A DNA stretch of 64,000 bases from Fictibacillus arsenicus. Lineage in GTDB: Bacteria; Bacillota; Bacilli; Bacillales; Fictibacillaceae. The position numbers were made by a program, and so were the translations under genes. The notes below the pieces were generated by a model, which saw only the letters and a program-made list of their open reading frames with translations, did no database searches and was not told the origin of the DNA. How positions within the stretch are numbered: the stretch's first letter is position 1; the number at the start of each line of letters is the position of its first letter. This document shows, piece after piece, positions 1 through 64,000 of the stretch. The DNA is taken from positions 3,782,001 to 3,846,000 of the forward strand of contig NZ_CP016761.1 in NCBI RefSeq assembly GCF_001642935.1, written 5' to 3'.

Positions 1-687
<687 letters not shown>

Positions 688-693
688 CTATGT

Positions 694-1080
694 TCACCTC
701 TTTTCCTTTGGAGTACGTATAGCTTGAGTTAGTGAATCTATTAACATGATAATGTAGACCGACATCAATCCCACTACCACACTTAATAAATGAAAATGTT
801 CCGGGTATTTCATTGCGATGAGCACGGCTAACCCTGCTAGTAGGAGTCTTGAAAGTGAACCGAGTGATTTCACTTTTTTTTGCTGAATCACTGCTTGTCC
901 CATCCGTTCAATCTTAGAGTACATGCTCCAAAGATTGTAGAGGCCGAATACAGTTCCTAAAGCAAGTCCTAAAAAGACCGTTTTGTAGGGAGTGACAGCA
1001 TATCCGATGAAAAGAAGCGAGAGCAGATACAATGTGTACTTTATGTATTTAAAAAACACCGATTTGTACTCATTCATCAT
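694..1080 (-). CDS. atpI: ATP synthase protein I
   Basis: Small membrane protein of 128 residues encoded ahead of atpB in Bacillus atp operons. The family is linked to c-ring assembly and Mg2+ handling but is not part of the catalytic enzyme. Four hydrophobic segments are evident (roughly residues 11-30, 33-52, 75-92 and 95-115). The start overlaps the stop of the preceding gene in an ATGATGA arrangement, so either of two adjacent ATGs could be used. The product assignment comes from position and hydropathy, since AtpI sequences are poorly conserved. Confidence 0.85.
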   Translation of the reverse strand: MMNEYKSVFFKYIKYTLYLLSLLFIGYAVTPYKTVFLGLALGTVFGLYNLWSMYSKIERMGQAVIQQKKVKSLGSLSRLLLAGLAVLIAMKYPEHFHLLSVVVGLMSVYIIMLIDSLTQAIRTPKEKR

Positions 1081-1301
1081 TGCCCGTCCCCTGAAAACTT
1101 CGATATTAAGCGGATCATCCCGTAAACACCTGCTCCAAGACCAAGAAACAACCCGATGATGAGGAAGATTGGAAATTCATTGCCGATGTACGCATCAAGC
1201 CATTTGCCTCCAAAAAGTCCGATCAAAATGCAGCCAACAAGCTGAGAGAGAATGCCAGACATTAAAGCCATTGCTTTATAAGGGCGTTTCCCATTGCTCA
1301 T
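1077..1301 (-). CDS. atpZ: AtpZ/AtpI-family small membrane protein
   Basis: Predicted 74-residue protein with two transmembrane helices, starting M-S-N-G-K-R-P-Y-K-A-M-A-L-M-S-G. The G-x-x-L-D-x-x-x-x-x-x-P-x-F motif and glycine-rich second helix are typical of the putative F0F1-ATPase subunit (AtpZ/YtpI-like) family encoded first in many atp operons. The frame is open further upstream to 1412, but I chose ATG 1301 because GAAGGAG lies about 9 bases before it and the upstream extension is basic and unlike the family. It overlaps atpI by the ATGA motif. It is the first gene behind the promoter at 1395-1423. Confidence 0.82.
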   Translation of the reverse strand: MSNGKRPYKAMALMSGILSQLVGCILIGLFGGKWLDAYIGNEFPIFLIIGLFLGLGAGVYGMIRLISKFSGDGQ

Positions 1302-1394
1302 AGATGTGGACTCCTTCCTTCTGGAAACAGGTAATTTTTTCTTAAAAAACCCTTGAAAAGACAAGAATGTAAACCTTACCATATTCCCTTTGTA

Positions 1395-1423
1395 AGAATA
1401 CAATAGTGACATTTCTATGTCAA
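1395..1423 (-). promoter_or_regulatory. sigma-A promoter of the atp operon
   Basis: On the minus strand TTGACA (1418-1423) is followed after exactly 17 bases by TATTCT (1395-1400). Transcription should start near 1388, giving a leader of about 85 nt before atpZ. The -35 is a perfect consensus match and the -10 matches at 4 of 6 positions. Confidence 0.75.
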
Positions 1424-1590
1424 CGACTTCCGGGACGGTTTATTAAATAAATTGTGGAAATTTTGTGGCTTGTTTCAAAGGTTTATAGTTAACATTGTGT
1501 ACTATCTTTCCCTTCATTTTCCAAGAATCCGAATAATTCCACCCATTTGATAAATACTTACATTAAATATATGGAAGGAGCTTGGTCAAA

Positions 1591-1998
1591 ATGAAACAAA
1601 AAGTATTAATTTTGATAGCCGTTATTGGTGTTCTTGCAGCAGGTTGCATGAACGACGACAAAAAACCAGTGGAAGAGTCCCGCGATATGAGAAATAATGT
1701 CGAGCAGGATCGAGACAAACCTTTAAACGTACAGTATAACGATCAGACACCAACGAACATGACCCAAGTTGATTATGCAAAATGGGGTAAAATTGCCTTA
1801 AAAGAAACAAAAAAGAAGTATCCAAACAGCCGTGTCAGCGATTATCAATATGATACCCGCAGAGTAGCCCCAGATGGGACCATCACCGATTACTTCGACT
1901 TTACCGTTTATCAAGATAATACGAAGCGCTTGGTAAAAGTCGGCGTGATGCATGATGACAACAAACTGATCGATATGAAGTTTGAGGAAATGAGTTAA
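1591..1998 (+). CDS. DUF3889-like (YqzG-type) lipoprotein
   Basis: Predicted secreted lipoprotein of 135 residues. The N-terminus M-K-Q-K-V-L-I-L-I-A-V-I-G-V-L-A-A-G-C contains a signal-peptidase II lipobox (L-A-A-G-C, Cys19). After an acidic linker, the C-terminal 80 residues (from about Y-A-K-W-G-K-I-A-L-K-E-T) resemble the DUF3889/YqzG family of small exported Bacillus proteins, whose function is unknown. GGAG lies 9 bases before ATG 1591, favouring it over the in-frame TTG at 1582. It is a single gene closed by a strong terminator. The family assignment is from memory of the motif and is moderate. Confidence 0.72.
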   Translation: MKQKVLILIAVIGVLAAGCMNDDKKPVEESRDMRNNVEQDRDKPLNVQYNDQTPTNMTQVDYAKWGKIALKETKKKYPNSRVSDYQYDTRRVAPDGTITDYFDFTVYQDNTKRLVKVGVMHDDNKLIDMKFEEMS

Positions 1999-2013
1999 TA
2001 CTGTGGCGAGGGA

Positions 2014-2041
2014 GGCTGACGGGTGTCAGCCTTCTTTTTTT
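2014..2041 (+). terminator. Rho-independent terminator after the lipoprotein gene
   Basis: GGCTGAC, a GGGT loop and GTCAGCC form a perfect 7-bp stem (2014-2031), followed by a T run to 2041. Confidence 0.88.
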
Positions 2042-2060
2042 GATTTTGCCGTTTTACATG

Positions 2061-2218
2061 TTTTACGGTACGTGTTCTTTTATTTATTATACGTTCGCTC
2101 AAGATGTATCGGTTTTCGCTCAAAAACACCAAGCTACGCTCAAAAAAGCCGTTCTACGCTCAGAATCTTCAAGCTGCGCTCAAAACACAGCAACTTACGC
2201 TCAGAAACCATTTTGTAT
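2061..2218 (+). repeat. GCTCA array 1: leader plus six 20-21 bp units
   Basis: The core GCTCA(A) recurs at 2097, 2118, 2138, 2158, 2178 and 2199, i.e. steps of 21, 20, 20, 20 and 21. Most units read TTCGCTCAAAA or TACGCTCAAAA followed by about 10 variable bases. The array is preceded by a leader (2061-2096) beginning TTTTACGGTACGTGTTCTT that recurs ahead of the arrays at 8838 and, inverted, at 18872-18910. It fills the gap between the convergent lipoprotein and upp genes. Frames across it look like an artefact of the period; no ribosome site supports translation. Confidence 0.85.
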
Positions 2219-2325
2219 ACCCTTTCTCAGCATGAAAAAGGGCTTCAAATTGCTGACCAAAGAAAAAAACTGACCCGGCAGAGGTATTTTCGCCTTCCAT
2301 CGAGTCGGTTTCATCATTTTTCGTA

Positions 2326-2955
2326 TTATTTTGTTCCGAACAAACGGTCACCAGCGTCGCCAAGACCTGGAACGATGTATCCGTGGTCGTTTAACTTCTC
2401 GTCTAATGCAGCCAAGAAAATATCTACATCAGGGTGCTCGTCCTGGATCACTTTTACACCTTCTGGAGCAGCAACTAAGCACATAAGCTTAATGTTCTTA
2501 GCACCGCGGTTTTTAATAGAAGTGATTGCTGCAGAAGCAGATCCGCCTGTCGCCAGCATCGGATCGATCACGATAAAGTCGCGCTCTTCTACATCAGAAG
2601 GAAGCTTTACGTAATATTCGATCGGTGTCAGCGTTTCAGGATCGCGGTATAGACCGACATGTCCTACTTTTGCCGCTGGAATCAGTTTAAGAATGCCGTC
2701 TACCATACCAAGACCGGCACGAAGGATAGGTACTAGCCCTAATTTTTTTCCGGCGATTGTTTTCATTGTTGCTTCAGCAACCGGCGTCTTCACGGTAACT
2801 TCCTGCAATGGAAGATCACGCGTGATTTCAAAAGCCATCAGCCCAGCCACTTCATCTACAAGCTCGCGAAATTCTTTTGTACCCGTTCTTTCATCTCGAA
2901 TGTATGTCAATTTATGCTGAATTAACGGATGATCAAGGACATATACATTGCTCAT
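2326..2955 (-). CDS. upp: Uracil phosphoribosyltransferase
   Basis: Converts uracil and PRPP to UMP in pyrimidine salvage; cytoplasmic. The 209-residue length is that of Bacillus Upp. It starts [16 protein letters not shown] and carries the PRPP-binding loop [14 protein letters not shown] and the uracil-binding end [24 protein letters not shown] lies upstream of ATG 2955. In B. subtilis upp follows glyA directly; here a sigma/anti-sigma pair and an ABC exporter separate them, and upp has its own promoter. Confidence 0.97.
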
Positions 2956-3015
2956 GTTTAAAGCACCTCTCCTTTATGTAACTTTTATTGGTGTTTCTAA
3001 AAAAGCATCTCTAGC

Positions 3016-3044
3016 ATTGTACAGAAAAACATGATGCACTTCAA
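3016..3044 (-). promoter_or_regulatory. Promoter of upp
   Basis: TTGAAG (3039-3044), a 17-base spacer and TACAAT (3016-3021) on the minus strand, about 60 bases before the upp start. A near-perfect 16-bp palindrome of the form GCGGyAATATTrCCGC lies just upstream at 3054-3069 and could bind a regulator; that part is conjecture. I see nothing else of note from there to 3211. Confidence 0.65.
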
Positions 3045-3211
3045 GGAAAATCAGCGGTAATATTGCCGCAATATGGACTCCAAATATTTCTTGTTCAGCT
3101 CACTTGTTACTATTCCCCTTTTTGGCGGTTGAAACCATGAAAAATATCCAACATAAAGCAAAGATCATGTCCGCCTGAGCAGGACACTCTTTCCCTCTTT
3201 ATTTCGGATAT

Positions 3212-3240
3212 AAAAAAGAGATCGCAGCACTTGCGATCTC
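3212..3240 (-). terminator. Terminator of the sigma/anti-sigma operon
   Basis: On the minus strand GAGATCGCA and TGCGATCTC pair around a 5-base loop, followed by six Ts. It lies just after the anti-sigma stop codon. Confidence 0.88.
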
Positions 3241-3249
3241 CACTACATC

Positions 3250-4296
3250 TTAATTTAATTTCTTCTTATCTTTGCTGCGGATTGTGATCGTATAAGAATC
3301 GCCTTTTACCATTTCTTTCATTTCGTCTGTTTTCAGATAGTCTTCAATCACTTTCTCCAGCTGTTCTGCATGCTCTTTTGCATCAGGATCTGTGCTTTTT
3401 AAAGAAGTTTTAAAAATGATCTCAGGAGATGGGTAGACAGAGTACGCCAGACCGGTTACCTTATACACTTTCTTGCCCATTAGATCCTCGCCCACGATTG
3501 TAAGGATCTCTCCCCATCTCCAATCCTGATCTCTTTTCTTAATATTTATTTTCTTAATCTTAATCGTGTAAGACTCATTCGTATGAGCGCTAACAATCTG
3601 TTGAACTTTTTGTTTCATTTCATCTGTTCTTTCAACCGTGTCTGGAACTTCAATCTCTATTATCTTTTTATTTGGGTCAATACCCAAACCTTCTAAATGA
3701 TATTCTTCACGCATCTCATTAATAGCCGTTAATATTTTCTCATCTTGTTCTGCTTGTTTTTCCTGCTTTTCCATAAACTTTTTGTCTTCTTCACTTAAGA
3801 TCCGTTCTTGATATTTATCGACCTTAATGGAATATGCATCATAGTCTCGGGATTTCAAAATCTCTGCAGCCACGGATTCGACTTCACTTTTTACTTTTTC
3901 GAAATATTGATCATCGCCTTGTATATCAATAAATATTTCTTTTTTTCCTTGATAAGAGGCACCAACTCCGTTTATGTGATATCCTTCTTCCTTCAATTTT
4001 TCATGTATGACATAACCTATATTTTCAGATTCGAAGTACTGTCCTAAGTACGGGATCTTTGCGGCCATTTTTGCCATTGCGGGAGAAACAAAAGCTGAGC
4101 CTATAAATAATGCAAAAAGAAGTACAGCAGCAGCAGTAATGTACATGAGCCTTTCCCCAAGAAGGTTCTTCTTGCTGGTAAAGCTTCGTTTTTCTATCCG
4201 TTCATGTATTTTCCGCTCCAGATTTTGATCAAATGTAACATCTGATAAAACCGTACTGGTCATGCTGTCTCTTAATTTTTTCAGCTTATCTTCCAT
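3250..4296 (-). CDS. Membrane-anchored anti-sigma factor (DUF4179/DUF4030-like)
   Basis: A 348-residue protein with a cytoplasmic N-terminal region (about 1-48), one transmembrane helix (about 49-72, M-Y-I-T-A-A-A-V-L-L-F-A-L-F-I-G-S-A-F-V) and a large, highly charged extracellular region with a repeated F-x-x-V-K-S-E-V / M-K-Q-K-V-Q-Q-I-V pattern. Its gene overlaps the ECF sigma gene by 11 bases, the classic layout of a membrane anti-sigma factor that binds its sigma until a cell-surface signal releases it. GAGGTG lies 6 bases before ATG 4296, which I prefer over ATG 4314. The inducing signal is not evident. The family name is tentative; the role rests on topology and linkage. Confidence 0.75.
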   Translation of the reverse strand: MEDKLKKLRDSMTSTVLSDVTFDQNLERKIHERIEKRSFTSKKNLLGERLMYITAAAVLLFALFIGSAFVSPAMAKMAAKIPYLGQYFESENIGYVIHEKLKEEGYHINGVGASYQGKKEIFIDIQGDDQYFEKVKSEVESVAAEILKSRDYDAYSIKVDKYQERILSEEDKKFMEKQEKQAEQDEKILTAINEMREEYHLEGLGIDPNKKIIEIEVPDTVERTDEMKQKVQQIVSAHTNESYTIKIKKINIKKRDQDWRWGEILTIVGEDLMGKKVYKVTGLAYSVYPSPEIIFKTSLKSTDPDAKEHAEQLEKVIEDYLKTDEMKEMVKGDSYTITIRSKDKKKLN

Positions 4297-4858
4297 GACT
4301 CCCACCTCTTTCATACATTTTCTTTAAAAGATCTCTGCCTCTGTGCAATCTCGTTTTTACCGTGTTTGTCTTTATTGATAGAAGGATGCTGATCTCATCC
4401 AGTTTTAAGTCTTCAAAATAATAAAGGTATATCACTTCTCTGTATTTGAGAGGTAAAGCCAGGACTTTTAGTGAGAGTTCATTTTCGTCTGACTTCTTAA
4501 TAAAGGAATCTTCTGGTGTCTGGTCAGTAGAAAAATAGTGGTCAAATAAAGATTGTGTGAGTTTCTTATACTTGTATGCTCGTGATTTCATGACATCTTT
4601 GCATCTGTTGCTCGCAATCCGGTATATCCATGTTTTTATTGATGATTCTTCACGAAAAGTATCCATCTTTTCGTAACAGCTGATGAATACATCCTGTGTA
4701 ATCTCTTCTGCTAGATTTTTATCTTTTACATAAGAGTAGGCTAACCACAAAACACTTTGCCCGTACTCTTTCATCAGGCTGTCAAGGCTACATTCTTTAC
4801 TTTTTACGAGATCATAGCTGGTATGCTTACCGGCTGCAGACTTTATATTATTGATCAA
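4286..4858 (-). CDS. ECF-type RNA polymerase sigma factor
   Basis: A 190-residue sigma-70-family protein of the extracytoplasmic-function group. Region 2 (about 28-95) includes Y-V-K-D-K-N-L-A-E-E-I-T-Q-D-V-F and the -10 recognition stretch S-I-K-T-W-I-Y-R-I-A-S-N-R-C-K-D. Region 4 (about 130-185) has the L-P-L-K-Y-R-E-V-I-Y-L-Y-Y-F-E-D-L-K-L-D-E-I-S helix-turn-helix that reads the -35. The start is TTG 4858, preceded at 6 bases by a near-perfect AAAGGAGGT. It is followed by the overlapping anti-sigma gene, and a GGAACC/CGTC motif upstream suggests autoregulation. It is not one of the seven classic B. subtilis ECF sigmas as far as I can tell. Confidence 0.9.
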   Translation of the reverse strand: MINNIKSAAGKHTSYDLVKSKECSLDSLMKEYGQSVLWLAYSYVKDKNLAEEITQDVFISCYEKMDTFREESSIKTWIYRIASNRCKDVMKSRAYKYKKLTQSLFDHYFSTDQTPEDSFIKKSDENELSLKVLALPLKYREVIYLYYFEDLKLDEISILLSIKTNTVKTRLHRGRDLLKKMYERGGSHGR

Positions 4859-4885
4859 AGTCGTACCTCCTTTTCTACAGATACA

Positions 4886-4910
4886 GACGACATTTTTTCA
4901 AGACGGTTCC
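4886..4910 (-). promoter_or_regulatory. Candidate ECF (autoregulatory) promoter
   Basis: On the minus strand GGAACC (4905-4910) is followed after 15 bases by CGTC (4886-4889), about 28 bases before the sigma gene start. ECF sigma promoters commonly combine a GAAC-type -35 with a CGTC/CGTA-type -10. Motif and position only. Confidence 0.5.
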
Positions 4911-4931
4911 GTAAAACTTACATTTTTTCAT

Positions 4932-4961
4932 AAAAAAGAGCATCGGTAAAAACCGACACTC
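4932..4961 (-). terminator. Terminator after the ABC exporter genes
   Basis: On the minus strand GAG-TCGG and CCGA-CTC pair around an A/T-rich loop, with a two-base internal mismatch, followed by six Ts. Confidence 0.7.
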
Positions 4962-4997
4962 CTAACATACACTTTTTTACAGTTGGTGTAATGATTC

Positions 4998-5744
4998 TTA
5001 TTCCGCCTTCCCGCTCCACCTGAAAAATTTATTAGACAACAGGATTGAAACAACTGAAATACTTAATAGAACATACACTGGTGTCATGTTTTCCCATATC
5101 GGTGATGTGTTCCATGTTGCGCGGACGAGCTCGATCACATAATAAAGCGGAAGGACTTTCGCTACGTATTGCAAAATGTCAGGCATCATTTCTAACGGGA
5201 ACGTTGCACCTGATAAAAACAGCATCAAGTTAAGAAAAAGTGAGCTGATCGCCGCTGCCGTTCCTACGTTTTTCGCCAGCGATGTAAGAAAAAGAGCAAA
5301 CGGGAAAAATGCAATGATGCTCAACAAAAGAGCTAGCAATGTGCTCCCTAAATATTCAGGAGCCTGCAGATCGAACACGAGAGCTCCGAAAACAACAAGA
5401 ACAACTGCTGAAAAACTAAAGATTACCGTTCCTTGAATGGTGTGCGCAAAAAGAATCTTCCAAGGTGCCAAAGGAGTAGATTGATACCTTCTGAGAACCC
5501 CAGTTTCACGGTACCCCGCAAGCACAGTCCCCAGCGTAAAAAATGCGGTGGTGACGATGTTTACTCCGATCCAGGATGGAATGTACAGGCTCGCAAACGT
5601 TAACCCGCCCATCTCCTGGCCTTGAAACATCGATCCAAAAAGCCAGATCATGAGTACAGGGAATAAAAAGGTCCAAAACACTTGCAGTTTATCCCGAAAA
5701 AACATTTTCGTTTCAAGCTTTGTCAGCTGCCATAATGCCGTCAT
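4998..5744 (-). CDS. ABC-2 type exporter permease
   Basis: Membrane component (248 residues, six predicted helices) of a drug- or lipid-type ABC exporter. The N-terminus (L-T-K-L-E-T-K-M-F-F-R-D-K-L-Q-V-F-W-T-F-L-F-P) is the usual amphipathic entry of the ABC-2 family, and the central L-P-L-Y-Y-V-I-E-L-V-R motif after helix 5 is also characteristic. The start overlaps the stop of the ATPase gene by 4 bases, so the two are translationally coupled. Substrate cannot be read from sequence. Confidence 0.88.
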   Translation of the reverse strand: MTALWQLTKLETKMFFRDKLQVFWTFLFPVLMIWLFGSMFQGQEMGGLTFASLYIPSWIGVNIVTTAFFTLGTVLAGYRETGVLRRYQSTPLAPWKILFAHTIQGTVIFSFSAVVLVVFGALVFDLQAPEYLGSTLLALLLSIIAFFPFALFLTSLAKNVGTAAAISSLFLNLMLFLSGATFPLEMMPDILQYVAKVLPLYYVIELVRATWNTSPIWENMTPVYVLLSISVVSILLSNKFFRWSGKAE

Positions 5745-6667
5745 GCCGTTTGCCCCCCTTCTAAATAGTGAACAAACAAGTCATCAAGCGTGCCTCGTTC
5801 GAATTTGAAGTCAGAGATATGATAACTTCCTTCCTGTGCGTTTTTAAAAAGATGATACGACGTTTCTTGAAGGTTCTCCGTATAAATTTTGTAAGCATCT
5901 ACTTCTTCATCCTGCTCTACTTTTATGATGCCTGGCAGTGCGTGAAGCTGGTCCAGCGGAAAATCTGGACTGCGGAAACTTACATAATGAGCAGAAACAT
6001 CCTCTACTAGCCGGGCTGGTTCGTCTAATGCCCGTAGCTCTCCGTTATAGATCATAGCGACCCTGTCACATAGCTTTTCCGCTTCTTCCATATAGTGCGT
6101 CGTTACTACGATTGTTGTCCCTTCATCTCGAAGTGCTCGGATGATATTCCACATTTCGCGTCTCGCATGAGGGTCCAGCCCCATACTCGGTTCATCGAGA
6201 AAAACAATTTCAGGCTGATGTAAAGTAGCCAGTGCAAGAGTCAGCTGCTGCTTCTGGCCGCCGGATAAGTCATCAAAATATGTATCCATCTTTTCTTCTA
6301 ATCCGAGCAGCTTTAACATATGGTCACTCGAGCTTTTTTTATTATAAATAGCAGAAAACAAGCTTAAAGCTTCTTTTACTTTCATCTTCTTTTGGATCGA
6401 GGTTGCCTGAAATTGCACGCCGATTCTGCTGTTCAGTTCTTTCCCGTCTTTTTCCGGATTCAGCCCTAAAACTGAAACTTCACCCGAGTTCTTTTTCCGA
6501 AGACCTTCCATAATTTCAATGGTGGTTGTTTTCCCCGCGCCATTTGGTCCGATAATGCCAAAAATCTCACCCTTTTTTACAGAAAAAGATAAGTTGTTAA
6601 CAGCTTTTTTCGTTCCGTACAGTTTACACAAGTCCTTAACTGAAATGACTTCCTCCACACACACCAC
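5741..6667 (-). CDS. ABC exporter ATP-binding protein
   Basis: Nucleotide-binding subunit paired with the downstream permease. It has Walker A G-P-N-G-A-G-K-T-T (about 40-48), the L-S-G-G-Q-K-Q-Q signature, Walker B I-V-F-L-D-E-P and the H-loop T-T-H-Y-M-E-E-A. A C-terminal extension of about 90 residues (H-Y-V-S-F-R-S-P...) is common in this exporter subfamily. The start is uncertain: no ATG is available, GTG codons occur at 6667, 6664 and 6658, and the last (giving M-E-E-V-I-S-V-K-D-L) fits the family length equally well. Length 308 residues from the first GTG. Confidence 0.88.
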   Translation of the reverse strand: MVCVEEVISVKDLCKLYGTKKAVNNLSFSVKKGEIFGIIGPNGAGKTTTIEIMEGLRKKNSGEVSVLGLNPEKDGKELNSRIGVQFQATSIQKKMKVKEALSLFSAIYNKKSSSDHMLKLLGLEEKMDTYFDDLSGGQKQQLTLALATLHQPEIVFLDEPSMGLDPHARREMWNIIRALRDEGTTIVVTTHYMEEAEKLCDRVAMIYNGELRALDEPARLVEDVSAHYVSFRSPDFPLDQLHALPGIIKVEQDEEVDAYKIYTENLQETSYHLFKNAQEGSYHISDFKFERGTLDDLFVHYLEGGQTA

Positions 6668-6718
6668 ACCGCTTTCCTAAATTTTAAAACACCTAACATG
6701 TTTATTCAAAAATTTCCC

Positions 6719-6724
6719 ATTATA
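6719..6724 (-). promoter_or_regulatory. Candidate -10 element for the ABC exporter operon
   Basis: A perfect TATAAT on the minus strand about 50 bases before the ATPase gene, just past the glyA terminator. No good -35 is present at 17 bases, so this is suggestive only. Confidence 0.4.
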
Positions 6725-6743
6725 TGAGTTTCATTAAGAAAGC

Positions 6744-6775
6744 AAAAAACCCTTCTACCAAATGGCAAAAGGGTT
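6744..6775 (-). terminator. Terminator of glyA
   Basis: On the minus strand AACCCTT and AAGGGTT pair, followed by a T run, 19 bases after the glyA stop. Confidence 0.85.
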
Positions 6776-6793
6776 CAAATTCAAATCTGTTTT

Positions 6794-8029
6794 TTATTCG
6801 TAAAGCTTATATTTACCTGCCAGCTTCTCAACGCGTGCTTCTGCATCTTTCAGTACGTCAGCATCCTCAACGTTCTTTAGAACTGATGCCATGATCGATG
6901 CGATTTCATCCATATCTTCTTCAACAAAACCGCGGGAAGTAACAGCTGCTGTTCCGATTCGGATTCCGCTTGTTACAAACGGGCTTTCTTGATCAAATGG
7001 AATTGTGTTTTTATTCACTGTAATTCCGATATCATCAAGCGCTTTTTCAGCAACTTTTCCTGTTAACGCAAGCTCGCTCACGTTGATCAGAATTAAGTGA
7101 TTGTCCGTGCCGTCAGATACAAGCGTTAGTCCTTCTTTTTTAAGAGACTCAGCAAGGCGCTTCGCGTTTTTCACGATCTGCTCAGCATACACCTTGAAAT
7201 CATCCGTTAAAACTTCACCGAATGATACTGCTTTTGCAGCGATCACGTGCATTAAAGGACCACCCTGAATGCCAGGGAAGATGGATTTATCAATTTTTTT
7301 AGCGAATTCTTCTTTACATAAAATCATTCCGCCGCGCGGTCCGCGAAGCGTTTTGTGTGTTGTAGTCGTTACAAAATCAGCATAAGGAACTGGATTCTGG
7401 TGAAGGCCAGCCGCTACAAGACCAGCGATGTGGGCCATGTCCACCATAAGGTAAGCTTCCACTTCATCCGCGATTTCACGGAACTTCGCGAAATCAATCG
7501 CACGCGGGTACGCGCTCGCTCCAGCTACGATAAGCTTCGGACGGTGTTCAAGCGCTTTTTGGCGAACATCCTCATAATCGATGACATTCTTCTCTTTATC
7601 CACTCCGTACTCTACAAAGTTGTATTGAATTCCGGAAAAGTTAACAGCACTTCCGTGAGTTAAGTGGCCACCATGAGAAAGATTCATACCAAGAACTGTG
7701 TCACCTTGCTCTAAGATCGTAAAGTAAACCGCCATGTTTGCTTGTGCACCAGAATGCGGCTGAACGTTAGCATGTTCTGCACCGAAGATTTTCTTCGCGC
7801 GGTCTCTTGCCAGGTTCTCAACAACATCCACATGCTCACATCCGCCATAATAGCGTCTTGACGGGTAACCTTCTGCGTATTTATTCGTTAAAACGGAGCC
7901 TTGAGCTTCCATTACGGCTTGGCTAACAAAGTTTTCAGAAGCAATCAATTCTATTTTTGTACGCTGGCGGTGCAATTCATCCATGATGGATTGGTAGACT
8001 TCTTGATCAGCTGTTTTCAAATGGTTCAT
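6794..8029 (-). CDS. glyA: Serine hydroxymethyltransferase
   Basis: PLP enzyme that interconverts serine plus tetrahydrofolate and glycine plus 5,10-methylene-THF, the main source of one-carbon units. The 411-residue length matches bacterial GlyA. The PLP lysine is Lys226 in [15 protein letters not shown], and [15 protein letters not shown] and D-M-A-H-I-A-G-L are intact. GGGGGAAG lies before ATG 8029. It has its own extended -10 promoter and terminator. I looked for but did not find an obvious PurR box, which B. subtilis glyA is reported to have. Confidence 0.97.
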
Positions 8030-8067
8030 TTTCGCTTCCCCCTTACCTTATGTGAAAAATTATTATG

Positions 8068-8076
8068 ATTGTAACA
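8068..8076 (-). promoter_or_regulatory. Extended -10 promoter of glyA
   Basis: The minus strand reads TGTTACAAT, an extended -10 (TGn plus TACAAT), about 40 bases before the glyA start. The -35 region is poor, as is usual for extended -10 promoters. Confidence 0.5.
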
Positions 8077-8130
8077 TACCCTTCTATCTTACACATTTAT
8101 GTCTTCAGTTGTAAGAGGAAATGCACAATC

Positions 8131-8148
8131 TTTCACAAAGGTGTGAAA
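8131..8148. promoter_or_regulatory. Inverted repeat in the glyA/lipoprotein divergent region
   Basis: TTTCACA, four bases, TGTGAAA: perfect 7-bp arms, an operator-like site placed between the two divergent promoters. The regulator is unknown. Confidence 0.45.
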
Positions 8149-8154
8149 ATTCAT

Positions 8155-8184
8155 TTTATTTGATAGGAATGAACATGGTATGAT
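8155..8184 (+). promoter_or_regulatory. Candidate promoter of the 8235 lipoprotein gene
   Basis: TATGAT (8179-8184) preceded by TGG forms an extended -10; a weak TTTATT lies 18 bases upstream. About 50 bases before the ATG. Confidence 0.45.
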
Positions 8185-8234
8185 GATACATAATAGAGAG
8201 AGAAACAGTAGATTTAAAAGGGGTGTCATACATC

Positions 8235-8678
8235 ATGAAGAAAAAGTGGTTTGGAGCAAGTCTTCTAGTCCTTATGCTTGCACTTGCTGGCTGCAGCGAG
8301 GAAAAAGCAAAACCAGAGGAAAAGCCGAAGAAGGAACAAACGGAAGAGAAAACAGCTTCTGATGAAACAGCTAATCAGGCTAAAATTATTAAAAACATGC
8401 AAGAAAATGCAGTTGAATTAGATCCAAAAGCATTAGAAGCAGATCCTAAAGCTTACGAGGAAAAAATCATTAAAGCGGTTGGAACCGTTAATTCCGAAAC
8501 TCCAGTAGCAACAGGCGGAAGCTTCGAGCTTAAAGTGGGAGAAACAAACTTTAAGGTTATGAACTTTACGATGAGTAAAGTTGCACCTGGTTCTGACATC
8601 ATCGTCTACGGAAACGTGAAGACTGGAAAAGATGCAAAGTCAGGTCTTTCGTTGATCAACGCTACTTATATTGAATAG
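8235..8678 (+). CDS. Small lipoprotein with a predicted OB-fold-like domain
   Basis: A 147-residue predicted lipoprotein. The signal M-K-K-K-W-F-G-A-S-L-L-V-L-M-L-A-L-A-G-C ends in lipobox A-L-A-G-C (Cys20), followed by a Glu/Lys-rich linker (about 21-50). The C-terminal domain (from about P-K-A-Y-E-E-K-I-I-K-A-V-G-T-V) alternates short beta strands and resembles the tRNA-anti-like OB folds of small exported proteins, but I cannot name the family. The start is ATG 8235, 9 bases after GGGGTG; an upstream in-frame codon at 8223 lacks a good site. It is a single gene with its own terminator, divergent from glyA. Confidence 0.7.
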   Translation: MKKKWFGASLLVLMLALAGCSEEKAKPEEKPKKEQTEEKTASDETANQAKIIKNMQENAVELDPKALEADPKAYEEKIIKAVGTVNSETPVATGGSFELKVGETNFKVMNFTMSKVAPGSDIIVYGNVKTGKDAKSGLSLINATYIE

Positions 8679-8683
8679 AGAAA

Positions 8684-8733
8684 GGGGCTGGTCCAAAAGT
8701 TAGTAAACATACTTTTGGCAGCCCTGTTTTTTT
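8684..8733 (+). terminator. Terminator after the 8235 lipoprotein gene
   Basis: GGGGCTG-GTCCAAAAGT pairs with ACTTTTGG-CAGCCC around a 10-base loop, then a T run. Only repeats and remnants lie between here and the gntK terminator. Confidence 0.88.
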
Positions 8734-8837
8734 AGAAAAAAATAAATAACACCTTCTAATTTTGGCAGGATCAGTGGGACAGTCGAGAATCAGAAGTATC
8801 GTTTCAAATCCAAACCCCTGCCCTTTATTAATGCGAT

Positions 8838-8995
8838 ATTTACGGTACGTGTTCTTATATTTATTACACGTTTGCTCAGAATCACCGAGTTTCGCTCAAA
8901 AAAGACGATCTACGCTCAAGATCCTTTATCTTCGCTCAAACTGCCTTTCGTTTCGCTCAAAATCTCCTTTTTTTGCTCAAAGTAACTAAAATGAA
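8838..8995 (+). repeat. GCTCA array 2: leader plus six 20-21 bp units
   Basis: GCTCA at 8874, 8894, 8914, 8934, 8955 and 8975 (steps 20, 20, 20, 21, 20), mostly within TTCGCTCAAA. The leader at 8838-8873 is nearly the same as that of the array at 2061, with TTTACGGTACGTGTTCTTAT followed by an A/T stretch. The array lies between the convergent lipoprotein and gntK genes. Confidence 0.85.
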
Positions 8996-9018
8996 GACAG
9001 AAATGGAGGGGGCAACCA

Positions 9019-9070
9019 TACGTTCCGCGAAAAACGAGCATAAATCCTGTAACGAAGATATCAACTACTT
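9019..9070 (-). repeat. Degenerate remnant of the ~130-bp structured repeat
   Basis: The stretch with TTCCGCGAAAAACGAGCA and CCTGTAACGAAGATATCAAC matches, with several substitutions, one end of the reverse-oriented copy at 20690-20877. The other end is not recognisable. Confidence 0.55.
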
Positions 9071-9104
9071 CCAAAAGCAACAGAGTCTGCTAAAACAGCC
9101 ATAG

Positions 9105-9140
9105 AAAAAGAGCGGGCTGCATTTGCCGGCTATCTTTTTT
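9105..9140 (-). terminator. Terminator of gntK
   Basis: AGCGGGC and GCCGGCT pair with one central mismatch around a 7-base loop, flanked by A and T runs, so it may act in both directions. The gntK stop lies just beyond. Confidence 0.65.
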
Positions 9141-9143
9141 CAT

Positions 9144-10667
9144 TTATTTTGAAAATCGATTCTGAAACTCATGAATCGCTCTATATTGTGATTCCATCGT
9201 TTTTGATAAACTCTGATAGATTTCAAACAGCTCCCCGTATACCTCTTTATGTTCTGCGTTCGGCATTACTGTTCCATATTGCTTTGTGTCCTCAGACACT
9301 TCACGTAAAACTTCTGTTTCACCGATGGCAAATCTTCCAAGCTGAACCGCTCCAAGACATGAACTCTCTGTATGCTCAGGAATGCTGACTTCCTTCTGGA
9401 AAACATCGGCTAAAATCTGCTTCCACACCGGTGAGTTCGTAAAACCGCCCGTCGCAAAGATCTTAACGTCTGCTTTTTCCTGTGCTTGTGTTTTCACTAG
9501 GCTATAAACCTGATACAGATTGAAGATCGTTCCTTCTAATACCGCACGAACCATGTGATCTTTTTTATGGCGCAGCGTCAAACCAATAAAAGAACCTTTA
9601 GCCTGCGCATCCCATAATGGTGCACGTTCACCCGTTAAATGAGGCAGAAACACTAAGCCTTCTGCGCCAGGCAGCGCGGCCACGGCCCGCCGAGAAAGCT
9701 CTTCATATGATCCTTCCATTTCCTCTTCTGTAAAAAGGTCGTGAACCCATTGAAAAGCAATTCCTCCGTTATTCACAGGACCGCCAGAGACCCAATGCTT
9801 TTCCGTCAACGGATAACAAAATGTTCTTCCCTCTGCATCCAAAACCGGTGTCTCCGAAGTCGTTCTGATCGCACCGCTTGTCCCGATCGTTACGGCAACA
9901 TCACCAGACGAAATCGCACCTACTCCAAGATTAGATAAAGGACCGTCAGTTGCGCCGATCACTACTTTTACAGATGAATCGAGTCCGCTGATTTTTGCAA
10001 GGGTTTCAGAAAGGTTTTCCCAGAAAAATGTCGTAGGCTGGATCACCGGCAGCTGGTCAGGAGTAACATCCGCCATCAGCAAAGCTTCTTCATCCCACTC
10101 GAGTGTGTTCATGTTCCATAAGCCCATTGCTGCAGCTGACGCATAATCGGTCGCCCATTCACCAAACCAGCGGTACAGTATGTAATCTTTTATGCCGACA
10201 AACTTAGCTGCTTTTTGAAAAATCTCTGTATGCTCATTCTTTAGCCACTGCAATTTAAACAGAGGTGTCATCGGATGCAGCGGGACGCCTGTTCTTTTAT
10301 ATAGATCTAATCCTTCTGGGCTTGATTTCACCGTAAAAGCATATGACTCACTGCGCGTATCTGCCCATGTGATGCTGTTCGTCAGGGGTTTTCCATCCGC
10401 ATCCACCGCAATGAGAGAATGCATCGCTGTACTGAATGAGATTAAGCCAATTTTTTCAGCGAGATCCCCGCTCTTCCTCACAGTCTCTCTTAGTGAAAAG
10501 ACGACTGCTTCATAAATTTCATCGGGTCTTTGTTCCGCCGCACCTGGCGCTTCTGCAAGCAAAGGATAACTTTTTGCATGATGAGCAACGGCCGCCCCTT
10601 TTTCATCAAATAGGACGACCTTCGTGCTTGTTGTTCCTATATCAATGCCGATCGCATAACTTTTCAA
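9144..10667 (-). CDS. gntK: Gluconokinase (FGGY family)
   Basis: Phosphorylates D-gluconate to 6-phosphogluconate for the pentose phosphate pathway; cytoplasmic. About 507 residues, as expected for Bacillus GntK. The N-terminal ATPase fold shows A-I-G-I-D-I-G-T-T-S-T-K-V-V-L-F-D, and the second half has the FGGY-type G-A-T-D-G-P-L-S-N-L-G-V-G and G-T-S-G-A-I-R motifs. The chosen start is TTG 10667 (M-K-S-Y-A-I-G-I-D-I-G), with AAAGGAG 8 bases upstream; the frame is open to 10727 without a matching site. It is followed in transcription order by a terminator and preceded by gntP, forming a two-gene operon. Substrate is inferred from the adjacent GntP. Confidence 0.93.
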   Translation of the reverse strand: MKSYAIGIDIGTTSTKVVLFDEKGAAVAHHAKSYPLLAEAPGAAEQRPDEIYEAVVFSLRETVRKSGDLAEKIGLISFSTAMHSLIAVDADGKPLTNSITWADTRSESYAFTVKSSPEGLDLYKRTGVPLHPMTPLFKLQWLKNEHTEIFQKAAKFVGIKDYILYRWFGEWATDYASAAAMGLWNMNTLEWDEEALLMADVTPDQLPVIQPTTFFWENLSETLAKISGLDSSVKVVIGATDGPLSNLGVGAISSGDVAVTIGTSGAIRTTSETPVLDAEGRTFCYPLTEKHWVSGGPVNNGGIAFQWVHDLFTEEEMEGSYEELSRRAVAALPGAEGLVFLPHLTGERAPLWDAQAKGSFIGLTLRHKKDHMVRAVLEGTIFNLYQVYSLVKTQAQEKADVKIFATGGFTNSPVWKQILADVFQKEVSIPEHTESSCLGAVQLGRFAIGETEVLREVSEDTKQYGTVMPNAEHKEVYGELFEIYQSLSKTMESQYRAIHEFQNRFSK

Positions 10668-10739
10668 AATAAATTCTCCTTTCAAACCGTTCACAAAAGG
10701 GAGCAGCATTAGTATGCCCTCCCTCATTAAACCACTATC

Positions 10740-12092
10740 CTATTGTATAAAGAATCCTAATACAAATACGACCGTAAATCCAGTTAATGCAATAATAGTC
10801 TCCATTATTGTCCAAGAACGAAGCGTGTCTTTTACATCCAATCCGAAGTATCGGTTTACGAGCCAGAAGCCAGAATCGTTAACGTGTGACAGAATCGTTG
10901 CACCTGCTGCGATCGAGATAACAATCAAACCTAGCACTGGTCCTTCTAAACCTAATGTGTCGATAAGCGGAGAGATTAAACCAGCCGCTGTAACCATTGC
11001 AACTGTCGCTGAACCTTGTGCAACACGAACGATCGATGCGATCAGGAACGCTAGTAGGATCGGAGGCAATGCAGAGCCCGCCATCATGTCACCTAAAACT
11101 TCCCCGACACCTGAATCGATCAAGATCTGTTTGAAAACTCCGCCTGCACCCGTAACTAAGATGATAATCCCAGCTGGCTCAAGCGCTTTTGTTGCGATGC
11201 TCTGAATCTCGTCACCGCTGTATCCTCTTCTTACCCCTAAGAAGTAGAATGCGAGTAATGTCGCGATAATCAATGCTACAAACGGATGACCTAGGAAAGT
11301 TAGTACAGAGCGTACTGTGTTACCTTCTTCTAATAAAACGCCTGAAACTGTGTTCGCTAAAATCAATACGAGCGGAATGAAGATTAAGCTTGCGATCATC
11401 GCAAAGCTTGGAAGCTCTTTGTCATATTGCTTTTCTTCAAGCTCCATATAATCCGGTACTGATACGTGAATCTTTTTTGCAATGTATCTACCGAATACAG
11501 GTCCCGCCAGGATTGCAGAAGGAATACCTGCAATAACACCAAATAGGATAACCCAGCCAAGCTCAGCTCCTAATAGGTCAGCAACCGCGATCGGGCCTGG
11601 CGTCGGCGGTACAAAGCTGTGTGTTACCGCAAGACCTGCTAACAGCGGAATTCCGTAGTAAAGCAATGAACGGCCTGTCTTTTTCGCTAAACCGTAAACG
11701 ATCGGAACTAAAATAATGAAACCAACATCGAAAAATACTGGAATAGCAACAAGGAAACCTGTCAGTGTTAACGCCCATTGCGCTTTATCCTGACCAAACT
11801 TTTTCACTAATGTCTGCGCAAGCCGTTCAGCACCGCCTGACACTTCAAGCATCTGCCCGAACATCGCACCAAGTCCAACGACAACAGCTACAAATCCGAG
11901 GGTCCCGCCCATTCCGTTCGTGATGGACTCTATGACTTTATTAAGCGGCATGCCAGCAGCTATACCTACCAGCAAGGAAACGAGAAGGAGCGCAACAAAT
12001 GCATGCAGCTTCGTTCGGATAACTAAAAATAAGAGTGCAAAAACACCAAGTAATGCAACGAGAATCAATGTAGACCCTGACATACTTATCAT
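10740..12092 (-). CDS. gntP: Gluconate permease (GntP family)
   Basis: Proton-coupled gluconate importer of 450 residues with 12 or more hydrophobic segments. Characteristic GntP segments include S-F-V-P-P-T-P-G-P-I-A-V-A-D-L-L-G-A and G-A-G-G-V-F-K-Q-I-L-I-D-S-G-V-G, and the end S-H-V-N-D-S-G-F-W-L-V. It is the first gene of the gntP-gntK pair, transcribed away from the RpiR-family regulator. A cre site overlaps its likely promoter, implying CcpA carbon catabolite repression. gntZ and the GntR repressor found in B. subtilis are absent here. Confidence 0.95.
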   Translation of the reverse strand: MISMSGSTLILVALLGVFALLFLVIRTKLHAFVALLLVSLLVGIAAGMPLNKVIESITNGMGGTLGFVAVVVGLGAMFGQMLEVSGGAERLAQTLVKKFGQDKAQWALTLTGFLVAIPVFFDVGFIILVPIVYGLAKKTGRSLLYYGIPLLAGLAVTHSFVPPTPGPIAVADLLGAELGWVILFGVIAGIPSAILAGPVFGRYIAKKIHVSVPDYMELEEKQYDKELPSFAMIASLIFIPLVLILANTVSGVLLEEGNTVRSVLTFLGHPFVALIIATLLAFYFLGVRRGYSGDEIQSIATKALEPAGIIILVTGAGGVFKQILIDSGVGEVLGDMMAGSALPPILLAFLIASIVRVAQGSATVAMVTAAGLISPLIDTLGLEGPVLGLIVISIAAGATILSHVNDSGFWLVNRYFGLDVKDTLRSWTIMETIIALTGFTVVFVLGFFIQ

Positions 12093-12131
12093 CCTTTATA
12101 CATTAAAATTTTTTTCATGTAACGGTATCTT

Positions 12132-12149
12132 ATAATAAAAATTTTTTAT
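12132..12149. promoter_or_regulatory. A/T palindrome next to the cre site (possible RpiR operator)
   Basis: A perfect 17-bp palindrome, AATAAAAA-T-TTTTTATT, sits in the divergent region between gntP and the RpiR gene. Its position fits an operator, but A/T palindromes occur by chance in such DNA. Confidence 0.35.
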
Positions 12150-12163
12150 TGTAAACGTTTTCA
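12150..12163. promoter_or_regulatory. cre site (CcpA operator) for gluconate genes
   Basis: TGTAAACGTTTTCA fits the consensus TGWAANCGNTNWCA at every position. It lies between gntP and the divergent regulator and overlaps a candidate gntP -35 (TTTACA on the minus strand), a placement that would block transcription. Confidence 0.75.
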
Positions 12164-12237
12164 ATAAAATTATTTTCAAGATTCTTTTTCTGCGCTACAC
12201 TTAACTTACTAACCTTTTCTTAAAAAGGAGTCTACCT

Positions 12238-13086
12238 ATGAATCACTTGTCTTGTATTTTACGAATAAAATCATCCTATTTTTCTTTTAGCGAAAAAGAA
12301 AAGCAAATCGCAGACTACGTCTTGAAAGATCCTAAACAGATGGTTCATAAAAGCATCAATCAAGTCGCAGATGATCTTGATGTTGCTGATGCAACGGTTT
12401 TCCGGTTCTGTAAGCGATTGGGGTATAAAGGCTACCAAGCAATGAAGATTGCCCTTGCCGCAGATATCGTGACCCCAATAAAAGATATCCACGAGCAGAT
12501 CTTGGAATCGGATGCTGAGATTGATATTGCGTCAAAAGTAGTAAAATCCAATATCCGTACATTAGAAGAAACGTTAAATATCCTGAACAGCGACGTTTTA
12601 GACCGTGCAGTTTCTGTTTTGAATGCGGCACGGAAAATCGATTTCTATGGAAACGGCGGCTCAGGTGTCATCGCAATGGACGCTCATCATAAATTTATCC
12701 GGACGGGTAAAAGCAGCTCCGCATACAGTGACACTCATATGCAGCTCATGTCCGCCTCCCAGCTGACTGAGAAGGACGCAGCGGTGTTCATCTCTCATTC
12801 AGGGACGAACAAAGATCTTCTGGAGGTTCTTTCCGTTGCGAAGGAAAACGGCGCTGTCTGCATCGCGATAACAAACTATGCGACGACACCATTAAGCAAA
12901 CAAGCGGATCTTGTTTTTTATACGGTCTCAGAAGAAACCGCTTACAGATCAGAAGCGTTGTCATCCAGAATCGCACAGCTTACGATTGTTGATCTGTTAT
13001 TCGTAAACTTTATGATGAAAAATAAAGATAGAGTGCAGGATTCTATTCAAAGAATGCGAAATGCTATCTCTATTAAAAAAATGTAA
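12238..13086 (+). CDS. RpiR-family transcriptional regulator of gluconate use
   Basis: A 282-residue regulator with an N-terminal helix-turn-helix (about 1-77; V-A-D-D-L-D-V-A-D-A-T-V-F-R-F-C-K-R-L-G-Y-K-G) and a C-terminal SIS sugar-phosphate-binding domain (about 120-260; F-I-S-H-S-G-T-N-K-D-L-L-E-V). RpiR proteins sense phosphosugars, and 6-phosphogluconate is the likely ligand given the divergent gntP-gntK genes. It appears to replace the GntR repressor of B. subtilis. An AAAGGAG site lies before ATG 12238. A GNAT gene follows after 15 bases, probably in the same transcript. Confidence 0.9.
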   Translation: MNHLSCILRIKSSYFSFSEKEKQIADYVLKDPKQMVHKSINQVADDLDVADATVFRFCKRLGYKGYQAMKIALAADIVTPIKDIHEQILESDAEIDIASKVVKSNIRTLEETLNILNSDVLDRAVSVLNAARKIDFYGNGGSGVIAMDAHHKFIRTGKSSSAYSDTHMQLMSASQLTEKDAAVFISHSGTNKDLLEVLSVAKENGAVCIAITNYATTPLSKQADLVFYTVSEETAYRSEALSSRIAQLTIVDLLFVNFMMKNKDRVQDSIQRMRNAISIKKM

Positions 13087-13101
13087 AAGGGGAAATTAAA
13101 A

Positions 13102-13569
13102 ATGGCCGCTTTTCAAATACGTCCTGTCGTAAAAGAAGATCTCGAGCAGCTGAAAAATTTGATGCTCGCTTATATTGTTGATTTTTATAAGGGTAAAAAG
13201 CCTGAGGATACGCAATTGGAGAATCATATTTTGCACCTGCTGAACTCTGAGGAAGCAGGAACACAATTTGTGGTGGTTGGCGATAACGGGGAACTTGCCG
13301 GGTTCGCTACACTCTATTTCTCGTTCAGCACCACTCGTGTGCAAAAAATCGCTATTTTGAACGATCTTTTTGTAGATTCAGAGTATCGCGGATCAGGACT
13401 GGGCGAAAAATTGTTTAAGCATGTCCTGGAATATACGAAAAATGAAGGCTATGCGTACATGACTTGGCAAACAGCAGTCGATAATACATCTGCACAAGCA
13501 CTTTACAAGAAAATGGGCGGAAAAAACATCAATCCAGAGTGGATCCACTACGAGATCGAACATAATTAG
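13102..13569 (+). CDS. GNAT-family N-acetyltransferase
   Basis: 155-residue acetyl-CoA-dependent acetyltransferase. Motif A (L-F-V-D-S-E-Y-R-G-S-G-L-G-E-K-L-F) and the C-terminal N-T-S-A-Q-A-L-Y-K-K-M-G-G are clear. GGGG lies 9 bases before the ATG. It is close behind the RpiR gene and probably cotranscribed. The acceptor substrate is unknown. Confidence 0.85.
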   Translation: MAAFQIRPVVKEDLEQLKNLMLAYIVDFYKGKKPEDTQLENHILHLLNSEEAGTQFVVVGDNGELAGFATLYFSFSTTRVQKIAILNDLFVDSEYRGSGLGEKLFKHVLEYTKNEGYAYMTWQTAVDNTSAQALYKKMGGKNINPEWIHYEIEHN

Positions 13570-13666
13570 GGGCTTGGCAGGCGCCAAGCTTCAGATCATT
13601 GGTTTTGAAGGCACCAGAACTAGCCGAAAAAAGCCCTGTTAACAGTAATCCCACGAAAAACACCCA

Positions 13667-13750
13667 TGAATCCACGAGTTTTGGTCCTGAATCCAAAAAT
13701 TTTGGTGCTGAATCCAAAAGTTTTGGCTGTTTATCCACGAGTCTAAAATC
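13667..13750 (+). repeat. AATCCA array A: four 21-bp units
   Basis: T-(G/T)-(A/T)-ATCCA begins units at 13667, 13688, 13709 and 13730, exactly 21 bases apart. Two inner units contain the palindrome CCAAAA-n-TTTTGG. The array lies between the convergent GNAT and ywlG genes. Just before it, a GC-rich hairpin (13572-13589, GGCTTGGC and GCCAAGC) without a T tract follows the GNAT stop. Confidence 0.8.
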
Positions 13751-13791
13751 CTCGACACAGCTCGACAGCAGCTTACCCCCAAAAATCATAT

Positions 13792-13815
13792 AAAAAGCCC
13801 TCACCAGAGGGCTTT
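13792..13815 (-). terminator. Terminator of the mntP-ywlE-rpiB-ywlG group
   Basis: AAAGCCCTC, a 4-base loop and GAGGGCTTT pair perfectly, followed on the minus strand by T-rich DNA, 6 bases beyond the ywlG stop. Confidence 0.88.
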
Positions 13816-13820
13816 CCTAA

Positions 13821-14393
13821 TTAAAAACACCGTATGTCTTCTTTGCTCGGATAGACCGCGCGTTCGCCGCCGATTAGCTTCGGGCGGGTTTTCGCCAGCG
13901 TCACATGTGCCGCGCCCACCTTCTTCACTTCGCTTCGAACCGGCACTGCGACATGCTTCAGGTGCATACCGATAAAGGTGTCACCGATGTCGATGCCTGC
14001 ATCGGCTTTTATATATTCAACGATCACGGGTTCGTTCATATGGTGATAGGCATGTGTAGCCAATGCACCGCCGGCCGATCTAGCCGGAACAACCCGAACT
14101 TCTTCATAGCCTCTTTTTTCTGCTTCTTCCCGCTCCATGACGAGGGCGCGATTCAAGTGTTCACAGCACTGAATTGCAAGTGCAACTCCTGTTTCCTCTT
14201 GAAACGCTATGATACCGCGGAATAGTGCACCCGCTGTATCCATCGTGCCTGATGTGCCAATTCGTTCACCAATTACTTCGCTCGTACTTGCGCCTACTAC
14301 TAATAATTGAGAAGATTTTAATTGTGCATGCTTTTGCAGATCTTGCAAAACATTCAGGACTTGGTCTTCGATTTGTTGGAGCTCGTCGCTCAT
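13821..14393 (-). CDS. ywlG: UPF0340 / TIGR01440 family protein YwlG
   Basis: A 190-residue conserved Firmicutes protein of unknown biochemical function that sits next to rpiB and glyA in many Bacillaceae. Recognisable stretches are [18 protein letters not shown] and [26 protein letters not shown] precedes ATG 14393. It starts 35 bases after rpiB and is last in its transcription unit. Confidence 0.88.
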
Positions 14394-14427
14394 TTGATGG
14401 TCTTCCCTTCATATTATGGGTTTATTG

Positions 14428-14868
14428 CTATTGGCCTTCGTATTGAGAGATTTTACCCACACGGCGTCCGTGGCGTCCGCCTTCATATTCTGTCGTCAGC
14501 CATACTTTTGCAATTTCCAAAGCGAGACCTGGACCGATCACACGTTCACCCATGGCAAGTACATTGCTGTCATTATGCTGTCTCGTTGCCTTTGCACTGA
14601 ACAGATCATGAACAAGCGCGCAGCGGATTCCTTTAACCTTGTTTGCTGCAATACTCATACCGATTCCCGTTCCGCAAATTAAGATTCCGCGATCTGCTTC
14701 GCCGTTTGCTACTTTTTCTGCTACAGGAATAGCATAGTCCGGGTAATCTACAGATGTCGTGCATTCACAGCCAACATCTTCTACTTCCATTCCCAGCTCT
14801 TCGATCAGGGCTATAATTTCTTTTCGTAATTCAACTCCGGCGTGATCTGAACCTATTGCTACTTTCAT
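14428..14868 (-). CDS. rpiB: Ribose-5-phosphate isomerase B
   Basis: Interconverts ribose 5-phosphate and ribulose 5-phosphate. The 146-residue length fits RpiB/LacAB. The start M-K-V-A-I-G-S-D-H-A-G-V-E-L-R-K-E and I-C-G-T-G-I-G-M-S-I-A-A-N-K (anion hole) are diagnostic; the base is the Cys of V-D-Y-P-D-Y...G-I-L-I-C-G-T-G. It lies between ywlE and ywlG as in B. subtilis (ywlF). It links to the ribose operon at 22-27.7 kb, which delivers ribose 5-phosphate. Confidence 0.95.
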   Translation of the reverse strand: MKVAIGSDHAGVELRKEIIALIEELGMEVEDVGCECTTSVDYPDYAIPVAEKVANGEADRGILICGTGIGMSIAANKVKGIRCALVHDLFSAKATRQHNDSNVLAMGERVIGPGLALEIAKVWLTTEYEGGRHGRRVGKISQYEGQ

Positions 14869-14973
14869 GTTGCCTGCACCTGCTCTCTCATACTTTTTTC
14901 CATTATATTCTTAACTAGTACCCTATTCAATGCCACTTCACGCCCATTTAGGACAGCCTCATTCGAATATGAT

Positions 14974-15585
14974 TCACTCTTTAGTTCTATCGTCTTTTTT
15001 CACTAATTTTTCAATAAGCGCTTCAATTTCGTCCCTTGTTTCCTGATAAAGATGTAAAGGACCGCCGAACGGGTCTGAAATGTCGAGTGACGGGACAGAA
15101 TTCTCAAGCTTCATCCGCTTTTCAACGAGCGGCCTCACTTCTTTTTCGAACTCTTTTTTCACATCTTCACTGTTATGGTCTTTTGACATATATTGCAGTT
15201 TCAGCATTTCAATTTCTGTATATAACTCGTAAATCTCTTCAATTTTCTTCAGATCCTCGTCGTCCATCACGTATTCTTTTAGCGTATATGTTTTGTTGAC
15301 AGCATCCGGCCATCTTCCAACGAGGGCATGCTTATGATTTTCAGTCATCGTTAAAATAAGATCTGCCCACTCGATCAAGTAATCGGAAACACCCTGTGAC
15401 TGGTGGTTCTCTTTGATCTTTCTCTCAGAAAGAGCCTGTGTTGCATTCGAGCTCATAACAGCGCCGTTTCCAGCAAATACTCCTGCAGACTTCACGTGGA
15501 ATCTTCCCTTTCCTTTTTCCCTTAAAATCGCTTCAGCCATCGGACTTCGGCAAGTATTTCCTGTACAAATAAATAATACGTTCAT
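14974..15585 (-). CDS. ywlE: Low-molecular-weight protein arginine phosphatase with long insertion
   Basis: Removes phosphate from arginine residues marked by McsB. The loop C7-T-G-N-T11-C-R-S-P is intact, and Thr11 is the residue known in YwlE to select phosphoarginine over phosphotyrosine. The general acid is in D171-P-F-G-G. At 203 residues it is about 53 longer than B. subtilis YwlE: the extra part (about 107-165) is a charged, helical, coiled-coil-like stretch between the T-L-K-E-Y-V strand and D-P-F-G-G. The fold on both sides is preserved, so this is a lid insertion rather than a frameshift. GAGGTG precedes the ATG. Confidence 0.92.
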   Translation of the reverse strand: MNVLFICTGNTCRSPMAEAILREKGKGRFHVKSAGVFAGNGAVMSSNATQALSERKIKENHQSQGVSDYLIEWADLILTMTENHKHALVGRWPDAVNKTYTLKEYVMDDEDLKKIEEIYELYTEIEMLKLQYMSKDHNSEDVKKEFEKEVRPLVEKRMKLENSVPSLDISDPFGGPLHLYQETRDEIEALIEKLVKKDDRTKE

Positions 15586-15682
15586 CGAGTGTTCACCTCA
15601 TATTCTAGCTTTCCCTATTTTTATAGAGAGTAACGTTTTTATTAGTATATCACCGGATTCTTATAGAAATAAATTTTACCAG

Positions 15683-16234
15683 TTAAAAAGGAAAAAGAAT
15701 CTTTACGCCAAACGCGAGCAGGATGCAGCCGCCTAAAGCCTCGCTGTAGGAACCGAGCCATTTCTGCACTTTCTTCCCCATCATCAGTCCGCACCATGTA
15801 AGAAGCATGCTCATCATCCCGAACATAAAAATAGTCAGCCACGTTTTTGCGCCGTAGATTCCTAAACTAAGACCAACAGAAAAACTGTCGAGAGAAGCGC
15901 TCAATGCAAAAACAAGCAGACCGAAGCCAACTGGCCGAACAAACGGCTCATCGTCTTTTGAAAACGAAGAGCGGATCATCGTCACACCCAGTATAACGAG
16001 AAGGATCCCTCCCACTACTCCTGCGATACCGCCAAAATGAACAGATATCTCTTTGCCGATCGTCATCCCCCCAAGCGGCATAAGCATGTGGAAAAGACCG
16101 ATCGTAATTCCTATTTTCATAATTTGCTTTATTCGAAGTGAAAGCATTCCCATCCCCAGCCCAATCGAAAAGGCGTCCATACCGAGTGCGATGGACATAA
16201 ACCATAGTGTCATCCATTCCCCCATCGTTGCCAA
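15683..16234 (-). CDS. mntP: Manganese efflux pump MntP
   Basis: Six-helix membrane exporter of Mn2+, 183 residues. The two conserved half-repeats A-L-G-M-D-A-F-S-I-G-L-G-M-G and A-L-S-A-S-L-D-S-F-S-V-G-L-S-L-G hold the essential aspartates. The start is TTG 16234, 8 bases after GGAGTG; an ATG three codons inside is an alternative. It occupies the ywlD position of B. subtilis, between ywlE and tsaC. I saw no manganese (yybP-ykoY) riboswitch in the 190 bases upstream. Confidence 0.93.
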   Translation of the reverse strand: MATMGEWMTLWFMSIALGMDAFSIGLGMGMLSLRIKQIMKIGITIGLFHMLMPLGGMTIGKEISVHFGGIAGVVGGILLVILGVTMIRSSFSKDDEPFVRPVGFGLLVFALSASLDSFSVGLSLGIYGAKTWLTIFMFGMMSMLLTWCGLMMGKKVQKWLGSYSEALGGCILLAFGVKILFPF

Positions 16235-16313
16235 ATAGTTCCCACTCCTTTATCCATCATACTTTCAGCCTATGCATGTCTACTTTTAAAAAGACTAAAA
16301 AATAAACAAGCTG

Positions 16314-16327
16314 TTTAAACGTTTAAA
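16314..16327. promoter_or_regulatory. Perfect 14-bp palindrome upstream of the PAS kinase
   Basis: TTTAAACGTTTAAA, about 100 bases before the kinase gene and 80 before mntP in the divergent region. It looks like an operator but lacks the TG..CA ends of a cre site. Confidence 0.3.
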
Positions 16328-16423
16328 AATTGCACACTTTACAGCGGCATAGGAAGGGAAAACGCAAGGGAGTAGCGTATATAAAAGAGATATAAACCTG
16401 TTCGAAAAAAGGGAGGAACAAGC

Positions 16424-18646
16424 ATGGTCCATAACGTACCGGCCATTCCGGCAGCAGGAGAAAACATATGGCGGTTTTCTCCGTTCAAAACCGGTATTTC
16501 CCGCCAAAAAAGCATGACCTTTCGATTTATAAAGCAGGATGATGAGATCATCATGACCGAGAGCCAGGGTGAGCTTTTTGACATGTTCGGTCTCAAACAG
16601 GAAAACGTTCTGCAAAAAAGAATAGAAGATATCTTTCCGCAAGATATGGCCGTTTTTAAGAGAGAAGTTTACGAGAGAGCGTTAAAGGGAGAAAGTCTGA
16701 CGTACGAATCGAAGCTGAACGGCATTCCTTTTCTAGCAGCAATCGGTCCGATTTATAAAGATGGTGCTGTTTCTGAAGTTTACGGGTTTTGCGTGGATCT
16801 AAGCGAAAGGGTACAGGTAGAAACACAGCTCGCTGAAAGTGAACAGCGATTCAGGTCATTGATGGACCATAACATCGATGCCTTGTTCTCACTCGATCTG
16901 GACGGCAAATTCACTACAGTAAATAAGGCTTGTACCGATTTGACAGGTTACAGCGAAACCGAGCTCCTTAACATGACGTTCGATCCCCTAATAATGCCAG
17001 AACGAAAATCGATTGCGATCGAACAGTTTAATGACGCTTTAAATGGCAACTCTAAAATGCATGAAACACGCATTCGGCAGAAAAACGGAGAGATCCGCCA
17101 GATCACCTTTACCCTTACGCCTATTATCGTGCTGAACAAAATACATGGTGTATTTGGAATCGCGAAGGATGTTACAGCCAAAAGAGAAGCGGAAAAAGAG
17201 CTGAGAGAAACAAAGGATCTGCTTGAGTCTGTTATCTATCATTCAAGTGACGCCATTTCCGTTGTGCATTTAACGAATTATTCCGTAAAAGTGAACCCAG
17301 CTTTTGAGCTGATCTACGGATGGTCGCAAAGTGAACTGAACGACGATCTCTCTTCACACATGCTGCCGATCGTTCCTAAAGACAAAGCCGCAGAATCCGA
17401 AAGGCTGATGACGATCGTTAAACATGGCGGGTATGTAAAAGGCGTCGAAACGATCCGGCTGACAAAAAGCGGCAAACGCCTTAATGTGAGCCTTTCTCTA
17501 AGCCCTATTTACGGAGAGAATGGTGATGTAGTTGCCTTATCCGCTATTTCAAGGGATATCACAGAAAAAAAATTAAAAGAAAAAGCATTAAAAGAAAGCG
17601 AAGAAAAGTACCGGATTATCGCTGAGAACACGACTGATTTAATAGGAGTTGTAGACCTTGAGGGGAACGTAAAATACTTCTCACCTTCAAACAGGCTGCT
17701 GCTCGGCTTCGATCCGTCCATTTATGATGGGAAAAAGATTCAAGGCTTCTTCCATTCAGATGACAGACCAAAAGTGAAATTCGCGATCAACGAGATGGTC
17801 CAGACGCAAAAGCCTGTGAAATTTGAGGTAAGATGCAAGCATGCACACGGTCATTGGGTAACCCTTGAAGCGAACGCAACCCCAATCATCAATGATCTTG
17901 ATCAGCCAGAATCCTGTGTGGTTGTTGCCCGCGACCTTACTGAACGGAAAAAAACCGAGGAAATGCTCAGAAAATCAGACAAGCTCTCTGTACTCGGGCA
18001 GCTAGCAGCAGGTGTGGCACACGAGATCCGCAACCCGCTTACTTCAATTAGAGGGTTCTTACAGCTTCTCCAGTCAAAAGCATCAGAAGACAAAGATTAT
18101 TACGAGATCATGCTCTCAGAAATCGACCGAATCAACAGCATCGTAGGAGAGTTCATGCTGCTCGCGAAGCCGCAAGCCATGAATTTCACGAAAACAGACT
18201 TGAGGGATCTGCTCAGACATGTCATCTCGATCCTTGATACCCAAGCCATATTAACGAATGTTCAGATTTACTTTGAAAGTGAACCTGATCTACCTGAAAT
18301 CTGGTGTGTGGATAATCAGATCAAGCAAGTGTTTGTGAACATGCTGAAAAACGCAATTGAAGCGATGCCGACAGGCGGCTCCGTACATATTCACCTGCGA
18401 AAGCAAGAAAATCACGTAATCGCGTCCTTTATCGATCATGGCTGCGGAATTCCTGAAGAGCGTTTAGCGACACTCGGTGAACCTTTCTATACGACAAAGG
18501 ATAAAGGAACAGGTCTCGGCCTTATGATCTGTTATAAAATTGTGGAAAACCACCACGGAAAAATTTTAATCGACAGCAAAATTGATGAAGGAACGACTTT
18601 CTCGATCATGCTGCCGATTCATAAAAATAAGCCTGTGTCGCAATAG
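16424..18646 (+). CDS. Soluble four-PAS sporulation-type sensor histidine kinase
   Basis: 740 residues with no membrane segment. PAS domains start near 30, 140 (S-E-Q-R-F-R-S-L-M-D-H), 264 (L-L-E-S-V-I-Y-H-S-S-D) and 392 (S-E-E-K-Y-R-I-I-A-E-N). The dimerisation/phosphoacceptor helix holds His533 in V-A-H-E-I-R-N-P-L-T-S-I-R-G-F-L-Q-L-L, close to KinA/KinE-type sporulation kinases. The ATP-binding domain has the N box N-M-L-K-N-A-I-E-A-M-P (about 637) and G boxes D-H-G-C-G-I-P and G-T-G-L-G-L. Such kinases phosphorylate Spo0F, encoded at 45.4 kb here. There is no adjacent response regulator, consistent with an orphan phosphorelay input. GGGAGG precedes ATG 16424. Its TAG stop lies in the loop of its terminator. 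Confidence 0.9.
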   Translation: MVHNVPAIPAAGENIWRFSPFKTGISRQKSMTFRFIKQDDEIIMTESQGELFDMFGLKQENVLQKRIEDIFPQDMAVFKREVYERALKGESLTYESKLNGIPFLAAIGPIYKDGAVSEVYGFCVDLSERVQVETQLAESEQRFRSLMDHNIDALFSLDLDGKFTTVNKACTDLTGYSETELLNMTFDPLIMPERKSIAIEQFNDALNGNSKMHETRIRQKNGEIRQITFTLTPIIVLNKIHGVFGIAKDVTAKREAEKELRETKDLLESVIYHSSDAISVVHLTNYSVKVNPAFELIYGWSQSELNDDLSSHMLPIVPKDKAAESERLMTIVKHGGYVKGVETIRLTKSGKRLNVSLSLSPIYGENGDVVALSAISRDITEKKLKEKALKESEEKYRIIAENTTDLIGVVDLEGNVKYFSPSNRLLLGFDPSIYDGKKIQGFFHSDDRPKVKFAINEMVQTQKPVKFEVRCKHAHGHWVTLEANATPIINDLDQPESCVVVARDLTERKKTEEMLRKSDKLSVLGQLAAGVAHEIRNPLTSIRGFLQLLQSKASEDKDYYEIMLSEIDRINSIVGEFMLLAKPQAMNFTKTDLRDLLRHVISILDTQAILTNVQIYFESEPDLPEIWCVDNQIKQVFVNMLKNAIEAMPTGGSVHIHLRKQENHVIASFIDHGCGIPEERLATLGEPFYTTKDKGTGLGLMICYKIVENHHGKILIDSKIDEGTTFSIMLPIHKNKPVSQ

Positions 18647-18663
18647 ACACAGGCTTTTCTTTA
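18629..18663 (+). terminator. Terminator of the PAS kinase gene
   Basis: AAGCCTGTGTC and GACACAGGCTT form an 11-bp perfect stem; the loop contains the kinase stop codon. A T-rich tail follows. Confidence 0.9.
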
Positions 18664-18683
18664 TGGTTAGTTGCTATTAGACA

Positions 18684-18745
18684 CTGTTGATTTCCGCTCC
18701 AGGATGCTCGCTTTCCGCGGGGCGGTCGGTGAGTCCCCTCGAGGT
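18684..18745 (+). repeat. Truncated copy of the ~130-bp structured repeat
   Basis: Begins GTTGATTTCCGCTCCAGGAT, continues through the GCTCGCTTTCCGCGGGG and GGTGAG boxes, then breaks off after about 60 bases, right next to GCTCA array 3. Confidence 0.75.
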
Positions 18746-18752
18746 CTGTCTT

Positions 18753-18911
18753 CATTTTTAATTGCTTTGAGCGAAAAAGGAAGATTTTGAGCGAAACTAG
18801 AGGTAGTTTGAGCGAAACTAGATGATCTTGAGCGTAACTCGGTTTTTTTGAGCGTAACTCAAAGAATCTGAGCGAACGTGTAATAAATATAAGAACACGT
18901 ACCGTAAAATT
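18753..18911 (-). repeat. GCTCA array 3 (inverted): six units plus leader
   Basis: TGAGC at 18768, 18788, 18809, 18829, 18849 and 18869 (steps 20, 21, 20, 20, 20). Read on the minus strand, the leader at 18872-18911 comes first, with the same TTTACGGTACGTGTTCTTAT found at the arrays near 2061 and 8838. It sits between the convergent kinase and tsaC genes. Confidence 0.85.
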
Positions 18912-18938
18912 ACATCAGCTAAGTTCAATTGGCTAAAC

Positions 18939-19997
18939 TTATTGTTCTTTTATGATGTTGCCGCCAGCTGATTTTTCGAGCCGGTTCATAATAGCCACTC
19001 CAACTCCTGTTTTCGGGAACACTTCCCCAAAAATCTGATCGACGCTGGCTTCATTAAATGATCGGAGTGCTTCATATAAATGCTGAGCAACCGTTTCGGG
19101 ATTCTCTCTTCTTCCAGCAGGAATTACGCAATCTGCTCTATAAAAATCCACTCTTTCATCCGTAGTCAGGATTCCGATTTTCTTCCCGGCAGCTCTTTCT
19201 TTATCCACAAGCTGCTGCAAAAAATCAGGACTTCCATCCACAAGAACAAACGGAGCATCCGGTGCATAGTGCGTATATTTCATGCCTGGTGACCGCGGAG
19301 CCAGTTTTTCGTTCTGAATGCCTGGGTCGATCATGACATTTCCGGTACCTACAACGTGTTCCAAATCCTCAAATGTTACTCCGCCTGGCCTTAGAATGGT
19401 CACCGTCTCATCCGTACACTCAACGACGGTCGATTCTACACCGACTCCTGTAGAGCCTCCGTCCACAATTCCAGGAATTTTTCCTTTTAAATCTTCGTAT
19501 ACGTGGTTCGCTGTAGTCGGACTAGGTTTGCCTGATAAGTTCGCACTCGGTGCAGCAAGCGGTACACCTGAAGCTTCAATAACAGCAAGAGCTATCGCGT
19601 GGTTTGGCATTCTAACCGCAACTGTGGATAACCCCGCCGTTACTTTTTCACTCACGTCTTTACCTTTCGGCAGTACAATCGTAAGCGGACCTGGCCAAAA
19701 GGCATCCATCAGTTTTTGGGCATTTAAAGGTATAGAAGATACGAGACCCTTGAGCTGCTTTCGGTCTGATATGTGGACAATGAGCGGATTGTCACTCGGT
19801 CTGCCTTTTGCTTCAAAAATTCTTGCTATCGCATGGTCGCTTTGAGCGTTACCTGCCAGTCCATAAACCGTTTCAGTCGGCAAAGCAACCACTTCATTTT
19901 GTTTTATCCACAAGGAAGCCTGAATAACATGTGGATGCTTTATTAAATTTTCTTCAAAGTTATCCACAGTCCAGCGTTCCGTTTGGAATGATTTCAT
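18939..19997 (-). CDS. tsaC: Threonylcarbamoyl-AMP synthase (TsaC2/Sua5)
   Basis: Makes threonylcarbamoyl-adenylate for the t6A modification of ANN-decoding tRNAs. The YrdC core (about 20-215) has V-V-A-L-P-T-E-T-V-Y-G-L-A-G-N-A, the K-G-R-P-S-D-N-P-L-I-V-H loop and S-A-N-L-S-G-K-P-S-P-T. A linker (R-S-P-G-M-K-Y-T-H-Y-A-P) and a C-terminal Sua5 domain complete a 352-residue long-form enzyme like B. subtilis YwlC. AAAGGGA lies before ATG 19997. A cluster of DnaA boxes covers its first 100 bases and upstream region. Confidence 0.95.
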   Translation of the reverse strand: MKSFQTERWTVDNFEENLIKHPHVIQASLWIKQNEVVALPTETVYGLAGNAQSDHAIARIFEAKGRPSDNPLIVHISDRKQLKGLVSSIPLNAQKLMDAFWPGPLTIVLPKGKDVSEKVTAGLSTVAVRMPNHAIALAVIEASGVPLAAPSANLSGKPSPTTANHVYEDLKGKIPGIVDGGSTGVGVESTVVECTDETVTILRPGGVTFEDLEHVVGTGNVMIDPGIQNEKLAPRSPGMKYTHYAPDAPFVLVDGSPDFLQQLVDKERAAGKKIGILTTDERVDFYRADCVIPAGRRENPETVAQHLYEALRSFNEASVDQIFGEVFPKTGVGVAIMNRLEKSAGGNIIKEQ

Positions 19998-20117
19998 GGT
20001 TTGAATCCCTTTCTATTACTCAGGTCGACAACCTTTTAAAAGGTCGATCCACAAAACTTTTATATCCACAGAGTTATGCACAATTTGTCGCGAATTGTGG
20101 ACAAGTTGTTGACAAAC
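19904..20117. promoter_or_regulatory. DnaA-box cluster at the tsaC (ywlC) start
   Basis: Two perfect TTATCCACA boxes (19904-19912 and 19960-19968) and three with one mismatch: ATATCCACA (20062-20070), TTATGCACA (20074-20082) and TGTGGACAA (20096-20104, minus strand). At least three more have two mismatches (19930, 20045, 20109). B. subtilis is known to have a DnaA-box cluster at ywlC that titrates DnaA near the origin. A 14-bp palindrome (ACCTTTTAAAAGGT, about 20030) lies inside the cluster. Confidence 0.78.
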
Positions 20118-20120
20118 TCA

Positions 20121-20561
20121 TCAAGAATCTAACGCATACGCTAAAAGTTCTGCTCCTGATGCTGCATTATTTTTAACATGATCGGCATTTTCAATATGAG
20201 GAGGCACTTTATCTTTCGGAATGACTTTAAAAGACAGCGATTCAAACATATGCACAGCCTTCGTGAGTAAATAAAGTGTTTCGACTCCCTTATCTTTTGA
20301 GTATACCAAAATTTTATCGATGAGTTTAAGGAGAAGGGATTCAGAAGAATATTTCTGCTTCAGTACGAAAGAACGCAGCAACCCGTCGTTACCGATGCGT
20401 TCAAGTCCTACCGTTCCGATCGTCTCCCCTTCATCATTCACGACAACAAGATAGTTTTCAATGCTGTCTTTGATTCCTTCTGACTGAAGTCCAGCTTTTC
20501 CAACAAGCTGCAATAAATCCTTTGCCTCATGCTGCATAGCCTGCCTTAAAATAATCGTCAT
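20121..20561 (-). CDS. GNAT-like N-acetyltransferase (YwlB position)
   Basis: A 146-residue protein with a weak GNAT fold: N-terminal I-I-L-R-Q-A, central Y-L-V-V-V-N-D-E-G-E-T-I-G-T-V-G-L-E-R and L-L-R-S-F-V-L-K-Q-K-Y, and C-terminal L-T-K-A-V-H-M-F-E-S-L-S-F-K-V-I-P-K. The arrangement recalls the ArgA/ArsN2-like group. ATG 20561 is 8 bases after GGGGAG; the TTG two codons earlier is too close to the site. It lies between tsaC and spoIIR, where B. subtilis has ywlB. Substrate unknown. Confidence 0.75.
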   Translation of the reverse strand: MTIILRQAMQHEAKDLLQLVGKAGLQSEGIKDSIENYLVVVNDEGETIGTVGLERIGNDGLLRSFVLKQKYSSESLLLKLIDKILVYSKDKGVETLYLLTKAVHMFESLSFKVIPKDKVPPHIENADHVKNNAASGAELLAYALDS

Positions 20562-20689
20562 CTTCAACTCTCCCCTGTTTTTATATAGATTCTTTTCTAA
20601 AGGTTATTTCTTAAATTTTGTTTAAAGGCTCTTCTCTACAAGATTGTTGCTTTTGAATCGTTTTTTCATTTTCATCATTGGCAAGTTTA

Positions 20690-20877
20690 TTGGAGTGCAA
20701 GGTGCGAGACTCCTCGAAAATGAAAAATCACATTTTCTTCGTGCGATGTAACGCTGACGAAGCCTTCCTTGTCCTGCGGGATCAGCGGGACAGGTGAGAC
20801 TCCTAATGGTGCATAGCGCCAAGGAGGCTCACCGCACGCCCCGCGGAAAGCGAGCATCCTGTAACGGAAATCAACCA
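20690..20877 (-). repeat. ~130-bp structured repeat, long form, inverted
   Basis: Reads in reverse order relative to the other copies: TTGGAGTGCAAGGTGCGAGA at its start, GTGAGACTCCT and AGGAGGCTCACC as the inner inverted repeat, and CCGCGGAAAGCGAGCATCC near its end. About 60 extra bases (20714-20780) between the outer and inner boxes are shared, inverted, with the copy at 42962. It occupies most of the gap before spoIIR; the rest (20562-20690) shows nothing clear. Confidence 0.85.
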
Positions 20878-20915
20878 CTTTCAAGGGCTGCAAATTTTAC
20901 TGAAACCGTCTAGTT

Positions 20916-20949
20916 AAAAAAGAAGGCAGACCTTTGGAGGCTTACCTTC
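20916..20949 (-). terminator. Terminator of spoIIR
   Basis: On the minus strand GAAGGTAAGCC and GGTCTGCCTTC pair with G-U pairs in the middle, followed by six Ts. Confidence 0.75.
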
Positions 20950-20995
20950 TTCATTTTCTATAATCTATGAAAATAGGGAGGAACTTATGCACAAT

Positions 20996-21652
20996 TTAAG
21001 AGAATAACGACCCTACTGCACTTACAAGGCTATCAAACAACTCTACGACGAAGAATTTCGTCTGGATTTCTTCCGTTTCATCCGCCTCTTCAGCAGAAAC
21101 TGTTTCGGTTTTATCACTTTTGCCTTCTTTGTTTTCTTTTACAGCATCTCCGTTTTCAAAGTCCAGGAAACATAATGGCGGGAAAAGCACACACCACCAG
21201 TTCTTACCTTCGCCTTCTCCAAGCGTAATAAGTACTGCTTCGTATTGACCTGCCGGATAAATATAGTCGCCATACATTTTAGTAGGAAACGCCACTTTGT
21301 TCAGCTCTACTGAAAATGTCTTTTCGATGCCCGCATCGTTCAGTTTGTTTTGAACGATCTCTTCGATTGCTGGAAGCTGCTTGCGGATGATTTCGCGTGC
21401 TTCGCTTAATGTTGATAGTTCATCAACCCATGTTGTGATCTGTGCGTTAACTTCATCACGGATATCACGCTTCAGTTTTTGATCGGCAGCCGTGTTGCTG
21501 TTTGCTAAAATGCGAAGTCTGATTGAGTCTTCCGGTATCTTAACAGAGGCATTCATTGTCGCGTTTGCCACTTTTGTTTGTGTTTCAAAGAATAAGAACA
21601 TCACCGCTAAAGATATAAGAATAAGAATAAAGAAATGATTGCGTTTTTTCAT
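20996..21652 (-). CDS. spoIIR: Stage II sporulation protein R
   Basis: Secreted forespore signal that triggers SpoIIGA to process pro-sigma-E in the mother cell. 218 residues: signal/anchor helix about 7-25 (F-F-I-L-I-L-I-S-L-A-V-M-F-L-F-F), then the SpoIIR domain with I-P-E-D-S-I-R-L-R-I-L-A-N-S-N-T-A-A-D-Q-K-L-K-R-D-I-R-D and N-W-W-C-V-L-F-P-P-L-C-F-L-D. The acidic C-terminal stretch (about 175-200) is variable. ATG 21652 is 8 bases after GGGGAGG, whereas the open frame to 21709 has no site. A sigma-F-like promoter lies upstream. Confidence 0.95.
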   Translation of the reverse strand: MKKRNHFFILILISLAVMFLFFETQTKVANATMNASVKIPEDSIRLRILANSNTAADQKLKRDIRDEVNAQITTWVDELSTLSEAREIIRKQLPAIEEIVQNKLNDAGIEKTFSVELNKVAFPTKMYGDYIYPAGQYEAVLITLGEGEGKNWWCVLFPPLCFLDFENGDAVKENKEGKSDKTETVSAEEADETEEIQTKFFVVELFDSLVSAVGSLFS

Positions 21653-21682
21653 CGTTTTTTCCTCCCCTTCGTCTCTAACCAC

Positions 21683-21711
21683 AGTTTGGTCAGTGTAAGA
21701 AAAAAACATAC
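21683..21711 (-). promoter_or_regulatory. Candidate sigma-F promoter of spoIIR
   Basis: On the minus strand GTATG (21707-21711), 15 bases, then GACCAAACT (21683-21691). The sigma-F consensus is roughly GywTA, N15, GgnnAnAnT, so the matches are 4 of 5 and all but one fixed -10 position. spoIIR is sigma-F-dependent in B. subtilis. Confidence 0.6.
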
Positions 21712-21779
21712 TAGCAAACTACTAAAATCTTTTCTGTCCGTTTCGACAAAGGTTTCGTCAAAACTTCTTACAAGAAGCG

Positions 21780-21910
21780 GTTGATTTCCGCTCGAGGATG
21801 CTCGCTTTCCGCGGGGCGTGCGGTGAGCCCACTCGTCGCTTTGCGACATTGATAGGTCTCACCTGTCCCGCAATCCCGCAGGAGTCTCGCACCTTGCGCT
21901 CCAATCAACT
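21780..21910 (+). repeat. ~130-bp structured repeat, full copy
   Basis: GTTGATTTCCGCTCGAGGAT at the left end and TGCGCTCCAATCAACT at the right give the terminal inverted repeat AGTTGATT. The inner pair GGTGAGCCCACTCG and GGTCTCACC forms a second stem. It fills much of the gap between spoIIR and rbsR. Confidence 0.85.
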
Positions 21911-22004
21911 TGCAATGAAGTTTCACAAAGCTATCTAAAAGATGCTTCAACGAAAGAAATAATTACCAGCTTGCTTTACGTCAAAAACCATGTTAATTTA
22001 AATG

Positions 22005-22018
22005 TGTAAACGGTTACA
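22005..22018. promoter_or_regulatory. cre / RbsR-type operator of the ribose operon
   Basis: TGTAAACGGTTACA fits TGWAANCGNTNWCA at every position and lies 22 bases before the rbsR start, just downstream of the likely -10. LacI-family RbsR and CcpA recognise similar sites, so it may serve one or both. Confidence 0.75.
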
Positions 22019-22040
22019 TACAAGAAGGGAGGCGACGCTG

Positions 22041-23030
22041 TTGGCTACAATTCGAGACGTAGCAAAGGAAGCAGGAGTATCGGTTGCTACGGTTTCCCGT
22101 GTTCTGAATGAAACAGGATATGTTCACGAAGATACACGAAAACGCGTAACGGGAGCGATGAAAAATTTAAATTACAGTCCAAATGAAGTGGCCCGCTCCC
22201 TTTATAAGAAAAAATCAAAACTGATCGGCCTTTTGCTGCCTGATATTACAAACCCTTTCTTCCCACAGCTTGCAAGAGGCGTGGAAGATGAATTGCAGAA
22301 AGGCGGCTATCGGATTCTTTTCGGAAACAGTGATGAAAACGCAGAAAAAGAGCTGGATTACTTAAACACCTTTATTCAGAACAATGTTGTCGGTATCATT
22401 TCTGCGACCAATAATAAAAGCAAAACGAATTATGATGGCTTGTCCATTCCCGTCGTCTTTTTAGACCGGACATCGAGCGACTATCCATCCGTTTATGCGG
22501 ACGGTAAAGAAGGCGGAAGGATCGCAGCCGGGGAAATCGTAAAGCGCGGAAGCAAACGGATCACCCTTTTAAAAGGACCTGCTCACATACAGCCAGCGCT
22601 AGATCGATTTCAAGGAGCACTAGAAGAGTTAAGCCGCTCGGACATTGATTTTCATGTCATGTCTACTACATCATTTGCATTTGAAGATGCAGAGAAATGG
22701 GCAAAAGAGCTTTTTTCCATGTATCCAGACACAGACGGAGTGCTCGCAAGCAACGACATCGTCGCAACTGCTATCCTGCATGAAGCTCTAAGACTTGGCA
22801 AAGCAATTCCTGAAGACATTCAGATCATCGGGTTTGATGACATTCCGCAAAGCAGCTTGCTGTTCCCTTCCCTTTCTACCATACGCCAGCCTGCATATGA
22901 GATGGGAAAAGAAGCGGTTCAGCTTTTAATTAAACTGATCAATAGTGAACCCGTGCATCAGCAGCACATTCAGATGCCAGTTACTTTTATAGAAAGACAT
23001 ACCACAAGAAAGGTTGATACGAATGGTTAA
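22041..23030 (+). CDS. rbsR: Ribose operon repressor, LacI family
   Basis: 329-residue LacI/GalR regulator. The DNA-binding head (1-60) reads A-T-I-R-D-V-A-K-E-A-G-V-S-V-A-T-V-S-R-V-L-N-E-T-G-Y-V and has the hinge helix S-P-N-E-V-A-R-S-L. The periplasmic-binding-like sensor domain follows (I-G-L-L-L-P-D-I-T-N-P-F-F to I-G-F-D-D-I-P). TTG 22041 is 8 bases after GGGAGG; the frame is open to 22002 without a site. It is the first gene of the rbs operon and its end overlaps rbsK by 8 bases. It probably represses through the palindrome at 22005. Confidence 0.93.
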   Translation: MATIRDVAKEAGVSVATVSRVLNETGYVHEDTRKRVTGAMKNLNYSPNEVARSLYKKKSKLIGLLLPDITNPFFPQLARGVEDELQKGGYRILFGNSDENAEKELDYLNTFIQNNVVGIISATNNKSKTNYDGLSIPVVFLDRTSSDYPSVYADGKEGGRIAAGEIVKRGSKRITLLKGPAHIQPALDRFQGALEELSRSDIDFHVMSTTSFAFEDAEKWAKELFSMYPDTDGVLASNDIVATAILHEALRLGKAIPEDIQIIGFDDIPQSSLLFPSLSTIRQPAYEMGKEAVQLLIKLINSEPVHQQHIQMPVTFIERHTTRKVDTNG

Positions 23031-23901
23031 GATTGCAGTAATCGGAAGTTCTTCGATGGATCTAGTCGTTACTTCTGACAAACGCCCTGGTGCGGGTGAA
23101 ACGGTTTTAGGATCTTCATTTAAAACAGTACCAGGAGGAAAAGGCGCGAATCAAGCAGTAGCAGCCGCACGATTAGGTGCAGACGTATACATGATCGGCT
23201 GTGTCGGGGACGATCATTACGGGTCGGCTATTTTAGAAAACTTTAAACAAAATGGTGTAGATGTAACAAATGTGGAACCGGTTACAGATACAGAAAGCGG
23301 AACGGCTCACATCATTTTAGCTGAAGGCGACAACAGCATCGTAGTTGTAAAAGGCGCAAACGACCATGTGACGCCTGACTATGTTGGTAAATCGCTAGGA
23401 ACTATTGAGCAAGCGGACATGGTTCTCATCCAGCAAGAGATCCCTGAGGAAACGGTCGAATACGTAAGTGAACGCTGCAAAGAGTATGAGGTGCCTCTTT
23501 TATTGAATCCTGCCCCATCCAGACCTATATCGAAAAAAGTGATCGAAAATGCCGCTTATATTACACCAAATGAGCATGAAGCGTCCGTACTGTTTGATGG
23601 CTTATCAATTGAAGCAGCATTAAAACAATATCCAAACAAAGTATTTATAACGGAAGGAAAACAAGGCGTTCGCTATTTTGACGGTGAGAAAGAAGTCCTT
23701 GTTCCCTCTTACGAAGTGAAGATAGTCGATACAACGGGAGCTGGAGACACATTTAATGCCGCACTAGCTGTAGCGTTAGCAGAAGGAAAAAGCATCACGG
23801 ACAGCCTTCGATTTGCAAATAGGGCTGCTTCCCTCTCTGTCACAAAATTTGGCGCACAAGGCGGTATGCCATTAAGAAAAGAAGTGGAGGAAACGTTATG
23901 A
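23023..23901 (+). CDS. rbsK: Ribokinase
   Basis: Phosphorylates ribose to ribose 5-phosphate. A 292-residue PfkB-family kinase: N-terminal [17 protein letters not shown] signature (about 38-54) and C-terminal [14 protein letters not shown] with the catalytic Asp. ATG 23023 (M-V-K-I-A-V-I-G-S) is chosen over 23014 because AAAGG lies at the right distance and the family starts there. It overlaps rbsR and, by ATGA, rbsD. Confidence 0.96.
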
Positions 23902-24293
23902 AACGACATGGGATCCTAAACAGTCATATCTCAAAAGTCCTAACTGATCTTGGTCATACAGATTCAATCGTCATTGCTGATGCCGGGCTGCCGATTCCAG
24001 CTCACGTTCCCCGAATTGATTTAGCACTGACACTTGGTGTACCAAGCTTTGAAGACGTAGTAAAAGCCGTTTCCGATGACTTGGTTGTTGAACACGTAAT
24101 TTTGGCGAGTGAGATTCAGGAAAAGAACGTAAAAACGCTTCAATATTTGAATCAGACTTTTTCAGATAGAGACATTGAATTTGTGTCACATGAACAATTT
24201 AAAGAACTGACAAAACACGCGAAAGCCGTTATTCGAACGGGCGAAGCAACTCCGTATGCCAACTGCATTTTAAAAGCAGGTGTAATCTTCTAG
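23898..24293 (+). CDS. rbsD: D-ribose pyranase
   Basis: Interconverts the pyranose and furanose forms of ribose so that RbsK can act. The 131-residue length is typical. The start [22 protein letters not shown] and I-A-D-A-G-L-P-I-P hold the catalytic His and Asp; the end is [17 protein letters not shown]. It overlaps rbsK by 4 bases and is preceded by GGAGG. Confidence 0.97.
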
Positions 24294-24308
24294 AAAGGAG
24301 TGATTGTG

Positions 24309-25790
24309 ATGCACATCCAAATGAACGATATTTACAAAGCATTTGGGGCGAACCAAGTATTATCCGGAGTGGATTTTGAACTTCAAGAAGGCGAAGTTCA
24401 CGCCCTAATGGGTGAAAACGGTGCAGGTAAATCTACCATAATGAACATTTTAACGGGTCTTCATAAGCGAGATTCAGGAACGATTCAAATAGATGGACAG
24501 GAAAAGTATTTTGACAGCCCGAAAGATGCAGAGAAACATGGGGTTGCGTTTATTCATCAAGAACTGAACGTTTGGCCGGAAATGACGGTGCTTGAAAACT
24601 TATTTATCGGCAAGGAGCTGCGCTCGAGATTCGGTCTTTTAAAAACAAAAGAAATGAAAGCGCTGGCAAAAAAGCAGTTCGAAAAGCTCGCTGTTAACAT
24701 TCCTTTAGACAGAAATGCAGGTCTTTGTTCAGTAGGTCAGCAACAAATGATCGAAATCGCGAAAGCCCTTATGACAAACGCAAAAGTCATCATCATGGAT
24801 GAACCGACCGCTGCCCTTACTGAACGTGAAATTGAAAAGCTGTTTGAAGTCATAAACGCTCTTCGTAAAGAAGGAGTTTCTATTGTTTACATCTCGCACC
24901 GGATGGAAGAGATCTTTACCATCTGCGACCGTATTACCGTGATGCGTGACGGAAAAACAGTCGATACAAAAGTCATTTCAGAAACAAACTTTAATGATGT
25001 GGTCCGTAAAATGGTTGGCCGTGAGCTGACGGATCGTTTTCCTGAAAGAAATCCGAGTGTCGGCAAAACGATGCTCGAAGTCAAAAACGCTACAAGAAAC
25101 GGCGTGTTTGAGAATGTAAGTTTCTCAGTAAAATCTGGTGAAATTGTCGGGGTGTCAGGTCTTATGGGAGCCGGCCGCACCGAAATCATGCGGGCATTGT
25201 TCGGACTCGATAAGCTGGATAGCGGTGAAATCTGGCTGGATGGCAAGAAAGCGGCAATCAAAAATCCTTATGAAGCTGTAAAATATGGCATTGGTTTTAT
25301 TACGGAAGACCGCAAAACTGAGGGGCTTGTGCTCGATTTCTCTATTCGGGATAACATGGCACTTCCGAACTTAACGAGCTTTTCGAAAAAAGGATTCATT
25401 GATGATAAAACAGAGAATGAATTTGTTGACTTGTTGATTAAGAGGTTACAAATTAAAACGCAATCTGGCGAAACGAATGCGAAAGACCTTTCGGGAGGCA
25501 ATCAGCAGAAAGTCGTTATCGCGAAATGGATTGGCATCGGACCAAAGGTTTTAATCTTAGATGAACCAACAAGAGGTGTTGACGTTGGTGCTAAGCGTGA
25601 AATCTATCAGTTGATGAACGAGCTTACCGATCGCGGTGTAGCGATTATCATGGTATCTTCTGAACTTCCTGAGGTGATCGGGATGAGTGACCGGATCCTC
25701 GTTGTTCATGAAGGTAAGATCAGCGGTGAGCTGGCAAAAAGCGAAGCAACGCAAGAAAAAATTATGACGTTTGCAACGGGAGGACAGTAA
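24309..25790 (+). CDS. rbsA: Ribose ABC transporter ATP-binding protein
   Basis: Double-ATPase subunit of the ribose importer, 493 residues. The N-terminal cassette has [17 protein letters not shown] and [10 protein letters not shown]. The C-terminal cassette has a degenerate Walker A (G-L-M-G-A-G-R-T-E) and L-S-G-G-N-Q-Q-K, as usual for sugar CUT2 ATPases. ATG 24309 is 8 bases after AAAGGAG; the upstream GTG 24300 lacks spacing. Confidence 0.96.
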
Positions 25791-25791
25791 T

Positions 25792-26748
25792 ATGAAAACA
25801 TCACCTGCAAAAGTTAATCATGTAGATAATATCACGCAGAAGCTGGGACCATTTTTAGGCTTAATAATCCTTGTCGTCATTGTATCGGTCCTGAATCCAA
25901 GTTTCTTAGAACCTCTGAATCTATTAAACCTGCTGCGGCAAGTGGCGATTAACGCACTTATTGCATTCGGTATGACATTCGTTATTTTAACGGGAGGCAT
26001 TGATCTGTCGGTTGGATCGATACTTGCCCTCTCCAGTGCTTTGATGGCCGGAATGATCGTATCAGGCATGGATCCTATGCTTGCCATTTTAGTTGGCTGT
26101 TTACTCGGCGCTGTTATGGGAGCTATCAACGGCCTTTTAATTACTAAAGGCAAGATGGCGCCATTTATCGCAACACTCGCTACAATGACCATTTTCCGCG
26201 GGTTGACGCTCGTTTATACGGACGGAAATCCTATCACAGGTCTTGGCGAAAATTATTTATTCCAGCTTTTCGGACGCGGGTATTTCTTAGGCATTCCTGT
26301 ACCAGCCGTTACGATGATGCTTACTTTTGCAGCGTTCTGGGTGATTCTTCACAAAACGCCATTTGGACGCAAGACATACGCGATCGGCGGAAATGAGAAA
26401 GCAGCTATCATCTCTGGAATTAAGGTAACAAAAGTAAAAGTAATGATCTACTCTCTCGCTGGACTTCTTGCGGCGCTAGCAGGAGCGATTTTAACTTCAA
26501 GATTGAACTCAGCACAGCCAACAGCAGGAACTTCATACGAACTTGATGCGATCGCTGCGGTTGTATTAGGCGGGACAAGTCTATCAGGCGGAAGAGGTCT
26601 TATCATCGGTACGCTGATCGGTGCTTTGATCATCGGAACATTGAACAATGGTCTGAATCTACTAGGTGTCTCTTCCTTCTTCCAGATGGTTGTAAAAGGT
26701 GTCGTTATCTTGATCGCCGTATTAATTGATCGTAAAAAAGCAGCATAG
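25792..26748 (+). CDS. rbsC: Ribose ABC transporter permease
   Basis: Membrane channel of the ribose importer, 318 residues with 8-10 helices. The CUT2 permease motif N-A-L-I-A-F-G-M-T-F-V-I-L-T-G-G-I-D-L-S-V-G-S (about 51-73) and the cytoplasmic loop Y-A-I-G-G-N-E-K-A-A are clear. GGAGG precedes ATG 25792; the upstream in-frame start at 25771 lies inside rbsA. Confidence 0.96.
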   Translation: MKTSPAKVNHVDNITQKLGPFLGLIILVVIVSVLNPSFLEPLNLLNLLRQVAINALIAFGMTFVILTGGIDLSVGSILALSSALMAGMIVSGMDPMLAILVGCLLGAVMGAINGLLITKGKMAPFIATLATMTIFRGLTLVYTDGNPITGLGENYLFQLFGRGYFLGIPVPAVTMMLTFAAFWVILHKTPFGRKTYAIGGNEKAAIISGIKVTKVKVMIYSLAGLLAALAGAILTSRLNSAQPTAGTSYELDAIAAVVLGGTSLSGGRGLIIGTLIGALIIGTLNNGLNLLGVSSFFQMVVKGVVILIAVLIDRKKAA

Positions 26749-26759
26749 GAGGGTTTCAG

Positions 26760-27677
26760 TTGAAAAAAGTTTTAATCGTAATTCTAACGTTGTCGGTGTT
26801 TCTTTTAGGAGCTTGTTCAATGGAACCTCCTTCATGGGCAAAACCTTCGAAAAAAGGTGAAGGAGAAAAGATAAAAATCGGTTTATCTGTTTCTACTTTA
26901 AACAATCCGTTCTTCGTTTCATTGAAAAACGGCGTCGTGAAAGAAGCAAAAAAGCAAGGTGCTGAAGTTGTAGTGGTCGACGCACAGAACGATTCTGCTA
27001 AGCAAGTGAATGACGTAGAGGATTTATTGCAGCAAGGTGTTGATGCCTTACTGATCAACCCAACCGATTCAGCAGCTATTTCTACAGCTGTTCAATCCGC
27101 CAACAGCATCGGAGTTCCTGTAGTAACGTTGGACCGTTCTACAGAAAAAGGCGACGTTGCATCGTTCGTCGCATCTGATAACGTAAAAGGAGGCCAAATG
27201 GCAGCCGATTATATTGTAGAACAAATTGGTGAAGGCGCAAAAGTCGCTGAACTCGAAGGCGTGCCTGGTGCATCCGCTACACGTGAACGCGGAAAAGGAT
27301 TCCATAACATTGCAGATAAAAAATTAGATGTGACTGCTAAACAAACCGCTAACTTTGACCGTACAAAAGGGTTAAACGTTATGGAAAATCTGCTGCAAGG
27401 AAATCCAGACATCAAAGCCGTATTCGCTCATAACGATGAGATGGCGTTAGGAGCACTCGAAGCAATCAACAGCTCCGGCCGCGATGTGATCGTCGTTGGC
27501 TTTGACGGAAACGAAGACGCCGTAAAAGCCGTAGAAGCAGGAAAACTAGCGGCTACAGTAGCTCAGCAACCAGAACTCATCGGAAAACTGGCTGTCGAAG
27601 CAGCATCTGACGTATTGGCAGGGAAAAAAGTAGAAAAGAAAATATCCGCACCGCTTAAATTGATGGTGAAGGAATAA
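26760..27677 (+). CDS. rbsB: Ribose-binding lipoprotein
   Basis: Extracellular ribose receptor anchored as a lipoprotein, 305 residues. The signal M-K-K-V-L-I-V-I-L-T-L-S-V-F-L-L-G-A-C has lipobox L-G-A-C (Cys19). The Peripla_BP_4 domain shows I-G-L-S-V-S-T-L-N-N-P-F-F-V-S-L and I-V-V-G-F-D-G-N-E-D-A. The start is TTG 26760 directly behind GGAGGG. It is the last gene of the rbs operon and is closed by a strong terminator. Confidence 0.96.
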   Translation: MKKVLIVILTLSVFLLGACSMEPPSWAKPSKKGEGEKIKIGLSVSTLNNPFFVSLKNGVVKEAKKQGAEVVVVDAQNDSAKQVNDVEDLLQQGVDALLINPTDSAAISTAVQSANSIGVPVVTLDRSTEKGDVASFVASDNVKGGQMAADYIVEQIGEGAKVAELEGVPGASATRERGKGFHNIADKKLDVTAKQTANFDRTKGLNVMENLLQGNPDIKAVFAHNDEMALGALEAINSSGRDVIVVGFDGNEDAVKAVEAGKLAATVAQQPELIGKLAVEAASDVLAGKKVEKKISAPLKLMVKE

Positions 27678-27684
27678 AAAAAGA

Positions 27685-27726
27685 GGCTGACTCTATAGCT
27701 TAAAGCTTAAGAGTCAGCCCTTTTTT
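27685..27726 (+). terminator. Terminator of the rbs operon
   Basis: GGCTGACTCT and AGAGTCAGCC pair perfectly; T run 27721-27726. An A run on the other side suggests some bidirectional activity. Confidence 0.9.
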
Positions 27727-27794
27727 GTTGGAAAACCGCCCAGAAAAACAGTTATGATCCTTCATCCGGATTTATGAGCCCACACACTAAAACG

Positions 27795-27826
27795 AAAAGG
27801 GGACAGACCCGGGTCTGTCCCCTTTT
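27795..27826. terminator. Perfect 32-bp palindrome between rbsB and prmC
   Basis: AAAAGGGGACAGACCC is followed directly by its exact reverse complement, with no loop. It is 6 bases past the prmC stop and ends in four Ts on each strand, so it may be a bidirectional terminator. Loop-free symmetry this perfect is unusual for a terminator. Confidence 0.6.
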
Positions 27827-27832
27827 CCCAAA

Positions 27833-28699
27833 TTATTTCCCAATCACTGCAAACACCATACGGTCCTTACCGCTGATGTCATACTTCACGTACACTTGCG
27901 CATCTCCAAAGGTATCTTTCAGCATGCTGGCAACGGTTGCTCCCTGACCTGCACCCACTTCAAAGCCAACTAACGCTCTTTCCTTCAAAACTAGCGGCAG
28001 CTCATCCATGAACCTTCTATAAAAATCATAGCCATCTTCCCCGCCGCTCAACGCGCGCATCGGCTCTCTATCTTTTACGATTGTATCGAGAACTGCGATC
28101 TCATGATCAGGAATGTATGGTGGATTCGATACCACCACATCCAGCTCGATGCCTTTATCTATAAAAGGCTTCAGCAAATCGCCATGAAGAAACTCAACAT
28201 CTGCTCCAAGCTTTCTCGCATTTCCTCGTGCTACTTCAATCGACTCTTTCGCAATGTCCACTGTGTATACTTTCAAATCCTTATTCTCAAGCGCCATCGT
28301 AACGGAAATTGCACCGCTTCCTGTCCCGATATCTGCAACAGCGACTTTCTCTTCACCAGGAAAATGTTCAGAAATCAGTGTCAGCATATGCTCCACTAAT
28401 TCTTCTGTTTCAGGACGCGGGATCAGAACTTCTTCATTCACAGAAAACGTGCGGCCGTAAAAATCTTCCCTGCCTGTAATGTATTGAACGGGCTCACCAT
28501 CAACATGACGTTCTACTGCCGCTTCTAGCTCTTCATACTTCTCTTCGCTTATCGGATCGTGAAGACGCATCAGCATATCCGTACGGCTTACATCACCCAA
28601 GACATGTCTCATAAGAATCTCTGCAGCAAAGGCTTCCCGATTATGGTCTGCTAAAAAAGAAGAAGCCCAGGCGAGGGCTTCATGAACTTTCATACTCAT
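27833..28699 (-). CDS. prmC: Release factor glutamine methyltransferase
   Basis: Methylates the Gln of the GGQ motif in release factors, using SAM. 288 residues: N-terminal helical substrate domain (1-90), SAM site A-D-I-G-T-G-S-G-A-I-S-V-T (about 122-134) and the catalytic N-P-P-Y in V-V-S-N-P-P-Y-I-P. It begins 1 base after its substrate gene prfA. ATG 28699 is used; an ATG two codons later is possible. Confidence 0.96.
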   Translation of the reverse strand: MSMKVHEALAWASSFLADHNREAFAAEILMRHVLGDVSRTDMLMRLHDPISEEKYEELEAAVERHVDGEPVQYITGREDFYGRTFSVNEEVLIPRPETEELVEHMLTLISEHFPGEEKVAVADIGTGSGAISVTMALENKDLKVYTVDIAKESIEVARGNARKLGADVEFLHGDLLKPFIDKGIELDVVVSNPPYIPDHEIAVLDTIVKDREPMRALSGGEDGYDFYRRFMDELPLVLKERALVGFEVGAGQGATVASMLKDTFGDAQVYVKYDISGKDRMVFAVIGK

Positions 28700-28700
28700 T

Positions 28701-29774
28701 TTACGCGTCCGCCTGTGCTTTCATCTTGCTTGTTTGATCCTCTGTGATGAGCGCTTCTACAAACTCATCCATTTTACCAAGAAGGATCTGGTCAAGCTTT
28801 TGAATTGTCAGGCCGATACGGTGATCGGTAACACGGTTTTGCGGGAAGTTGTACGTACGGATACGTTCAGAACGGTCACCTGATCCAACCGCGCTCTTAC
28901 GTGTCTCATCGTACTCTTTTTGCTTTTCTTGCTGAATCTTATCATATACACGCGCACGAAGAACCTTCATCGCTTTTTCTTTGTTCTTGATCTGCGATTT
29001 TTCATCCTGACACGATACAACTGTACCTGTAGGAATATGAGTTAAACGGACCGCAGATTGAGTCGTGTTAACAGACTGACCCCCAGGACCAGAAGATGTA
29101 AACGTATCTACACGTACGTCTTTTTCATGGATTTCAACTTCAACCTCTTCCGCTTCAGGGAGAACCGCTACTGTAGCTGTGGATGTATGGATACGTCCGC
29201 CAGATTCAGTTGCTGGTACACGCTGAACACGGTGTGCACCATTCTCATACTTAAGCTTCGAATAAGCGCCAGCACCGTTGATCATGAAGATAATTTCCTT
29301 ATAACCGCCAAGTTCAGTGTAAGAAGCCTCGATCACTTCAGACTTCCAACCTTGCATTTCAGCATAACGGCTGTACATGCGGTAAAGGTCGCCTGCAAAC
29401 AATGCTGCCTCGTCTCCGCCTGCAGCACCGCGGACTTCGACAATAACGTTCTTGTCATCGTTCGGATCTTTTGGAAGCAATAAAATTTTCAGCTTGGCTA
29501 TGAACTCTTCAATCTGATCAGAAAGACCAGAGATCTCTTCTTTTACCATTGCTGTCATTTCGGCATCAAGCTTTTCCTCAAGCATCATCTTTGCTTCGTC
29601 CAGCTGTTCTTTTGCCTCTTTATATTCACGGTAAACCGCTACAGTTTCCTGAAGAGAAGATTGCTCTTTTGAATACTCGCGCAGTTTGTTCGTATCATTA
29701 ATAACTTCCGGATCACTTAATAATTCATTCAATTTATCATATCGCTGTTCGATCGTTTCTAAACGTTCTAACAT
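28701..29774 (-). CDS. prfA: Peptide chain release factor 1
   Basis: Reads UAA and UAG stops and triggers peptide release. 357 residues, start [12 protein letters not shown]. The codon-recognition loop includes R-V-P-A-T-E, and the catalytic [16 protein letters not shown] is present. GAGGTG precedes the ATG. It has its own consensus promoter and is cotranscribed with prmC. Confidence 0.98.
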
Positions 29775-29810
29775 GGTTTTTCACCTCTGCTTTGTATGCA
29801 TAACATTATA

Positions 29811-29839
29811 ATTATAGTCGTTATCAGCTAAACTCTCAA
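29811..29839 (-). promoter_or_regulatory. Promoter of prfA-prmC
   Basis: On the minus strand TTGAGA (29834-29839), 17 bases, TATAAT (29811-29816), about 37 bases before the prfA ATG. Confidence 0.75.
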
Positions 29840-29884
29840 TCTTTTTCAGGTAATAACTCTCGCCATAATCATTGTAACTATTTT

Positions 29885-30214
29885 CTACCCGTTTAATTCC
29901 ACTTTTTCAACATGGCTTTTTCCCCATTCACTCATGTGGTTTAATGTGGCTTCTAAATCTTTTCCGTATTCCGTTAAAGAATACTCTACTTTTGGAGGTA
30001 CTTGCGGATATACTTGACGATTGATCAAGCCATCAGCTTCTAATTCTCTTAGTTGAAGCGTCAGTGTTTTTTGTGACACTTTAGGAAGCAGTTTTTTGAT
30101 TTCACCAAATCTTAAAACGTCGTTTTGCTGCAAATGGCATAGAATGACACCTTTCCATTTTCCGCATACCACATCCATCGTCACTTCAATTGGATGAGAA
30201 TATTCTTTTCTCAA
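29885..30214 (-). CDS. HxlR-family winged-helix regulator
   Basis: 109-residue MarR-like winged-helix protein. The HxlR signature H-P-I-E-V-T-M-D-V-V-C-G-K-W-K-G-V-I-L-C-H-L and L-R-E-L-E-A-D-G-L-I-N-R are present. The Cys before G-K-W is the redox-sensing position of HypR/QsrR-type members, so electrophile or quinone sensing is possible. TTG 30214 is 7 bases after GGGGTG. No target gene is adjacent in an obvious way; autoregulation is typical. Confidence 0.85.
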   Translation of the reverse strand: MRKEYSHPIEVTMDVVCGKWKGVILCHLQQNDVLRFGEIKKLLPKVSQKTLTLQLRELEADGLINRQVYPQVPPKVEYSLTEYGKDLEATLNHMSEWGKSHVEKVELNG

Positions 30215-30341
30215 GCGAAAACACCCCTTAGTTTCATTTCGTTCCCTTAGTTACAAAAATGTACCTTCTTGCGTATGGATACTAACTCTCATTATAATAA
30301 CTACGATAAGAAAAGACTATAAAAATATTGGGGACCTGCCG

Positions 30342-30629
30342 ATGTCTAAAACGATTCGAATCGTAAAGAACGGAGAAAAAAGGAAAGTACATCCAGAGGA
30401 CTTGCCTTGGGTCATCCTTCAGCTTGAAATGGGTATGGAAAAAGGACTGATTGAAATTGTTCAGCATACCCCCTCCATACGGGCTTTCAGAAAAAAAGAT
30501 TATGTATTTGGATCAACCATTTTCAGCTGGAATCATAAAGAGAAAGACCAGCTTTATTTTGATTACTATCAATTTAAAGTACTTTGTGATGACTTGGACG
30601 TGAAGGTTAGATACTCAGAAGTAAGATAG
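30342..30629 (+). CDS. Hypothetical 95-residue protein
   Basis: Unrecognised. M-S-K-T-I-R-I-V-K-N-G-E-K-R-K-V-H-P-E-D-L-P-W-V-I-L-Q-L-E-M-G: basic N-terminus, soluble, with an alternating beta/helix pattern, no signal peptide and no cysteines. A weak GGGGA precedes ATG 30342, and a good terminator follows the stop, which supports a real gene. Divergent from the HxlR gene. Confidence 0.6.
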   Translation: MSKTIRIVKNGEKRKVHPEDLPWVILQLEMGMEKGLIEIVQHTPSIRAFRKKDYVFGSTIFSWNHKEKDQLYFDYYQFKVLCDDLDVKVRYSEVR

Positions 30630-30640
30630 AAGAATCATCA

Positions 30641-30676
30641 GCAAAAAAGAGGCTCCAGAAAGGAACCTCTTTTTGC
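30641..30676 (+). terminator. Terminator after the 95-residue ORF
   Basis: GCAAAAA-GAGG..TCC and GGA..CCTC-TTTTTGC pair with one mismatch around a short loop; symmetric, so it may be bidirectional. Confidence 0.75.
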
Positions 30677-30711
30677 ATATTTTTAAAGTACTCTTGCCGC
30701 TATCAGAAGAT

Positions 30712-30842
30712 GTTGATTTCTGCTCCAGGATGCTCGCTTTCCACGGGGCGTGCGGTGAGCCCCCTAGGCTAATCAAGCCTGCCGTGGTCTCACCTGGCAC
30801 GCTGATCCCGTAGGAGTCTCGCACCTTGCGCTCCAACCAACT
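30712..30842 (+). repeat. ~130-bp structured repeat, full copy
   Basis: Left end GTTGATTTCTGCTCCAGGAT, right end TGCGCTCCAACCAACT; GGTGAGCC and GGTCTCACC form the inner stem. It lies between the 95-residue ORF and the subtilisin gene, which converge on it. Confidence 0.82.
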
Positions 30843-30868
30843 AGTCCCATTAAATGAGCTTATTAAAA

Positions 30869-32011
30869 TTATCTTGTCGCTGCGTAAACATCAATTACGC
30901 CATTGCCATAATAGAACGCATCGCCAAGCGGTTTTGCCGTATTCACTAGCTTTTGACGGACTTGAACGTTTGAAAGTCCTGGGTTGCCTGCCATAATTAG
31001 CGCTGCTGCTCCTGCTACGTGCGGTGAAGCCATTGACGTTCCGTTGTAACTGTCATAGCCATTGCCTGGAACACTGCTTAAAATGTTTACCCCTGGTGCC
31101 ATAACTTCAAGTTCTGAACCTACGCTTGAGAAAGAAGCACGGTTGTTGCTGGAATCCACAGCACCAACTGCCATTACTGAAGCATATTTTGCAGGATAGC
31201 CGATCGTGTTGCGCTTTCCTTTTGTTCCTGAGTTTCCGGCAGCTGCCACTACAAGAACGCCAGAGTTATATGCATTATCACAAGCTTGCTGAAGCGCTGT
31301 CGAACCAGAGCTTCCACCTAAGCTCATGTTGATGACATCCATATTGTTTGAAACAGCCCACTCAATCCCTTGAATGATTCCGCTGTATGTTCCGCTTCCA
31401 GAACTGTCTAGCACTTTTACCGCATAAAGGTCAGCTGAATAAGCTACACCAAGAACACCTGTTGTGTTATTAAGAGCCGCAACTGTACCTGCAACGTGTG
31501 TACCATGGCTGTTGCCGTCTGTCAGTGCATTAGGCTCACCTGCCACGAAGCTTGCACCTCCGCGAACGTTTAAATCTGCGTGACTAGCATCGATCCCTGT
31601 ATCTAAGATTGCAACTTTTACACCTGAACCTGTGTTTCCAGTCGCATGGACTTGATTTGCTTTAATATGTGTAATGCCCCATGGCGTTGTTTGAGCTGTT
31701 GCATATGCCATGTGATCTTCTTCAACATAAGATACATTCGGGTTCTTATTAAGTGCTTCTGCTGCCGCCTCTGGCATAGAAACAAGCATCGTATCCATAA
31801 ATTTGAACTGATGCTTAACTTGTCCACCCATTTTTTTAACATCATTTACTTGAGCCGTTTGAATATCTGATTTAAAACCAACGAGGAAGTTTTTCGGTCC
31901 TTTGTCAACCGTTGCAGCAGATGCAGAGAAATGGAGATTTCCTACCAATAGGGATAGGACAAACAACAAACTGAGTATAGCACTAAACGTGCGTAATACA
32001 GTTTTTTTCAT
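30869..32011 (-). CDS. Secreted subtilisin-like serine protease
   Basis: S8 protease of 380 residues: signal peptide about 1-33 (A-S-A-A), I9 propeptide about 38-105, and mature enzyme from Ala106 (A-Q-T-T-P-W-G-I), exactly 275 residues like subtilisin BPN'. The triad is Asp137 (I-L-D-T-G), His169 (N-S-H-G-T-H-V-A-G) and Ser326 (G-T-S-M-A-S-P-H), with oxyanion Asn260. ATG 32011 is 6 bases after GGGGGA; the frame is open to 32029. It has a single transcription unit. Probably a scavenging alkaline protease of the AprE type. Confidence 0.95.
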
Positions 32012-32242
32012 TTCTTTTCCCCCAATCATGATTTTATAACAATCAAACCATGTGCTCTTGGTGGTCAGGTCCCGGGCCCGTATGTATATTTCTGAATTGT
32101 TTGACTATTACTGGATAATTGTAACATGATTGGGGATTTCAAATATTGGGAAAAAGATGTTCTTTTATATGAAATGAACAACCTTAATAAAGAACAATTT
32201 TCCCAAGTCTACAATGGAGAAAAAACTGTTACAATAAAAGTT

Positions 32243-32884
32243 TTAACTTTTCTTTATCAATGACTGCCTGAAATTTTCAGCCAGCTCATTCACTTCGATC
32301 AGCCGCTGGATTTTCGCCGGATCTTTTTCAAAGCCATACTTTATCTGGTTGGATTCTGTAACCGAGATGCCTGCAGAGTGTTTTTCAATTCGAACCACCT
32401 CATCACCTGCAGTAACGAGTCCTTCTTTTAATACACGAAGATAATAGCCGGTACGGCCAGTGTCCACGACTTTTTTTATCATATCAGGACGACACAGTAT
32501 GGACGCCAACGTATTGCATGGCTGTCTCGGCTGTGTAATCTGTACGACCGCTTCCCCCATCTGAAAAACGTCACCAATACACACATCGTCTTCTAAAAGG
32601 CCGGACGGTGTAATATTTTCACCGAACGAAGGAATCACAAGCGGTGTTTTAAGCTGCAATTCAGCATTCCATTTTTCATAGTACTCATAAGGATAAACGC
32701 ACACGGCTTGGTCTTCTCCGCCATGATGAACGGTATCTCCTACCCCGTCACCTTCAAAATGTGTTTTATGTAGGAAAACAGGTTCCTGCTGAGGAATTTT
32801 ATTATATCCGGTAAAAAAGGATCTGCCCGATGCAGTAACTTGCTCTGGAAGCTTGATATTTAAAGAAACGACTTTTCCGTTCAT
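32243..32884 (-). CDS. MOSC domain protein (YiiM-like)
   Basis: About 213 residues. The MOSC domain (about 40-160) has the conserved Cys in T-Q-P-R-Q-P-C-N-T-L, and the C-terminal tail (F-E-K-D-P-A-K-I-Q-R-L-I-E-V) matches the 3-alpha helical domain of YiiM. YiiM proteins transfer molybdenum-cofactor sulfur or reduce N-hydroxylated bases. Two adjacent ATGs (32887 and 32884) follow GAGGTG; I took the second because of spacing. Confidence 0.85.
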   Translation of the reverse strand: MNGKVVSLNIKLPEQVTASGRSFFTGYNKIPQQEPVFLHKTHFEGDGVGDTVHHGGEDQAVCVYPYEYYEKWNAELQLKTPLVIPSFGENITPSGLLEDDVCIGDVFQMGEAVVQITQPRQPCNTLASILCRPDMIKKVVDTGRTGYYLRVLKEGLVTAGDEVVRIEKHSAGISVTESNQIKYGFEKDPAKIQRLIEVNELAENFRQSLIKKS

Positions 32885-32926
32885 CATCCTCACCTCAAAA
32901 AAAGCATAGCATAGGACAAAAGGAAA

Positions 32927-33253
32927 TTAATAGGAAAATATATTTTTGCGCAGCTGCTCGTAATCCAAGCGTTCCTGATTGATTCTGATGGCTTTTGTAA
33001 GCTCTTCAATAATCACTCTTTCATCTGTTATCACATTGAACACGTATGGAATTGTTGCAAAATGCCCTAAGAAATGCGTACATCCCACATAACGGGGGTT
33101 ATTTACATGCTTTTCCGTTTTATATTTTATAATAAAATTCCCCATTCCTTCATAAACAGGGTCTAAAGGTTTCTGGTCAAGTTTTTTCAGCAATGTATGT
33201 ATCGGCTGAACAGGAGCATTCCAGTCTGTTCCATTTGATTTAATTTCAAGCAC
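32927..33253 (-). CDS. Hypothetical 108-residue protein
   Basis: Unrecognised soluble protein: [27 protein letters not shown] then N-F-I-I-K-Y-K-T and [24 protein letters not shown]. The chosen start is GTG 33253, 5 bases after AAGGGGTG; the frame is open to 33310. The final stretch looks helical. It lies 42 bases upstream of the MOSC gene on the same strand and may be cotranscribed with it. Confidence 0.6.
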
Positions 33254-33405
33254 ACTACCACCCCTTCTATTATCATAGTTCGTTTTGGAAAGCGGCTTCT
33301 TGTTGGTCAATTGCTAATATTGGCGAGGCTTTTGATACTTCACGTTACTTTTTTAAAGCCGATGGGAATAATATAATGTTAGATACATGGAAAGGAGCTG
33401 ATCAA

Positions 33406-34737
33406 ATGAAATATTGCATAATTGGAGGAGACGCAGCCGGGATGAGTGCCGCGATGCAGATCGTTCGAAATACGGAAAATGCCGACATTACCGTTCTGGA
33501 AAAAGGCGGGATCTATTCATACGGACAGTGCGGTCTCCCTTACGTCGTTGGCGGGCTGATCCCTTCAACCGAAAAATTAATTGCTAGAAGTATCGACACG
33601 TTCCGTGAAAAGTACGGAATGGATGCGCGTACTTTTCATGAAGTAAATGCAGTAGACACAGCTTCTAAAACCGTTTCCGGTGTCCATACGAAGAGTGGTG
33701 AACCTTTTGAGGTAACCTATGACAAACTTCTGATCGCGACAGGTGTAAGACCGATCATGCCTAAAGAATGGACAGGTGTTCATTTGAAAGGAATCTATCC
33801 ATTAAAAACGATTCCTGATGCAGAAGAACTGATGGCTGGCCTTAAAGACGTTCAGCATGTAACGATCATCGGCGGCGGATACATAGGGCTGGAGATGGCG
33901 GAAAACGTGGCAAGACTCGGAAAAAAAGTACGCATCATACAGCGCGGCAAACAGCTAGGAAGCATCTTTGACGAAGACCTTGCGCCGCTGATCCATGAAG
34001 AAGCTGAAAAACACGGAATCGAACTTTGTCTGCAAGAGGATGTGATTGGCTTTAAAGGTGATGATCACGTTCAATTTGTAAAAACAGCGAAAAAAGATTA
34101 CCCGACTGATCTCGTCATCGCAGCAGTCGGTGTTAAGCCCAATACTGATTTTTTAAAAGATACAGGGATTTTGTTGAATGAACAAGGCGTGATTGTAGTT
34201 AACGAGCGGCTGGAAACGAACGTTGAGGATGTTTATGCAGCAGGAGACTGTGCTACGCATTATCACCGGGTAAAAAAGGTGAACGATCACATTCCATTAG
34301 GAACGACGGCAAACAAGCAAGGCAGAATCGCTGGCCTGAATATGGCAGGCGTGGATAAAACATTTAAAGGAATCGTCGGGTCTTCTATCATTCAATTTAT
34401 GGATCTGACTTTAGGAAAAACAGGACTTTCTAATAAAGAAGCTGAAAAACTTGGGATTCCATATGATGAAATTCGAATCACATCAAAAAGCCATGCGGGC
34501 TATTATCCGGATGCTAAAAAACTTGAATTAAAAATAACCTATCATAAAGAATCAAAAAAACTGCTAGGCGGACAGATTATAGGTGCTGAAGGCGTTGATA
34601 AACGAATCGACGTTCTTGCAACAGCACTTTATCACGAGATGGATGTGGAAGAGCTGACAGATCTGGATCTGTCTTATGCTCCTCCATACAATGGTTCATG
34701 GGATCCGGTGCAGCAAGCGGCGAGAAGGCTAAAATAG
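33406..34737 (+). CDS. cdr: CoA-disulfide reductase
   Basis: FAD/NAD(P)H flavoprotein of 443 residues that keeps coenzyme A (and possibly other small thiols) reduced. The N-terminal FAD fold ([13 protein letters not shown]) is followed by the single redox cysteine Cys42 in S-Y-G-Q-C-G-L-P-Y, characteristic of CoADR and NADH oxidase rather than classical disulfide reductases. The NAD fold is [14 protein letters not shown], and the FAD Asp is in Y-A-A-G-D-C-A. No rhodanese domain is fused. GGAG lies 9 bases before ATG 33406. Confidence 0.88.
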
Positions 34738-34747
34738 AATTTAAAAA

Positions 34748-34794
34748 GGGGCTGACTCAAAAGTGTAAAAACTTTTGAGGTTCAGCCTCTTTTT
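34748..34794 (+). terminator. Hairpin at the left IS end / terminator after cdr
   Basis: GGGGCTGA-CTCAAAAGT and ACTTTTGAG-GTTCAGCC pair around a 6-base loop, followed by T-rich DNA. It lies 10 bases after the CoADR stop, so it terminates that gene even though it seems to belong to the IS end. Confidence 0.75.
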
Positions 34795-34818
34795 CTGTAA
34801 AAGTGTCTCTATATGTTT

Positions 34819-36354
34819 TTAGGCGGCCTTCTTGGCCGCCGATTTTAATAGGTTGTGGGCTAAACTGATCAGCCCAACCTCGATATTTACCTTCGGTAGT
34901 CCACGGAGCGAAAACCGCCGGAACGACCGATTGCCCTTGAACTGACCGAAAACACTCTCTATGTCGATTTTTCTTCTCGCATAGAGTTGTTTTCCTTCGT
35001 CTGTCCAAAGGCGTTTTTTTGCTTTCGATTTTAGTTCCTGATAGGTCTCATTCACTTGCGTACTTCTTCCATCCTTTGATGTTGTGCATTCTTTTCGAAA
35101 GGGACAACCCTCACATTCGTTACACTTATAAACTTTGATTGTGGATTCATACCCTGATTCCGTTTTTTGTTTCTTTTCCCCGGTGAGATAGAGAAGTTTG
35201 CCTGCAGCACAAGTGAACGTGTCTTTTTTTACATCATAAAACCAGTTCGATTGGTGATGAGGATTCTTCTTAAAAGACCTTTTTTGTTCTTTCTCAAACA
35301 AACCATATTTAATGTATGCTTTCTGCTTTTTCCCTTCTAAATACGCATAGTTTTCTTCAGAACCATAACCGGCATCTGCGATAATGCGTTTTGGATCAAT
35401 ATCAAATTTTGCTTTGACTTCTTGAAGATGCGGGATAAGACACCGTGTGTCTCCCGGGCGCTGGTGCAGGGTATACGATAAAATGAACTGATTGTTGGAG
35501 GCCATTTGCACATTATACCCGGGTTTTAATTGTCCGTTCTTCATATGATCTTCCTTCATACGCATGAAGGTCGCATCGGGATCTGTTTTGGAAAAACTTT
35601 TTCGATCGCCACATATGGATAATTGCTTCTTATATTTAAGACTTCTTGGCAGATAGTCTTTCTTCATGACCTTTACAGCTTTTTTCAGTTCTTTGTTTTT
35701 TGGTTCTTTTTCCAGTTTTTCTTCCCATTCATCTACTTTGTTTTGAATTTTCTCAGGTGAAATCACGGTCTTTTCTTTGTCTTCACAAGACGCTTCTTCT
35801 CTCCAAACACCATCAATCTGGGTGATAAGCTCTTCGACTTTCCCCTCAAGTTTTTCCTTATATTTTTCCGTACTCTTCTTCCAAACAAATGTATAACGAT
35901 TGGCGTTTGCCTCAATTTTTGTACCATCTAGAAAGTAGGATTCGAGCTGAACTTGTCCTTCTTCTACTAAAAGAACGAGCACTTGTTTAAATAAATCGTC
36001 TATTAATCCTTTTAATCGTTCTGAACGAAAACGGTTAATGGTCCGGAAATCGGGTGTTTGAAAACCACTCAGCCATATTAGGGGAAGATGCACGGTTAGT
36101 TGGTGGGCAATTTCTCGCCCAGAATACATGCGCTGCGTGTAGGCATAGACCAAAACCTTCGTCATCATTTTAGGATGATACGTGCTTCGTCCACCGCCAG
36201 GATAATATTTAAGAAAATGTTCATCAGGAATACGTTCAATCATTTCGTTTACAACGCGAGCTACATTATGTAGGGGAATTAATTCACTAATATCCATTGG
36301 AAGAGTCAATTGGTCCATGTTATAATCGATGAAAGAAATATGATCATGTTTCAT
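34819..36354 (-). CDS. IS1182-family transposase
   Basis: 511-residue DDE transposase, apparently intact. N-terminal DUF772 domain (Y-H-P-K-M-M-T-K-V-L-V-Y-A-Y-T-Q-R-M-Y-S-G-R-E-I-A), then D-G-T-K-I-E-A-N-A-N-R-Y-T-F-V-W-K-K, the second acidic site in I-I-A-D-A-G-Y-G-S-E-E-N-Y, a zinc-like C-x2-C-x2-C-P-F-R-K-E-C cluster, and the C-terminal I-D-I-E-S-V-F-G-Q-F-K-G-N-R-S-F-R-R-F with the last Glu. Downstream genes are on both sides, so insertion did not break a coding region. Confidence 0.93.
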   Translation of the reverse strand: MKHDHISFIDYNMDQLTLPMDISELIPLHNVARVVNEMIERIPDEHFLKYYPGGGRSTYHPKMMTKVLVYAYTQRMYSGREIAHQLTVHLPLIWLSGFQTPDFRTINRFRSERLKGLIDDLFKQVLVLLVEEGQVQLESYFLDGTKIEANANRYTFVWKKSTEKYKEKLEGKVEELITQIDGVWREEASCEDKEKTVISPEKIQNKVDEWEEKLEKEPKNKELKKAVKVMKKDYLPRSLKYKKQLSICGDRKSFSKTDPDATFMRMKEDHMKNGQLKPGYNVQMASNNQFILSYTLHQRPGDTRCLIPHLQEVKAKFDIDPKRIIADAGYGSEENYAYLEGKKQKAYIKYGLFEKEQKRSFKKNPHHQSNWFYDVKKDTFTCAAGKLLYLTGEKKQKTESGYESTIKVYKCNECEGCPFRKECTTSKDGRSTQVNETYQELKSKAKKRLWTDEGKQLYARRKIDIESVFGQFKGNRSFRRFSLRGLPKVNIEVGLISLAHNLLKSAAKKAA

Positions 36355-36448
36355 AAAAAAATCGCTCCTTTTAGTTGGTTGTGTTGTGGTGACTTAATCA
36401 TACTAAATAGGGCGATTTTTTTATTGTGCAAAAAGACATATTAAAAAA

Positions 36449-36497
36449 GGCTGACACCAAAAGGTCACGTTACGTGTCCTTTTGGGTCAGCCCCTTT
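36449..36497 (+). terminator. Hairpin at the right IS end
   Basis: GGCTGACACCAAAAGG and CCTTTTGGGTCAGCC pair with one bulge around a 14-base loop, followed by a short T run. It mirrors the hairpin at the left end. Confidence 0.65.
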
Positions 36498-36501
36498 ATA
36501 T

Positions 36502-36633
36502 TTAATTATTTTTTGAACCTTGGTTACCTGTGTGATCTGGTTTATCGGGATCACGCTGGGGTTCTACATCCTCATTCGACCGTTCCTTCTCCTCTTGTTC
36601 TGGAGAGTCCTCAGACTTTCTTTTTTCAACCAT
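36502..36633 (-). CDS. 43-residue hydrophilic protein
   Basis: A short frame of 43 codons plus stop: M-V-E-K-R-K-S-E-D-S-P-E-Q-E-E-K-E-R-S-N and ends D-H-T-G-N-Q-G-S-K-N-N. A strong GGAGGG lies 7 bases before ATG 36633. Very acidic and polar, with no hydrophobic segment, so probably disordered. The IS1182 end abuts its stop codon. I do not recognise a family; it could be a small spore or stress protein by composition, but that is a guess. Confidence 0.6.
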   Translation of the reverse strand: MVEKRKSEDSPEQEEKERSNEDVEPQRDPDKPDHTGNQGSKNN

Positions 36634-36712
36634 TACAATCCCTCCTCTCATCAGATACGTACTTTATTTCCCTATCGGATGAGATAAAAACATGAAAGGT
36701 TGATAAAAAAAG

Positions 36713-37180
36713 TTATTGATCCATTTTAAGGGAGAAGTTATACCTTGGAACAGCACGTTCTACTGCATTCATAATCTTTCGATACAAAGCAGAGCGTTCA
36801 CTTTTGGACATATCGTCCGGTACATTCACATGAATGTGGGCGTAATTTCCGTTTATTGTCACCATTTGCGGGTTGATTCCCGAAACATCTTTTACTGTTT
36901 GACGAATCAAATCCTGATCATCAGATAAATCAAAACGCGATTGATTCATACTTCTATAATCACTTGGATTCATGTTCGTGTCATAACTGTAATTGATGCG
37001 GGGTTCATTTTTGGTCAGGTGGTAATTTATAATTCCGTGACCAAACATGTTGTCACGGATTTCCCCATTTTCATCATGAGCTGCCGGTTCCGTTTTGGCT
37101 CCTTCCTCCTTATACGACTGCATAGGAGAACAAGCACTAACTAATAGCACCAAAAGTGGCATAAGAATAGCCTTTTTCAC
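36713..37180 (-). CDS. YhcN/YlaJ-family sporulation lipoprotein
   Basis: 155-residue predicted lipoprotein. The signal V/M-K-K-A-I-L-M-P-L-L-V-L-L-V-S-A-C has lipobox V-S-A-C (Cys17). The C-terminal domain (about 80-150; I-R-Q-T-V-K-D-V-S-G-I-N-P-Q-M-V-T-I-N-G-N-Y-A-H-I-H-V-N-V-P) is the YhcN/YlaJ fold found in forespore inner-membrane lipoproteins linked to germination. GTG 37180 is 8 bases after GGGAGG; the frame is open to 37201. Confidence 0.82.
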   Translation of the reverse strand: MKKAILMPLLVLLVSACSPMQSYKEEGAKTEPAAHDENGEIRDNMFGHGIINYHLTKNEPRINYSYDTNMNPSDYRSMNQSRFDLSDDQDLIRQTVKDVSGINPQMVTINGNYAHIHVNVPDDMSKSERSALYRKIMNAVERAVPRYNFSLKMDQ

Positions 37181-37299
37181 TACAAACACCTCCCATATCA
37201 TTAGGATTTCCTGACCGGGAAGTGTTTATGAACAAAGAGGTTCAGTTTTGCCTGGCAAAACTGGTCCAATTATTAAGGTCTAAAGTCAGATGAAGAGGA

Positions 37300-37404
37300 T
37301 GAAACCAGAAGTTTAGAGCATGAATCCAAAAGGTTGATGCTCCATTCCAAAAATTTTGGGTCTGAATCCAAAAATTTTTACCAATTATCGACGAGTCGAC
37401 AACC
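37300..37404 (+). repeat. AATCCA array B: five 21-bp units
   Basis: Units begin at 37300, 37321, 37342, 37363 and 37384, exactly 21 bases apart (TGAAACCA, TGAATCCA, CCATTCCA, TGAATCCA, ATTATCGA as successive cores). Several continue AAAATTTT. The last unit is followed by a run with GTCGAC and TTCGAC words resembling the tail of the array at 13667. It lies between tdk and the YhcN-like gene. Confidence 0.78.
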
Positions 37405-37441
37405 CACGACAGCGTTCGACACCTCATTCAGCCTATACAAC

Positions 37442-37473
37442 AAAAAAGCCCGGAAGCACGCAAGCTCCCGGAC
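37442..37473 (-). terminator. Terminator of tdk
   Basis: On the minus strand CCGGGAGC and GCTTCCGG pair around a 6-base loop, then six Ts. Confidence 0.85.
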
Positions 37474-37488
37474 AACAACAATCATATT

Positions 37489-38115
37489 TTAGTTAGAACG
37501 CCCTTCCAAGCCCTCTACGCCTGAAAGAAGATTTCTCTTTTTACCTGGTACTTCATGACAATGACGGCAACGGGGCTCGTACGATTCTGATGCTCCCACT
37601 AGAATAACCGGATCGTCATAAGAAGCTGGTTTGCCATTGATCAAACGCTGTGTACGACTTGCAGGAGAACCGCAAGACATGCAGATTGCTTGAAGCTTTG
37701 TCACGTGCTCAGCAAGTGCCATCATTCTTGGAACAGGTCCGAACGGCTCGCCTTTAAAATCTTGGTCAAGTCCTGCTACAATAACGCGCAACCCTTGGTC
37801 AGCAAGCTCTTGAGCGACTGGAATGATATCCTCATCAAAGAACTGTACTTCATCGATCGCAACCACTTCTGTTTCAGGTGATACATTTTTTAAAATTTCA
37901 ACAGATCGTCCTACAGGCTCAGCCAAAACTGCCGTTCCGTTATGAGAAACAACCGATTCCTCGCTGTAGCGGTTATCAATAAGCGGCTTGAACACCTGTA
38001 CTTTTTGCTTAGCATACGTTGCTCTTCTCACACGGCGAATCAATTCTTCTGACTTCCCAGAGAACATGCTTCCGCAAATTAACTCGATCCAGCCATTTTG
38101 TTTCATAACATACAT
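37489..38115 (-). CDS. tdk: Thymidine kinase
   Basis: Phosphorylates thymidine to dTMP. 208 residues, type II: P-loop [26 protein letters not shown] (catalytic Glu) and a zinc lasso C-M-S-C-G-S-P...C-R-H-C. ATG 38115 is 7 bases after GGGGGAG; the frame is open to 38139. Same neighbour order as B. subtilis. Confidence 0.96.
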
Positions 38116-38241
38116 GGCTTGCTCCCCCTTTCGCAACAATCTTTCCCTTAGTATGTACGCATTTCATTCTTACAAATAAAACGTTCTTTTCAGGAGCTGC
38201 TAACTCCTTTTAAAGCATAAAATAAAGTTTTTCGCGCGTAT

Positions 38242-38277
38242 AAAAAACCCGGCCCATCAACGGACAGTTACCGAGTT
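38242..38277 (-). terminator. Second terminator-like hairpin between rpmE2 and tdk
   Basis: On the minus strand AACTCGG and CCGGGTT pair (one G-U), followed by a T run. Tandem with the hairpin at 38298. Confidence 0.6.
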
Positions 38278-38297
38278 TCCATCATTTCTCTATAAAG

Positions 38298-38329
38298 AAA
38301 AAAAGGGCAAGAAAGACTCCTGCCCTTTT
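38298..38329 (-). terminator. Terminator of rpmE2
   Basis: On the minus strand AAAAGGGCA and TGCCCTTTT pair perfectly; T run continues. It lies 13 bases past the rpmE2 stop. Confidence 0.85.
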
Positions 38330-38341
38330 ACTTGCAACAAA

Positions 38342-38587
38342 TTACTTAAGGTTGTATTTCTTCTTAAAGCGGTCAACACGTCCACCAACATCAGAGAACT
38401 TCTGACGTCCAGTGTAGAACGGGTGAGTGTCAGAACTTACATCCACTTTAATTACTGGATATTCGTTACCGTCTTCCCATTTCATAGTCTCGTTTGAATG
38501 CAACGTAGAACCAGAAAGGAAGCTAAATCCGCTTTGAGCGTCAACAAAGATAACCTTTTTATAATTCGGATGAATTCCTTGTTTCAT
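38342..38587 (-). CDS. rpmE2: Ribosomal protein L31 type B
   Basis: 81-residue L31 of the zinc-free type: [23 protein letters not shown] and [20 protein letters not shown]. There are no cysteines, so it lacks the C-x-x-C zinc motif of L31 type A. In B. subtilis the type A gene occupies this place next to rho, and the type B gene (ytiA) is Zur-repressed elsewhere. I see no Zur-box-like sequence upstream. ATG 38587 follows GGAGTG; the frame is open to 38680. Confidence 0.95.
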
Positions 38588-38651
38588 GTCAATTTCACTC
38601 CTTCTGCCCTGTTTCCTATGCGGAAGCAGAGTTAAATAAACACATAAAAAC

Positions 38652-38680
38652 AGTATAACAGGGACAAATCCCATTTGCAA
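38652..38680 (-). promoter_or_regulatory. Promoter of rpmE2
   Basis: On the minus strand TTGCAA (38675-38680), 17 bases, TATACT (38652-38657), 65 bases before the ATG and just past the rho stop. Confidence 0.72.
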
Positions 38681-38693
38681 CCATACTTTTTCG

Positions 38694-39980
38694 TTAGTTT
38701 GTTACGGTTTTAACGCGCTTTGGCGCACCTTTTTTTTCTGACTCAAACAGCTCGAAAAATTCTTCGTTGTTTTCTGTTTTGCGCATTCGTTTCATAAATT
38801 TATCAACGAAATCGAACGAGTCATCCATCGTCTTACGGATCGACCATAATGCTTCAAGATGATCTTTTGCAATAAGCATTTCTTCTTTTCTCGTACCGGA
38901 ACGGCGAATGTCGATCGCAGGGAAAATACGGCGCTCTGCCAGCTTGCGGTCTAAGTGCAGTTCCATGTTTCCTGTTCCTTTGAATTCCTCGTAAATAACG
39001 TCATCCATACGTGAACCTGTATCAACAAGTGCCGTTGCTAAAATCGTTAAGCTTCCGCCTTCTTCAATGTTACGGGCAGCACCGAAAAATCTCTTCGGAC
39101 GATGGAAAGCAGCAGGATCGATACCACCAGATAGTGTACGTCCGCTCGGCGGGATAACCAAGTTGTACGCACGAGCTAGACGTGTAATGCTATCAAGCAG
39201 AATAACAACGTCTTTTTTGTGCTCAACCAGTCTCATCGCGCGTTCCAAAACAAGCTCTGCCACTTTAATGTGGTTTTCAGGCACTTCGTCAAACGTTGAA
39301 CTTACAACGTCGCCTTTAACAGAACGTTCGATATCGGTTACTTCCTCTGGTCGCTCATCGATAAGTAAAACAATAAGTTCCACTTGCGGATTGTTTGTCG
39401 TCACACTGTGTGCGATCTCTTTCAGCAAGCTTGTCTTACCCGCTTTAGGAGGAGCGACGATCAATCCACGCTGACCAAAACCAACAGGCGCCATCATATC
39501 GATGATACGTGTTGAGATATTATTGCTCGTAGTCTCCATAACCATTTTCTTTTCGGGATAGAGGGCTGTTAATGCAGGGAAATGCACTCTTTCCTTAGCC
39601 GTTTCTGGGTCTTCTCCGTTAACCGCGTTAACTTGCAAAAGTCCGTAATAACGCTCGTTTTCTTTTGGAGGACGAACTTTCCCTGATACTTTATCTCCGT
39701 TTCTTAGATCAAATCTGCGGATCTGTGACGCAGATATGTAGATATCCTGTGAGCTCGGAGAATAGTTGATCGGACGCAAGAAGCCGAACCCTTCGTTCGG
39801 AATGATCTCCAAAACACCTTCCATGAATGAATAACCATCAAGTTCAGCTTGTGCTTTTAAAATCGAGAACATCAATTCCCGCTTCGTCAGTTTTCCGTAA
39901 TATTGAATATTAAATTGTTTGGCAAGCTCATAAAGCTCTCTTAATTTTTTTGTTTCTAATGTAGCTAAATCAATCCCCAT
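38694..39980 (-). CDS. rho: Transcription termination factor Rho
   Basis: Hexameric RNA helicase that ends transcription. 428 residues: N-terminal Rho-N domain (1-48), cold-shock-like RNA-binding domain (about 50-120; E-G-F-G-F-L-R-P...[12 protein letters not shown]), Walker [11 protein letters not shown] and Walker [14 protein letters not shown]. The Q-loop [12 protein letters not shown] is intact. Confidence 0.98.
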
Positions 39981-40256
39981 AGTGACACCACGCTTTTCTT
40001 ATTTTACTATTTGCTTTTGTTTTATAATTTGGGATTTATATATGTTGGTTTGGTTTTGGTTATTGGAAGGAGATCCTTGAAAGTTAAGGGTTTAGTGGGT
40101 TGAAGAAATTTTTATTCAAAATGAATCATACTTCTTATTTTAACCACAAAAATAGTCTTTAATCAAGTTAGGACAACTTGCCGGCCACTGCTATAACGTG
40201 AATTTACAATACATTTCTGCATTTTGCAACTTTGTATAAGCTCAACCTTTGGATGT

Positions 40257-40385
40257 AGTTAATTTCCGCTGCAGGGCTCGCTTTCCGCAGGGCGTGCGGT
40301 GAGCCCACTCCGTACTACGTACATCGAGTGGTCTCACCTGCCCCGCTCGTCCTGCAGGAGTCTCGCCCTTCCGCTCCAATTAACT
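40257..40385 (+). repeat. ~130-bp structured repeat, full copy
   Basis: Ends AGTTAATTTCCGCTGCAG and CGCTCCAATTAACT: the terminal inverted repeat here is AGTTAATT, a compensated change relative to AGTTGATT elsewhere. It sits in the 500-base gap between rho and glpX; I see no gene in the rest of that gap (39981-40256). Confidence 0.83.
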
Positions 40386-40449
40386 ATTCAATGAAGAACT
40401 TTTGAAAAACTCCAGCAGTAACAAGCTGAAAAGAAGAACCTAACGGAAA

Positions 40450-40474
40450 GACCGGACGCAATGTCCGGCCTTTT
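40450..40474 (-). terminator. Hairpin after glpX
   Basis: GGCCGGAC and GTCCGGTC pair on the minus strand with a 5-base loop, but only three Ts follow. Six bases past the glpX stop. Confidence 0.6.
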
Positions 40475-40480
40475 ACCCCA

Positions 40481-41449
40481 TTATGGTTTGATTACAAGGT
40501 CTGGCTTTTTCTTCAGGCTGTGTCTGCCGTCGATGAAACGGACTGTACCTGATTTTGCCCGCATAACGACAGATTGAGTCGTTCCAGTTGATCCGTCAAA
40601 ACGAACTCCTTTTAATAGTTCACCGTCCGTTACCCCCGTAGCTGCAAAAATTGCATCGTCCCCTTTTACGAGGTCGTCCATGTACAATACGCGGTTCACG
40701 TCTTCGATCCCCATACGTTTGCAGCGTTCTAATTCCTCGTCGTTTTGAGGAAGAAGCTTTCCTTGAAGCTCTCCGCCAAGACACTTTAAGGCAACGGCTG
40801 CGATTACGCCTTCTGGTGCTCCGCCTGATCCGAATAAAATATCTACGCCTGTATCATCGAATGCTGTATTGATCGCAGCGGCAACATCACCGTCAGAGAT
40901 CAGCTTAATTCTTGCACCCGCTTCACGGATATCCTGGATGATCTGCTGGTGGCGAGGACGGTCTAAAATAACCGCTACTAAGTCTTCAATATTTTTATTT
41001 TTCGCTTCTGCTACTGCTTTTAAGTTATCGATAACAGGAGCGTTGATGTCGACCTTCCCTACGCTCTCACGTCCGACTGCGATCTTGTCCATATACATGT
41101 CAGGTGCGTGTAGCAGGTTCCCATGGTCAGCGATCGCCAGAACAGCAAGTGCGTTCCACGTACCAGATGCCACGATGTTTGTCCCTTCAAGCGGGTCAAC
41201 AGCAACATCTACTCGAGGGCCATAGCCTGTCCCAAGCTTTTCACCGATATAAAGCATAGGCGCTTCGTCCATTTCTCCTTCGCCGATTACAACAGTCCCT
41301 TTCATAGGAACCGTGTCAAAAACGTTACGCATGGCAGTTGTTGCTGCTTCATCTGCCTCGTCTTTCTTGCCTCGACCCATCCAGCGTGCTGATGCAAGAG
41401 CTGCCGCTTCTGTTACACGAACAAGCTCCATTGATAAACTTCTCTCCAT
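40481..41449 (-). CDS. glpX: Class II fructose-1,6-bisphosphatase
   Basis: Gluconeogenic fructose-1,6-bisphosphate phosphatase. 322 residues. Metal- and substrate-binding motifs [11 protein letters not shown] and [11 protein letters not shown] are intact, and [13 protein letters not shown] follows. GGAGGG precedes ATG 41449. Grouped with fsa and fbaA nearby in central carbon metabolism. Confidence 0.95.
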
Positions 41450-41501
41450 AATGTGGTTCCCTCCGCTTACTTAAAAACGCTTACATATTTATCCTTAAGA
41501 A

Positions 41502-41523
41502 AAATCACCGGTTGGGGTGATTT
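41502..41523 (-). terminator. Terminator of murA2
   Basis: AAATCACC and GGTGATTT pair around a 6-base loop; on the minus strand TTTTCTT follows. It lies 13 bases past the murA2 stop. Confidence 0.7.
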
Positions 41524-41535
41524 CTCTTTTTACAC

Positions 41536-42828
41536 TTATGAGTTCTTCATTTCTTCCATTTCTTCTACATCCATATTTTCACGCCACACTTTAGCTCCAA
41601 GTCCTTTTAACTTTTCAACTAAAGATTCATAGCCGCGGTCAATATGTTCAAGACCTGAAATTTCAGTTACACCTTCAGCCATAAGACCGGCTACAACGAG
41701 CGCTGCTCCTGCACGAAGGTCAGAAGCTTTAACTTTTGCCCCTTCAAGCTTTGCAGGCCCATTTATTATAGCAGAACGGCCTTCAACTTTCACATTCGCT
41801 CCCATGCGGCGAAGTTCGTCTATATGTTTAAAACGCGCACTGTAGATCGTGTCCGTTACAATGCTCGTTCCTTCTGAGCTTGTTAAAAGCGATGTGAACG
41901 GCTGCTGAAGATCTGTCGGGAACCCTGGATAAACGAGCGTTTTTATATCGACACTCTTTAATGGGTCTTTCCCGCGATAAACTAGAACCTGATCGTCTTT
42001 TGTTTCGATGAAAACGCCCATCTCTCTTAGCTTGGCAATCAATGATTCTAAATGCAGAGGAATGACATTATCCAATAAAACCTGCTGACCCATCGATGCC
42101 GCTAAAATCATATACGTTCCAGCTTCGATACGGTCAGGAATGATAGAATGACGGCACCCATGCATTTTTTCGACACCATCGATACGAATTACGTCCGTAC
42201 CTGCCCCTTTAATCCTTGCACCCATGCTCGTTAAGAGTGTAGCTACATCGATAATTTCAGGCTCCTTTGCCGCATTTTCAATAATCGTCTGTCCTTTTGC
42301 TCTTACTGCTGCAAGCATGATATTGATCGTTGCTCCTACACTTACAACATCCAGGTAAATACGTGCACCAACAAGCTCGTCTGCGCGAAGGTAAATCGCA
42401 CCTTGCTCGTTCGTCACTTTTGCACCTAGCGCTTCAAATCCTTTAATGTGCTGGTCGATCGGACGCGGCCCAAGGTTGCATCCCCCTGGCAAGCCGATTA
42501 CAGCTTTTTTAAAACGCCCAAGCATCGCACCCATCAAGTAGTAAGAAGCACGAAGCTTTTTCACCTTTCCGCTCGGAAGAGGCATCGGAATCATGTTTTC
42601 AGGGTTAACCGTAAGCGACTGATTTTCATCCAGGTAAGCTTCTCCCCCGATTTCCTCTAACAGATCACGCAGAATACGGACATCTGATATGTTAGGTAAA
42701 CCTTCAATGGTAACGGTAGATTCAGCTAGTATCGTAGCGGGAATCAATGCCACCGCACTATTTTTTGCTCCGCTTATTTGGACCGTTCCTTCTAGAGGAT
42801 AGCCCCCTTCAATCATCAGTTTTTCCAT
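41536..42828 (-). CDS. murA2: UDP-GlcNAc 1-carboxyvinyltransferase, second paralogue
   Basis: First committed step of peptidoglycan synthesis, moving enolpyruvate to UDP-GlcNAc. 430 residues; the fosfomycin-target cysteine is Cys117 in [12 protein letters not shown]. The tandem EPSP-synthase-like folds are complete. Its place between glpX and fsa corresponds to B. subtilis murAB/murZ rather than murAA, hence the paralogue call. ATG 42828 follows AAAGGAG. Confidence 0.95.
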
Positions 42829-42961
42829 GGTAAACTCCTTTCAGTAAGAGTCACAAAGACAATCGTAATTGTGAGTATATTACCAGTTTCGTTAATTTTA
42901 TTATTTACCAAAAATTTTCTTTATAATGTATAAAAATGTGTCATCATTGTTGGATTAGAAA

Positions 42962-43155
42962 GTGGTGGATTTCCGTTACAGGTGCTCGCTTTCCGTGGGG
43001 CGGGCGGTGAGCCTCCTTCACCCTTTGGGTGATTAGGAGTCTCACCTGTCCCACTCGTCCCACAGGACAAGGAAGGCTTCGACAGCGTTACATCGCACGA
43101 AGAAAATGCGATTTTCTTTTTCGAGGAGTCTCCCACCTTTCACTCCAATCAACCA
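42962..43155 (+). repeat. ~130-bp structured repeat, long form
   Basis: Left end GTGGATTTCCGTTACAGG, inner pair GGTGAGCCTCCTTCACC and AGGAGTCTCACC, right end CACTCCAATCAACC. About 60 extra bases (43065-43125), including GACAAGGAAGGCTTCGAC, match the inverted copy at 20690. It fills most of the gap between murA2 and fsa. Confidence 0.85.
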
Positions 43156-43217
43156 GTCAAAGTTGAACGAACACAATACATTGAAAGCAAAAACTTTTAT
43201 TAGAGAAAAAAATTAAA

Positions 43218-43868
43218 TTATTTTTTATTCGCAGCTTCCCAGTCAGCTAGGAATTTTTCGATACCTTGATCTGTTAATGGGTGCTTCACAAGGCCTTTAA
43301 TAACATTCGGCGGAATCGTTGCAATATGGGCTCCGCGCAATGCTGCTTCTGTTACGTGAACAGGGTGACGGATCGATGCTGCAATGATCTCAGTCGGTAT
43401 TTCATGAATCGCAAAAATTTGCGCTACCTGTGAGATAAGCTCCAATCCATCTTGACCGATATCATCTAAACGGCCTAAGAATGGCGATACATATGTTGCG
43501 CCAGCACGAGCAGCTAACAATGCTTGGTTCGCATTAAAAATAAGCGTTACGTTCGTTTTAATATTTTCATCAGAAAAAGTTTTAACGGCTTTTAGTCCAT
43601 CAAGCGTCATCGGTACTTTTACCGTAATATTCGGCGCGATCTTAGCTAACTCACGGCCTTCTTCTACCATTTCTTCATAAGAAGTTCCGATCACCTCAGC
43701 ACTAACAGAACCCGGTACAAGGCTTGTAATTTCCTTCAAACGCTCGTGGAAATCAACGCCTTTTTCTTTTGCTACTAGAGACGGGTTTGTTGTTACTCCA
43801 GATAAAATGCCCAGGTCATAGGCTTCCTTAATATCGTCAATGTTTGCTGTATCAATAAAGAATTTCAA
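43218..43868 (-). CDS. tal: Transaldolase / fructose-6-phosphate aldolase family
   Basis: Small (TalC/Fsa-type) transaldolase of 216 residues, pentose phosphate pathway. Start [14 protein letters not shown]; Schiff-base Lys84 in [12 protein letters not shown] 43868 is 8 bases after GGAG, preferred over 43877. The B. subtilis equivalent is tal (ywjH). A structured repeat lies on each side of it. Confidence 0.93.
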
Positions 43869-43969
43869 AACAATCACTCCTGTTTTTTAGGTTTCTCGTT
43901 CATTTATATTCTTTTATAACACACACTTCTTCATACACGTTAGTAGTGCGCTTACATTTTTTATTGGAG

Positions 43970-44100
43970 AGTTAATTTCCACTCCAGGATGCTCGCTTTC
44001 CGCGGGCGTGCGGTGAGCCTCCTCGACGCCTTGCGTCCTTAGGAGTCTCACCTGTCCCGCTTCTCTCGCAGGAGTCTCGCACCTTACTCTCCAATTAACT
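43970..44100 (+). repeat. ~130-bp structured repeat, full copy
   Basis: Ends AGTTAATTTCCACTCCAGG and ACTCTCCAATTAACT; inner pair GGTGAGCCTCCTCGACGC and AGGAGTCTCACC. It lies between fbaA and tal on the transcribed strand. Confidence 0.84.
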
Positions 44101-44182
44101 TTCATTGAAGTTTTTTACTGAACCTAATAAAGGACAAAAGAAGCTGACCGTCTGTCACGTTACACACTATTATAGTGTAAAT

Positions 44183-44211
44183 GAAACCGCCTATGATGTA
44201 TAGGCGGTTTC
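44183..44211 (-). terminator. Hairpin after fbaA
   Basis: GAAACCGCCTA and TAGGCGGTTTC form a perfect 11-bp stem with a 7-base loop, but few Ts follow. 38 bases past the fbaA stop. Confidence 0.7.
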
Positions 44212-44248
44212 AAAGAAAGGTTCATATTAGTATATTTTGACCAGGAAT

Positions 44249-45112
44249 TTACGCTTTGTTGGAAGATCCGAACTCACGCATTTTTCCTGCTACTGTTGAT
44301 TGAATCGCATCGCGAGCTGCAGTCAAGTATTTACGCGGATCGTACTTGTCAGGGTTAGCTCCGATATATTCTTTAACAGCTTTATGTGAAGCAATTTGAT
44401 TTTCAGTGTTAACGTTGATTTTAGCAGTTCCTAAAGAAATTGCTTGTTGGATATCTTTTGTCGGAATACCAGTACCACCGTGAAGAACTAGAGGTACACC
44501 AGTTAGTTCCATAACTTCTTTCATGCGGTCGAATCCAAGGTTAGGCTCACCTTTGTAAGGTCCGTGAACAGAACCAAGTGCAGGTGCGAAACAGTCAACT
44601 CCTGTTTCACGAACAAGCTGATCACATTCAGATGGAACAGCATATGCAGCTTCAGCATCGTCAACGATTAGATCATCTTCTTGTCCACCGATACGGCCAA
44701 GTTCTGCCTCAACAGAAACACCGTGGATGTGAGCAAGCTCAACCACTTTTTTCGTTAACGCAATGTTTTCTTCTAAAGGATGATGAGAGCCATCGATCAT
44801 AACAGATGTGAAACCTGCATGAATAGCTTCAGCACACTTCTCAAAGCTTGAACCATGGTCTAAGTGAATCGCTACAGGAACAGTTACTTTGTACTCTTCC
44901 ATAAGTGCTTTTACCATAGCAACAGTTAGTTTAAATCCACCCATATAACGAGCAGCACCTTCAGATACACCAAGAATTACTGGAGAATTCTGTTCTTGTG
45001 CAGCTTTAAGTATAGCTTGAGTGAACTCAAGGTTGTTCAAGTTGAATTGACCAACTGCATAATTTTCCGCTTTTGCTTTTTCAAGCATTTCCTTCATTGA
45101 AACTAAAGGCAT
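44249..45112 (-). CDS. fbaA: Class II fructose-1,6-bisphosphate aldolase
   Basis: Zinc-dependent glycolytic aldolase, 287 residues. Metal site [23 protein letters not shown], and [11 protein letters not shown] with the third zinc His. AAAGGAGG precedes ATG 45112. An extended -10 promoter lies upstream. Confidence 0.97.
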
Positions 45113-45263
45113 GTTACATGTCCTCCTTTGGATATTGGCACGAGCAGACCAACTACGTTTTTGTATTGTATATTGCTGAAATGTCTAAACAGCAAAAAGA
45201 AGCCATTATAGTTTACCTTTCATGGCGTCTTGCTAAACATTTCATAATGCTCATTTCCATTCT

Positions 45264-45292
45264 AGTATAGCATACCAATATCGTCCGAAAAC
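45264..45292 (-). promoter_or_regulatory. Promoter of fbaA
   Basis: Minus strand TGC-TATACT (extended -10, 45264-45272); weak TTTTCG at 17 bases. About 150 bases before the ATG. Confidence 0.5.
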
Positions 45293-45362
45293 CGCAACAC
45301 ATCAACGTTTTCGAGGTGTAAACGCTACCATTGCCGACCTGTCAGGCTTTTAAAGTTTTTTC

Positions 45363-45737
45363 TTATGAAGGAGTATTCAATGGAAGTTCTTTCCTGACCG
45401 CAGCGCGGATCTCGTCAATGTCGAACGGTTTTGCAAAGTGAGTAATTGCTCCCAGTTTCATGGCTTCATGAATCATGTCCAGCTCACCGTAAGCAGTCAT
45501 AATAATAACTTGGATCGTTTCGTCATGCTTCTTCACACGCCGAAGAATCTCCAGTCCATCCATTCCTGGAATTTTCATATCTAAAATAACAAGATCAGGG
45601 CGGTCCTTCTCCACAATTGAAAGAGCTTGTACACCATTAGCAGCCTGATACGTCTTGTAACCTTCTTTTTGAAAAATTTCATTTAAAAGAATTCTAATGC
45701 CATATTGATCGTCTACAATTAATATTTTCCCGCTCAT
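45363..45737 (-). CDS. spo0F: Phosphorelay response regulator Spo0F
   Basis: Single-domain receiver of 124 residues that takes phosphate from sporulation kinases and passes it to Spo0B. Start [18 protein letters not shown]; phosphoacceptor Asp53 in [13 protein letters not shown]; Thr and Lys in I-M-T-A-Y-G-E-L-D and F-A-K-P-F-D. No output domain. A sigma-H-like promoter lies upstream. A candidate upstream kinase is encoded at 16.4 kb. Confidence 0.97.
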
Positions 45738-45787
45738 TATTGCTCACCTCATCTGAGTTCATTTGCAAAACAACTTATCTGTATTAA

Positions 45788-45814
45788 TTTCTATATATCC
45801 AAAGAATTTCCTGC
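45788..45814 (-). promoter_or_regulatory. Candidate sigma-H promoter of spo0F
   Basis: Minus strand GCAGGAAAT (45806-45814), 11 bases, ATAGAAA (45788-45794). This matches RnAGGAwWW fully and RnnGAAT at all but the last base. B. subtilis spo0F has a sigma-H promoter. Confidence 0.6.
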
Positions 45815-45906
45815 TGCCCATCCATGAAATGTCATGTTAAATTCAGTATACTAAACTAAAGAACTATTTTGCGATGAATTGAAATTCGCGTTAAGGGAGT
45901 ACATTT

Positions 45907-46437
45907 ATGCTTAAGATCTTTTCAACACAAGTTTCAGGATTATTAAAAGCAATATCCGATAAAGAAGAACAATCGATCGAGGAGAGTTCCCGCCTGCTGG
46001 CACATACCGTTTTGTCTGAAGGAACTGTTTATTTTAAGGGATTTGGCGAAATGGAAGCTGTTGTGAGCGAGGCGCTGTTTGGTGAAAATAAATTCCGGCG
46101 CGGGGCGGAGTTTACGGATGCAAGCTGGGAGGAACTATTACCGGTTGATAGTGTAGTTGTGGCAAGCCGGTTTGCTGATGATTTCGAGGCATTGGATTTT
46201 TGTAAAAAAGTAAAAGAACATGCCGATTGCTATGTTATATTGCTTGGTGGACGCAGAAAAGAAGCAGTTTTGGAGACGACGGCAGATATTGTGATCGATA
46301 CGAAGGCTGCTCGCGGTTTAGTGCCATTAGATGATGGCTCCCGTATCGGAGTCCCGTCTGGATTGACTGCCTTATTCGCTTATTACGCACTCTTTTTAAC
46401 GACAGAAGAAATTTTAGAAGAATATGATGAGGAATAA
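45907..46437 (+). CDS. ywjG: DUF2529 family protein (YwjG)
   Basis: 176-residue conserved Bacillaceae protein, unknown function, always near spo0F and pyrG. The fold looks SIS-like: S-V-V-V-A-S-R-F-A-D-D-F-E-A-L and Y-V-I-L-L-G-G-R-R-K-E-A-V. AAGGGAG precedes ATG 45907. Its terminator has been split by an IS3-type element. Confidence 0.88.
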   Translation: MLKIFSTQVSGLLKAISDKEEQSIEESSRLLAHTVLSEGTVYFKGFGEMEAVVSEALFGENKFRRGAEFTDASWEELLPVDSVVVASRFADDFEALDFCKKVKEHADCYVILLGGRRKEAVLETTADIVIDTKAARGLVPLDDGSRIGVPSGLTALFAYYALFLTTEEILEEYDEE

Positions 46438-46540
46438 GAAGAAGCCTGGCTGATGTTAGACTAACCTAGGTAGATGAGACACAATAAAACACCTCCGAAA
46501 TGATACACTTATTCTAAGTGATAATCGGAGGTGTTTTTGC

Positions 46541-46858
46541 ATGGGCAAAAACGTATATTCAAAAGAAACAAAGTGGGCTGTTGTTAAGGATAAAATGAGT
46601 GGCCAATTTACGAATGAAGAAATTATGAATAAGTATGGCATTAAAAATGTTTCGCAAATAAAAACATGGGTGAAATGGTATCGTGAAAATCAAGTACACC
46701 GGTTTAATCAGCCAATAGGCAAACAATACTCTTACGGTCTTGGACCTGATTCAGCTAGTGAAGAGGAAAAAAAGGACCGTCAATTCAATCACTATAAACA
46801 GGAGAATGAAATCTTAAAAAAGTATTTGGAGATCGAAAAGGAGTTGAAAAAGAAGTAG
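46541..46858 (+). CDS. IS3 OrfA (helix-turn-helix)
   Basis: 105 residues with a Tnp-1 helix-turn-helix (Y-G-I-K-N-V-S-Q-I-K-T-W-V-K-W-Y) and a C-terminal leucine-zipper-like helix. GGAGGTG precedes ATG 46541. The end, G-AAA-AAG just before the stop, is a plausible -1 slippery site for making the OrfAB fusion. Confidence 0.88.
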   Translation: MGKNVYSKETKWAVVKDKMSGQFTNEEIMNKYGIKNVSQIKTWVKWYRENQVHRFNQPIGKQYSYGLGPDSASEEEKKDRQFNHYKQENEILKKYLEIEKELKKK

Positions 46859-46866
46859 TTCTCCGT

Positions 46867-47703
46867 TTGGTAAAAAAATTACGAAAAAAGTACACGGTTA
46901 CGGCTATTCTAAGCGCGCTAAACGTTCCAAGGTCCACATACTATCGTTGGGTGTCTACTCCATCTAATGATTTGTCTAAATCAGAGAAGGTCATTATCTC
47001 ACTTTGTGAAGAGACTAACTATCGGTATGGACATCGTAAAATTAAGAATTTACTTAAACGTCGATATCAAATTAGTTTGAATCGAAATTCGGTGCAACGT
47101 ATTATGCAAAAGCATCATCTACAGTGCCGTGTAAAGCCAAAGCGCAAGTGGAAATCTCAAGGGGAATCCATCATTGTCGCACCAAACATTTTAAATCGAG
47201 ATTTTTCAGCAGCTCGACCTAATCAAAAGTGGGTAACAGATATAACATATGTTCAATATGGTTCTATTACATTGTACCTATCGACCATAATGGATTTATT
47301 TAATAATCAAATTGTGGCTCACAAGCTCTATACCCATCAACAAGTTCCTCTTGTGGCAGATACCTTAAAAGCAGCTTTGGAATCACGAGGGAACCCCAAA
47401 GGGGTTATAATCCACTCAGATCAAGGAAGTGTGTATACATCCTATGGGTATCAACAACTAATAAAGGATAGGAAATTGGTCAGCAGTATGTCCAGAAGAG
47501 GAAATTGTTGGGATAATGCGGTTATTGAGTCCTTCCATTCCAATCTAAAATCTGAAGAATTTCAATATGTGAAGTTTAATTCTATGCCGATAGATAAAAT
47601 CAGGGAAAAAGTAGATCAGTACATGAAGTATTATAATGAAGAGCGTATACAAGAAAAATTAGGCTACCACACCCCAATTGAATTTGGTAGTATGGCAGCC
47701 TAA
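46867..47703 (+). CDS. IS3 OrfB transposase
   Basis: 278-residue rve-type DDE integrase domain: W-V-T-D-I-T-Y-V (first Asp), I-H-S-D-Q-G-S-V-Y (second Asp) and D-N-A-V-I-E-S-F-H-S-N-L-K-S-E (Glu). HTH_21 domain at the N-terminus (Y-R-Y-G-H-R-K-I). It lies in the -1 frame relative to OrfA and is open upstream of TTG 46867 through the slip region, so it is probably made by frameshifting. Intact. Confidence 0.9.
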   Translation: MVKKLRKKYTVTAILSALNVPRSTYYRWVSTPSNDLSKSEKVIISLCEETNYRYGHRKIKNLLKRRYQISLNRNSVQRIMQKHHLQCRVKPKRKWKSQGESIIVAPNILNRDFSAARPNQKWVTDITYVQYGSITLYLSTIMDLFNNQIVAHKLYTHQQVPLVADTLKAALESRGNPKGVIIHSDQGSVYTSYGYQQLIKDRKLVSSMSRRGNCWDNAVIESFHSNLKSEEFQYVKFNSMPIDKIREKVDQYMKYYNEERIQEKLGYHTPIEFGSMAA

Positions 47704-47810
47704 CTGGTGGTGTTTTATTATTGTCTCATTTGACTAGGCCAGTCTATGTGCCAGGCTTTTATCTTTTTTACGAAGATTATTTTTCATGAAAAACACAACC
47801 TAATGATGAT

Positions 47811-47890
47811 TTCGTCAAAAAAGGAGGTATATCGTCAAAAGTTGGAGCTATTTCGTCAAATAATTTGTTTTATCGTCAATAATAAGCCGC
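47811..47890 (+). repeat. CGTCA array: four 20-21 bp units
   Basis: TTCGTCAAAA or ATCGTCAAAA at 47811, 47831, 47852 and 47872 (steps 20, 21, 20), with GGAG recurring mid-unit in two. It lies between ywjG/IS3 and the convergent pyrG gene. It has the same period and the same AAAA-ended layout as the GCTCA and AATCCA arrays, but a different core. Confidence 0.75.
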
Positions 47891-48002
47891 ATTCAACAAA
47901 ACAGCCCCCTCCACTCATTAATGTCCACTCCCCAAGGACACTCCCCGTACGTGCCAAAAAAAACGGCAGCCCCCTAAAAAAGGAACTGCCCGTACATATG
48001 AT

Positions 48003-49607
<1,605 letters not shown>

Positions 49608-49671
49608 TCAATCCCCCTAAATTTTCTAAATTAAGTATGTGCTTTAAACCATTTTTCTACTATCGGGAGAG

Positions 49672-49691
49672 GCTTGTATTTTTGTACAAGC
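49672..49691 (-). other. Second stem-loop in the pyrG leader
   Basis: GCTTGTA and TACAAGC pair with a 6-base loop, between the attenuator and the pyrG start. Role unclear. Confidence 0.45.
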
Positions 49692-49707
49692 ACCGTCCAA
49701 TCCTTGT

Positions 49708-49760
49708 AAAAAATAAAAAGCAAAAGACACTTCCCCTATGGTTAGGGGGCACTTTTGCTT
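49708..49760 (-). terminator. pyrG leader attenuator
   Basis: On the minus strand AGCAAAAG..CCCCCT pairs with AGGGG..CTTTTGCT, then a long T-rich tail, about 50 nt after the transcription start and 100 before pyrG. The 5' arm holds the run CCCCCT. In B. subtilis, low CTP causes extra Gs at the transcript start, which pair with a pyrimidine run in the 5' arm and prevent termination. Confidence 0.8.
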
Positions 49761-49817
49761 TGTGAACGTATATAATTAAGTCTTTTATAAAAAAGAAACA
49801 GGAATAGCCCAAAAAGA

Positions 49818-49846
49818 ATATTACCCGACTCCACAGCTCGTGTCAA
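49818..49846 (-). promoter_or_regulatory. pyrG promoter with GGGC start
   Basis: Minus strand TTGACA (49841-49846), 17 bases, TAATAT (49818-49823); then TCTTTTT and GGGC (49810-49807) at the expected start. The GGGC start is the feature needed for CTP-sensitive reiterative transcription. Confidence 0.82.
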
Positions 49847-49906
49847 GATGCTAAGAAAGAATCATTTTTTAAGAAAAAATGAATCTAAATACTGCACCAG
49901 ACTCCG

Positions 49907-50011
49907 TCAATCCATAAATTCAGCCTATGTATCCACGAATTTTGGTGGTGAATCCAAAAGTTTTGGTCTCTAATCCACGTGTTTTGCTCTTCAATCCACA
50001 TTTAGTCACAT
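49907..50011 (+). repeat. AATCCA array C: five 21-bp units
   Basis: Units at 49907, 49928, 49949, 49970 and 49991, each exactly 21 bases apart, with ATCCA cores; the middle ones continue AAAAGTTTTGGT. It lies between the rpoE terminator and the pyrG promoter, so both flanking genes are on the minus strand. Confidence 0.8.
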
Positions 50012-50050
50012 ATATATGACGGACCCTAACTACCACTTGTTAAAAAAGGA

Positions 50051-50077
50051 AAAAAACCAGTGCACTCAGGCACCGGT
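50051..50077 (-). terminator. Terminator of rpoE
   Basis: Minus strand ACCGGTGC and GCACTGGT pair (one G-U) around a 6-base loop, followed by seven Ts. Confidence 0.82.
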
Positions 50078-50086
50078 TCTCAAGAA

Positions 50087-50626
50087 TTAAAGATTTTCCT
50101 CTTTTTCATCAGCGAGGTCTTCGTCTTCTTCGTCTTCTTCGAAGTCTTCATCATCTTCGTCGAATTCTAATTCTTCATCTTCATCATCGTCGTCATCGTC
50201 GTCATCGTCATCATCTGCAAGATCGTCGTCTTCTTCAACGAACTCATCTTCTACTTCTAACTCATCGAAATCTTCATCATCGAAGTCCTCTTCAAAGTCA
50301 TAGTCATCCTCAGATGCTTTTTTACGTTTTGTAGGTTTGTTAGTAGCACCTAGTTCTTCCTCAGAGCTCTCAACTGGGTACCACGTTTTCAATCCCCATT
50401 TATTATCGCCCAATGAAACGAAGCGTCCATCAATATTCATATCCGTGTAAAAATACGCAATTCGGTTTTCAACTGCAGTTTTAGACAAACCTTTAATTTC
50501 AGCGATCTGCTTAACTAAATCGTAGAATTGAATAGGCTGCTTTTCATTCTGCAAAATTTCAAATGCGATTTCGACCATAGACATTTCAACGACTTGCTCT
50601 TTCGTATACGTGTTCAACATAGCCAC
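50087..50626 (-). CDS. rpoE: RNA polymerase delta subunit
   Basis: Gram-positive-specific polymerase subunit that helps recycling and start selectivity. About 179 residues: folded HARE-HTH N-terminal domain (about 1-90; V-E-I-A-F-E-I-L and Y-F-Y-T-D-M-N-I-D-G-R-F-V-S-L-G-D-N-K-W-G-L) and a long, almost purely Asp/Glu C-terminal tail. GTG 50626 is 7 bases after AAAGGAAG; the ATG two codons later is too far from the site, and the open frame to 50653 has no site of its own. Confidence 0.94.
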   Translation of the reverse strand: MAMLNTYTKEQVVEMSMVEIAFEILQNEKQPIQFYDLVKQIAEIKGLSKTAVENRIAYFYTDMNIDGRFVSLGDNKWGLKTWYPVESSEEELGATNKPTKRKKASEDDYDFEEDFDDEDFDELEVEDEFVEEDDDLADDDDDDDDDDDEDEELEFDEDDEDFEEDEEDEDLADEKEENL

Positions 50627-50765
50627 ATCGGCACTTCCTTTCCTTCTCCACACTCATTTATATCAACACATTTTGCTCATTCTCTAGAAGAATCATACTC
50701 TTCATTATAAACAAATCCTATAAGGTTATGCCAGTAGTAATCTCGCTTTTTTCAAATTTATTGAG

Positions 50766-51275
50766 TTATCTCATTTTTTCAATCGGAACATTAAAGAAAA
50801 TCATAAAAAAAAGAACTATGAAAACCGAAATAATCCAGGCAAGCAACGGTCGTTTAAAATGAATCCTTAACAAAGTGAACATTACCATATTAAATAAGAC
50901 GGACCAAACGATACTCCATCCATTATGATAAGAGAAGTACTCTAATTTTGATAAAATCCACTCAGCAGAAATAAAAATAGCTACCCATCGTAAAATATAT
51001 ACGATTTTTTTAAAAAGATTATTTTCAGGAAAATGCGGCAGAAAAACAAGTACTGTGACAGGGAAAACAACAAATGAGTGAACCATTTCAATCATTGTAT
51101 GATTTGGCAGAAATGCTTCTTCATAGAGCCACATGGGATGATTGTATGTGAGGATATTGTATAAAAAATTGCCTATGATCATAAAAAGGATTGTCGAGTA
51201 ATACTTCTCCCAGTTTCTCCAGTCCCCCCACTTCCATCCAATGATTAAAGCGATTCCTGCAATCAATATGTTCAT
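50766..51275 (-). CDS. CBO0543-family membrane protein
   Basis: 169-residue membrane protein with five predicted helices. The conserved W-K-W-G-D-W-R-N-W-E-K-Y-Y-S-T-I-L near the N-terminus and the closing H-F-K-R-P-L-L-A-W segment are typical of the CBO0543 group found in sporulating Firmicutes. Function is unknown. GAGGTG precedes ATG 51275. Two more family members lie on the other side of the ger operon at 55380 and 55865. Confidence 0.75.
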   Translation of the reverse strand: MNILIAGIALIIGWKWGDWRNWEKYYSTILFMIIGNFLYNILTYNHPMWLYEEAFLPNHTMIEMVHSFVVFPVTVLVFLPHFPENNLFKKIVYILRWVAIFISAEWILSKLEYFSYHNGWSIVWSVLFNMVMFTLLRIHFKRPLLAWIISVFIVLFFMIFFNVPIEKMR

Positions 51276-51317
51276 ATGTTGTTTTCACCTCACTTTCTTT
51301 TTCCATTCACTTTTGTT

Positions 51318-51521
51318 CTGCTATCGAATGATTCCTTACTACGGACCGCCATATCTATCTTTTACGAATGTCTTTGTTTAATCAACGGTGTCCTGACCTA
51401 TCGTAATTGGAATTTGATATATTCCATCCCTACATATCCATTAGCCAGTTTGCTGCTGATTGGGGTATTTCATTTCATCAAAACTAATCTTCCGCTTGAA
51501 TTAAAGAATCAAATCAATTAA
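51318..51521 (+). pseudogene. Plus-strand remnant of a CBO0543-family gene
   Basis: The frame reads F-Y-E-C-L-C-L-I-N-G-V-L-T-Y-R-N-W-N-L-I-Y-S-I-P-T-Y-P-L-A-S-L-L, like the C-terminal end of longer CBO0543 proteins (Y-x-x-W-x-x-x-Y-S-x-P-x-Y). No N-terminal part and no ribosome site are present upstream, so it looks like the 3' stump of a deleted gene. Based on remembered family pattern, not a search. Confidence 0.45.
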
Positions 51522-51556
51522 AGACCCTGCCACCTGCAGGTCTTTACCGACTATCC

Positions 51557-52651
51557 TTACAGTTCCAATCCATCTACAACTCCGATCTCCGTAATCATCA
51601 CATCAACTTTTACATTCACTTTCATATTTTTGTATTGCTGAGCCCATTTCTTTTCGTCCCAGTGTCTTGTACGGCTTCTTGCTTGCTCTCCAAATGCTAA
51701 CGGATCGATACTCTTTCTTTGGAACTTTTTTATGAGCATTTCTGCTTCTTTATTTACCTTATCTTCCATCAATTTTTCTGCCTTTTCTACCGTTTTTGCT
51801 GTTACTCCTTCCCCTGTATATTCACGGATATAACCCTTTATCTTTAAATGGAGGATGATTTCGGGAGCAGTGTGAATATTTCTGACGTCAAACTCCTTAC
51901 TTGTACTGATGCCTTGGATCGAAAAGTATTCGGTCTTCCCCTTCTCCTTTGTTTTCAACTTATACCCTGCCATTTTTATATTTTCATGCAGCGCTTTAAA
52001 AACGAACATATTTCGATAAGGAATCGAATCAACCATTTTCGTTCCCTTAAACAGAGCAAGTCCTTTTATATTGATCTCCTCACCTTTTAGATTAATTAGG
52101 GGCAATACCGGATCCATTCCTTTTGTATAATAAGCAGATAAAAAAAGGTGCAGGTTTGAAGTAGGGATCAAACCAAGCTTCATGTTATGGTTTAGCTGTC
52201 TTTGGATATAACTGCCTGTGTCATACTCCTCGAACTTTTTTTGAAGCATCTCTTTTACTTCACCATCTACAACCGTTAAAAGCAGCCTTGAACCAACGCT
52301 TGGATCCCGATGAAAGGTATCAATAAAATCTTGCATTCCTAATTCCGCAATCTTTTTACTATACAGAGCGACTTCCAACTTACCGTTCACTACCGGCTTG
52401 TGTGATTTATGGTTCACATTACTTAAAGCTTCCTTGCTTAAATTTCCTACAGTAGAAATAGTCTTATTCGATATCGTTTTATCCGGCTTTATAAGAGGCA
52501 TTACTGCAGTAGCTTCAATCTTGTTCTTGCCTTTAGAGTCAAAACCTACTGCAGTAGCCACTTCCAGCTCATCGATGATCTCTTTCTCAATTCTTCCGAA
52601 ATACGAGACAACAATAAACACCAGCAGAGTCATGATAATCTTTTTTTTCAT
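51557..52651 (-). CDS. GerC-type spore germination protein lacking the lipid Cys
   Basis: 364-residue Ger(x)C family subunit of a germinant receptor. Domain 1 starts D-E-L-E-V-A-T-A-V-G-F-D; later G-L-A-L-F-K-G-T-K-M-V-D and the C-terminal W-D-E-K-K-W-A-Q-Q-Y-K-N fit the family. The hydrophobic N-terminus V-V-S-Y-F-G-R-I-E-K-E lacks the usual L-x-G-C-W-D lipobox, so it cannot be lipidated in the standard way. It overlaps gerB by ATGA. The last gene of the operon. Confidence 0.9.
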   Translation of the reverse strand: MKKKIIMTLLVFIVVSYFGRIEKEIIDELEVATAVGFDSKGKNKIEATAVMPLIKPDKTISNKTISTVGNLSKEALSNVNHKSHKPVVNGKLEVALYSKKIAELGMQDFIDTFHRDPSVGSRLLLTVVDGEVKEMLQKKFEEYDTGSYIQRQLNHNMKLGLIPTSNLHLFLSAYYTKGMDPVLPLINLKGEEINIKGLALFKGTKMVDSIPYRNMFVFKALHENIKMAGYKLKTKEKGKTEYFSIQGISTSKEFDVRNIHTAPEIILHLKIKGYIREYTGEGVTAKTVEKAEKLMEDKVNKEAEMLIKKFQRKSIDPLAFGEQARSRTRHWDEKKWAQQYKNMKVNVKVDVMITEIGVVDGLEL

Positions 52652-53739
52652 GTTTTTTTCCTCACTTTACTTAAAAGAGAAGAACAGACAAAAAGGAGTG
52701 GTATATATCCATATATAAAGTAAAGACCGATTTTTGAAACCCAGCTGTTTAACAGGTCAATCGATGCCCGGTCTCTGAGTAACGTGTTAACAACTAAAGT
52801 AATCGTTAAAATGGCGATGAGCACCTTTTTTTGCTTCACATTGAATAGCCGTTTTGCTGTCCGGCTAGCGGCCCAAAATGCTAAACAAAGGTTAGGAAAT
52901 ATAACGACGACCCATGAGGCGATGCCGATATATTCAAACCGTTCAACAAAGGGAAACTTAATGATTTTCCACATTGTTAAAGTGGCCCATATCGTTCTTT
53001 TTAAGTGATCAGGGGTAAAGTAAACAAGGGTGATCAACATTAAATATAGATATAGGAAGACTGTAAAAAGATTGCCATAATGTGCCCATTTTTGAGAGGT
53101 TTCCGGCTTTTTAATAAAAGGATAGTACACTAAAAGAAGTTCAAAACCTAAATAACTCAAGGTCATTGTTTTAAAAGAAGAAAGAGTTTCTTTTATGGAA
53201 TGATCGAATACGGGAAGCAGATTTCTGAAATTTGCAAATTCAAGCGGCGCCAAAAAAGTAAATATGAGATAAAACGGGACTACAACTCCAAGGAAACAAG
53301 CACCTACTACTGTACGGAATCCACCAGAAATGATGTAATAAATTGCAATTAAATATACGAGAGAGAACGTCCACGTTTTCATTAACGGAAACATCCACAC
53401 TTGCAGAACCTCTATAAAAGTACGAAGGATAGTGATTCCTAGTGCAATTAAATACAGCATAAAAAGGACAGATAACATACCACCTACCCACTTGCCGAAT
53501 ACACTTTCATGAATGGAGATGATATCACCCTGCTCTTTATTCAGCATCTTGTACATCAGCCAAATCACAATGTGGAGGGTTGCACCTGCTATCACAACTG
53601 TGATCCAGGAGTCTTGTTCCGTATAAATCGCCACATACCGCTGGAAACCAAGTACCCCAACCCCAATTTGCATGCTATGAACAACGAAAAAGACTAATGA
53701 TGGATTGATCAGGTATTGCTCTTTAACCGGTACTTTCAT
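52648..53739 (-). CDS. GerB-type spore germination permease
   Basis: 363-residue GerAB/ArcD/ProY amino-acid-permease-like membrane protein with about ten helices. It starts M-K-V-P-V-K-E-Q-Y-L-I-N-P-S-L-V-F-F-V-V-H and has the conserved Q-I-G-V-G-V-L-G-F-Q-R. It is the likely germinant-binding subunit. ATG 53739 follows AAGGAGA; the frame is open to 53760. The start is 24 bases after the gerA stop. Confidence 0.93.
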   Translation of the reverse strand: MKVPVKEQYLINPSLVFFVVHSMQIGVGVLGFQRYVAIYTEQDSWITVVIAGATLHIVIWLMYKMLNKEQGDIISIHESVFGKWVGGMLSVLFMLYLIALGITILRTFIEVLQVWMFPLMKTWTFSLVYLIAIYYIISGGFRTVVGACFLGVVVPFYLIFTFLAPLEFANFRNLLPVFDHSIKETLSSFKTMTLSYLGFELLLVYYPFIKKPETSQKWAHYGNLFTVFLYLYLMLITLVYFTPDHLKRTIWATLTMWKIIKFPFVERFEYIGIASWVVVIFPNLCLAFWAASRTAKRLFNVKQKKVLIAILTITLVVNTLLRDRASIDLLNSWVSKIGLYFIYGYIPLLFVCSSLLSKVRKKT

Positions 53740-53763
53740 AAATAGTCTTCTCCTTGTCAAAAG

Positions 53764-55248
53764 TTATTCATCAATATCCTTGTTTTCATCCGCTTTTCGT
53801 TTAGAAAACATGATGGTGTCAGGCGATTGTAATTCAATCGGCCTTTTTTCCTGCATTTTAAAAGGAAGGCGGATAAAAGCGTCCTTCAGGTCTTCCAAAC
53901 GCGGAGGATAGATGGGTTCTAAATACGGACGGCCAAAAGACGTTAATCGTAAAATATGCCCCATCAAAAAAATAAAAGCAATGCCTATCCCAATAAGCCC
54001 CCAGAGTTCCGCAAGCATAAGAAAAGGAAAGCGGATTAAACGAATCGCGTTACCCATTTTGTAAACGGGAGTTGTAAAGGATGCCAAAGCAGCCAAAGCT
54101 ACGATGATAAGGAGCACGTTACTTGTTAATCCCGCTTCAACCGACGCCGTACCGATAACGATCCCTCCTACGATACCGATCGTCTGACCTACTTTTGTAG
54201 GCAGCCTTGCTCCCGCTTCACGTAAAAGTTCAATCGTAAGTTCCAATATTAATGCCTCTAAAAATGGAGGCAACGGTATTAAGCTTCTAGATGAAACAAG
54301 TGTTGCCATTAGATCTTTTGGTATTAATTCATAGTGGTAATTCAGTACAGCTACGTATACCGGTGTTACCAAGATAGAAAACGATACGGCGAATAAACGT
54401 ATAACTCTTAAAACAGAAGCCAATTGCCAGTTGATAAAATAATCTTCCAATGCCGAGAAGAACTTTACCAATGTAGTCGGACCGATAAGAGCATGCGGGG
54501 ATCCATCTACCAAAATAACGATGCTTCCTTCCGCTAAAACACCTGCCACCCGATCTGGCCGTTCTGTGTCGATCAGCTGCGGGAACGGAGAATTGTCATT
54601 ATCAGAAATCATTTGAGAAATATAAGAACTATCTAATATCTGGTGATACTGTAAATCTCCTACCCGCTGCAGAGCCGTGTTAATGTTTTCTTCATTTGCA
54701 ATTCCCGAAATATACAAAACAGCCACCCTTGTGTGTGAAAGGGTACCTACCGTAAATTCCTTGATCTCTAATTGAGGAATCGGCAGCCGCTTCCTGACGA
54801 GGTTTAAATTCGTCGTTAACGATTCCACAAACGATTCCTTTGGACCTACAACGCTGAATTCTTCTTCGGGTATCGTCACTTCTCGCGCTTTATTCATCTC
54901 TGCTTTAACGAGTAATCCCTTGTTATCATCTTCTTTTAATCGGATGAGCAACGACCCTTTCAACATCATCTTTTGAATGGTTTCAAGGTCACTCGTTATC
55001 ATGACATTTTCAATGGGTAGGCCCGCTTTTATGTCTTCCAGTTTTTTAGTGGGTAATTTGTTTAAGAAAGGCAGGATGTCCCGATGGATAATCTCTGCAT
55101 CTATTAGTGAACCGAAGTATGAAATCCAAAAAGATGCTGGAGATTGGGGATTATGAAAGTCTATAAAATCACCAGACTTCTTGAAATGCTGAATAATTTT
55201 AAAAAGAGAATGCTCTTCTTTTTTCGATTCTTTCCTAAACCAATTCAT
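53764..55248 (-). CDS. GerA-type spore germination protein
   Basis: 494-residue GerA subunit: soluble N-terminal half, then membrane segments around 290-430 with V-L-V-D-G-S-P-H-A-L-I-G-P-T-T and the conserved P-L-P-P-F-L-E-A-L-I-L-E-L-T-I-E-L-L-R-E-A-G-A-R-L-P. First gene of a gerA-gerB-gerC operon; these receptors sit in the spore inner membrane and release ions on binding germinant. ATG 55248 is chosen over 55284 because AAGGGAAG lies upstream of it. Confidence 0.94.
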   Translation of the reverse strand: MNWFRKESKKEEHSLFKIIQHFKKSGDFIDFHNPQSPASFWISYFGSLIDAEIIHRDILPFLNKLPTKKLEDIKAGLPIENVMITSDLETIQKMMLKGSLLIRLKEDDNKGLLVKAEMNKAREVTIPEEEFSVVGPKESFVESLTTNLNLVRKRLPIPQLEIKEFTVGTLSHTRVAVLYISGIANEENINTALQRVGDLQYHQILDSSYISQMISDNDNSPFPQLIDTERPDRVAGVLAEGSIVILVDGSPHALIGPTTLVKFFSALEDYFINWQLASVLRVIRLFAVSFSILVTPVYVAVLNYHYELIPKDLMATLVSSRSLIPLPPFLEALILELTIELLREAGARLPTKVGQTIGIVGGIVIGTASVEAGLTSNVLLIIVALAALASFTTPVYKMGNAIRLIRFPFLMLAELWGLIGIGIAFIFLMGHILRLTSFGRPYLEPIYPPRLEDLKDAFIRLPFKMQEKRPIELQSPDTIMFSKRKADENKDIDE

Positions 55249-55340
55249 GATGCACTTCCCTTTCCATCGAATTTCCCCATCCATCTGCTGTTATCCGTTT
55301 TATCTTTTACTAAAGGACAAGTGATTATTTAATGAAACGG

Positions 55341-55367
55341 AAAAAGACTGAGCTCTAAGGAACTCAG
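55341..55367 (-). terminator. Terminator after the CBO0543 pair
   Basis: Minus strand CTGAGTTC and GAGCTCAG pair (one G-U) with a short loop, then TCTTTTT. Just past the stop at 55380. Confidence 0.78.
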
Positions 55368-55379
55368 CCAATGCATCTA

Positions 55380-55868
55380 TTACACTCTGTAGAGTCGTTT
55401 CATCCAAAAATACACACAAACATTTAAACAATAAATAAGAAAATAAGTAATAAAAGAGTGAAAGTATGTCCATTCATTATGAACAAAAATATGAAACTGA
55501 TTCGAAAACCATTCTAATCCCAGTGTAAGGATTGATGCTGACAATAAATAATAAACGGCTTGGAGACCTTTATGATGCCAAGTATCGAAAAAATACATAA
55601 ACAAGTACCCCGAGAGTGGATAAATAAACAAGTAGATAATAAAATCGAACACTTCAAAATCCGGAATATCCATTATATCGTACAAGTCATATGGAGGACC
55701 TGCCAGTATATGATCCAGGCTTGCTGCTAAAAAGAAATTCAGTGTGAAAATAATAAAAATCTGTGAATACGGAAATTTTCTTTTTAAGCATAATGTCAAA
55801 ATAATCAAGAAGATACAAACCGCAATAATAAAGTATTCATTCCTGTCAAAAATTTCAGAGAATCTCAC
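55380..55868 (-). CDS. CBO0543-family membrane protein
   Basis: 162-residue membrane protein with five helices: F-F-L-A-A-S-L-D-H-I-L-A-G-P-P-Y-D-L-Y, Y-L-F-M-Y-F-F-D-T-W-H, and H-N-E-W-T-Y-F-H-S-F near the end. The start is GTG 55868, overlapping the stop of the next family member by GTGA. Probably cotranscribed with it and possibly with the ger genes, but a terminator follows it. Confidence 0.72.
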   Translation of the reverse strand: MRFSEIFDRNEYFIIAVCIFLIILTLCLKRKFPYSQIFIIFTLNFFLAASLDHILAGPPYDLYDIMDIPDFEVFDFIIYLFIYPLSGYLFMYFFDTWHHKGLQAVYYLLSASILTLGLEWFSNQFHIFVHNEWTYFHSFITYFLIYCLNVCVYFWMKRLYRV

Positions 55869-56347
55869 TTTAGTACCGCCTCTTTCCTTAGCAATAATCT
55901 AAAGGAAGTCCAATAGCCAAAAGATAAAAACCATATAATGAACCATTCTAAAATAGAAAAATAAATATTCCATTGTCTAAATTGTATGAGACCGATTGAA
56001 TCATGAAAAAACTGTAATGTGGTCATGATTATAAACCAAAGACATGTAAATAGTACTTTATGAAAGGGATGAACGTTTTTTACAGAATATAAAAAAAGCA
56101 GCCAAATCGTTAAGCCTGGAATAATAAATAACCGATTCAATGTTAGAATCCAAAAAGGGAATTGGGCATGGTCTACTTCAATCCATTTTTGATTGAGTTC
56201 TACAATATTAGAACATATAAATAACAAGGAAGAAATGAAGAGCCAGTTCATTCCGATCTCGTAAGGATGCAACCTTTTACGTGTAAAAAAAGAGGATAAA
56301 ATAAGTATGACACTAAGAATGATTGAAATGATCAAGTACTTAAACAT
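55865..56347 (-). CDS. CBO0543-like membrane protein
   Basis: 160-residue membrane protein with five predicted helices: I-G-M-N-W-L-F-I-S-S-L-L-F, F-P-F-W-I-L-T-L-N-R-L-F-I-I-P-G and F-R-Q-W-N-I-Y-F-S-I-L-E-W. The family link is weaker than for its neighbours and rests on size, topology and the W-x-x-Y-x-S motif. GGGGTG precedes ATG 56347. First gene of the pair. Confidence 0.62.
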   Translation of the reverse strand: MFKYLIISIILSVILILSSFFTRKRLHPYEIGMNWLFISSLLFICSNIVELNQKWIEVDHAQFPFWILTLNRLFIIPGLTIWLLFLYSVKNVHPFHKVLFTCLWFIIMTTLQFFHDSIGLIQFRQWNIYFSILEWFIIWFLSFGYWTSFRLLLRKEAVLK

Positions 56348-56421
56348 ACTAACGGCACCCCTTTTCTCCAGTTTTTTTTACTCCCGTTAGTATAAGAATT
56401 TACGCTCAATTCATTCTTACT

Positions 56422-56469
56422 AAAAAAAAATAGACCCAAAAAGACATCAAATTGTGCCTCTTGGGTCTA
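56422..56469 (-). terminator. Terminator of icmF
   Basis: Minus strand TAGACCCAA and TTGGGTCTA pair, followed by nine T. The start lies 12 bases after the icmF stop. Confidence 0.85.
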
Positions 56470-56480
56470 CTCGGTTATTT

Positions 56481-59400
56481 TTACATATTTCTTCTATATT
56501 TGCCCCCGACTTCATACAGTGCACTCGTGATTTGGCCAAGACTTGCATAGTTTACGGTGTTCATCAGCTCTTCAAAGATATTTCCGCCGTTAAGCGCAAC
56601 ACTCTTCAAACGAGCTAACGCTTCACCAGCATGATCCTTGCTCGTATTTTGGAAAGCTGCGAGGTTTATGATCTGCTGTTCTTTTTCATCCTTCGTTGCA
56701 CGTGCCAGCTGCATATTGAACTCTTCATCAGATGGCGAATTCGGATTTAAGTAAGTGTTAACTCCGATAATAGGAAGTGAACCATCATGCTTCTTCATTT
56801 CATAGTACATAGACTCTTCCTGGATCTTTCCGCGCTGATACTGAGTCTCCATCGCGCCTAGTACGCCGCCTCTTGTATTCATACGCTCAAACTCTTGAAG
56901 AACCATCTCTTCTACTAGATCCGTTAATTCTTCAATGATAAACGACCCTTGAAGAGAGTTCTCATTACGTGCAAGACCAAGTTCTTTCGTGATGATCATC
57001 TGAATCGCCATCGCGCGGCGAACAGATTCTTCTGTCGGTGTTGTGATCGCTTCATCATAAGAATTGGTATGCAATGAATTACAATTATCATACAACGCCA
57101 TCAACGCCTGAAGCGTTGTACGGATATCGTTAAAATCGATTTCCTGTGCGTGAAGTGAACGGCCAGAAGTTTGGATATGATACTTCAGCTTTTGGCTGCG
57201 TTCATTCGCTTTATATTTATCACGCATTACGGTAGCCCAAATTCTTCTCGCCACACGGCCGATTACGCTGTATTCCGGATCAAGTCCGTTTGAGAAGAAG
57301 AACGATAGATTCGGTGCGAATGCGTTTATATCCATACCGCGGCTCAAATAGTATTCTACATACGTAAAGCCGTTTGCAAGGGTGAACGCAAGCTGTGTGA
57401 TCGGGTTCGCACCAGCTTCAGCAATATGGTAGCCGGAAATCGAAACCGAATAATAGTTGCGCACTTGATGGTCGATAAAGTACTGCTGAATGTCTCCCAT
57501 CATGCGAAGAGCAAATTCAGTAGAGAAGATACATGTGTTTTGTCCTTGATCTTCTTTTAAAATATCTGCTTGAACGGTTCCGCGGACAGATGCAAGAGTC
57601 TTCGCTTTAATTTCTGCGTATTCCGCTTCATTCGGCTGACGTCCATTCTCATCAGCAAAAACTTTTACTTGCTGAGCAATCGCTGTGTTCATGAACATCG
57701 CAAGGATGATCGGTGCAGGACCGTTGATTGTCATTGAAACAGATGTAGAAGGAGCAATTAGATCGAAACCGTCATAAAGCTTCTTCATATCGTCGAGCGT
57801 ACAGATGCTTACTCCGCTCTCCCCGACTTTTCCGTAAATGTCCGGGCGGTAATCCGGATCTTCACCATACAACGTTACAGAGTCAAACGCCGTACTTAAG
57901 CGCTTCGCATCATCGTCTTTAGACAAGTAGTGAAAACGGCGGTTCGTTCTTTCTGGTGTTCCTTCTCCAGCAAACTGACGCTTCGGATCTTCTCCTTTAC
58001 GTTTAAAAGGAAAAACGCCTGCTGTATAAGGGAATGAACCAGGAACGTTTTCTTTCATGATCCACTTTACGATATCTCCCCAGTCTTCAAACTTCGGAAG
58101 GGCCACTTTCGGGATATCAAGACCTGAAAGACTTTTCGTCGTCAGTTCTGTCACGATCTCTTTGTCGCGAATCTTCGTCACAAACTCTTTCTTGCTGTAC
58201 ATTTCTTTAAGCTGTGGCCATTCTTTTAGCATTTTAGAAGTTGCCGGCAAAATCTGTTCTTCCACTTTTTCAAGCGCTTTGTTTAACCCTGCTTCAATTT
58301 CAGCGCCCGATGCGTCATACTCTTTTACCGTTTCAAGTGTTCCTTTGATCTGGAACGATTTACGCGCAAGCTTTGCCTGTTCGTTCACCGTTTCATGATA
58401 CGTACGGACAGTCTGTGCGATCTCGTTTAAATATTGAGCGCGCTCACCTGGAATGATCACGTTCTTCTTTGCTGTCATCGCTTCGGCTGCCGGCTGAATG
58501 CCCCAATCCACACCAGACTTCTCTTCGATCACCTTCATTAAGTGATAAAACAATACGTTCGTGCCAGCGTCATTAAACTGACTCGCGATTGTACCATAAA
58601 CCGGCATCTCATCTAAGTCTTTATCAAACCAGTTGCGAGAACGCTGATATTGTTTCTTCACATCACGCAATGCATCCTCTGAGCCTTTACGCTCAAATTT
58701 ATTGATCGCGATGATGTCTGCGTAATCGATCATATCAATTTTCTCAAGCTGCGACGGCGCGCCAAATTCGCTTGTCATCACATATAAAGATGCGTCCGAA
58801 ATCTCAGAAATTCCAGCATCACCTTGCCCGATACCGCTCGTTTCAACAACGATCAGATCATAGCCCGCTGCTTTTGTTACCGCGATAGCATCCTTAATAG
58901 CATCGGAAAGCTCAGAACGTGATCCGCGCGTTGCCAATGATCTCATATAAACGCGAGGATGATAGATCGCGTTCATGCGGATTCTATCGCCTAAAAGTGC
59001 TCCGCCCGTCTTCTGTTTCGTCGGGTCGATTGAAATAATAGCGATTGTTTTATCTTCACACTCGTTTAAGAAACGGCGTACAAGTTCATCGGTAAGCGAG
59101 CTTTTCCCCGCTCCCCCAGTACCAGTGATTCCTAAAACAGGGACTTGCTTCTGCAAACCTTTTAAAGCTGAAAGAGTCTGTTCTGCTGTCGCTGCAATCT
59201 CTTCAGGTGCTTGCTTTGCGTTCTCGGCAAGTGTGATCAGACGGGAAACAGAACGTACGTCTTTTTCTTTTACCTTTTCGATTTCATCCGTTAACGAAGT
59301 AACCGTCGGAAAGTCACACTCTTCTACCATAAAATTGATCATGCCCTGCAAACCTAGCAATCTTCCGTCTTCTGGTGAGAAGATGCGTGTTACGCCATAA

Positions 59401-59744
59401 TCATGAAGTTCCTTAATCTCAGGCGGGATAATAACGCCTCCGCCTCCGCCAAAAACTTTAATGTGCTCTGCCCCTCGCTCATTGAGCAAATCGATCATAT
59501 ATTTAAAATATTCCACGTGTCCGCCTTGATAAGAAGAGATCGCGATTCCTTGAACGTCCTCCTGTATAGCGGCACTTACGACTTCATCTACGGAACGGTT
59601 ATGTCCAAGATGTATAACTTCACATCCGTTTGACTGGATGATTCTTCGCATGATGTTGATTGATGCATCATGTCCATCAAAAAGACTGGAAGCGGTTACA
59701 AATCGAACCGGATTTTTCGGCCGGTAAATATCAGTTTGAGCCAT
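56481..59744 (-). CDS. icmF: Fused isobutyryl-CoA mutase IcmF
   Basis: Adenosylcobalamin enzyme converting isobutyryl-CoA to n-butyryl-CoA. About 1087 residues in three parts: N-terminal B12 domain (1-140, [15 protein letters not shown]), a MeaI-type G domain (about 195-410, [14 protein letters not shown]) and the C-terminal mutase barrel. Phe591 in R-Q-F-A-G-E-G and Gln735 in G-Q-N-T-C-I-F replace the Tyr and Arg of methylmalonyl-CoA mutase; both are the IcmF specificity residues (598 and 742 in Cupriavidus IcmF, same offset). ATG 59744 is 8 bases after GAAAGGA. Next to a TetR gene and MeaB. Confidence 0.96.
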
Positions 59745-59759
59745 CTTTTTCATCCTTTC

Positions 59760-60404
59760 TTACGCTCCTTTTATGCCATGAAGCAGCTGCTGGAGCTGTA
59801 ATTTTGTATATTCTTCAAGGGTATACATCTTTTGAAGCGCCCATCGTCTGAACGTCCACATCTGCCCGATGATCAAAATGTTATGTGCAGCAGCCTGGAT
59901 CTCTTTTTCGTTTAAGTCCAGCTCGCCCTCGAGCACAGCCTGTGATAAAAGCTTTTCAAAGATCGCTGTCATTTCAAGCTCTTTTTTCAGCACATACGGA
60001 AGTGCTTCCTCAGATAACGACTTGGCTTCTTGGTACATTACCAGCACTTCATCCTGCATATCGTCCATCACTTTAAAATAAGCCGTGATCGCCTTCTCGA
60101 CACCTTTAATTCCGCTGTCTGCCGAGTCGATATCCTGCTGCAGTCTCAGCTTAACGCCATCATAGATGCTGTCGCAGACAAGGTACAAAATATCCTCTTT
60201 AGACCGGATATATTCGTAAAGTGTGCCGATGCTGAAGCCAGAAGCTTTTGCGATCTCACGGGTCGTTGTGCGGTGAAAGCCATTTTTCTTGAATAAAGAC
60301 ACCGCAGCTTTTACCATCTCTTCGCGTCGCTTTTGAATGAGTTTTTCGTCTTTTACGAGCGACGGCACTTCTTTCTTACTCAAATGGCCTCCCTCATTTC
60401 CCAC
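59760..60404 (-). CDS. TetR/AcrR-family regulator
   Basis: 214 residues. The N-terminal helix-turn-helix T-T-R-E-I-A-K-A-S-G-F-S-I-G-T-L-Y-E-Y-I-R-S-K-E-D-I-L-Y is clear; the C-terminal half is a ligand-binding helical domain. Placed between icmF and meaB, it probably controls this acyl-CoA degradation cluster, as FadR-type TetR proteins do in Bacillus, with an acyl-CoA as likely ligand. The start is uncertain: GTG 60404 (GGAG 7 bases upstream) or TTG 60383 (GGGAGG 4 bases upstream, start M-S-K-K-E-V-P-S-L-V-K-D). Confidence 0.88.
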   Translation of the reverse strand: MGNEGGHLSKKEVPSLVKDEKLIQKRREEMVKAAVSLFKKNGFHRTTTREIAKASGFSIGTLYEYIRSKEDILYLVCDSIYDGVKLRLQQDIDSADSGIKGVEKAITAYFKVMDDMQDEVLVMYQEAKSLSEEALPYVLKKELEMTAIFEKLLSQAVLEGELDLNEKEIQAAAHNILIIGQMWTFRRWALQKMYTLEEYTKLQLQQLLHGIKGA

Positions 60405-60414
60405 TCATTTTCTC

Positions 60415-61362
60415 CTATTTGTCTGCCGGCTGAATTCGTTGCAGCAAGATTTGCTCTGCGGCTGTATAAGGGTCTGTAGTGCCTTGTTCTAAGTCGGCAA
60501 GCCAGGAGAATCCATTTTCTTTTTCATCTGTCCATACTTGCTGAAAAATCTCGTGCTGAACAACTTCCATCACTTCACGTTTCAGGTTGGAAAGCTTGCG
60601 AATGCTACCCTCTCCGCTTTCTATCAAATATTCCTTATGAGCAAGAAGCGCTTCCCACAACTCTTGCAAACCTTTATTTTCTGTAGAAATCGTCTGAACA
60701 ACAGGCGGCCGGTAAGGGCTGTCGTGTTTTACAAGATCAAGCATCGCTTCAATCTCTGCTAAAAGCTTTGGAACGCCTGGCATATCCGCCTTATTCACGA
60801 CAAACAGATCGGCGATTTCCATGATTCCTGCCTTAAATACCTGCACGACGTCCCCGCTGCCCGGATTCAGGACAACTGCGACAGAGTCTGCAAGTTTCAT
60901 AATATCGAGTTCAGACTGCCCGACTCCTACCGTTTCTATTAAAATCACATCAAAACCATAAGCATCCATGAGCCGTACCGTTTCCTTGGTTGAACGGGAC
61001 AGTCCGCCTAAGCTTCCGCGGGTTCCCATGCTTCGGATAAACACACCCGGATCGGTAAAATGGTCGGCCATCCGTACACGGTCTCCGAGTATGGACCCAC
61101 CGCTAAAAGGACTTGTCGGATCCACTGCAACAACCGCTACCGTCAAACCTTTGTTTCGCAGAAAGGAAATGAGGTGGTTGACGAGCGAGCTTTTACCGGC
61201 ACCGGGTGAACCGGTGATGCCGATCCAGTGTGCGCCTTTTTGCATCGGGTAGATGCTTTTTAGAAGCTCTAGTTTATCTGCTCCGCTGTTTTCAGCAAGT
61301 GTGATCGCTTTTGCAAGTGCCCGTTCCTCTTTTTGCTGGATGCGCTTGGCTAATGGATGCAT
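60415..61362 (-). CDS. meaB: MeaB-type mutase chaperone GTPase
   Basis: 315-residue G3E GTPase that guards adenosylcobalamin mutases. P-loop G-I-T-G-S-P-G-A-G-K-S-S-L-V-N-H-L, V-D-P-T-S-P-F-S-G-G-S-I-L-G-D-R-V-R-M and V-N-K-A-D base specificity. IcmF already contains its own G domain, so this free copy may serve a separate methylmalonyl-CoA mutase not in the window. ATG 61362 follows AGGA. Confidence 0.93.
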   Translation of the reverse strand: MHPLAKRIQQKEERALAKAITLAENSGADKLELLKSIYPMQKGAHWIGITGSPGAGKSSLVNHLISFLRNKGLTVAVVAVDPTSPFSGGSILGDRVRMADHFTDPGVFIRSMGTRGSLGGLSRSTKETVRLMDAYGFDVILIETVGVGQSELDIMKLADSVAVVLNPGSGDVVQVFKAGIMEIADLFVVNKADMPGVPKLLAEIEAMLDLVKHDSPYRPPVVQTISTENKGLQELWEALLAHKEYLIESGEGSIRKLSNLKREVMEVVQHEIFQQVWTDEKENGFSWLADLEQGTTDPYTAAEQILLQRIQPADK

Positions 61363-61412
61363 GGTTTCCTCCTAAAGTGATTTAAAAATCTGTCTCATGA
61401 TAAAATGAAAGT

Positions 61413-61543
61413 GGTTGATTTCCGATCCAGGTGCTCCCTTTCCGCGGGGTGTGCGGTGAGCCTCCTCGGCGCTTTGCGCCATTAGGAGTCTCACCTGTCC
61501 CACTGATCCCGCAGGAGTCTCGCACCTTCCTCTCCAATCAACT
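61413..61543 (+). repeat. ~130-bp structured repeat, full copy
   Basis: Ends GGTTGATTTCCGATCCAGG and CCTCTCCAATCAACT; inner pair GGTGAGCCTCCTCGGCGC and AGGAGTCTCACC. It is in the gap between meaB and the acyl-CoA dehydrogenase gene; I see nothing else clear in 61544-61702. Confidence 0.84.
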
Positions 61544-61702
61544 GCAAGTGTGTTTTTAAAACCTATTTGTAAGCAACACTCTGTTAAAAAACATCTCTGT
61601 TAAAAAGTAAGTCCTTTTTCGCGGTTGACAGCCCAGAGATTCCTCGATCGCATCTCGACTTTAGAAGGCTTTCTAGCCAAAGTGTCGCAAATTTCCTAAC
61701 TC

Positions 61703-62845
61703 TTAATCTTTTAAAAGCATTTTAGAAATTACGAGACGCTGAATTTCCTGTGTGCCTTCGTAAATTTGCGTGATTTTCGCGTCTCTCATATAGCGTTCGA
61801 CTGGGTATTCTTTCGTGTACCCGTATCCGCCGAATACTTGAACAGCGTCTGTTGTTACTTCCATCGCAATGTCTCCTGCAAAGAGCTTAGACATCGCTGA
61901 TTCTTTTCCGTATGGAAGCCCTTCAGACTCTCTCCATGCAGCCTGATAGGTTAATAGTCTTGCCGCCTCTACTTTTGTTGCCATGTCAGCTAGTTTAAAA
62001 CCGATACCTTGGTTAACACCGATCGGCTTACCAAACTGCTTGCGTTCTTTCGCGTAATTTACGGATGCATCAAGTGCACCTTGCGCGATTCCTACCGCTT
62101 GAGCTGCAATACCGTTGCGTCCGCCATCCAGCGTCATCATCGCGATCTTAAAGCCTTCACCCTCTTTGCCAAGAAGGTTTTCAGCTGGCACACGGCAATC
62201 TTCGAAAATGATCTCTAATGTTGGAGAAGAACGAATCCCGAGTTTCTTTTCTTTTTTCCCAAAAGAAAATCCTGGTGTCCCTTTTTCTACGATAAAAGCG
62301 GAAACCCCTCTCGTTCCTGCATCGATATCCGTGCGGGCAAACACGACATAAATTTCTGCGTCGCCAGCGTTCGTGATAAAGATTTTAGAGCCGTTGATGA
62401 TGTAATGGTCGCCGTCTTTTTTCGCAGTTGTTTTCATGTTTCCTGCATCAGATCCAGAACCTGGCTCAGTTAAGCCGTAAGCACCGATTTTCTTTCCTTC
62501 TGCCATCGGACGAAGGAACTTTTGCTTTTGTTCTTCATTACCGAACTTGAAGATCGGCCATCCTGCAAGTGATGTATGCGCAGAAAGAGTTACACCAACT
62601 GATGCACATACACGTGATAGTTCTTCAACTGCGATTACGTAGCCAAGATAGTCTCCGCCGATTCCGCCGTACTCTTCAGGCCAAGGAATACCGCAAAGTC
62701 CTAGTTCTCCCATTTGATCAAAAATCGCACGGTCAAAGCGCTCTTCTTCATCACGTTCAGCCGCTGTCGGTTCTACTTCGTTACGTGCAAAATCACGCAC
62801 CATCTTGCGGATCATTTCATGTTCTTCAGATAATAAAAATTGCAT
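61703..62845 (-). CDS. acdA: Acyl-CoA dehydrogenase (AcdA-like)
   Basis: FAD enzyme of the first step of acyl-CoA oxidation. 380 residues: [13 protein letters not shown] and [13 protein letters not shown]/substrate motifs, and the catalytic Glu in [32 protein letters not shown] resembles B. subtilis AcdA. AGGGAGAG precedes ATG 62845. It follows a second dehydrogenase after 16 bases. Confidence 0.95.
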
Positions 62846-62861
62846 CTCTATTCTCTCCCTC

Positions 62862-64000
62862 TTACCCTAGTAGGTGTTTGCTGAGTACCATACGCTGAAT
62901 TTCACTTGTTCCTTCGTAGATCTGACACACTTTCGCGTCACGGAACAGTCTTTCAACCGGATATTCCTTCGTGTAGCCGTAGCCGCCGTATACTTGCACA
63001 GCTTCGATCGCTGATTTCATCGCTGTTTCTGAAGCGAATAGTTTTGCCATCGACGCTTCTTTTCCGCATGGCATGTTATTTGTCTTTAAGTCTGCCGCAC
63101 GATACGTTAAAAGTTTTGCCGCTTCCACTTCTGTCGCCATGTCCGCCAGTTTGAATCCAAGACCTTGATTCGCCCCGATCGGCTTGCCGAACTGTTTTCT
63201 CTCTTTTGCATAGTTCGTTGCATATTCCAAGGCAGCTTCTGCGATACCAAGAGACTGAGCAGCGATTCCGATCCTGCCCACATCCAGATTGCTCATCGCG
63301 ATCTTAAAGCCTTCACCTTCATTGCCTAGCAGATTTTCAGCAGGAACACGCGCATCCTCAAAAACAATCTCGCACGTGTTTGATCCGTTTAACCCCATTT
63401 TTTTCTCTTTCTTTCCTACTGAAAAACCAGGCGTATCTTTATCTACGATGAAGGCTGAGATTCCGTAGCTCCCTTTGTCTGGTTCCGTTGAAGCAAACAC
63501 GATATACACATCCGCTTCGCCTGCATTTGTTATGAAGATCTTCGAGCCGTTCAGCACATAATGATCGCCTTGTTTAACAGCTCTTGTTTTTAGACTTGCT
63601 GCATCAGAACCTGAACTTGGCTCTGTTAATCCGAACGCACCAAGGTACTCTCCACTCGCTAACTTAGTAATGTATTTTTTCTTTTGTTCTTCATTCCCGA
63701 AATAAAGGATCGGATTCGTTCCGACACTCGTATGGACTGATAAAATAACACCAATCGTCGCGCTCACTTTTGAAAGTTCATTAATCGCGATGATGTACGA
63801 CGTAAAATCCATTCCCGCTCCGCCGTACTCTTCAGGAATCGGAATACCCATCAGCCCAAGCTCCGCCATCTTCTTTATAAGATGACGCGGAAACTCTTCC
63901 GTTTCTTCCATATGTTCAATGGCCGGTGCTATCTCTTTTTGTGCAAAATCCCGTACCATCTTCTGCATCATCTTTTGTTCTTCCGTAAACACGAGGTTCA
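62862..64000 (-). CDS. mmgC: Acyl-CoA dehydrogenase (MmgC-like), 5' end cut
   Basis: Second FAD acyl-CoA dehydrogenase, at least 376 residues, about half identical by eye to its neighbour. [28 protein letters not shown] and catalytic Glu in [14 protein letters not shown] at 63992 could start it, but the bases before it continue the frame as N-L and then xTG at the very edge, so the true ATG is probably position 64001 (M-N-L-V-F-T-E-E). Cotranscribed with acdA. Confidence 0.92.

Follow-up and report, generated by a model that had tools for sequence, protein, structure and literature searches.

The DNA analysed here (the window) is a 64 kb stretch at positions 3,782,001–3,846,000 of the Fictibacillus arsenicus genome, which is a single 4.06 Mb contig. 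Three copies of a short intergenic element were identified in it, each of approximately 146 bp and made up of a 33 bp leader followed by six sites at 20–21 bp steps. In window coordinates, the copies and the terminators that accompany them are as follows:

2013..2041, plus strand: intrinsic terminator of a DUF3889 gene, approximately 20 bp upstream of the leader of copy 1
2062..2094, plus strand: leader 1 of copy 1, beginning TTTACGGTACGTGTTCTT..., AT-rich between ACGTGT and ATACGT
2094..2206, plus strand: six CGCTCA units of copy 1, steps 21, 20, 20, 20, 21
8839..8871, plus strand: leader 1 of copy 2
8873..8983, plus strand: six (C/T)GCTCA units of copy 2, steps 20, 20, 20, 21, 20
18630..18658, plus strand: intrinsic terminator of a histidine-kinase gene, flanking copy 3 on its unit side
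18765..18877, minus strand: six CGCTCA units of copy 3, steps 20, 20, 20, 21, 20
18876..18908, minus strand: leader 1 of copy 3, leader start 18908

Hereafter, leader 1 denotes the 33 bp leader of this element and type-1 arrays are those behind it. An earlier note on this DNA had described three arrays of six GCTCA units at 20–21 bp, and re-reading the GCTCA starts placed them where it had claimed (2097, 2118, 2138, 2158, 2178 and 2199 in copy 1; 8874, 8894, 8914, 8934, 8955 and 8975 in copy 2; 18873, 18853, 18833, 18813, 18792 and 18772 on the minus strand in copy 3). The third copy is inverted, as the note had it, and its leader, which starts at 18908 on the minus strand, still lies ahead of the units. 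The near-identical leader is common to all three copies, although its length is approximately 33 bp and not the 35–40 bp claimed; likewise, GCTCA is the array core of the window copies but only one of several unit types behind leader 1. Pfam annotation of the genes neighbouring the three copies returned DUF3889, UPRTase, an ORF without a Pfam match, FGGY kinase, histidine kinase and Sua5, with no rep or par gene among them. A terminator scan placed a T-run 24 bp ahead of the leader of copy 1, and a similar hairpin is present there in three relatives.

A genome-wide search for the leader and for phased units, as the note had proposed, was positive on both counts. A leader 20-mer with up to three mismatches gave 63 matches in the host genome against 0 for the reversed pattern, and three CGCTCA motifs at 20–21 bp steps gave 105 against 1. 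One leader match (845361), which has a poor leader and no array, was set aside to give the 62 copies counted below. Reading of the 63 extracted copies showed a common anatomy of TTTACGGTACGTGTTCTTWTATTTATTACACGT, then six units in most copies, with steps in the host genome mainly of 20 or 21 bp; across 196 extracted sequences, including a few spurious ones, the autocorrelation peaked at 20–21 and 40–42. Of 18 Fictibacillus genomes, 17 carried leader 1, at 12–83 copies each (up to two mismatches), the exception being G017. A leader 18-mer was found in at least 118 stretches of Fictibacillus contigs among the 120 matches listed, the two remaining stretches (L143 and L161) being taken as chance matches, and a 158 bp array query had no match in 42 genomes outside the genus.

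The earlier note had also placed all three copies between convergent genes and considered them possible insulators of such pairs. ORF and Pfam data agree for the three window gaps, but genome-wide only 24 of 62 gaps are convergent: read from leader to units, ORF calling gave neighbour orientations of −− (25), +− (24), ++ (8) and −+ (5). The suggestion of a convergent-gene insulator is weakened to that extent, although the gene on the unit side is directed at the array in 49/62 cases and, of the 32 leader-side genes in sense, 22 have a terminator T-run ahead of the leader. The orientation of the leader-side gene is itself random (32/62 in sense). The same strict scan, which left out two more leader-only copies (963043 and 2270707), found that 21 of 48 unit-side genes are separated from the units by a T-run.

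Orientation also followed the direction of replication. The sign of the GC skew flips in the interval 2.19–2.27 Mb, and the ORF at the contig start is IMP-dehydrogenase-like, a gene that we take to lie near the origin in B. subtilis; the terminus was therefore put at 2.2 Mb and the origin at approximately 4.04 Mb. On this basis, the leader-to-units direction points toward the origin in 51/62 copies (P=3e-7) and, in convergent gaps alone, in 20/24 (P=0.0015); with the terminus set at half the contig instead, the counts are 50/62 and 19/24. Gene strand bias was rejected as the cause, since either orientation meets the gene rule in convergent gaps and these still show 20/24. Leader matches in two other species, counted whether or not an array follows and with the contig start taken as the origin, pointed toward the origin in 25/31 (G015) and 23/26 (G016) cases, and each of these genomes has one copy where the skew flips sign; in G007 the count was 8/12, which was non-significant (P=0.39). 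Leader-1 copies grow sparser toward the terminus (KS P=0.004).

The arrays are typed: sites are uniform inside one array and varied among arrays, and the spacers are free. Leader 1 precedes CGCTCA, C(G/A)CCC and CACGCA units in the host genome, and relatives add further types behind it, for example CACCTG/CACCGA and CGCTCATAGA. Positions 1, 3 and 5 of the core are C and nearly constant, so that positions 2, 4 and 6 set the type. Within-array identity at these three positions was 0.82, 0.88 and 0.69, versus 0.59, 0.52 and 0.57 when units were shuffled between 55 arrays (z of 14, 22 and 9); the 55 are the 63 copies minus six and minus two low-scoring arrays, with the leader-proximal unit left out. 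Nine of 11 spacer positions fell within 1.5 sd of the shuffled value, the other two having z of 4.8 and 2.1. Mixed-type arrays are present too (e.g. L129, L189 and L194).

A further family of arrays has a leader of its own, TTTGTCGA (leader 2), which contains the word TTGTCGA and which we presume to resemble a Spo0A box. The following other phased arrays lie in the window:

13666..13738, no strand assigned: (A/T)ATCCA(C/A) phased array, 21 bp steps, between convergent GNAT and DUF436 genes, with TGTCGA at one end
37305..37402, minus strand: AATCCA-type phased array behind a TTGTCGA leader
47809..47901, no strand assigned: TCGTCAAAA phased array, 20–21 bp steps, without a recognised leader
49909..49999, no strand assigned: AATCCA-type phased array of five units, 21 bp steps, from a 6-mer scan without a control

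The (A/T)ATCCA(C/A) or ATCCACA site of the first, second and fourth of these presumably resembles a DnaA box. Toward the origin pointed only 2/6 leader-2 arrays in the host sequence. At 900859 (minus strand) of the host genome, leader 1 is followed by ATCCACAA-type units, which unites the two array families in one element. The sequence GCTTGTCGAACCRCC, which contains the TTGTCGA word of leader 2, alternates with CGCTCA units at host positions 345082 and 347402 and in L149, L166 and L191.

Arrays with the same geometry and other sites are frequent in Fictibacillus and present in some other Bacillales. When at least four near-identical 7-mers at 19–22 bp steps were sought in the window and the 120 listed leader-18-mer stretches, 128 arrays were found. 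Leader 1 was absent from 22 of these, a few of which appear by eye to be coding, and shuffled copies of 60 of the stretches yielded none. A sample of 400 kb of host-genome stretches at round coordinates plus the window held 20 arrays of period 20–21, three of which are the leader-1 arrays of the window, compared to 0–7 arrays at periods 9–18 and 23–45; periods 19 and 22 fall within the flanks of the peak. Sites of the further host arrays include ATCCACA, ATCACATAAAA, ATCCCACGTTA, ATCTCACGA and ATCAGCAAAA, among others, and those in relatives include GGCCTATAAA, AGACCTAATT, GGCTCATAAA and TTACCGTGA. The motif TGTC(G/A)A was found near 22 of 73 leaderless arrays. Phased sequence (z>3) followed TTGTCGA in 22/128 cases, the lowest of which include one coding case and two that adjoin leader-1 arrays, versus 22/890 for four control heptamers; a fifth control, TTCTGAG, gave 25/213 and is part of CGCTCAGAA units.

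Three CGCTCA motifs at 19–22 bp steps occurred in 33 of 299 Bacillales genomes and 19 of 116 genera, with eight of the 33 being Fictibacillus. The reversed control was positive in 23/299 genomes, with 96 matches against 1,330, and outside the genus the pattern was found in 25 genomes and the control in 17; single matches outside the genus therefore carry little weight. Eight genomes from five families outside the genus nonetheless had at least 20 matches (20–246), against a control maximum of 16 outside the genus. Some matches to the pattern (L228, L229 and L237) look by eye like repeats within coding sequence. Intergenic arrays read from six of these eight genomes contained 3 to 22 units. Long phased arrays of up to 22 units, some alternating two 20–21 bp units, were seen in L278, L291 and L293, from other Bacillales families. 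A scan of 340 kb stretches from 19 genomes, two of them Fictibacillus, yielded two phased arrays, both in a sister genus; 15 of the 19 had given no match to the CGCTCA pattern and four lay outside that search.

Comparison with relatives showed that the parts of the element evolve differently. Over 32 orthologous pairs, which include one host site matched twice to one relative, identity amounted to 0.904 in the cores, 0.928 in leader bases 19–33, 0.745 in the spacers and 0.888 in the genes; the value of 0.981 for leader bases 1–18 is inflated, as retrieval of most relatives relied on those bases matching exactly. Amongst 160 orthologous spacings, 117 were unchanged and 26 had switched between 20 and 21, leaving 143 at 20–21. 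Spacings of 20 gained a base 12 times and lost one twice, and spacings of 21 lost a base 14 times and never gained one. The other 17 (three to 19, four to 23, one to 27 and nine much shorter) are tentatively ascribed to lost units and to pairs of differing type. Spacing length is thus kept near two turns, and the sequence of the spacers is free.

The comparison of orthologous gaps that the earlier note had called for revealed gaps that are empty (L154 and L199), gaps with the same type and gaps with another array type or family. The gap of copy 1 has like terminators in four species, and holds CGCTCA in the host and L158, CACGCA in L176 and CGCTCAGT in L195. Site 245909 is CCC-type in the host genome and CGCTCA in L128, L138 and L160, and site 1143259 is CCC in the host and CGCTCA in L210. 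Gaps orthologous to the host leader-1 arrays at 985946 and 619705 hold leader-2 arrays (L162:4978–5088 and L168:6808–6881). Fewer than ten of 62 orthologous pairs lack the leader (ten were flagged, and two of the six inspected do have it). Related copies with differing flanks match from leader to last unit, approximately positions 0 to 145, and then mostly diverge, some of them also matching over 15–60 bp before the leader or further after the last unit. One subfamily accompanies a second dispersed repeat, and one copy sits inside that repeat. A dispersed GC-rich repeat, GTTGATTGGAGYGCAAGGTGCGAGAC...CGGAAAGCGAGCATCCTGGAGCGGAAATCAA, was seen at 20625–20911 and approximately 18685–18760 of the window and in many host-genome stretches, and the array at 2822609 of the host genome is contained in one of its copies.

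We tentatively favour the explanation that the element acts at the level of DNA, as an iteron-like platform for a putative oligomeric protein, and that it spread as a mobile repeat and was retained by selection. A leader site and six direct repeats two helical turns apart would put all sites on one face of the DNA. An oligomeric DNA-binding protein, or paralogues of differing specificity, might nucleate at the leader and then occupy all six sites in a cooperative manner, much like Rep or ParR proteins on iterons. The resulting nucleoprotein block could form a polar boundary where genes end, with the replication fork arriving from the unit side. Copies would have been dispersed as non-autonomous mobile repeats and afterwards kept for boundary function, and a gap could therefore swap array type yet keep the layout. 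Two suggestions of the earlier note bear on this account: an array of protein-binding sites phased on one face appears the best-supported reading, to judge from the 143/160 spacings at 20–21 bp and the diverged spacers, and a mobile short element fits as regards spread, given the copies that match from leader to last unit within unrelated flanks. Base-level uniformity, free spacers, near-fixed phase, terminator proximity and replication polarity together argue for action at the level of DNA over RNA, and cooperative binding by an oligomer is favoured because it fits these DNA-level features and because curvature is probably a by-product (see below).

Several points count against a protein platform. 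A single protein would not require uniformity within arrays and variety between them, and we have assumed several paralogous binding proteins to fit the types. The polarity may stem from strand-specific insertion and not from function, and the number of units outside the genus is not six but 3 to 22. If the platform nevertheless exists, dozens or more phase-locked assemblies tied to replication would sit at gene ends, uncovered by the annotation examined. A broader proposal, which we consider speculative, is that some Bacillales carry a large class of elements defined by geometry, with approximately six sites two turns apart, a site word uniform per array and few leaders, which would form polar nucleoprotein boundaries set against the fork (for leader 1) and be read by a diverging protein family as bacterial typed insulators. 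Under the platform reading, the typed sites would offer a direct handle on partner proteins.

The main rival is a selfish element, a reading that we regard as possible but doubtful, in which leader and iterons would be transposase sites, the element would be moved in trans and polarity would arise from insertion into lagging-strand ssDNA, as in IS200/IS605. The presence of related copies among unrelated flanks, of one array inside a copy of another dispersed repeat, of replication polarity (51/62 toward the origin) and of orthologous gaps in L154 and L199 without the element are all consistent with this. IS608 and ISDra2 are reported to target the lagging strand (PMC6006769). Each of 18 Fictibacillus genomes also carries one conserved Y1 (HUH) transposase-like gene (G000:C1:3685349–3685681, L346; loci L340–L350), with extra copies in G003 and G009. 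The leader word ACGGTAC, sought up to 480 bp upstream or 330 bp downstream, lies beside the Y1 gene in 5 of 11 genomes versus approximately 0.05 expected per genome, where four of the five cases may be one inherited case, and the gene is therefore a candidate for such a strand-specific route; owing to this adjacency, the selfish reading gained slightly and the platform lost slightly.

Other features of the Y1 loci and of the copies themselves speak against selfish movement. G017, which is without leader 1, still has the Y1 gene and ACGGTAC on both its sides. Palindromes upstream of the Y1 gene are of the GGGG.CAG/CTG.CCCC kind in 9/11 loci, unlike leader 1. Leader 1 itself (up to four mismatches) was present in none of eight Y1 loci, six of which hold the conserved gene, but its word ACGGTAC adjoins the gene in 5 of 11 genomes, as noted above. 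The palindrome GGGGTACGGTACC was noted on both sides of the Y1 gene in G017. Neither a conserved right end nor a target duplication was seen amongst the copies; no inverted leader copy was found by eye at the far end, and the empty sites are too unclean to show a target duplication. Cores and leader are kept in orthologues, and window copy 2 had no match in phage or plasmid records. Were the selfish reading correct, the element would be a mobile one that inserts in a strand-specific manner and whose end structure is unusual. Under either reading, it represents an intergenic element class in a well-studied order, recurring in more than one family.

An RNA-level role is unlikely. Rho prefers C-rich RNA, and the cores of type-1 units are rich in C and poor in G when read on the leader strand, such that units in read-through or antisense RNA might load Rho or bind protein and back up the many terminators that adjoin arrays. 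RNA is flexible, yet 143/160 spacings stay at 20–21. Orientation moreover differs by family: the leader-side gene of type-1 arrays is random (32/62) and the unit-side gene faces the array in 49/62, but when leaderless arrays are given a direction by their C excess, 24/30 have an upstream gene in sense, with 7 further arrays inside ORFs set aside. Rho sites were judged to fit less well on account of this inconsistency, and predicted RNA folding of the three window arrays was ordinary on both strands (z −1.8 to +1.2). A Rut-site map of B. subtilis is in print (PMC12350095).

Structural DNA is another improbable explanation, whereby in-phase repeats would curve the DNA, which would wrap on gyrase or an architectural protein or pin supercoils, with sequence secondary. 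In a sample of 57 type-1 arrays (63 minus six; wedge model), predicted curvature exceeded that of dinucleotide shuffles (mean z 2.7, with 28/57 above 2, compared to 3/80 random genomic stretches) and dropped when phase was broken. Only 7/36 leaderless arrays exceeded z 2, however, in a set without three arrays that are coding by eye (L141, L122 and L112:157), and curvature would not require base-level typing of sites. Being raised in leader-1 arrays with only 7/36 others standing out, curvature is probably a by-product. Passive, functionless tandem duplications of 20–21 bp that decay are very improbable: similar spacers in some arrays (L119 and L114) imply that units do duplicate, and long near-perfect arrays exist in other genera, but the sites resemble one another although spacer similarity is at background, and between species they are conserved and the spacers are not. 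CRISPR repeats are approximately 23–47 bp with spacers of similar length, and the earlier note was right to exclude a CRISPR, as the whole unit here is 20–21 bp with a core of 5–6 bp and, at the four orthologous sites aligned and the further gaps inspected, arrays match unit by unit or differ wholly, with no leader-end growth by new spacers.

Several known systems resemble the element in part. Iteron arrays and ParR/ParB-type centromeres are tandem direct repeats approximately two turns apart and uniform per array. The arrays described here share with plasmid iteron origins and such centromeres the helically phased, uniform, family-specific direct repeats beside an AT-rich stretch, but are chromosomal, occur in approximately sixty copies, show replication polarity and have no initiator or partition gene at the window copies. 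The ends of Tn7-, TniA- and Mu-type transposons have a conserved tip followed by several transposase sites of approximately 20 bp; the present element differs in being one-sided and conserved in orthologues, with no partner end or transposase seen beside copies. Like bcr1 and other Bacillus cereus repeats, it is a short intergenic mobile repeat in a genus of Bacillales; by description it differs in that, to our knowledge, no array of typed, phased sites has been reported for bcr1. REP/BIME repeats with their RAYT transposase are likewise high-copy and intergenic, and several types may occur per genome (PMC6006769; PMC2817692). REP/BIME are palindromic and often in inverted pairs, unlike the direct repeats at 20–21 bp seen here, and the palindromes of the Fictibacillus Y1 loci are different ones. 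Reviews of iteron origins and centromeres (PMC4980987; PMC5043065) and a paper on Bacillus cereus repeats (PMC6542083) are in print.

The TAACTGA repeats of Beggiatoaceae are also many intergenic sets of short direct repeats without a known role, in which a single heptamer reportedly occurs two to six times, in most cases directly ahead of a start codon (PMC4679880); in contrast, several site types occur here, mostly at gene ends. RemA of B. subtilis is described as a ring protein proposed to wrap DNA, with 7 bp AT-rich regions at 3 bp gaps upstream of promoters (PMC8481266). Repetitive, poorly conserved sites are a shared feature, with at least six protected regions in the RemA case, but RemA was rejected, as site spacing and composition differ from the GC-containing cores at 20–21 bp and gene ends seen here. 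The open-access papers searched held no earlier description of such an element, and Rfam gave no gathering-level match over the window arrays and none at E≤1 over copies 1 and 2. Elsewhere in the window, Rfam placed an L31-Firmicutes ribosomal protein leader at 38598–38631 on the minus strand.
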